From the NCBI GenBank assembly GCA_946478975.1, contig CAMLEO010000066.1, positions 1 to 27,364 of the forward strand: DNA of 27,364 nt, written 5' to 3'. Position 1 is the stretch's first letter. Every line of letters begins with the position of its first letter. The notes below the pieces were generated by a model. It was not told the origin of the DNA and ran no database searches. It saw only the letters and a list, made by a program, of their open reading frames with translations. This document shows positions 1 through 27,364 of the stretch, one piece after another. The translations under genes were made by a program, and so were the position numbers. The DNA comes from an uncultured Steroidobacter sp. GTDB lineage: Bacteria > Pseudomonadota > Gammaproteobacteria > Steroidobacterales > Steroidobacteraceae.

Positions 1-1106
1 AAGCCGGCGTCGGCGACGAGCTGCTCGCCCACCTTGAGCGTCTGCGGATCCTCCACCGTGCCAACGATGTGGAAGCTGCGGCTGTTGTCCGCCAGCTTAA
101 GCGTGCCACCGATTCCCACGCCGAGTCGTTGCACCGCCGCCGGTGTGACTGCGACTTCGTCGGCCGAGGTGCCGTAGTTGCCGCCAGCTTTGAACTCGCC
201 GCCGTTGCCAAGACTGATGATGTGCGGACGCAGGTCGGGATACGAATACGCGGCGGACTGGCCCGCCGATGCTGAATGAGCGACCGCGGTTGCCGAGCTC
301 TTCTTCAACTCGATCGGCGCGCCGAGGCGTGCAACCCAAACATCGGTGCCGTTCTGCAGCCAGTCGTCATAACTGATGCAGGCGAAGCCTTCGTGGCCCC
401 ATTCTTCGCCCCAGGAGTTTTGGATCCAGAAGCCTTGCTTGTCATAGCCGACGATGGCGAAGGCGTGTGCGCCGAGCATCTCGGGCGAGAACTCGATCAA
501 ACCATTCTTGTCGGGCTCGGCCCAGCCTTGATGCACGTTCGAAGTTGCAAACAACACGCCGACTTCTGCGATTGCCGCATGCATCGCGACCAGATCTTTG
601 TGATTGACGCGATAGTAGGCGCCGAGTGGGCGACGCAATGCGTCGGCCGTGCGCGCATCGTTCAGGCCGCTGATCAGCTGGCCTTTGTTGCCCTTGCTGG
701 CCACCGACGGCCAGCATTCTTCGGAACACACGCCGTGTTTGTGCCAGCCCTTCATTGCTCCGCGTGCACTGGAGCCGCCGTAGTTTTCGCCGGGCCATTC
801 GTCGTAGCGCTTGGCCAGCTCATACAACATGCGCGGGCTGACGGGCGTGCAGTCGCTGACGACCTTGCGAGTCGTGAGCAGATAGTTCACGACGGTCGCG
901 AGCCCGTAGCCAGTGCAGGCACCTTCGGAACCTTGATTGAGGATGGGAATGCGAAACTCGCGATAGCGCTGCAGCTCGCGTTCGGTCGGCACTTCGATGA
1001 GTGTCGGCACATACATTTTGTCGCGGAAGTCCAGCGTGTCGCGACGAACATCGAATACTCGCTTGCGGGCGCGGCTGGACGCGGCGCGGGTGGTGCGCTT
1101 CTTCAT
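1..1106 (-). CDS. Papain-like C1 family cysteine peptidase (C-terminus beyond left edge)
   Basis: The reading frame starts at an ATG at 1106 and stays open through 368 codons to base 1, so the C-terminus is missing. The papain triad is visible: oxyanion Gln58 and nucleophile Cys64 in NQGSEGACTGYG, His214 in GAHAFAIVGYD, and Asn230 in WIQNSWGEEWG. The six-residue Gln-to-Cys spacing matches papain. The peptidase domain covers about residues 35-262. It is followed by at least 100 residues of unassigned sequence, so a second C-terminal domain is likely. The N-terminus is very basic with no hydrophobic signal segment or obvious propeptide, so the enzyme looks cytoplasmic or exported by a non-Sec route. 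It lies 37 bases after the helicase gene and may be co-transcribed with it. The family call is firm; substrate and start are less so, because no good ribosome site is visible. Confidence 0.88.
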   Translation of the reverse strand, partial: MKKRTTRAASSRARKRVFDVRRDTLDFRDKMYVPTLIEVPTERELQRYREFRIPILNQGSEGACTGYGLATVVNYLLTTRKVVSDCTPVSPRMLYELAKRYDEWPGENYGGSSARGAMKGWHKHGVCSEECWPSVASKGNKGQLISGLNDARTADALRRPLGAYYRVNHKDLVAMHAAIAEVGVLFATSNVHQGWAEPDKNGLIEFSPEMLGAHAFAIVGYDKQGFWIQNSWGEEWGHEGFACISYDDWLQNGTDVWVARLGAPIELKKSSATAVAHSASAGQSAAYSYPDLRPHIISLGNGGEFKAGGNYGTSADEVAVTPAAVQRLGVGIGGTLKLADNSRSFHIVGTVEDPQTLKVGEQLVADAG

Positions 1107-1143
1107 GATCGGACCGTGCGAAGTTTGTTATGGGAGTGGGAAG

Positions 1144-3288
1144 TCAGTCCCACATTGCGCGTAGCGCCGCTGCGGCGTCAATTCGTACTTTGGTCTCAGC
1201 CGCTTTGTGAGTTGCGGCGTGCGGCGTCATCGGCCAGGTGCGCTGCTCGAAACATTGCATCAATCGTTCGGTGAGGAAGCGGCTGCGAGCGCCGTAAACA
1301 TGCGCGTCGCCAGTGCGGCTTTGTTGAGTGATGTAGTAGCGCAGCGGCGCAACCAGGTGCAGATCGTGTTTGGCGCGCGTCATCGCGACGTACAGCAGCC
1401 GTCGTTCTTCTTCGATCAGATCGGGACGGCCGGTTGCATGCTCGTTGGGGAAGTTGCCGTCGGCGACATTGAGCACGTACACCGAGTCCCATTCCTGGCC
1501 CTTGGCCGAATGAATGGTGGAAAGAATCAGATAATCCTCATCGCGCGACGGATCGCCGGCGAGGTCGCTGCTGACCTGCGGCGGATCCAGCGTCAGCTCG
1601 GTGATGAATTGTTCTCGCGACGCATACTGGCTGGACAGGCGTTCCAGCTGTTCGACATCGCCCATGCGAACGCGGGCGGCGTCGTAGATGCGTTCGAGCT
1701 GCGGCTCGTACCATTTGCGAAGCCGGCCCAGCTGCCCGGCCCACTCGCGGGCATTCGACAAATCGTCGATCAGCTCCAGCAACCCGGTCCAATCTTTCTC
1801 GGCGGCGGAAGGCATTCGATACGACGCGAGCGTCGGCCATGCATAGCCGCTGGCTTCGAACACTTTGAGGCAGCGATCGGCCACGGCCGGCCCGACGCCG
1901 CTCAACAATTGCAGCACGCGAAAGCCCGCGATGCGATGTTTGGGATTGTCCGCCCAGCGCAGCAGCGCCAGCACATCTTTGACGTGCGCTGCTTCCAGGA
2001 ACTTCAGTCCGCCGTACTTGGCGTACGGAATGTTTCTTCGGATGAGCTCCAGCTCCAGCACGTCGCCATGATGTGAGTTCCGCATCAGCACCGCCTGCCG
2101 CCGCAGCAGCGTGCCTTGTTCGCGAGCCGCAAGGATCTGCTCGACGACATACAGCGACTGCGCCTTGTCATCCTGCACTGTCACGTAATAGGGACGGCGC
2201 GAGGAGCTGCGGCCGGAGCGCAGCTCCTTTTGATACTGCCGCGGGCTGTCGCTCATCAGTCCATTCGCTGCGTCCAGAATGGGCTGCACCGAGCGATAGT
2301 TGTGTTCGAGCTTGACGATCTCGGCGGCAGGCGAGAAGCGGCCTGGAAATTCCAGGATGTTCTCCACCGTCGCCGCACGGAACGAGTAGATCGCCTGCGC
2401 ATCGTCGCCGACCACGCAGACGCCTCTGCCATGCGGCTTCATCGCCATCACGATTTCCGCCTGCAGGGTGTTCGTGTCCTGGTACTCGTCGATCAGCACG
2501 TGCGCAAAGCGGGCGCCGATTTCTTCGGCGAGCTGCGGCTCGCGCACGAGCAGGTGCCAGTAGAGCAGCAGGTCGTCATAGTCGAGCAGCTGCTGCGAAT
2601 GTTTGGTTTCGACGTAACGGCGGAACAGCTGCGTCAAGTCATCAGCCCACTCGGCACACCACGGGAAGAAATCCTGCAGCGTCTTCGCAAGCGGCGCGCG
2701 GCTGTTGACCTTGTGAGAATAGATCGCGAGGCAAGTGTCCTTGCGCGGGAAGCGCTTCTCCTTTTTGGCGAAGCCCAGCTCCTGGCGCAGAACATCGAGC
2801 ACATCGGACGCATCACCTCGATCGAGCACCGAGAACGACGGTTCGAGCCCCACCACGTGCGCGTACTCGCGCAGCAAGCGGTTGCCGATCGAGTGAAATG
2901 TGCCGGACCACAGCAGTCGTGCGGCGTTGATGTGGATCGATCCCGAACGCTTGGAATGGCACAACGCCTGAGTCGCAATTCGCTCCGCCCGACGGAGCAT
3001 CTCCTGCGCGGCCCGACGAGTGAACGTCAGGAGCAAAATGCGCTCCGGCGGCACGCCTTCGAGCAGCAGGTGTGCGACTCGATGCGCCAGCGTATTCGTC
3101 TTGCCCGTGCCCGCCCCGGCAATGATGAGCAACGGCCCGGCGGTGAAGCCCGCATCGGAGTGCGATCCGTACAACGCCGCCCGCCGCTGCTCGCCATTCA
3201 GCGAATGCCCGAAAACCTCCGCACCTTCGGTGTCGGGTGCGGTCGGCTGATCGAGGTTTTCGGCGGCGGTGTCCATGCCGCGTATCAT
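1144..3288 (-). CDS. UvrD/Rep-family (SF1A) ATP-dependent DNA helicase
   Basis: A 714-residue protein with the full superfamily 1A motif set. Walker A AGAGTGKT is at 57-64, motif Ia LLTFTRRAA near 86, motif II DEYQD at 267-271, motif III GDDAQAIYSFRAA near 294, motif IV HNYRS at 329-333, motif V STIHSAKGQEWD near 589, and motif VI EEERRLLYVAMTRAKH at 625-640. These define a 3'-5' DNA translocase of the UvrD/Rep/PcrA group, acting in repair or replication-fork restart. It is close in size to Rep and UvrD but I cannot tell which orthologue it is, so no symbol is given. The start could be the ATG at 3288 or the one at 3276 (MDTAAEN). A TATATA sequence at 3300-3305 could be a -10 element, which would give a very short leader. 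It lies 31 bases after the S9 peptidase on the same strand. Confidence 0.93.
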   Translation of the reverse strand: MIRGMDTAAENLDQPTAPDTEGAEVFGHSLNGEQRRAALYGSHSDAGFTAGPLLIIAGAGTGKTNTLAHRVAHLLLEGVPPERILLLTFTRRAAQEMLRRAERIATQALCHSKRSGSIHINAARLLWSGTFHSIGNRLLREYAHVVGLEPSFSVLDRGDASDVLDVLRQELGFAKKEKRFPRKDTCLAIYSHKVNSRAPLAKTLQDFFPWCAEWADDLTQLFRRYVETKHSQQLLDYDDLLLYWHLLVREPQLAEEIGARFAHVLIDEYQDTNTLQAEIVMAMKPHGRGVCVVGDDAQAIYSFRAATVENILEFPGRFSPAAEIVKLEHNYRSVQPILDAANGLMSDSPRQYQKELRSGRSSSRRPYYVTVQDDKAQSLYVVEQILAAREQGTLLRRQAVLMRNSHHGDVLELELIRRNIPYAKYGGLKFLEAAHVKDVLALLRWADNPKHRIAGFRVLQLLSGVGPAVADRCLKVFEASGYAWPTLASYRMPSAAEKDWTGLLELIDDLSNAREWAGQLGRLRKWYEPQLERIYDAARVRMGDVEQLERLSSQYASREQFITELTLDPPQVSSDLAGDPSRDEDYLILSTIHSAKGQEWDSVYVLNVADGNFPNEHATGRPDLIEEERRLLYVAMTRAKHDLHLVAPLRYYITQQSRTGDAHVYGARSRFLTERLMQCFEQRTWPMTPHAATHKAAETKVRIDAAAALRAMWD

Positions 3289-3319
3289 GGCCGAAAACTG
3301 TATATAACGACAGAGCCCC

Positions 3320-5362
3320 TTACAGCGACTTCACCGGCCGCGGCGAGTTGTCCAAGTACTTGCCGTGCCAATCCAAGTACCGCTGCATGCGATCCACCAA
3401 ATACGACGGCTTGTCCAAGCCATGATGCTGACCCGGATAAATCACCAGCTGCGTCGGCACGCGCAGGCTGCGGAGCGCCTGATACATCTGCTCAGAATTC
3501 AACAGCGGCACATTGAAATCCTGGTCGCCACACATGAACAGCGTCGGCGTCTTGATCCGATCTGCGTGCAGGAACGCGTAGGAGTTGTGCAGGTACGTGT
3601 CCAAATCCTTCCAGGGCACACCCAGTTCCATTTCATACTCTCGGATATACATATCGGTGCCGTAGCCCGCGAGCACGTTCGAAATACCCGCGCCGCTGCT
3701 GGCCGACTTGAATCGCGTGTCTTTCGCGATCACCGCATTGGTGAGAATGCCGCCGTAGCTCCAACCGCCGACGCCGAGGCGATTCGGATCGGCGATTCCT
3801 TGCTGGACGACGTAATCGACCGCCGCCAGTACATCTTCCGTGTCCTTGCCGCCCCAATCTTTGTAAATCGCCGTCGAGAACGCCTCACCTCGGCCCGAGC
3901 TGCCTCGTGGGTTGGCAGCGACCACGACATAGCCATGTGCGGCGAAAATCTGCCACGGCGTGGTGAATGAGTTCGCGTACTGCGACACCGGCCCGCCATG
4001 AATCCACAGCAGCGTCGGATAGCGCTGGCCGGCCACATAGCCCGGCGGCTTCACCACGAAGCCGCTGATCCTGGTCCCATCCTTGGATGCAAACGAAATC
4101 GGCTCGGTGGACGCGAGCTTCACACTGCCCAGCCATTCGTCGTTCTGATGTGACAACTGGCGCAGCTGTTTGCCTTCCACCGCAAACACTTCGTCCGGCA
4201 ATTTCACATTGCTGTCGAGCAAAGCGATGCGGCCTTTCGCGCTCACGTCGTAATCGAGTGACTCGCGCTGACCATCGACGATGCGTTCGACTTTGCCGGT
4301 CGCCACGGTGATCTTCGCGAGCACCTGGTTCAGGTCGTCTTCGAGCATGAAATAAATTGCGCGGCCGTCGGCCGACCACTGCGGATCCGTCACGTTCCGA
4401 TCCAGCGCCTTGGTCACGAGCCGCGCCTCACCACCCGCGGAGGAAACAATCGCGACGTTGTGAACCGAGTAATAAATCAGCTTTGGATCGCCCGCGGTGA
4501 TGTACGCGATCTCGCGGCCGTCCGGCTTCCACGTCGGCGGGCTCATCCACGACGAATCGCCCGCGTCGCCCTGAAATTTCGTGATCAGCTTTGCCGTTGC
4601 ACCCGCGTGCGGCTCGACGGTGTACAGGCCGAATTCGTTGTTACGATCCGGATCTTCGCCGCGGTTGCTATAGAACGCGATGCGAGTGCCGTCGGGTGAC
4701 CAGCTCGGCATGCTCTCGTCGAAGCGGCCGGGGGTGACGAGCTGAGCCTGCCGAGTCGCAACGTCGAAAACATACAGGTGCTGGCGCCGCGAGCTCATGT
4801 AGCCGGTGCCATCTTCCTTGAAGTAATAACGTTCGATGATGATAGGTGGCGGCGTCTTGTCCTTGTCGGCAGGCTTCACCTTGCGCGGATCTTCGTCGGC
4901 CACGATCAACGCGAGCTGCTTGCCGTTCGGCGACCACGTGAAGTCGATGACGTCGCCGTTGAAGCCGGTGAGCGGCTTCGCTTCGCCGCCCTGGCGATCC
5001 AGCAGCCACACCTGCTGCGGCGGATCGTCTTCACCTCGCGCCGTGAGGAAGCCGAGGTACTTGCCGTCCGGACTCCATCGCGGCGAGCCTTCGCTGAGCG
5101 TCGAATTGGTGAGCTGAATGCTTTGTTTGCCGTCCCAGCTCGACATCCACAGATGGGAATGGAACTTGTCCTTCACCGGATCCGCCGTGCGGACCACGTA
5201 CGCGACCCATTGCCCGTCGGGCGACAAGCGCGGGTCGCTCACCTCGCGCACGGCGATGATGTCATCGACTCCCAGCAGGCGGCTGGCTGCAGCGGCGGCA
5301 GGTTCAAGGAATCCAAGCGCGATCGAACCGACGATCCAGGCGCGGACGGTAGCTTTCAACAT
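3320..5362 (-). CDS. Secreted S9 family serine peptidase (prolyl oligopeptidase / acylaminoacyl-peptidase type)
   Basis: From the ATG at 5362 this encodes 680 residues. An N-terminal signal peptide (residues 1 to about 25, ending in an Ala-rich stretch) precedes a beta-propeller with recurring SPDG/SPNG blade motifs (about 45-340). A C-terminal alpha/beta hydrolase follows. Catalytic Ser535 sits in GGWSYGG, Asp615 in CGDQDFNVP and His647 in GQHHGLD, the order expected for family S9. HGGP near 455-458 is the usual oxyanion-side motif. It should cleave short peptides in the periplasm. The frame can be extended to a GTG at 5422, but that would bury the signal peptide, so the ATG is preferred. 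It sits between the hybrid kinase and the helicase, all on one strand. S9 subfamily (dipeptidyl versus acylaminoacyl) is not resolved. Confidence 0.93.
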   Translation of the reverse strand: MLKATVRAWIVGSIALGFLEPAAAAASRLLGVDDIIAVREVSDPRLSPDGQWVAYVVRTADPVKDKFHSHLWMSSWDGKQSIQLTNSTLSEGSPRWSPDGKYLGFLTARGEDDPPQQVWLLDRQGGEAKPLTGFNGDVIDFTWSPNGKQLALIVADEDPRKVKPADKDKTPPPIIIERYYFKEDGTGYMSSRRQHLYVFDVATRQAQLVTPGRFDESMPSWSPDGTRIAFYSNRGEDPDRNNEFGLYTVEPHAGATAKLITKFQGDAGDSSWMSPPTWKPDGREIAYITAGDPKLIYYSVHNVAIVSSAGGEARLVTKALDRNVTDPQWSADGRAIYFMLEDDLNQVLAKITVATGKVERIVDGQRESLDYDVSAKGRIALLDSNVKLPDEVFAVEGKQLRQLSHQNDEWLGSVKLASTEPISFASKDGTRISGFVVKPPGYVAGQRYPTLLWIHGGPVSQYANSFTTPWQIFAAHGYVVVAANPRGSSGRGEAFSTAIYKDWGGKDTEDVLAAVDYVVQQGIADPNRLGVGGWSYGGILTNAVIAKDTRFKSASSGAGISNVLAGYGTDMYIREYEMELGVPWKDLDTYLHNSYAFLHADRIKTPTLFMCGDQDFNVPLLNSEQMYQALRSLRVPTQLVIYPGQHHGLDKPSYLVDRMQRYLDWHGKYLDNSPRPVKSL

Positions 5363-5407
5363 GAGCAAGGGCACTCGTAACGGGCTGCGAAAACCGTAGC
5401 ACGACCC

Positions 5408-5429
5408 ACGGCCGGCGACCACCGGCCGT
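5408..5429. terminator. Perfect 8-bp inverted repeat between hybrid kinase and S9 peptidase genes
   Basis: ACGGCCGG and CCGGCCGT are separated by a six-base loop and lie 21 bases beyond the stop of the hybrid kinase on the minus strand. The stem is strong, but neither strand has a T-run after it, so it is not a textbook intrinsic terminator. It may be a transcription-pausing or mRNA-stabilising hairpin separating the kinase from the peptidase gene. Confidence 0.4.
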
Positions 5430-5449
5430 AGTCGAACGATTATTCGTCA

Positions 5450-7285
5450 CTAGGATTGCTCGCGCGCGATCGCTCGACGCACTTCGGCGAGCAGCACCGG
5501 AATCGCGAACGGCTTCTGCAGGAAACCTGCGACGGGCCCCGAGCTCGGCGATCGTTCCAGATCGGTGTAACCCGACATCAGCAGCACCGGCAGGCCCGGC
5601 TGAACTCGCGCGATCTCGGCAGCAAGATCTTCCCCTCGCATGCCAGGCATCGCCGAATCGGTGAGCACCAGGTCGAACGGCTTGGACGAGGCGAGCACCT
5701 GCAAGGCTGATTCAGCATTGCAGGCAGTTACAACTTCATAGCCCGCGCGCTGAAGCAGACGAGCTGTCACCTCACGAACGTGCGCTTCATCCTCGACGAC
5801 CAGCACGCGGCCACTTTGAACTGGCTCGATGCTCGCTGCAGGTTCGACGGCGACGTCTTCTTCGGGCGGGGCCAGCGGCAACCGAACGGTAACTGTCGTT
5901 CCCTGTCTCGGCACAGATGCGATCTCGATGGCGCCGGAATGCTGGCGAACGATGCCGTACACCGTCGCAAGCCCGAGCCCCGTTCCGCGTCCCGGCTCTT
6001 TGGTTGTGAAAAAGGGCTCGAACACGCGTGCCTGAACCTCTGGCGTCATGCCGAGGCCGGTGTCTCGCACTTCTAGAATCGCCGAGTGCGCAGTGTCCAC
6101 GGAGGATCCCATTCGAACGTCAATGTGCAGAGTGCCGCCAGAGGACATCGCATCTCGCGCATTGACGGTGAGATTCAAGATCACTTGCTCGATCTGACTG
6201 CGATCCACGAGCACATTGATCGATGTGCTGCCTTGTTCTGGCGAGACACTCAGCGCGATGTTTGCAGGCAGCAAGGCGCGTAGCATGCGACTGAGCTCAT
6301 GCACAGCTTCGACGAGATTCAGTCGTTTCGCTGCCGGCACCTGATGTCTGCTGAATGCGAGCAGCTGACGTGTGATGCGAGTTGCGCGCTCGGCGGCCTT
6401 GCGAATCTCCGCCACATCCTTGCGTCGTGGATCATCGTCACCCAGATCCTCGTGCAGCAGCTGCGCAAAGCCGTCGATCGCCGCCAGCACATTGTTGAAA
6501 TCATGCGCGACGCCGCCGGCGAGCTGGCCGAGCGCTTCGAGCTTTTGCGACTGGCGCAGCTGAGATTCCAGCGCCGTTTCTTTGGTGACATCGATGCCGA
6601 CGCCGACGATGCCGACGATCTCATCGTCCTGATCGCGCAACGGCCGGACTCGCGATTCGAGCGTGATTCCTTTCCAGGTCGCGCGATACTGACCGGGCAT
6701 GCCGCGCAGAACCCGTCGATGCATTTCCATCGACAGCTCGGTGTCCTCGGCGTTGCAGCCCATTTGGGTGATTTCCAGTTGTGACTTGCCGACCAGCCGG
6801 TCGCGATCCAGCGCTTTCAGCATCGGCCGGCCGCCCTCGATCCGGCGGACGATCAGGTCGCGATCGATCACCCACAGGAATGCCGGTATCTGATCGACCA
6901 GCTGCTGGAGATATTCGTCGTGCGACGCTCGCTCCGCCTCGGCGCGCTTGCGTGCAGTGACATCGGCGATGATTGTGAGCAAACCGTCGGAGGACGGGTG
7001 CAACGAGACTTCATGCCAGCGGTCGCCTTCCTCATCGTGCAACGTAGCGCGTGCCGGTGTTTGATTCGAGAATGCGGTGAGCGCTTCGCGCTGGAATTTC
7101 GCAGCGAGCGCTGAAGGAAACTCCGAGTGCAGACTTCGTCCAGCGAGCTCTTCCGGCATGAGGCCGAACACAGCGGCGCCGGATCTGTTGGCGTACACGC
7201 AATCCAGACGCTTGTCGAACAGCACGCAGCCGTCGTGCATCCAATCCAGAAGCTGCTCGGCCTGCCAGTGCGTTCGATTGGACAT
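5450..7285 (-). CDS. PAS-PAS hybrid sensor histidine kinase with C-terminal receiver
   Basis: From the ATG at 7285 (MSNRTHWQAEQ) this gives 611 residues. Two PAS-type sensor domains occupy about residues 8-112 and 122-236. A HisKA domain follows with phospho-acceptor His261 in GGVAHDFNN, then a HATPase domain with an N-box (NLTVNARDAM near 371-380), DTGLGM near 408 and GRGTGLGLATVYG near 432. The receiver domain begins near residue 493 (VLVVEDEAHVRE), with acceptor Asp543 in LTDSAMPG and conserved Lys591 in LQKPF. No membrane helix is visible, so it is a soluble sensor. The longer frame to 7411 would overlap the divergent response regulator; the 7285 start leaves a 52-base gap and has a GGGG tract upstream. 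The signal is unknown. It probably exchanges phosphate with the receiver protein encoded divergently next door. Confidence 0.93.
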   Translation of the reverse strand: MSNRTHWQAEQLLDWMHDGCVLFDKRLDCVYANRSGAAVFGLMPEELAGRSLHSEFPSALAAKFQREALTAFSNQTPARATLHDEEGDRWHEVSLHPSSDGLLTIIADVTARKRAEAERASHDEYLQQLVDQIPAFLWVIDRDLIVRRIEGGRPMLKALDRDRLVGKSQLEITQMGCNAEDTELSMEMHRRVLRGMPGQYRATWKGITLESRVRPLRDQDDEIVGIVGVGIDVTKETALESQLRQSQKLEALGQLAGGVAHDFNNVLAAIDGFAQLLHEDLGDDDPRRKDVAEIRKAAERATRITRQLLAFSRHQVPAAKRLNLVEAVHELSRMLRALLPANIALSVSPEQGSTSINVLVDRSQIEQVILNLTVNARDAMSSGGTLHIDVRMGSSVDTAHSAILEVRDTGLGMTPEVQARVFEPFFTTKEPGRGTGLGLATVYGIVRQHSGAIEIASVPRQGTTVTVRLPLAPPEEDVAVEPAASIEPVQSGRVLVVEDEAHVREVTARLLQRAGYEVVTACNAESALQVLASSKPFDLVLTDSAMPGMRGEDLAAEIARVQPGLPVLLMSGYTDLERSPSSGPVAGFLQKPFAIPVLLAEVRRAIAREQS

Positions 7286-7337
7286 ATCAACGAGCCCCAC
7301 CGTAGCATGCAACGCGTCGTCGCGGCCGAAAGTTCTC

Positions 7338-7706
7338 ATGTCGCAACGCGTAATGTATATCGACGATGAAGCGGCCCTGGTGCAAGTGTTCACTCGCATG
7401 CTCCAGCGCATGGGCTATGCGGTCGAAGGGTTCACTCACGCCGAGCAGGCCATCGTCGCCTTTCAGGCCGAATCGGCAAGCATCGACCTGGTGGTGACCG
7501 ACTTCAGCATGCCCGGCATGTCGGGCCTCGATCTCGCGCGTGAGCTGCTCGCGATTCGACCCGATATTCGCATCGTACTCATCAGCGGTTATCTCGATGA
7601 CGGGCTGGTCGAGAGCGCGCGCGAGGCCGGCATCGGGCAGGTCCTTTACAAAGCAAACACGGTCAAGGAGCTGTGCGAATCGGTGCACCGGCTGCTGCAA
7701 ACGTAG
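7338..7706 (+). CDS. Stand-alone receiver-domain response regulator
   Basis: A 122-residue protein consisting of one receiver domain. The acidic pair is in YIDDEAA (Asp9-Asp10), the phospho-acceptor is Asp55 in VVTDFSMPGMSG, the conserved Ser/Thr position is in LISGY (Ser83), and Lys105 is in LYKANT. There is no DNA-binding or enzymatic output domain, so it works by protein-protein contact, like CheY or a phosphorelay intermediate. The ATG at 7338 has a GAAAG ribosome-site-like sequence five bases upstream; a longer frame from 7077 runs into the opposite-strand kinase and is rejected. It diverges from the hybrid kinase gene across 52 bases, the arrangement of a cognate pair. Confidence 0.9.
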   Translation: MSQRVMYIDDEAALVQVFTRMLQRMGYAVEGFTHAEQAIVAFQAESASIDLVVTDFSMPGMSGLDLARELLAIRPDIRIVLISGYLDDGLVESAREAGIGQVLYKANTVKELCESVHRLLQT

Positions 7707-7756
7707 GGAATCTTCCAGCCGAAACTGGCGATGGACGAGCTGTCGGAACCAAGCCC

Positions 7757-7781
7757 GGAACCAACACTAGGGCTGAACGTT
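7757..7781 (+). promoter_or_regulatory. Candidate ECF sigma-factor promoter (GGAAC-N16-CGTT)
   Basis: GGAAC at 7757-7761 is followed after exactly 16 bases by CGTT at 7778-7781. This matches the -35/-10 pattern described for EcfG-type general-stress sigma factors, best known from Alphaproteobacteria. Predicted transcription would begin near 7788, ahead of a GAGG ribosome site near 7804 and the ATG at 7816, which fits well. The match is exact but short, and the use of this pattern in this lineage is not established. Confidence 0.38.
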
Positions 7782-7815
7782 TCCTCACGGCAGTCGGTTG
7801 GACGAGGATGCGACG

Positions 7816-7983
7816 ATGAAGCCGTTGGTGTGGCTCGGAATTGCCTTGATCGTGGCCTGGGGCGTGCTCTGGCTCGGCGTGAAGATGGCGGTGTTCGCAG
7901 TCCATCTGCTGCTGCTCATCGGGCTCGCACTGATCGTGTGGGGCCTGTTGCATCGGGGTCATGCGAGCGGCCCGGCGCCATAA
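7816..7983 (+). CDS. Small two-helix membrane protein (DUF5670/lmo0937-like)
   Basis: A 55-residue protein that is almost entirely hydrophobic. Two predicted membrane helices lie at about residues 3-22 and 26-46, with a short His/Arg-containing tail. Size and pattern resemble the tiny lmo0937-type (DUF5670) membrane proteins, often stress-induced; that resemblance is by eye. The ATG at 7816 has a GAGG ribosome site about eight bases upstream, so it is preferred to the TTG at 7798. Its stop is followed three bases later by the topoisomerase start, so the two are almost certainly co-transcribed. Confidence 0.75.
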   Translation: MKPLVWLGIALIVAWGVLWLGVKMAVFAVHLLLLIGLALIVWGLLHRGHASGPAP

Positions 7984-7986
7984 CCG

Positions 7987-9159
7987 ATGCGCGACCTGCC
8001 GCCGGATCTGCCCGAATCGGTCGTGCAGGCAGTCGAACATGCGCACGCCAACGGACTCATCTATGTTTCCGACGCGGAGCCGGGCATCGAGCGTCGCAAG
8101 CGAGGCAAAGGTTTCTATTATCTAGGCCCGGACGGTCGGGTCATCAGCGACGAGAAGACCCTCGCACGCATTCGTAAGCTCGCGATCCCACCCGCTTACA
8201 CCAATGTTTGGATTTGCACCAAGGAACGCGGCCATTTGCAGGCGACCGGGCGCGATGCGCGTCGTCGCAAGCAATATCGCTATCACCCCGATTGGCGCGC
8301 GACTCGCGATGACGGCAAGTTCACCAAGATGATCGAATTCGGCGCGCAGCTGCCGAAGCTGCGGCGCCGGTTGAAACAAGACCTGGCGCTGCCGGGGCTG
8401 CCGAAGAACAAAGTGCTCGCGGTGATCGTGACGCTGCTGGATGAAACATTGATCCGCGTCGGCAACGAGGAGTACGCGCGCACCAATCGCTCCTATGGAT
8501 TGACGACCTTGCGCGACAAGCACGTCAAATTTCTGCGCGACGGCCGGGCCACGTTTTGTTTCAAAGGCAAGAGCGGGCGACAGCACGAAGTGGTGCTGGA
8601 CGATCGCCGCCTGGCACGCATCATCAAACGTTGCCAGCAGCTGCCGGGCCAGCAGCTGTTCCAGTATGTCGACGAGGAGGGCAATCGCCAGCCGGTCGAC
8701 TCCGGAATGGTCAATGAATATTTGCGCGAGGCGATGGGTGGCGCCAACGATTTTACTGCCAAGGACTTCCGCACCTGGGGCGGCACGCTGCGCGCCATCG
8801 CGTTTCTCGCCTGCCAGGCACGCAAGGAGCCAATGACTCAGCGTGCATTCAATAGTTGTGTCGCATCCACGGCGCGCGCAGTGGCCGAGACGTTGGGAAA
8901 CACACCGGCGGTGTGCCGGAAGTCATATATCAATCCAGTCGTGTTCGAGGCCTGGAAGCTCGGTGTCGTCGAGAAGCGCGTGCCGCGGGCCGCAATGTCT
9001 CCTCGACAAATGGAACGAGCGGCGCTGATTCTGTTGAAAGCGCATCATCGGCCGCAAAACGGCCGGGCCAATGCCAGGAAGCGCGTCGCAATCGTCAAGA
9101 CTGCGGGCCAGCGGAATACCCGGCGTGTGACCAACGGCGAAGTCCGCAGCGTCGCCTGA
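7987..9159 (+). CDS. DNA topoisomerase IB (bacterial/poxvirus type)
   Basis: A 390-residue type IB topoisomerase, which nicks one DNA strand through a 3'-phosphotyrosine and relaxes supercoils without ATP. The nucleophile is Tyr314 in CRKSYINPVVFEAW. Other catalytic positions are Arg157 in LIRVGNEEY, a Lys at 193 or 195 in CFKGKSGRQH, Arg262 in KDFRTWGGT, and Asn305 in LGNTPAVCRKSY. Asn in place of the His found in vaccinia topoisomerase matches bacterial enzymes such as the Deinococcus one, where the Asn also lies nine residues before the Tyr. The C-terminal 60 residues are basic and probably bind DNA. It directly follows the small membrane protein gene; such enzymes are often stress-related in bacteria. 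Confidence 0.95.
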   Translation: MRDLPPDLPESVVQAVEHAHANGLIYVSDAEPGIERRKRGKGFYYLGPDGRVISDEKTLARIRKLAIPPAYTNVWICTKERGHLQATGRDARRRKQYRYHPDWRATRDDGKFTKMIEFGAQLPKLRRRLKQDLALPGLPKNKVLAVIVTLLDETLIRVGNEEYARTNRSYGLTTLRDKHVKFLRDGRATFCFKGKSGRQHEVVLDDRRLARIIKRCQQLPGQQLFQYVDEEGNRQPVDSGMVNEYLREAMGGANDFTAKDFRTWGGTLRAIAFLACQARKEPMTQRAFNSCVASTARAVAETLGNTPAVCRKSYINPVVFEAWKLGVVEKRVPRAAMSPRQMERAALILLKAHHRPQNGRANARKRVAIVKTAGQRNTRRVTNGEVRSVA

Positions 9160-9199
9160 CGGGCTGGTTTGCGCTTCCTCCGGCTCTCCCGCAAGATGC

Positions 9200-9217
9200 G
9201 GCCGCCGGGAGGCGGCC
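9200..9217. other. GC-rich 7-bp hairpin upstream of the DUF2339 gene
   Basis: GGCCGCC and GGCGGCC flank a GGGA loop, giving a perfect seven-pair stem 41 bases after the topoisomerase stop and 21 bases before the DUF2339 start. No T-run follows, so it is not a standard terminator. It may pause transcription or protect the mRNA end between the two units. Confidence 0.4.
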
Positions 9218-9238
9218 CGGCACTTACGCGGTACGCGC

Positions 9239-12010
9239 ATGCAGCCGGAAAAACAAACGTCCTCCAAAGGATCGACTCTCGGCCTGGCTTTGTTGTTTGG
9301 CGTCGGCGGCGTGTCGCTGTCGACGAACTTCAATGGCTTCGTCATTGGCGCCCTGATCGGCGCGCTGCTAGCGCAGGTTTTCAGCCTGCGCAGTCGCATG
9401 CAGTCGCTCGAGGAGCAACTGCGGGCGATCAGGCAATCGCTGAAGCAAGGGGCGGGGGTCGAGAAATCGATCGAACCGTCGCAACCGCCGGTGGCCACGG
9501 TTGCTGAGCCGGAGCCCAGCGCCGCTCAAGCGGAGGAAGCCATTGCTCGCGAGCGAGCCGCGGCTGAACAAGCATTGGCCGAGCAGGCGCGACGGCAAGC
9601 CGCCGCACGACAAGCAGCGGCCGAGCGCGTCCGGACAATCACACCGCCGGCTCCGCAACCATTCGTGCCGGCGGAACCCAGTGCGTTCGATCAAGCAATC
9701 GCGGGCGCGATGGCCTGGCTCAAGGGTGGCAATCCGCTGGCGCGCATCGGCATCGTCGTGCTGTTCTTCGGCGCGGCGTTTCTTGCGAAATACGCCGCCG
9801 ACCATAGCCGCTTTCCCATTGAGCTGCGCTTCATCGGTCTTGCCGTAGGCGCGTTCGCGTTGCTGATTCTTGGTTGGCGATTGCGAGAGAAACGCCCGGG
9901 GTTCGCGGAGCTGCTCCAGGGCGGCGGCATCGCGGGCCTCTATCTCACCGTCTTCGCTGCGACCAAACTGTTTCATCTGCTGCCGCTGGGCCTGGCGTTT
10001 GGATTGATGGTCGTCGTTGCGCTGGCCGCCGCCATTCTTGCCGTTGGGCAGAACGCATTGTCACTTGCCGTCATCGGCACGGCCGGTGGTTTCCTCGCGC
10101 CCATTCTTGTTTCCAGTGGCAGTGGCAATTACGTCGCGTTGTTCGCTTACTACGCCGTACTCAACCTCGGCGTGTTCGCGGTCGCATGGTTCCGCACCTG
10201 GCGCGTGTTGAACGTGCTGGGCTTTGTGTTCACGTTCACCATCACCGGCCTGTGGCGCGTCAACAGCTATGAAATGGCCGACCTGTTCAATGCCGACGGC
10301 TTCCTGATCCTGTTTTTCCTGATGTATGTCGGCGTGTCGATCTTGAACTGCGTGCGCCAGCCGCCGGATCTGAAAGGTTACGTGTCCGGTTCGCTGGTGT
10401 TCGGCTTGCCGGTGGTCGCGTTCGCGTTGCATGCGTCGATGGTCGCTCGGATCGAGTACGCGATGGCGTGGAGTGCGCTGGCGCTCGGTACGTTCTACCT
10501 GGTGCTCGGTTTCGTTCTCTATCGAACGGGACGTGAAAGTTTCCGCTTGCTGGTGGAAGCGTTCGCCGCGCTCGGTGTGATCTTCGGCAGCCTGGCGATT
10601 CCGCTCGCGTTCGATACTCGCAGGACGGCCGCGATGTGGGCGGTCGAAGGCGCAGGATTGTTGTGGCTCGGCGTGAGACAGGAAAGAAAGCTCGCACGAG
10701 CGTTCGGTACGTTACTGCAGCTCGCCGCGGGCATGGGTTTTCTGATCGGCCTGTATGGCTATTACGAACCTCGACCCATCCTCAACAGCACGTACCTGGG
10801 CACGTTGATGATCAGCTTGGCCGGCATTTGCAGCGGCTATTGGTTGTATAGCAATCGCGAGCGGCAGGCGCGCTACGAAGCGGGCGCCGAGGTGGTGTTT
10901 ACGTTGTGGGCGGTTGCATGGTGGTTGTACGGCGGGCTCGGCGATATCAATCGCTTCGCCGATACGGCAGCTTACGGTGCAGGCCTCGCATTCATCGCAC
11001 TCACTGTCGGCTTGCTCGTGCTGCTCGCCGTGAAGCGTGAGTGGCGGCTGCCATTGCTGATCGCGACTTACTTGCCGGCGATTGCAACCGTGTTTGCGTT
11101 GTTGCTCCTGAGTCGATTCGATCATCCGTTTGCGCAATGGGGTGCGCTGGGCTGGGTGCTGTTGTTTGCAGCCGATTACACGACCTTGAAGCTGGGCGAA
11201 TCGCGTGAGATTCAAGGGCTCGACTGGTTTCATGCCGGCGCGATCTGGGCACTCACATTGATCATTGCCTGGGAGGCAGGCTGGCAAGTCGCCGATGTCA
11301 CAACCGGCGTGTGGGCGCAGCTGCCGTGGGGTGTGGTGCCGGCGCTGATCGTCGCCTGGTTGAGCCGTCGGCAGTTGCAGCCGCGTTGGCCCGCAGCTGC
11401 TCACGAGCGCGCTTATCGCATCTACGCTTGCGTGCCGTTGATCATCGCGATGGCACTGTGGATTTTGGGCATCAATGTCAGCAGCACCGGCGACTCGACC
11501 TGGCTGCCGTACCTGCCGTTGCTGAATCCGCTCGACATCAGCGTGGCGCTTGGTTTCGCGGCGCTCGCAATGTGGTGGAGCTCGCTGAACGAGCAGCAGC
11601 GCGCGATGTGGCAGATCGATCTGCGTGTGTTGTTGGCGATCGTTGCAGCGCTCGCGTTCCTGTGGCTGAACGCCGCGTTGATCCGCTCGTTACATCACAA
11701 CTTTGGCGCGCCCATCACAACATATGGCATTTCGCACTCGACCCTGGTGCAGGCGTCGCTGTCGATCTTCTGGGGTGTATTGGGCTTCTCCGCGATGACG
11801 ATCGCAGCGCGCCAGCTGTGGAGATATGTGTGGATGGTCGGTGGCGCTTTGATGATCGTGGTGGTCGCGAAGCTGTTCCTGGTCGATCTTTCCAACGTCG
11901 GCACGATCGCGCGCATCGCCTCGTTCCTGACGGTCGGTGTGCTGCTGCTGGTGACGGGTTATCTCGCACCTTTACCGCCGCGCAAGGCCAGCGAAGCGGC
12001 GGCTGGGTGA
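9239..12010 (+). CDS. DUF2339 polytopic membrane protein
   Basis: A 923-residue protein of the DUF2339 (COG5373) type. An N-terminal hydrophobic segment (about 13-50) is followed by an Ala/Glu/Gln-rich, probably coiled-coil stretch (about 55-125). A very long run of membrane helices, roughly twenty or more, extends from about residue 155 to the C-terminus near 910. The family is widespread in the inner membrane and has no settled biochemical function. The next gene encodes a DUF3999 protein, its usual partner, 17 bases downstream. The ATG at 9239 has no clear ribosome site, so the exact start is uncertain. Confidence 0.87.
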   Translation: MQPEKQTSSKGSTLGLALLFGVGGVSLSTNFNGFVIGALIGALLAQVFSLRSRMQSLEEQLRAIRQSLKQGAGVEKSIEPSQPPVATVAEPEPSAAQAEEAIARERAAAEQALAEQARRQAAARQAAAERVRTITPPAPQPFVPAEPSAFDQAIAGAMAWLKGGNPLARIGIVVLFFGAAFLAKYAADHSRFPIELRFIGLAVGAFALLILGWRLREKRPGFAELLQGGGIAGLYLTVFAATKLFHLLPLGLAFGLMVVVALAAAILAVGQNALSLAVIGTAGGFLAPILVSSGSGNYVALFAYYAVLNLGVFAVAWFRTWRVLNVLGFVFTFTITGLWRVNSYEMADLFNADGFLILFFLMYVGVSILNCVRQPPDLKGYVSGSLVFGLPVVAFALHASMVARIEYAMAWSALALGTFYLVLGFVLYRTGRESFRLLVEAFAALGVIFGSLAIPLAFDTRRTAAMWAVEGAGLLWLGVRQERKLARAFGTLLQLAAGMGFLIGLYGYYEPRPILNSTYLGTLMISLAGICSGYWLYSNRERQARYEAGAEVVFTLWAVAWWLYGGLGDINRFADTAAYGAGLAFIALTVGLLVLLAVKREWRLPLLIATYLPAIATVFALLLLSRFDHPFAQWGALGWVLLFAADYTTLKLGESREIQGLDWFHAGAIWALTLIIAWEAGWQVADVTTGVWAQLPWGVVPALIVAWLSRRQLQPRWPAAAHERAYRIYACVPLIIAMALWILGINVSSTGDSTWLPYLPLLNPLDISVALGFAALAMWWSSLNEQQRAMWQIDLRVLLAIVAALAFLWLNAALIRSLHHNFGAPITTYGISHSTLVQASLSIFWGVLGFSAMTIAARQLWRYVWMVGGALMIVVVAKLFLVDLSNVGTIARIASFLTVGVLLLVTGYLAPLPPRKASEAAAG

Positions 12011-12027
12011 GCAAAATGAGGAACCGT

Positions 12028-13398
12028 ATGACTGTGCGTGCAATGTTTCTTGCGATGAGCAGCGTGCTCGTGGCGAGCCCGACGTTCGCGGCTGCGCCCA
12101 GCAAGAACGATTACGCGAGTGGTGTGTCGGTGGAGGCGCCGTACTCGCAGCCGATGATCGAGATGGCGTTGCCGGAGGAGGTCTATCGCACGGTGACGAC
12201 CGACGACCTCAGCGATCTGCGTGTGTTCAATGCCGAAGGCATGCCCGTGCCGCATGCGTTTTGTGCCGCTCCCCAAGCCGCCGAGCCCAAGATCACGGAG
12301 CAGTCGCTGCCAGTGTTTGTTTTGCGCGGGCGCGAGCAGGTTTATACCAGCGGCGCGCGCGTCGAAGTGCAAACATCGGCTGGCACGCGAGTCGGCGTGA
12401 ACGATTCCTCCGCGCCGGAAACGGAAGTCGTCAACCGGCTGATTCATATCATCGACGCCCACGAAGTGAACGAGCCGCTGCGTGCGATTCGTTTCGAATG
12501 GACCAGCTCGGACGGCGTGTCGGAAGTGAAGGTGCGCATCGAAGCGAGCGAGGACCTGGATCGCTGGCAGACGATCGTGCCGACCAGCACGTTGCTGCTT
12601 GCTCAGCAGGGCGGGCAGGAACTGCGTCGCGAGAGCATCGAGCTGCCGACGCGCAAATATCAATATCTGCGTGTGCAGCGGATCGATGGCGGGCCGCCGC
12701 TGGCGATCAACTCAGTGATTGCGCAGCGGGTGGAAGCGGCCGAAGAAATCGAGCCGGTGTGGTTCACCGCCAATCGTGTGCAGACCAATGAAGCCGACTC
12801 GATTGTGTTTGATGCTGCGCATGTCGCCCCGGTGACCTACGCGCGATTCCGGCTGCCACAGCAGAACAGCTCGGTCGGCATCACCATCCAAAGTCGCAGA
12901 GACGAACATTCGCCCTGGTACACGCGCTGGAACGGCGAAAGTTATGTTGTCGTGACCGATACAACGCGGCGGGAGAGCCCGCCGGCGCGCTTCCAGCCGA
13001 CCACAGATCGGCTGTGGCGAGTGCAGATCCAGAACGATCCGCAGCTGTACCAGGCTGCCAATTTCGAATTGGGCTATTACCCGGCCCGAGTGCGGTTCCT
13101 GGCCCAGGGGGCGGGGCCGTTCACAGTGGCGTTCGGCAGCCGCCGGGCGGAGCCGGCGCATCCAGCCCGGTGCGACGGTTTGCTGGCGGATGTGAGTTCC
13201 GCCGATCGGGAGCACATGGTGGAAGCGGGCTATGCCACGGCCATGACAACCCTCGGCGGGGAGCAGGCGCTGCAGCCGTTGCCGAAAAAGACGCCGGTCA
13301 AAGTAGTGGTTTTATGGGCAGTGCTGGTCGTGGGCGTCGCCCTGCTGGTCGGAATGGCGTTATCGCTGTTGAAGCGGGTACGCAATCCCGGCGCTTGA
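12028..13398 (+). CDS. DUF3999 exported, membrane-anchored protein
   Basis: From the ATG at 12028 this encodes 456 residues. A signal peptide ends near residues 20-23 (SPTFAAAP), a large periplasmic region follows, and one C-terminal membrane helix lies at about 425-447, followed by a basic end (LLKRVRN). The overall plan and the position directly behind a DUF2339 gene identify DUF3999. The start was chosen because AGGA lies five bases before it; an in-frame ATG at 12016 overlaps that ribosome site. A role in the envelope together with DUF2339 is inferred from the conserved pairing; the mechanism is unknown. Confidence 0.83.
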   Translation: MTVRAMFLAMSSVLVASPTFAAAPSKNDYASGVSVEAPYSQPMIEMALPEEVYRTVTTDDLSDLRVFNAEGMPVPHAFCAAPQAAEPKITEQSLPVFVLRGREQVYTSGARVEVQTSAGTRVGVNDSSAPETEVVNRLIHIIDAHEVNEPLRAIRFEWTSSDGVSEVKVRIEASEDLDRWQTIVPTSTLLLAQQGGQELRRESIELPTRKYQYLRVQRIDGGPPLAINSVIAQRVEAAEEIEPVWFTANRVQTNEADSIVFDAAHVAPVTYARFRLPQQNSSVGITIQSRRDEHSPWYTRWNGESYVVVTDTTRRESPPARFQPTTDRLWRVQIQNDPQLYQAANFELGYYPARVRFLAQGAGPFTVAFGSRRAEPAHPARCDGLLADVSSADREHMVEAGYATAMTTLGGEQALQPLPKKTPVKVVVLWAVLVVGVALLVGMALSLLKRVRNPGA

Positions 13399-13420
13399 AT
13401 TAGAATCGCCGGCCTTGTTG

Positions 13421-13527
13421 AAACTCGGGATCGGGCATCCTGCCACGACCCTCGTGCGAGCACGGCAAAAGGCGCGACTTTTGCCCGCTCGCCGCCGCCT
13501 GCGGCGGCGGGGTACATCCATGTACCC
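13421..13527 (+). repeat. Structured intergenic repeat, copy 1
   Basis: One of two copies of a 107-base element; the other is at 26992-27098. The first 35 bases are identical in both. Four hairpins follow one another. Stem A is 13427-13451 (GGG, bulged A, TCGGGCA, loop TCC, matching arm). Stem B is GGCAAAAG / CTTTTGCC around loop GCGCGA, 13464-13485, with outer arms GCGAG 13456-13460 and CTCGC 13488-13492. Stem C is CCGCCG-CCTG-CGGCGG, 13492-13507. Stem D is GGGTACA-TCCA-TGTACCC, 13510-13527. It begins 22 bases after the DUF3999 stop and ends 32 bases before mnmG. It resembles REP/BIME-like intergenic elements in plan; I do not recognise a named family. Confidence 0.9.
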
Positions 13528-13559
13528 GGGGCAGTGCCCGGTGGGCAAAGGTTCATTAC

Positions 13560-15485
13560 ATGCGGTTTCCTGATTTTTTCGATGTCATCGTCGTAGGCGG
13601 CGGCCATGCCGGCACCGAGGCAGCTTTGGCCTCGGCGCGCATGGGCGTGCGCACGCTATTGCTCACGCAAAGCATCGAAACCCTGGGCCAGATGAGCTGC
13701 AATCCCGCCATCGGCGGCATCGGCAAGGGCCACCTGGTGAAGGAAATCGATGCGCTCGGCGGCGCCATGGCGCAGGCGGCGGATCGGGGCGGCATTCAGT
13801 TTCGCATCCTGAATGCCAGCAAAGGCCCGGCGGTGCGGGCCACGCGGGCTCAGGCGGATCGCGTGCTGTACAAGCAGGCCGTGCGTTCGACGCTGGAGAA
13901 TCAGCCGAATCTCACACTGTTCCAGCAGGAAGTCGCCGACCTCGTCGTCGAGAACGAGCGCGTGCACGGTGTCGTGACTCAAACCGGCATCGAATTCCGG
14001 GCGCGGGCCGTGGTGCTCACGGTTGGAACATTCCTCGCCGGCAAGATCCACGTCGGCCTCACGAATTATCAGGGCGGTCGCGCGGGCGATCCGCCGTCGA
14101 ATCGGCTCGCCGAACGTTTGCGTGCGTTGCCATTCCGTGTCGGACGATTGAAGACGGGCACGCCGCCTCGCATCGATGGTCGCACCATCAATTACGAAGG
14201 TTTGCTGATGCAGCCGGGCGATGAGCCCGCGCCGGTGTTTTCATATCTCGGCCGCCGCAGCGATCATCCTCGGCAGGTGAGTTGTTACATCACGGCCACC
14301 AACGAGCGCACGCACGAGATCATTCGCGCTGGCTGCGATCGTTCGCCCATGTACACAGGTGTGATCGAGGGCGTCGGCCCTCGCTATTGCCCGTCGGTGG
14401 AAGACAAGATTCATCGCTTCGCCGACAAGAGCTCGCACCAGATTTTCATCGAGCCCGAAGGGCTGAGGACGCACGAGATCTATCCCAACGGCATTTCCAC
14501 CAGCCTGCCGTTCGATGTGCAGCTGGCGCTGGTGCGCTCGATCAAAGGTTTCGAGAACGCGCACATCACGCGTCCGGGCTACGCGATCGAATATGACTAT
14601 TTCGATCCGCGGGACCTACGTTACAGCCTGGAGACGAAGTTCATCGGCGGATTGTTCTTCGCTGGCCAGATCAACGGTACAACAGGTTACGAAGAGGCGG
14701 CGGCGCAAGGGCTGCTCGCAGGTCTCAACGCTGCGCTGTTGGTTCAAGAGCGCGATGCCTGGACGCCGCGACGAGATGAAGCATACATCGGCGTGCTGGT
14801 CGACGATTTGATCACGCGTGGCACGAGCGAGCCATATCGCATGTTTACGAGCCGCGCCGAATATCGCCTGCTGCTGCGTGAAGACAATGCGGATCTGCGG
14901 CTGACGCCAAAAGGTCGCGAGCTCGGCCTGGTCAACGACGAGCGCTGGGCATTCTTCGAAACCAAGCGCGAGGCGATTGCCGCGGAAGTCACGCGACTCG
15001 ATCGGGCGATCGTCCGGCCGCATCATTTGTCAGAAGAACGATCGCTCGAATTGCTCGGGACTACGTTAAGTCGTGAAGCGCATGCTTTCGATTTGTTACG
15101 TCGTCCGGAGGTGTCGTACGCGTCGCTGGCCTCGATCGAGCAGGTCGGCAAGGCGGAGTGGATGAATGCGCCGGACGCCGACGAGCGGCTGGCAGAGCAG
15201 GTGCAGCTGCAGCTGGAAGTGCAGGCCAAGTACACCGGCTATATCGATCGTCAGCAGGATGAGATCGAGCGGCAGCGCCGGCACGAAGAAACCCGCCTGC
15301 CTGAAAACATCGACTATGCCGAGGTTCGCGGCCTGTCGATCGAAGTGCGCCAGCGCCTGCAGGAAGCCCGGCCGGACACGGTGGGCCGTGCAGCGCGAGT
15401 TCCCGGTGTGACGCCGGCCGCAATTTCATTGCTGCTGGTCCATCTGAAGCGCCGTCCGGGCATTCCCTCACAGCGAGCGGGTTGA
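13560..15485 (+). CDS. mnmG: MnmG (GidA), tRNA uridine-34 carboxymethylaminomethyl-modifying FAD enzyme
   Basis: A 641-residue, full-length MnmG. With MnmE it installs the carboxymethylaminomethyl group on the wobble uridine (U34) of certain tRNAs, using FAD and methylene-tetrahydrofolate. The FAD-binding GGGHAG is at residues 13-18, the family signature [20 protein letters not shown] near 45-64, and [11 protein letters not shown] near 200. The active-site Cys region is [16 protein letters not shown] near 278, and the C-terminal MnmE/tRNA-binding helical part holds [16 protein letters not shown] near 582. AAAGG lies eight bases before the ATG. Unusually, it is not followed by rsmG-parA-parB, its common neighbours in many gammaproteobacteria; a structured repeat precedes it. 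Confidence 0.97.
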
Positions 15486-15680
15486 TTGCCGAATAGTGGG
15501 CGCGTCTTGACGCGGAACCCCGCACCACTTCACAACTCGCATAATGCGCATGGCAGCAGGCTGCGCGCTTTCGTAAAGTCTCGGCTCACGCGGCCGATCT
15601 TTCGCGGTGTGAATTCTTTCGAGGATTCGCCGCGGTTGCGCCGTTAGGCTTCGAGTCACTCAACCCTGTTACATGCTGTC

Positions 15681-15968
15681 ATGACCTGGTTCGTTCTTTT
15701 CGCTAGCACGGTATTTGGACTGTACTTCTGGCGTCAGTACGTACAGAGGCAGCGCGAGCTGAACAGTCCGCTGGCCAGCCATCGCTCGGGGCACAGCCAC
15801 ATCGGGCAGGTCGTGGTATTGGAGCAGGGTTTACAAAACGGCGACGGCCGCATCCGCCTGGGCAATCGCGACTGGCGCATCCGTGGTCCGAATCTGCCGC
15901 CGGGCGCCAAGGCCCGCGTAACAGGCGTCGACGGCACCGTGTTACTGGTCGACCGCGTCGCCGCCTGA
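15681..15968 (+). CDS. Small NfeD-like membrane protein (one helix plus OB-fold-like domain)
   Basis: A 95-residue protein with one N-terminal membrane helix (about 2-17), a short basic linker, then a beta-rich domain (about 40-95) with alternating Gly and hydrophobic positions (GQVVVLEQ, GRIRLGNRDWRIRG, GAKARVTGVDGTVLLVDRV). That is the pattern of the NfeD soluble domain. It lacks the multiple helices of long NfeD proteins and no stomatin/SPFH partner gene is adjacent. The ATG at 15681 lacks a clear ribosome site. The 195 bases between it and mnmG hold no other gene I can support. The assignment is by motif shape only. Confidence 0.6.
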   Translation: MTWFVLFASTVFGLYFWRQYVQRQRELNSPLASHRSGHSHIGQVVVLEQGLQNGDGRIRLGNRDWRIRGPNLPPGAKARVTGVDGTVLLVDRVAA

Positions 15969-15978
15969 TTCTCTGATG

Positions 15979-16005
15979 GCCGAAAGCGGCCAAGGCCCTT
16001 TCGGC
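15979..16005. terminator. Hairpin between convergent genes, touching a stop codon
   Basis: GCCGAAAG at 15979-15986 pairs perfectly with CTTTCGGC at 15998-16005, and the intervening bases contain GGCC-AA-GGCC. It begins 11 bases after the NfeD-like stop and its right arm ends on the last base of the minus-strand gene's TAG. Position and symmetry fit a terminator serving both converging genes, though only short T-tracts are present. Confidence 0.5.
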
Positions 16006-17147
16006 TAGCCGCCGCTACTGCAGCCGTTTTCTTTCTTCGCGCGCTCGCCGTCGTCTTTCCACAGCTGCTCAGCCTGCGATTTCGCAGCTTCCAATAGCTG
16101 CGGCGGCTGACCGCGTTCGAGCGCGGGAATCGTTTGCGCAAACCCGAGCGACGTCATCATATAAGCGTCGCCCATGCAGCCCGCTTCGTTGAGTCGATCG
16201 CCGAAATATTGAAACGCCAGCAACTGGGCGCGCGGCATTTGCCGACCCCACGGCATGCGAGCCATGGATAGAAACGCCGTCGGCTCGCCATCGCGGGCGG
16301 CATCCAATCCAAACGCCATCGCAGTCCGTGCGTCCGCCGGGTGGCCGTCGCAGCCCAAAGCCATGCAATTCGCGAGATCTACTTTCGCACGCGGCATGGT
16401 GCGACCCGCAGTCTTCAGCAGCTCACGAATTTTGCTGACGTTCTCGGTGGTCTCACCGCGTTGAACGGCAACCAGCAAATTGGTTGCGGCCATATACATC
16501 GCCGGCGCGTAGTTCTTGCTGATCGCTCCCTGCAACATCGCTTCGCGCTTGTCGGGATCACGAACGAACTGTGACAGCTCGGTCTCGCTGGCCGGATCGC
16601 CGGCGTCGGCCGCGGCACGCAGCCGGCTCTCGATACCGCCGAAATCAAAGCGAGCCTTCGAGCATCCCTCTTTGGCGCGCGGCATGAATTCCGCTTCTGC
16701 TTTCATCAGGCCGGCAGCTCGCGCCGCGCGTTCCGGAGAAAACTCCTTCGGAATTCGTGCGATCTGCGCCTGCGTGTCCGGCAACCGCGCCGCCGAGACG
16801 GTGTTACACCAGTGCTGAACGCGCACCAGCGCGATGTCTGCGTTCTTGTTGCCCTGACTCGCCAACGTGCTCAGCGATGCGACGGCCTTGTCCGCTTCAC
16901 CCCGGGCGAGCTGATTGATCGTCTCGGCGCTGATATTCAAGCCGCGAAAGTTACGAAACGTGGTGACCCGCTGTAACAGCTGTTGAAACTGCGTTTCGTC
17001 AGTCGGCGTGATTTGAGGTGCCGGCGCTTCTGCTTCGGGCGCTGGCGGCGCCGCCGGTTTGGGCGCTTCGATGCTGTGCGCGGCAGGTTGAATAAACAGC
17101 AGCGCTGCAAACGCAGCGCTGCGGATCGGAAACGAGCGAAGGCTCAT
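16005..17147 (-). CDS. Exported Cys-containing helical protein of unknown function
   Basis: A 380-residue protein I do not recognise. An N-terminal signal peptide (about 1-24) is followed by a Pro/Ala-rich linker (about 28-46) and then a largely helical body. Patches such as LQGAISKNYAPAMYMAATNLL resemble Sel1-like (TPR-type) helix pairs, but I cannot assign the family. There are seven cysteines after the signal sequence (in HWCNT, EGCSK, NCMALGCDG, AGCMGD and NGCSSGG), suggesting disulfides in the periplasm. A GGAG lies 11 bases upstream of the ATG. It begins 30 bases after the SIMPL-domain gene, so the two exported proteins are probably expressed together. Confidence 0.75.
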   Translation of the reverse strand: MSLRSFPIRSAAFAALLFIQPAAHSIEAPKPAAPPAPEAEAPAPQITPTDETQFQQLLQRVTTFRNFRGLNISAETINQLARGEADKAVASLSTLASQGNKNADIALVRVQHWCNTVSAARLPDTQAQIARIPKEFSPERAARAAGLMKAEAEFMPRAKEGCSKARFDFGGIESRLRAAADAGDPASETELSQFVRDPDKREAMLQGAISKNYAPAMYMAATNLLVAVQRGETTENVSKIRELLKTAGRTMPRAKVDLANCMALGCDGHPADARTAMAFGLDAARDGEPTAFLSMARMPWGRQMPRAQLLAFQYFGDRLNEAGCMGDAYMMTSLGFAQTIPALERGQPPQLLEAAKSQAEQLWKDDGERAKKENGCSSGG

Positions 17148-17177
17148 GGAGTGATCAACTCCCGTCGTGGACCCAAG

Positions 17178-17915
17178 TTACTGGGCGTTCGGAATCAGAT
17201 CGTACTCGACCTGCACCGTGCCGCTGAACCCCATCTGGCCGCTTTGATAGCTGCCAGCGGCGCCATCGGCAGCCGCTTCGGCGCGGGCCATCTGCACTTT
17301 CATCATCGGCATCGGGGGCGGCACGAAGCCGGAGCTGGCGGAAATCGTACGCGGCGCGCCGACGCGAGCACCGGCGGCCTTGGCGACAGCCTCGGCATTC
17401 AACTTGGCATCGGCAACCGCTTTCGCCAGGGCTTCACGTTCCAGGTCCTGACGCTTGCTCGAATCCAGGCGCGGATCGCCGAGCTGGTTCACGCCCAGGT
17501 CGATCGACTTTTCCAGCAGCTGGCCAAGCTTTTCCAGGTCGCGCAGCTCGATCTCGACCTGCCGCGAGACGAAATAACCGATCAGGTTGCGCTCGCGCGC
17601 ATTGTTGTCCCAGTTGTATTCGGGCTGCACGTTGATGCGCGTGGTACGAACGTATTTCGGATCGATTTTCAGATCGCGCGTCAGCTTCATCACCGCTTCG
17701 ACGGTCTTTGTGACTTCGGCGCGGGCATCTTCCATTTTCAACTTGCGAGCTTCGACGCCCAGCGTCAGCACGGCGCGATCCGGTTCGGCCTGGATCTCGC
17801 CCTGACCCGTGACGCTGATGGTGCGCGGGCGCTCGGCTTCGGCGCCCTGGACCACTGCGGATGCCAGCAGAGCGCAAGCGATGGCGGCAGAGAGCTGAAG
17901 GGTTCTGAATCTCAT
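17178..17915 (-). CDS. Periplasmic SIMPL-domain (DUF541) protein
   Basis: From the ATG at 17915 this gives 245 residues: a signal peptide (about 1-24) followed by a SIMPL/DUF541 domain. RTISVTGQGEIQAEPDRAVLTLGVE at the start of the mature part and QVEIELRDLEKLGQLLEKSIDLG in the middle are typical of the family. Members are envelope proteins linked in E. coli (YggE) to reduced oxidative stress; the biochemical role is unsettled. The start is fixed by AAGGA seven bases upstream; an in-frame extension to 17996 would bury the signal peptide. It lies 97 bases downstream of gmk and 30 bases before the unknown exported protein. Confidence 0.88.
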   Translation of the reverse strand: MRFRTLQLSAAIACALLASAVVQGAEAERPRTISVTGQGEIQAEPDRAVLTLGVEARKLKMEDARAEVTKTVEAVMKLTRDLKIDPKYVRTTRINVQPEYNWDNNARERNLIGYFVSRQVEIELRDLEKLGQLLEKSIDLGVNQLGDPRLDSSKRQDLEREALAKAVADAKLNAEAVAKAAGARVGAPRTISASSGFVPPPMPMMKVQMARAEAAADGAAGSYQSGQMGFSGTVQVEYDLIPNAQ

Positions 17916-17994
17916 CTGAATGTCCTTAAATAAGGCCGCATCGTCGCGGCAGTCAGCAACTTGGAAGCCTGCCGTCGCAGCAAGTTCACGCCGC

Positions 17995-18021
17995 AAAAAA
18001 ATACTGGAGTGGCTAACCCAG
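17995..18021 (-). terminator. Weak terminator-like structure after gmk
   Basis: On the minus strand a short stem CTGG / CCAG (10-base loop) overlapping the gmk stop codon is followed two bases later by seven T residues (A-run at 17995-18001 on the plus strand). The T-run is convincing but the stem is only four to five pairs. It may give partial termination before the SIMPL gene. Confidence 0.35.
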
Positions 18022-18648
18022 CAGGCGGCGGATCAACGTTTGTAGTTCGGATCGGTCGCGCAGCAGTCCTTCGCCGCGACCCGCAACAATGGTTTCAAGC
18101 TCGTCGGTGGCGCGCTTGAAGTCGTCGTTGACCACGACGTATTCGAACTCGTTCCAATGTGACATATCGGCGATCGAGTCCCGCAGCCGGCGGGCGATCA
18201 CCTCGTCGTTGTCGGTATTGCGGCCTCGCAGGCGCTGTTCGAGCGCTTCACGCGAGGGCGGCAGGATGAAGATCGATTTGCACTCGGGCAGTGCGCGACG
18301 AATCTGCTGCGCGCCCTGCCAATCGATTTCGAGCAGCACGTTCTCGCCGTCGGCGAGCATGCTTTCCACCTGCGGCTTGGAGGTGCCGTAGTAGTTGTCG
18401 AACACTCGCGCGTGTTCGAGAAACTCACCGGCTGCGACCATGCGCTCGAACTCGGCGTGATCGACAAAGAAATAATCGCGGCCGTGCTGTTCGTTCTGCC
18501 GCGGCTTGCGCGTCGTGTATGAAATCGAAAAGCGCAGCGTCGGCACCCGCTCGATCAACGCACGCACCAGCGATGTCTTGCCGGCACCGGACGGCGCCGC
18601 AATCACAAACAGTTTTCCTCGCACCGGCATGTCTGGTCCGACCGTCAT
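18013..18648 (-). CDS. gmk: Guanylate kinase
   Basis: A 211-residue guanylate kinase, phosphorylating GMP to GDP with ATP. The P-loop APSGAGKTSL begins at residue 18. SISYTTRKPR near 42 and the GRDYFFVD segment near 55 form the GMP-binding part, LLEIDWQGAQQIR near 105 is the strand following the NMP-binding domain, and RLRGRNTD near 138 lies in the lid. Length is normal for the family. The ATG overlaps the yicC stop in an ATGA arrangement, so translation of the two is likely coupled. A second in-frame ATG at 18630 (MPVRGKLF) is the alternative start. Confidence 0.96.
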   Translation of the reverse strand: MTVGPDMPVRGKLFVIAAPSGAGKTSLVRALIERVPTLRFSISYTTRKPRQNEQHGRDYFFVDHAEFERMVAAGEFLEHARVFDNYYGTSKPQVESMLADGENVLLEIDWQGAQQIRRALPECKSIFILPPSREALEQRLRGRNTDNDEVIARRLRDSIADMSHWNEFEYVVVNDDFKRATDELETIVAGRGEGLLRDRSELQTLIRRLLG

Positions 18649-19511
18649 TCCACGTTTTGCACTTGTTCGCGCATCTGCTCGATCATGACTTTCATGTCGA
18701 CGGCGGCGCGCGTGGTCTCGGCGTCCTGGGACTTGGAGGAGAGCGTGTTCGCTTCGCGGTTCAGCTCCTGCATCAGGAAGTCGAGGCGCCGGCCGGCGGG
18801 CTCGGGCGAACCGAGCACCGACGTGACTTCATCCAGGTGCGCGCCGAGCCGATCGAGCTCCTCGTCTACGTCCATCTTGTTTGCATACAACACCAGCTCC
18901 TGTTCGAGCCGGTCCGGATCGATGGTGGTGCCGAGTTGATGAATGCGCTCCAGAATGCGATCGCGCATGCGCTTGGACACCTCGGGCAGGCGAACGCGCA
19001 CCGCTTCCACCTGAGCGCGCATGGTCAGGCAGCGCGTCATCAGCATCTCGCGAATGCGCTGGCCTTCGCGCAGGCGCGTTTCGTTGAGCTCGTTCAGGGC
19101 TTCTCGCAGCAGCTCCAACGCGGCGGTGAGGACCGGGCGCACATCGACTTCAGCTTCGCGCACCACGCCGGGCCAGCGCAGCAACTCGATCGGGCTCACC
19201 GGCGCGGGATACTTGAGCTGACCGCGCACCTGGTCGACGCGCGCGACCAGCTGATCGAGCAGCTGCGAGTCCACATCGAGCGAGCGCTGCGTGCCGGCCG
19301 CGGATTTCAGGTACACATTCGCGTCCACCTTGCCCCGGCGCAGGGCACCGGCGATCGCCTGGCGCACTTCGTTGTCCAGCGCTTTCAACTCTTCGGGCAG
19401 CCGCAGCGAGGTTTCCAGGTAACGGTGATTGACGGTGCGCAGCTCGCACACCAATGTGCCCCACGGACCCTGGCGCTCGCGCCGGGCAAAGCCTGTCATG
19501 CTACGGATCAT
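18645..19511 (-). CDS. yicC: YicC-family endoribonuclease
   Basis: A 288-residue YicC protein. The N-terminal MIRSMTGFARRE and VCELRTVNHRYLETSLRLPEE are the family signature, and the C-terminal half holds EELDRLGAHLDEV near 207 and GRRLDFLMQELNREANTLSSK near 232. YicC proteins are endoribonucleases; in E. coli YicC has been linked to turnover of the small RNA RyhB. The gene heads a minus-strand run and overlaps gmk by four bases, a widely conserved pairing. The divergent PP2C gene starts about 115 bases away. Confidence 0.94.
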   Translation of the reverse strand: MIRSMTGFARRERQGPWGTLVCELRTVNHRYLETSLRLPEELKALDNEVRQAIAGALRRGKVDANVYLKSAAGTQRSLDVDSQLLDQLVARVDQVRGQLKYPAPVSPIELLRWPGVVREAEVDVRPVLTAALELLREALNELNETRLREGQRIREMLMTRCLTMRAQVEAVRVRLPEVSKRMRDRILERIHQLGTTIDPDRLEQELVLYANKMDVDEELDRLGAHLDEVTSVLGSPEPAGRRLDFLMQELNREANTLSSKSQDAETTRAAVDMKVMIEQMREQVQNVE

Positions 19512-19542
19512 TAATTCGCTGCCGTTGGAGAATTAAGGCAAA

Positions 19543-19559
19543 CGCTGTCTTACACAGCG
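19543..19559. promoter_or_regulatory. Inverted repeat in the yicC / PP2C divergent promoter region
   Basis: CGCTGT and ACAGCG flank a five-base centre (CTTAC). The site lies 31 bases upstream of yicC and 14 bases before a TATAAA -10-like sequence (19573-19578) for the rightward PP2C gene, so it could be an operator serving either direction. No regulator is identified and no good -35 is visible. Confidence 0.35.
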
Positions 19560-19626
19560 ACTGATGCGATGCTATAAAGCGACGCCTCGAATGGGGCCAA
19601 CAATACCAGCCTAATTGTATCAGCTG

Positions 19627-20400
19627 ATGGAGCCGTCCGGCCGGAGCCCGCGCTTGCGGATCGAGCATGCAGATATAAGTCTGATCGGTGATCGTGAAGA
19701 CAACCAGGACCGAGTTGCTGTAGCTGCCAACGACAAGGCCGCGCTGCTGGTCGTGATCGACGGTATGGGCGGCCATTCCGATGGCAGCCGCGCCGCCGAT
19801 ACGGCTTTGAAAAGCCTGCTGGATTCCTTCCATCACACCCCGCTGCCGATGTTCGACCCCATCGGCTTTTTGCATTTGTCGTTGAGCCGGGCGCACGACG
19901 AAGTCGCGCGGCTGGGCAATGGACAAAGCATCGACTCGCGGCCGCGCGCGACCATCGCCGTGTGCCTCGTGCAAGACGGAGCGGCGTATTGGGCGCACAT
20001 CGGCGACAGCCGCATCTATCACATTCGCGGCGGCAAGATGCTGGTGCGAACCCGCGATCACAGCCATGTCGAGCTGCTGTTGCGCGAGGGCAAGATCACC
20101 GAGGAAGAACTGCCCAATCACCCGATGCGCAACTTCGTCGAATGCTGCCTGGGCGGCGATCCGGCGATTCCGGAGATGACCATCAGCGGGCGCCACCTGC
20201 TGGAGCCCGGCGACGTGATCCTGTTGTGTACCGACGGCATCTGGGCCAACCTGCGCGACACCGACATCGCCGCGTTCTTCAGGGACGACACCCAGGAGCT
20301 GCGCGCCTGGCTCGAAGCACTCGGCCGCCGCGCAGTTCAGGCCTCCGCACCGTTCAGCGATAATTCCACCGCCGCGGTGATGCGTTACGTAAGTAACTGA
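19627..20400 (+). CDS. PP2C-family protein serine/threonine phosphatase
   Basis: From the ATG at 19627 this gives 257 residues. The PP2C metal-binding motifs occur in order: GDREDNQDR near 21-29, VVIDGMGGH with Asp45 and Gly46, AHIGDSRIYHIRGG in the middle, LLCTDGIW, and a C-terminal FSDNSTAAV. It is a stand-alone Mn/Mg-dependent phosphatase acting on phospho-Ser/Thr, with no membrane helix or extra domain. A TTG four codons earlier (19615) is an alternative start. A seven-codon mini-ORF at 19591-19614 ends immediately before that TTG. No partner Ser/Thr kinase is encoded here. The rph-rdgB-hemW run starts 36 bases downstream on the same strand. Confidence 0.92.
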   Translation: MEPSGRSPRLRIEHADISLIGDREDNQDRVAVAANDKAALLVVIDGMGGHSDGSRAADTALKSLLDSFHHTPLPMFDPIGFLHLSLSRAHDEVARLGNGQSIDSRPRATIAVCLVQDGAAYWAHIGDSRIYHIRGGKMLVRTRDHSHVELLLREGKITEEELPNHPMRNFVECCLGGDPAIPEMTISGRHLLEPGDVILLCTDGIWANLRDTDIAAFFRDDTQELRAWLEALGRRAVQASAPFSDNSTAAVMRYVSN

Positions 20401-20436
20401 GCGTCACTGCCTCTTCCAGCCCTAGGGGGCTACTCG

Positions 20437-21162
20437 ATGAAAGCCAGACCCAGCGGCCGCGCTCCCGATGAGCTGCGGCCCATTCGCATTACCCGTCGCT
20501 TCACGCGTCACGCCGAAGGCTCCGTGCTGATCGAGTGCGGTGAAACTCGCGTGCTGTGTACCGCGAGCGTTGAAGAAACAGTGCCGTCGTTCTTGCGTAA
20601 CACCGGCAAAGGCTGGGTCACGGCCGAGTACGGCATGCTTCCGCGCGCGACTCACACGCGTAACAAGCGCGAAGCGGCCCAGGGCAAGCAGGGCGGTCGC
20701 ACGCTGGAAATCCAGCGCCTGATCGGCCGCGCGCTACGAGCTGTCATTGATTTGAAGGCGCTCGGCGAACGCACCATCACAATCGACTGCGATGTGCTGC
20801 AAGCGGACGGCGGGACGCGCACTGCTTCGATTACTGGCGGATACGTCGCGCTGGCGGATGCGGTGAACGCACTCGTTCGCAAAGGCGTGTTGCGTGACAG
20901 CCCGATTCACGGCCAGGTCGCCGCAGTTTCCGTCGGCATTTGGGCCGGTCAGCCCGTGCTCGACCTCGACTACGCCGAGGATTCGGACGCGGAAACCGAC
21001 ATGAACATCGTCATGAACAATGGCGGCGGCTTCATCGAAGTGCAGGGCACGGCCGAAGGCCACGCGTTCCGCCGCAACGAGCTCGATGAGTTGCTCAATC
21101 TGGCGGCCAACGGCGTCGGCCAGCTGCTCGCGCGTCAGCTCGAAGCGCTGCAGGCGGACTGA
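20437..21162 (+). CDS. rph: Ribonuclease PH
   Basis: A 241-residue phosphate-dependent 3'-5' exoribonuclease that trims tRNA 3' ends. Family blocks are clear: [19 protein letters not shown] at the N-terminus, [13 protein letters not shown] near 30, the phosphate- and RNA-binding region with [18 protein letters not shown] near 69, [22 protein letters not shown] near 119, and the C-terminal [19 protein letters not shown]. Length is standard for an active enzyme, unlike the frameshifted E. coli K-12 copy. AGGGGG lies seven bases before the ATG. rdgB begins six bases after its stop. Confidence 0.97.
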
Positions 21163-21168
21163 TACGTC

Positions 21169-21774
21169 ATGCGCCTGGTGCTCGCGACCGGCAACGCCGG
21201 CAAGTTGAAAGAGCTGCGCGAGTTGCTCGCGCCGCCCGCGTTCGAAGTGCTGCCGCAATCGCAGTTCACGTCGGTGAGTGTCGAAGAGACCGGTTTAAGC
21301 TTCGTCGAGAACGCCATTCTCAAAGCGCGGCATGCGGCCGACGCCTCGGGATTGCCGGCGATCGCCGACGACTCAGGCCTGGAAGTCGATGCGCTCGGTG
21401 GCGTGCCTGGAATTTATTCGGCGCGCTACGCCGGTGAAGGCGCAAGCGATGAAGCAAATCTGCGCAAGCTGCTCGCGACGCTGCAGGCGATGCCCGCGGC
21501 GCCGCGCACGGCTCGCTATCAGTGCGCGCTGGTTTTCATGCGCTCAGCGCGCGATCCGTCGCCGCTCATCTGCCAGGCGAGTTGGGAAGGCCGCATCATC
21601 GATACGCCTCGCGGCAATGGCGGATTCGGCTACGACCCGATCTTCGAACTCACGGGTCGCACCGTGACTGCGGCCGAATTGCCTGCCGCGGAAAAAAATC
21701 AGCTCAGCCATCGAGGCAAAGCTTTGCGCGGGCTGGTCGCGCAACTGCGCGAGATGTATCCCGCCGGTTCGTAG
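21169..21774 (+). CDS. rdgB: RdgB/HAM1-family XTP/dITP pyrophosphatase
   Basis: A 201-residue non-canonical purine NTP pyrophosphatase that removes dITP, ITP and XTP from the pool, converting them to monophosphates and diphosphate. The family motifs are all present: LATGNAGKLKELRELL at the N-terminus, SFVENAILKARHAA near 44, IADDSGLEVDALGG near 64 with the catalytic acidic pair, GGFGYDPIF near 147, and KNQLSHRGKALR near 177. It lies six bases after rph and 11 bases before hemW, so the three are almost surely one transcript. Confidence 0.97.
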   Translation: MRLVLATGNAGKLKELRELLAPPAFEVLPQSQFTSVSVEETGLSFVENAILKARHAADASGLPAIADDSGLEVDALGGVPGIYSARYAGEGASDEANLRKLLATLQAMPAAPRTARYQCALVFMRSARDPSPLICQASWEGRIIDTPRGNGGFGYDPIFELTGRTVTAAELPAAEKNQLSHRGKALRGLVAQLREMYPAGS

Positions 21775-21785
21775 GCGGAGTTGCC

Positions 21786-22940
21786 GTGTCTTTGGAATTG
21801 CCGCCGCTCGCACTTTACGTCCACATGCCTTGGTGCGTGCGGAAGTGCCCATACTGCGACTTCAACTCGCACGCCGCGCCCGAGCAGGTTCCGCAGGCGC
21901 AGTACATCGACGCTCTGCTGGAGGATCTGCAAAGCGATCTGCCGGCGGTGCAGGGGCGGCCGCTGACCTCGATCTTTTTTGGCGGCGGCACGCCGAGCCT
22001 GTTCGTGCCTGAAAACATCGCGCGGTTGCTGGAAGGCGTGCGACGCGAGATCCCATTCGCCGCCGATATCGAGATCACGCTCGAAGCGAATCCCGGCACG
22101 ATCGAGCATGGCCGCTTCACCGGCTATCGCGACGCCGGCATCAATCGCGTGTCGCTCGGCGCGCAGACGTTCAACGAAGAGCAGTTGAAGCTGCTCGGGC
22201 GCATTCACGGTCAGCACGACATCGCCCGCGCGGTGGGAGAGCTGCGGCAAGCAGGCATCGATAACTTCAATCTGGATCTGATGTACGGCTTGCCGGCACA
22301 AACGCTCGCGCAAGCGCTCCAGGACGTGGAGAGCGCACTGGCTCTGCAGCCGGCGCACATCTCGCACTACCAGCTCACCCTCGAACCGGGGACCGTGTTC
22401 TATCACCGGCCGCCGCCGCTGCCCGATCCGGACGACAGCTGGCAGATGCAGATCGACTGTCAGGCGCTCCTCGCCGCGCACGGCTTCGAGCAGTACGAGG
22501 TCTCGGCCTACGCGCGAAGTGGGCGCAGGAGTCGTCACAACCTGAACTATTGGAAGTTTGGCGACTACATCGGCATCGGTGCCGGCGCCCACGGCAAGCT
22601 CACGATGCTGGAGGGCGCGAACGCGATCGTTCGGACCACCCGAGTGCGACAGCCGCGTGAGTTCATGTCGCGCTCCGCGGATCGGCGCGTCATCGAAGTC
22701 CGCGAAGTCGAAGCCGGCGAGCTGCCGTTCGAGTTCATGCTGAACACGCTGCGCCTGATCGAGGGCTTCGACGAGGCGGAGTTCGCCGCGCTCACCGGCC
22801 TGCCGTTCGAGACGCTGAAGCCGAAGATCGCGGTGGCCCGGCAGAAAGGTTGGCTGGAGCAGGATGGGCTGGCGCACTGGCGAGCGACGGAGATGGGGCA
22901 GCGGTTCCTGAACGACCTGCAGGAATTATTTCTTCCCTGA
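21786..22940 (+). CDS. hemW: HemW, radical SAM haem chaperone
   Basis: From the GTG at 21786 this encodes 384 residues. The radical SAM cluster motif is Cys17-x3-Cys21-x2-Cys24 in CVRKCPYCDFNSH. FFGGGTPSL near 62-70 and EANPGTIE near 101 follow, and HNLNYW near 251 is the HNxxYW signature that separates HemW haem chaperones from HemN coproporphyrinogen oxidases. A C-terminal winged-helix-like part holds ELPFEFMLNTLRL. GGAG lies five bases before the GTG, which fixes the start; longer upstream frames run through rdgB and are rejected. It is the last gene of the rph-rdgB-hemW unit, and a long non-coding stretch follows. Confidence 0.95.
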   Translation: MSLELPPLALYVHMPWCVRKCPYCDFNSHAAPEQVPQAQYIDALLEDLQSDLPAVQGRPLTSIFFGGGTPSLFVPENIARLLEGVRREIPFAADIEITLEANPGTIEHGRFTGYRDAGINRVSLGAQTFNEEQLKLLGRIHGQHDIARAVGELRQAGIDNFNLDLMYGLPAQTLAQALQDVESALALQPAHISHYQLTLEPGTVFYHRPPPLPDPDDSWQMQIDCQALLAAHGFEQYEVSAYARSGRRSRHNLNYWKFGDYIGIGAGAHGKLTMLEGANAIVRTTRVRQPREFMSRSADRRVIEVREVEAGELPFEFMLNTLRLIEGFDEAEFAALTGLPFETLKPKIAVARQKGWLEQDGLAHWRATEMGQRFLNDLQELFLP

Positions 22941-23066
22941 ACGGTTGCGAGTGAATCCAGCACGTCGAAAAACAACGAATAACTCTTCTCGCAGTTCCGC
23001 CGCTGTGTGAACTGCGCCACAAAATTTTCTTTGAAAACCGAATCCTTAGCGGCGTGCAGCGCGGGG

Positions 23067-23075
23067 TTATGCACA
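23067..23075 (+). promoter_or_regulatory. DnaA-box-like site TTATGCACA
   Basis: The 9-mer matches the TTATNCACA consensus exactly. It lies 169 bases before a cluster of three further boxes, with an AT-rich stretch between. Binding is inferred from sequence only. Confidence 0.55.
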
Positions 23076-23243
23076 CGCGGGAAGTGCTGTCGGCGCCGCC
23101 TCACCTTGATGACAAAATTACATGAAATATATCAGCAGGGGTGCGTAAGCCCTTGATGAAACAGCTGGAAATGCCCTGGTGAAAAAGTGAGCAATTTGAC
23201 AGCGTCACATTTCTGCAAGGTTGTCGCCGCCAACGCACGCGAG

Positions 23244-23278
23244 TCATCCACACACTTATCCACAGACTTTGTGGATAA
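23244..23278. promoter_or_regulatory. Cluster of three DnaA boxes, two perfect and head to head
   Basis: TCATCCACA (23244-23252, one mismatch), TTATCCACA (23256-23264, perfect) and TGTGGATAA (23270-23278, perfect on the minus strand) fall within 35 bases. The two perfect boxes face each other across five bases. This density is typical of oriC, DnaA-reactivating or DnaA-titrating sites, or of a DnaA-regulated promoter. Which of these it is cannot be settled from the sequence alone. Confidence 0.7.
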
Positions 23279-23332
23279 CCGCCGACTCGCCTAGGTGAAT
23301 CCATTAAGGTCGGCGGCTCCGAAGCTTTTTTT
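23279..23332 (+). terminator. Long-loop inverted repeat followed by a T-run
   Basis: CCGCCGAC (23279-23286) and GTCGGCGG (23309-23316) form a perfect eight-pair stem with a 22-base loop, abutting the last DnaA box. A run of T residues lies at 23325-23332, eight bases beyond the stem. It could stop rightward transcription entering rpmE, but the gap before the T-run and the large loop make this uncertain. Confidence 0.35.
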
Positions 23333-23333
23333 C

Positions 23334-23362
23334 TTGCGAGCCCCCCAAACGGCGGCTACACT
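23334..23362 (+). promoter_or_regulatory. Candidate sigma-70 promoter for rpmE
   Basis: TTGCGA (23334-23339) and TACACT (23357-23362) are 17 bases apart, each matching four of six consensus bases. A GC-rich discriminator (GCGCCCC) follows the -10, a feature of ribosomal-protein and rRNA promoters under stringent control. It would leave a leader of about 50 bases before rpmE. Confidence 0.5.
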
Positions 23363-23421
23363 GCGCCCCTTTTTTCGACCGCCCTTGTCTCAAGCCAAGT
23401 CGGCCCCAGATTACGACGACC

Positions 23422-23622
23422 ATGAAAGACGCCATCCATCCCGAGTACAAAGAAATCAACGTGGTCTGCAGCTGCGGTAACTCCTTCGTTACCCGCTCGA
23501 CGCTGGGCCATGACCTGCAGATCGAAGTCTGCTCCAACTGCCATCCGTTCTACACCGGCAAGCAGAAGATCGTCGACACCGGCGGTCGCGTGGACAAGTT
23601 CCGCAAGAAGTACGCACGCTGA
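23422..23622 (+). CDS. rpmE: 50S ribosomal protein L31 (zinc-binding type)
   Basis: A 66-residue L31 of the large ribosomal subunit. It is the zinc-containing (C+) form, with Cys16 and Cys18 in VCSCGNSF and Cys37 and Cys40 in [15 protein letters not shown]. The C-terminus is basic ([13 protein letters not shown]). C+ forms are normally used in zinc-replete conditions and can be replaced by a Cys-lacking paralogue, which is not encoded here. It has its own candidate promoter and a strong downstream terminator, so it is probably a single-gene unit. priA, its neighbour in some gammaproteobacteria, is absent. Confidence 0.97.
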
Positions 23623-23689
23623 TCTCATCGCGAGTCCGATCTCCCTTCGAGATTGGATTGGCGGGGCCTGTCGCGTTAAGCGCGGGTTC

Positions 23690-23701
23690 AGCGGTACCGC
23701 T
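23690..23701. other. 12-base perfect palindrome after rpmE
   Basis: AGCGGTACCGCT is fully self-complementary and lies between rpmE and its terminator. It may be a protein-binding site or a by-product of local structure; no function is assigned. Confidence 0.3.
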
Positions 23702-23708
23702 CTACACG

Positions 23709-23738
23709 AAAAGGGCGCCCACCTCGGGCGCCCTTTTT
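23709..23738. terminator. Intrinsic terminator after rpmE, likely bidirectional
   Basis: GGGCGCCC, a five-base loop (ACCTC) and a second GGGCGCCC form a perfect eight-pair stem. It is flanked by AAAA on the left and TTTTT on the right, so the stem extends to about twelve pairs and each strand ends in a T-tract. It cleanly separates rpmE from the M48 protease gene. Confidence 0.9.
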
Positions 23739-23853
23739 CGTTGGCGGAATCCGCGTGGGAACTCGCAGCGATCTGCAACGACATAGTGAGTAGGTTGTCG
23801 CTGCGCCGTTCAAGGCGTCTAATCCCCCTGACCCCCGTCATCGGTAAGCCGCC

Positions 23854-25347
23854 ATGCCGCTGAATAAAACGCTTCGTGCCTCGCTGCTGGTTCTCGCGGT
23901 CGCCACCGCCCTGGGAAGTGGCTTGAGTGGCTGCGCCTCCAATCCAGTGACCCATCGTCCGGACCTGGTGTTCCAGAGCGAGGCGGGCGAGATCAAGCGC
24001 TCCAAGGAAGTGCACCCGATGATCATGCAGCAGTTCGGGGGCGCCTATGAGGACGAGAAGCTGCAGGCGTACGTCAACGAAGTGGGCCAGCGCACGGCGA
24101 AGGCGAGTCATCGTCCCGAGCTCGAGTATCACTTCATGGTGCTGGATAGCGAGGACATCAACGCGTTTACGACCGGCGGCGGTTACGTCTACATCACTCG
24201 CGGCATCATGAATTACCTCAACAACGAGGCCGAGCTCGCCGCGGTGTTGGGCCATGAAATCGGCCACGTCGCTGCTCGCCATCCGGTGCGTCAACAAAGT
24301 AAGTCGACGCTGTCGAATATCGGTGCCGCCACGCTCGGCATCTTCACCGGCAGTGCCGATCTCGCTGGTCTCGCCAACTATGCGGGCGCCGCGCTCGTCA
24401 GCGGTTACGGCCGCGATCAGGAGCTGGAGGCCGATCGCCTCGGCGCCGAATATCTGGTCAAGGTCGGCTTCAAGCCCGATCACATGATCGATGTCGTGCG
24501 CCTGCTCAAGAACCAGGAAATGTTCGAGCTCGCCCGCGCCCGGGAAGAGAAGCGTGAGCCGCACGTGTATCACGGCGTGTTCGCGACTCACCCGGACAAC
24601 GACCAGCGCCTGACTGAAGTGGTGAAGGCGGCGGAGAAGCTGAAGGGCACCGGGCCCACCGACAATCTCGATCCGAATCGCGAGAAATATCTGAAGACCA
24701 TCGAAGGCCTGCCGATGGGACCGAGCCGCTCGCAGGGCGTGCTCAAAGGCAATCGCTTCTATCACGCGGACCTGGGCATGACGGTCGCGTTCCCGAGCGG
24801 CTGGCACGTCGAGAATCAGCCGCAGCGGATCATCGCAGTGTCACCGCAGAAGGACAGCGTCCTGCAAATGCAGACCCAGGCGCCGCCGCCGAATACCGGG
24901 CCGAAGGAATTCCTGTCACGACTGCTGGCGCGCTCGAATGCAGGTGCTGCTGAGCCGATCGAAGTGAATGGATTACAGGGATACACGACGATCGTGCGCA
25001 CCGCGAATACCGACTTCGGCGTCGTGCCGGCGCGCTACGTGGTGCTCTATCACAACAATCTGGCGTACGTGTTCGCGGGCGCGAGCAAGGCGTCCACCGG
25101 CACGCCCAAGGCCGACGCGCTGTTCATGTCGTCGGTGAAGACGTTCCGCCGTTTGAAACAGAACGAGTTCACGCTGGCGGAGCCGTACAAGATCAAGACG
25201 CTGCGTGCGACCGAGACCACGCGAATGGCCGACCTGGCGAAGACTTCGCCGCTGCCGGAGTACGCCGAACAGCAGCTGCGCCTGCTCAACGATCTGTACC
25301 CGAACAAAGAGCCGCAACCGGGTCAGCTGATCAAGATCGTCGAGTAA
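23854..25347 (+). CDS. M48-family metalloprotease lipoprotein
   Basis: A 497-residue envelope protease. The N-terminus is a lipoprotein signal with lipobox LSGC (lipidated Cys27). The zinc site is His134-Glu135-x2-His138 in LGHEIGHVAARH, with third ligand Glu192 in QELEADRLGAEYL, as in Oma1/BepA-type M48 peptidases. The catalytic domain spans about 30-270. A C-terminal module (about 290-497) lacks obvious TPR repeats, unlike BepA, and ends in LNDLYPNKEPQPGQLIKIVE. It probably degrades or sorts misfolded outer-membrane proteins. The ATG has no strong ribosome site. It stands alone between the rpmE terminator and the gltA leader. Confidence 0.93.
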   Translation: MPLNKTLRASLLVLAVATALGSGLSGCASNPVTHRPDLVFQSEAGEIKRSKEVHPMIMQQFGGAYEDEKLQAYVNEVGQRTAKASHRPELEYHFMVLDSEDINAFTTGGGYVYITRGIMNYLNNEAELAAVLGHEIGHVAARHPVRQQSKSTLSNIGAATLGIFTGSADLAGLANYAGAALVSGYGRDQELEADRLGAEYLVKVGFKPDHMIDVVRLLKNQEMFELARAREEKREPHVYHGVFATHPDNDQRLTEVVKAAEKLKGTGPTDNLDPNREKYLKTIEGLPMGPSRSQGVLKGNRFYHADLGMTVAFPSGWHVENQPQRIIAVSPQKDSVLQMQTQAPPPNTGPKEFLSRLLARSNAGAAEPIEVNGLQGYTTIVRTANTDFGVVPARYVVLYHNNLAYVFAGASKASTGTPKADALFMSSVKTFRRLKQNEFTLAEPYKIKTLRATETTRMADLAKTSPLPEYAEQQLRLLNDLYPNKEPQPGQLIKIVE

Positions 25348-25469
25348 CACCGGGCCAGAGCAGACCCAAGCGGAGTTGGTCGCAGAATTAATGGCATCGA
25401 AAGAAAAATAAGCGGCCCTAATAGACAGCGCCGGACTTAAAGTTACCGGTGCGTACCCTTTGCAAACGC

Positions 25470-25491
25470 GTCGGCTGTGCACGCAGCCGAC
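25470..25491 (+). promoter_or_regulatory. 8-bp hairpin in the gltA upstream region
   Basis: GTCGGCTG and CAGCCGAC flank the loop TGCACG in a perfect stem with no T-run after it. It is 122 bases after the M48 stop and 199 bases before gltA. It might end the protease mRNA or be part of a structured gltA leader. Confidence 0.4.
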
Positions 25492-25543
25492 ACTCATACG
25501 TGCTTGATTCAGCAGCGTGGTCGTGTAAGTCTGCGCCTCCGAT

Positions 25544-25559
25544 TTTTGCACGTGCAAAA
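25544..25559. promoter_or_regulatory. 16-base perfect palindrome upstream of gltA (possible operator)
   Basis: TTTTGCACGTGCAAAA is fully self-complementary, the form expected of a dimeric regulator's binding site. It lies 131 bases before the gltA start. The regulator is unknown. Confidence 0.45.
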
Positions 25560-25690
25560 CCGCGACGACCGACGCCCGGATGCTTACGGGTCATAGCTCG
25601 ATCGTTTCACCGGCCCGGCCAGCGATGCTCCTCACCGAAGCCTCCCGGTCAGGCTCCCAAGTTGTGGCATCTGTTTGCGGAAACGTATCC

Positions 25691-26986
25691 ATGGCCGAGA
25701 AGAAGTTTGAACTGACCAATCTGGCGACCGGGAAAAAATCCGTCGCCGACGTGAAGAGCGGCACGCTCGGGCCCGATGTGCTCAACATCGCCAGCCTCGC
25801 CAAGGACCATGGCATGTACACGTTCGATCCGGGCTTCATGGCCACCGCGGCCTGTGAAAGCAAGATCACGTTCATCGACGGCGACGAAGGCGTGCTTCTT
25901 TATCGCGGCATTCCGATCGAGCAGCTGGCGGAAAAGAGCAACTTCCTGGAAGTCGCGTACCTGCTGATCAACGGCGCGCTGCCGACCAGCGAGCAGCAGA
26001 ACGAGTTCACGCACGCGATCCAGTACCACACGATGATCAACGAATCGCTGCTGCGATTCTTCAACGGCTTCCAGTACAACGCGCATCCGATGGCGATGTT
26101 GTCCGGCGTGGTGGCGTCGATGGCGGCGTTCTACCACGACTCGATGGACATCAATAATCCGCGTCACCGCGAGATCTTCGCCCATCGCATCATCGCCAAG
26201 ATTCCGACCATCGCCGCGGCTGCTTACAAGCATTCGCTCGGCCAGCCCTTCATGTATCCGCGCAACGATCTCGATTACTGCGGCAACCTGCTGCATATGT
26301 TCTTCGCCGTGCCGTGCGAGTCGTACAACATCGATCCGGTGCAGGCGCAGGCGCTCGATCTGTTGTTCATCCTGCATGCCGATCACGAGCAGAACGCCAG
26401 CACCTCGACGGTGCGCCTGGCGGGCAGCACCGGTGCGAATCCGTATGCGGCGATTTCTTCGGGCATCTCGGCGCTGTGGGGTCCTGCTCACGGTGGTGCG
26501 AACGAAGCCGTGCTCGCGATGCTGGAGCAGATCGGCACCGTCGAGAACGTGCCGAAGTATCTCGCCAAGGCCAAGGACAAGAACGACAACTTCCGCCTGA
26601 TGGGCTTCGGCCATCGCGTGTACAAGAACTTCGATCCGCGCGCGACCATCATTCGCGCCATGTGTCACAAGGTGCTGGCGAAGCTCGGCAAGTCCGACAA
26701 TCCGCTGTTTGAGCTCGCGCTCAAGCTGGAAGAGATTGCGCTCAAGGACGAGTATTTCGTCGAGCGCAAGCTGTATCCAAACGTCGATTTCTATTCCGGC
26801 ATCATCTACAGCGCGATCGGCATTCCGCAGTCGATGTTCACGGTGATGTTCGCGATCGCGCGCACCGTCGGCTGGGTGGCGCATTGGCAGGAAATGATTT
26901 CCGACCCGTCGATGAAGATCGGCCGCCCGCGTCAGCTGTACACAGGCCCGACCAAGCGCGACTACGTCGAAGTCGAACAGCGTTAA
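25691..26986 (+). CDS. gltA: Citrate synthase (type II, hexameric gammaproteobacterial type)
   Basis: A 431-residue citrate synthase, condensing acetyl-CoA and oxaloacetate at the entry of the TCA cycle. The catalytic triad is His267 in GPAHGGAN, His308 in [14 protein letters not shown] and Asp366 in NVDFYSG, equivalent to E. coli His264, His305 and Asp362. The N-terminal segment with a Cys-containing [15 protein letters not shown] block and the overall length match the long, NADH-regulated hexameric type. [14 protein letters not shown] near 229 is the usual substrate-binding block. The start is the ATG at 25691 ([10 protein letters not shown]); a 37-residue in-frame extension upstream is not family-like. 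A structured repeat begins five bases after its stop. Confidence 0.97.
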
Positions 26987-26991
26987 TCTAT

Positions 26992-27098
26992 AAACTCGGG
27001 ATCGGGCATCCTGCCACGACCCTCGTAGCGAGACAGCCAAAGGCGCGACTTTGGCTGCTCGCCCGCCGCCTGCGGCGGCGAGGTACATCCATGTACCT
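26992..27098 (+). repeat. Structured intergenic repeat, copy 2
   Basis: Second 107-base copy of the element at 13421-13527, in the same orientation. Stem A is 26998-27022. Stem B is CAGCCAAAG / CTTTGGCTG around loop GCGCGA (27034-27057), with outer arms GCGAG 27028-27032 and CTCGC 27058-27062, giving a 14-pair stem with one bulged A. Stem C is CCGCCG-CCTG-CGGCGG (27063-27078) and stem D is AGGTACA-TCCA-TGTACCT (27081-27098). It starts five bases after gltA and runs two bases into the end of the convergent minus-strand gene, so it may serve as the 3' end or terminator of both. Confidence 0.9.
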
Positions 27099-27364
27099 AA
27101 GTATTCTCTTCGAGCAGCGATTCCAGTTCCGCCGCGTCCGCGCGGCGCATCGGCCGGCCATCCACTGGGCTGGCCGGTGACTGTCGGATGCCGTCGATGG
27201 GAAACACGACGGCATCGATTTCGCTGTCGCCGGCGACGAATTGCACCACCGGATACGACACCAGCCGATTCGGCTCATAGCGCAGCCGACGCTCGGCGAT
27301 GTGATGTGGAATCCCGCGCTCCATCAAATGCAGCGCCACCCGCTCGGGGCCGTCGGCAAACAAG
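27097..27364 (-). CDS. C-terminal fragment of an unrecognised protein (cut by right edge)
   Basis: The frame is open from the window edge to a stop at 27097, giving at least 88 residues; the true start lies beyond the window. Visible sequence includes ERVALHLMERGIPHHIAERR, a beta-rich YPVVQFVAGDSEIDAVVFPIDG and a C-terminal acidic helix. I do not recognise the family. It converges with gltA, and its last bases overlap stem D of the repeat. Confidence 0.6.
   Translation of the reverse strand, partial: LFADGPERVALHLMERGIPHHIAERRLRYEPNRLVSYPVVQFVAGDSEIDAVVFPIDGIRQSPASPVDGRPMRRADAAELESLLEENT

Follow-up and report, generated by a model that had tools for sequence, protein, structure and literature searches.

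A dispersed family of multi-hairpin repeats with covarying stems at gene ends in the Steroidobacteraceae

Two copies of a structured repeat in a 27,364-nucleotide stretch of DNA from an uncultured Steroidobacter sp. (the window, that is, the whole stretch that was analysed) belong to a family that covariance-model searches find dispersed in the Steroidobacteraceae and their order. The copies share a fold of several hairpins, their stems covary, and they sit at gene ends. We read them, with a probability of roughly 0.55, as small non-coding, non-autonomous, REP/MITE-like mobile DNA elements whose movement, as our best inference, takes place as folded single-stranded DNA and depends on an enzyme that our searches did not find.

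Results

Two copies with one fold

The copies occupy positions 13,421–13,527 and 26,992–27,098 of the plus strand, 13,571 bases apart from start to start, and are identical at 89 of 107 positions without a gap. A preliminary description, made from the letters alone, had proposed two 107-base copies about 13.5 kb apart with the same order of four hairpins; position, identity and computed fold all agree with this. In copy 1 (core plus six bases, 13,421–13,533; 117.6 bits with the covariance model R1, vide infra), hairpin A (13,427–13,451, loop TCC) is placed by the fold, and hairpins B (13,456–13,492, loop GCGCGA), C (13,493–13,509) and D (13,510–13,527, loop TCCA) by fold and covariation; in copy 2 (26,992–27,104, plus strand; R1 match of 113 bits), the fold places A at 26,998–27,022, B at 27,028–27,062, C at 27,064–27,080 and D at 27,081–27,098. 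As plus-strand single-stranded DNA, copies 1 and 2 have energies 5.6 and 7.5 standard deviations below those of dinucleotide shuffles, respectively, and none of 200 shuffles is as stable as either copy. The differences described earlier between the copies in stem B (two pairs) and stem D (one pair) are real, and each is matched on the opposite arm; the outer part of stem B is also shifted by one base in register between the copies, a feature absent from that description.

Copy 1 lies inside the mnmG leader, 22 bases past the stop codon of a DUF3999 gene (PF13163 by Pfam match) and upstream of mnmG itself (13,560–15,485, plus strand; TIGR00136, 904.7 bits). It is located between the mnmG start codon and a −10-like box (TAGAAT, 13,401–13,406, plus strand; found by eye, with a putative promoter function), and the same hexamer is seen by eye at the corresponding place upstream of mnmG in 7 of 11 relatives. 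Located between this box and the start codon (13,401–13,560), copy 1 may alter mnmG expression. The mnmG part of the window is 86–87% identical to the matching part of genomes G001, G002, G004 and G005, which makes the source of the window a relative of these four, and in all four the element is absent from this site. Copy 2 occupies the whole gap between a citrate synthase gene (25,580–26,986, plus strand; NF004126, 727.6 bits), whose TAA stop codon at 26,984–26,986 lies just before the element, and an open frame that runs towards it from the other side. Hairpin D of copy 2 shares its final two bases with the TAG stop codon of this convergent frame (27,097–27,099, minus strand); the frame has no Pfam match, and its DNA aligns with locus L076.

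Distribution and copy number

Run against the genome collection, an exact hairpin A pattern matches 38 loci, every one of them in Steroidobacter or Peristeroidobacter. As 22 of the 24 hairpin A positions are fixed in this first scan, it under-counts variation in A. Thirteen of the 38 copies served to build R1, which in a search of relatives retrieves a dispersed, multi-copy family, extending what had been concluded from two copies. At E up to 0.01, R1 identifies at least 43, 34, 12, 28 and 50 copies in the Steroidobacter/Peristeroidobacter genomes G001 to G005, respectively. The element occurs in 8 of 14 genomes of the genus of G001, in at least 9 of 100 genomes of the family sample and in at least 12 of 296 of the order sample. 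Thirteen further carriers include G335 (at least 106 copies), G281 (at least 49), G105 (at least 44), G245 (at least 27), G298 (at least 9) and G270 (at least 7); the remaining seven have at least 1 to 4 copies each. All copy counts are lower bounds, with up to 150 first-look candidates scored per genome for G001–G005, the genus and the further carriers, 38 for the family sample and 12 for the order sample.

The core, hairpins A to D, measures about 105–115 bases; its loops are nearly constant (in 37 copies, the T and C of the D loop are invariant), and its stems are variable but matched. Some copies depart from this layout: L019 and L021 have no stem B and L006 is hairpin A alone, by modular make-up or by deletion, and in L291 and L303 (both in G105) a second repeat of about 55 bases lies inside the loop of hairpin D, the stem of which is retained around it. 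Two inverted copies stand 30 bases apart in L071 (1501–1765, G022), and two copies in opposite orientation stand about 250 bases apart in L252 (G105).

A longer form of the element

The 107 bases first described hold as the conserved core (13,421–13,527 and 26,992–27,098), not as the full extent of the element, which is longer in some related genomes. In G335, G105 and their relatives it continues past hairpin D, gains a closing stem, one more hairpin (the fifth) and a right end of CTA(G), and reaches about 170 bases in total. The closing stem (Z) is formed by CGYTTCA in the tail after D and TGAARCG at the left end, and it has its own matched change, that is, A-T in G105 and G-C in G335 (it is mismatched in L264). 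Hairpin E follows the tail, with a matched change of its own in the second copy of L271, and after it comes the right end, GATGGGNAACTA(G); in long copies this end reads as a hairpin, about ten bases and CTAG. Among the 15 copies for which both ends were located, lengths run from 147 to 221 bases, with 13 of the copies at 166 to 171; an AACTA right end was built into the search expression for this measurement and for the right-end loci. In unfiltered flanks read by eye, 11 of the 18 G105 copies with enough flank have the AACTA end. The left end of full-length copies is variable; some have CTAGTT on the left and AACTAG on the right (e.g., L271).

Copies also stand head-to-tail (L069, L249, L256, L262, L270, L271 and L277). 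In the L249, L256, L270 and L271 arrays, the right end of one copy joins the left end of the next via a single CTAG or CTAA; the junction in L277 is CCAT, and the L262 and L069 arrays join without the tail.

The Steroidobacter-type set has a shorter and varied tail. With hairpin D located by a loose expression, GGYGG stands just after D in 45 of 140 copies, and CTA and CTAG occur within 36 bases after D in 39 and 15 of 140, respectively; on the other side, CTAG occurs within 33 bases before the core in 16 of 142. A CTAG target is, accordingly, suggested mainly by the long copies, in which alone the CTAG end is clear. For copy 1 in the window, comparison by eye with full-length copies tentatively suggests a remnant of hairpin E and the right end at 13,528–13,551 (plus strand; GGGCAGTGCCC then GGTGGGCAAAGG, cf. 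GATGGGCAACTAG).

Covariation of the stems

Among 103 aligned copies (alignment A6, with matches from 100 loci that we chose, fitted to the structure), 93.0% of 4180 cells pair, against a shuffle mean of 83.6%; 32 of the 41 pairs have changes on both sides (shuffle mean, 18.1), and 334 cells are changed on both sides (shuffle mean, 69.2). None of 500 shuffles attains the observed values for pairing or for changes on both sides, and the score of 0.256 falls to 0.047 or less when the pairing partners are slid, so the compensation first seen in two copies is borne out across the family.

Because this alignment leans on the structure, we added a loop-anchored test of 143 copies, with arms found in 127 (stem A), 124 (B) and 130 (D); this set includes one model false positive (L017:6323), and the orientation filter that produced it removed 19 of 162 copies, some of them real (e.g., L046, L057 and L065). 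At eight of 20 pair positions, the observed pairing exceeds that of every one of 1000 shuffles (A 3; B 1, 5, 6, 7, 8 and 9; D 4). Most of the other positions are barely variable; D 1 and D 7, the end pairs of stem D, are variable and do not beat the shuffles. At the sixth pair of stem B, 71 of 124 copies have C-G, 19 have A-T and another 19 have G-C; 89.5% are paired, and the highest value among the shuffles is 59.7%. At the fourth pair of stem D, 71 of 130 copies have T-A and 38 have C-G, and the corresponding figures are 86.2% and 76.2%. The loop-anchored test agrees with covariation for stem B and for one pair each of stems A and D.

DNA or RNA

An RNA transcribed from the plus strand is expected to tolerate G-U over A-C. 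In the 103-copy alignment, G-T is found in 51 and A-C in 66 of 4180 cells; without three weak or loop-closing pairs, the counts are 33 and 63 of 3872. One-sided changes between orthologues give 31 G-U and 36 A-C. Since G-U is overall no commoner than A-C, the fold looks like that of DNA hairpins and not of RNA. A cis-acting RNA would keep one orientation relative to its transcript and would tolerate G-U pairs; neither mark was found among these copies, except for G-T pairs at the ends of stem D (loop-anchored: outermost pair G-T in 40 of 130 copies, innermost in 16).

Position at gene ends

The copies are intergenic and mostly close to stop codons, in both orientations, as is typical of REP/BIME repeats. 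Relative to genes called with our own codon-usage caller, 143 copies are distributed as 43 tandem sense, 42 tandem antisense, 28 convergent, 22 divergent and 8 unresolved. With the same gene calls and without L017:6323, 47 of 72 upstream (left) sense genes end no more than 20 bases from the core; on the downstream (right) side, 56 of 67 antisense genes have their stop within 45 bases of hairpin D. The right-hand antisense genes use TAG or TAA stops in 33 of 56 cases, a larger share than in the background (99 of 263 genes; p 0.004 by Fisher's test); left-hand sense genes have no significant excess of TAG or TAA (p 0.26). The gene-end position may arise because a CTAG-like target contains a stop codon, an explanation that is weak for the Steroidobacter-type copies. 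Six copies (L068, L102, L121, L124, L125 and L128) start directly behind the T-tract of a hairpin that, by eye, resembles an intrinsic terminator.

Change in place, gain and loss

In 26 orthologous pairs (hand-picked among both-flank matches and counted in both directions, with three copies used twice), stems differ at 8.0% (0.080) and unpaired positions at 21.9% (0.219). These pairs contain 51 compensated double changes, compared with a simulated mean of 11.7 (maximum 21 in 500 simulations), and 39 one-sided kept pairs, compared with 63.5. Copies with uncompensated stem changes, which had been named as evidence that would tell against selection on the fold, do exist (155 broken pairs), yet they are fewer than simulated (213; minimum 197). 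The low rate of stem differences and the excess of compensated changes therefore indicate that the hairpins, once in place, are maintained or corrected; the slower change of the stems suggests constraint or correction after insertion, and mobility alone needs neither.

Other orthologous sites have no element. The site of L011 in G002 is, in G003 and G005, a gap of about four bases that separates two convergent stop codons, and L142, L027 and L035 are present in G002 and absent in its close relative G004; thus, copies have been gained or lost. Because G005 retains a hairpin-A-like remnant at the L035 site, this case may be a loss; L001, initially taken as the empty site for L068 and L102, also has such a remnant. 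In three pairs of occupied and empty sites compared by eye, about 0 to 26 target bases are replaced, and loss in the empty species is possible. These three empty sites leave the insertion junction unfixed, and a fixed 4-base target duplication was dropped as a candidate after they had been read; by eye, CTAG stands directly left of 10 of 21 copies in G105 and of 7 of 18 loci in G335. Of 38 stretches from G105 and G335, nine were broken off by the end of a contig, as expected near repeats that are nearly identical.

Mobilising enzymes and known families

The profile of the Y1 transposases (PF01797) was searched in 25 genomes, that is, 11 with at least seven copies of the element, eight with 1 to 5 and six without. 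Ten of the 11 high-copy genomes have no match, and the eleventh, G335, has two fragments on one contig; the profile is present in 5 of the 8 low-copy genomes and in 4 of the 6 without copies. In a control, 5 of 14 genomes, E. coli among these, have a match. Single absences are weak, as genome completeness is not given; the pattern across genomes is less so. Four genomes of the genus set without the element (G079, G106, G049 and G033) have one to five Y1 matches, one of the two in G049 falling under the cut-off. An origin by RAYT/REP was lowered as a candidate by this search.

An autonomous partner was sought with a model of the right end (R2), which gives 109 matches in 4 of 5 genomes. Thirty of these were compared with the left and right parts, and 330 bases upstream were read in 17 (two of 19 chosen for this gave no right end). 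The left part is next to the right end in 24 loci; L299 holds a complete copy from a subfamily outside the left queries, L279 and L307 are truncated where their contigs stop, and L293, L300 and L304 have no left part within 1.5 kb, so that a longer copy is possible there. No gene is seen between the ends in any of these 30 loci.

Comparison with Rfam gives no family at threshold for the window, seven matches for the core with flanks (best E 0.45, all far under the gathering scores) and one weak match for five loci with full-length copies. With blastn, 181 bases find nothing in phages or plasmids, and the pattern finds nothing in viral contigs. We found no description of the family in the literature searched, nor a paper on this element there that joins Steroidobacter with repetitive extragenic palindromic or intergenic repeats; most subscription papers lie outside that coverage. 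That the preliminary description did not recognise the element as a named REP/BIME family accords with the Rfam result and with the Y1 transposase missing from 10 of 11 high-copy genomes.

Several known systems resemble the element in part. IS200/IS605-type single-strand transposons have hairpins near their ends, a short end sequence and no clear duplication; they and their derivatives share these traits with the present family, but their Y1 enzyme is the one not detected in the high-copy genomes. HEARO RNA is a multi-hairpin repeat of similar length; at E up to 1, it is not among the Rfam matches of the five full-length loci. Small repeats of another phylum, the BOX elements of Streptococcus pneumoniae (PMC3049150), also offer a comparison. 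Their layout is modular, and some copies here lack modules (L019 and L021); the likeness is one of layout.

REPs are described by Di Nocera et al. (2013; PMC3733652) as repeats of 20–40 bp, intergenic and near the 3′ ends of ORFs, that may supply stop codons (TAG). GTAG REPs and BIMEs with RAYT are thus alike as dispersed, intergenic palindromes near 3′ ends with TAG stops from the repeat ends; however, four to five different hairpins make up each unit of about 107 to 170 bases here, no GTAG tag is seen by eye at the stem base in the consensus, and neighbouring copies are mainly head-to-tail, in contrast to REP/BIMEs, which often form inverted pairs (inverted copies occur in L071 and L252). 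CGTC REPs are likewise dispersed palindromes, apparently without a dedicated transposase; they are characterised as single stems of 8–9 bp with a CGTC tag, arranged as head-to-head dimers and mostly found in alpha-Proteobacteria (PMC3733652), whereas the present units have several hairpins and, in the loci read, mostly head-to-tail neighbours. By eye, neither strand of the consensus contains an 8–9 bp stem that carries a CGTC tag and ends in a CCA tail.

Discussion

We propose that an enzyme would recognise the folded single strand by its loops and ends, that the element would be inserted at CTAG-like or other gene-end sequences, and that copies would survive at gene ends where genes are left unbroken and a stop codon is possibly supplied. 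The mobilising enzyme would not be a detectable Y1 transposase of the RAYT or IS200/IS605 kind. Weighing against a mobile element are the failure to find an enzyme or a copy with a gene, and the absence of a target duplication that could be fixed at the occupied and empty sites. A more specific version is tentative: the family may be a five-hairpin, single-strand DNA transposon-like element, moved by an enzyme of a class so far unconnected with repeats of this kind, that aims at CTAG-like sequences and thereby sits on stop codons, its hairpins being read as DNA, loop by loop.

That the folded form is maintained is strongly supported by many copies; that selection is the cause, as the preliminary description had it, is unsettled. 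The compensated stems may instead come from templated correction of quasi-palindromes in DNA, by template switching in replication, in an element that is mobile or simply old. We give this account a minority share of our confidence. Templated quasi-palindrome mutations are reported in yeast (PMC3820800), and the strand-symmetric mismatches, the slower change of stems than of unpaired positions and the excess of double changes even at fixed orthologous loci all suit it; it explains neither the near-constant loop bases nor the spread. Correction and selection could leave the same pattern among orthologues, and the two are inseparable here. A structured RNA in a 3′ UTR or leader (an mRNA stabiliser, attenuator or sRNA) draws on similar evidence, that is, the strong folds and the stems constrained at orthologous loci, together with many copies a few bases from stop codons, which would be transcribed, and the G-T pairs at the outermost (40 of 130 copies) and innermost (16) positions of stem D. 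However, orientation is balanced relative to tandem genes (43 and 42 copies), G-U is no commoner than A-C over all pairs, one-sided kept pairs fall below simulation (39 vs 63.5), six copies follow a terminator-like T-tract directly (by eye), 22 of 143 copies lie between divergent genes, and Rfam has no match. This makes an RNA function quite improbable. The symmetry of G-U and A-C, the balanced orientation and the terminator-adjacent copies favour a DNA feature, a choice that the preliminary description had left open. An effect on the mRNA of neighbours, e.g., via the mnmG leader, is possible as a side effect.

For the means of movement, a MITE of a DDE or other insertion sequence, with terminal repeats CTAGTT...AACTAG and a CTAG target duplication, seems unlikely. 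Some full-length copies do have these ends (L271), but the left end is variable, three occupied/empty pairs are without a clear duplication, and no gene-bearing copy occurs among the 30 right-end loci. An element of REP/BIME or IS200/IS605 derivation moved by a Y1 tyrosine transposase is the least probable of the accounts. It would fit the right end of the long copies (hairpin, about ten bases, CTAG), as well as the gene-end position and repeat-supplied stop codons described for REPs (PMC3733652); against it, PF01797 is absent in 10 of 11 high-copy genomes and fragmentary in G335 while being found in low-copy and copy-free genomes, and the consensus has, by eye, no GTAG tag at the stem base.

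Small palindromic repeats that lack a transposase, such as the CGTC REPs, are a stated open question (PMC3733652). The present family is a testable case of such repeats, with recent presence/absence differences, a very high copy number in one genome and full-length copies; the near-clean separation of its copies from Y1 transposases adds to its value as a test. Its strong covariation with little tolerance of G-U usefully cautions against taking covariation by itself as proof of an RNA. Within the window, copies of the element extend the mnmG leader and fill the space behind citrate synthase.
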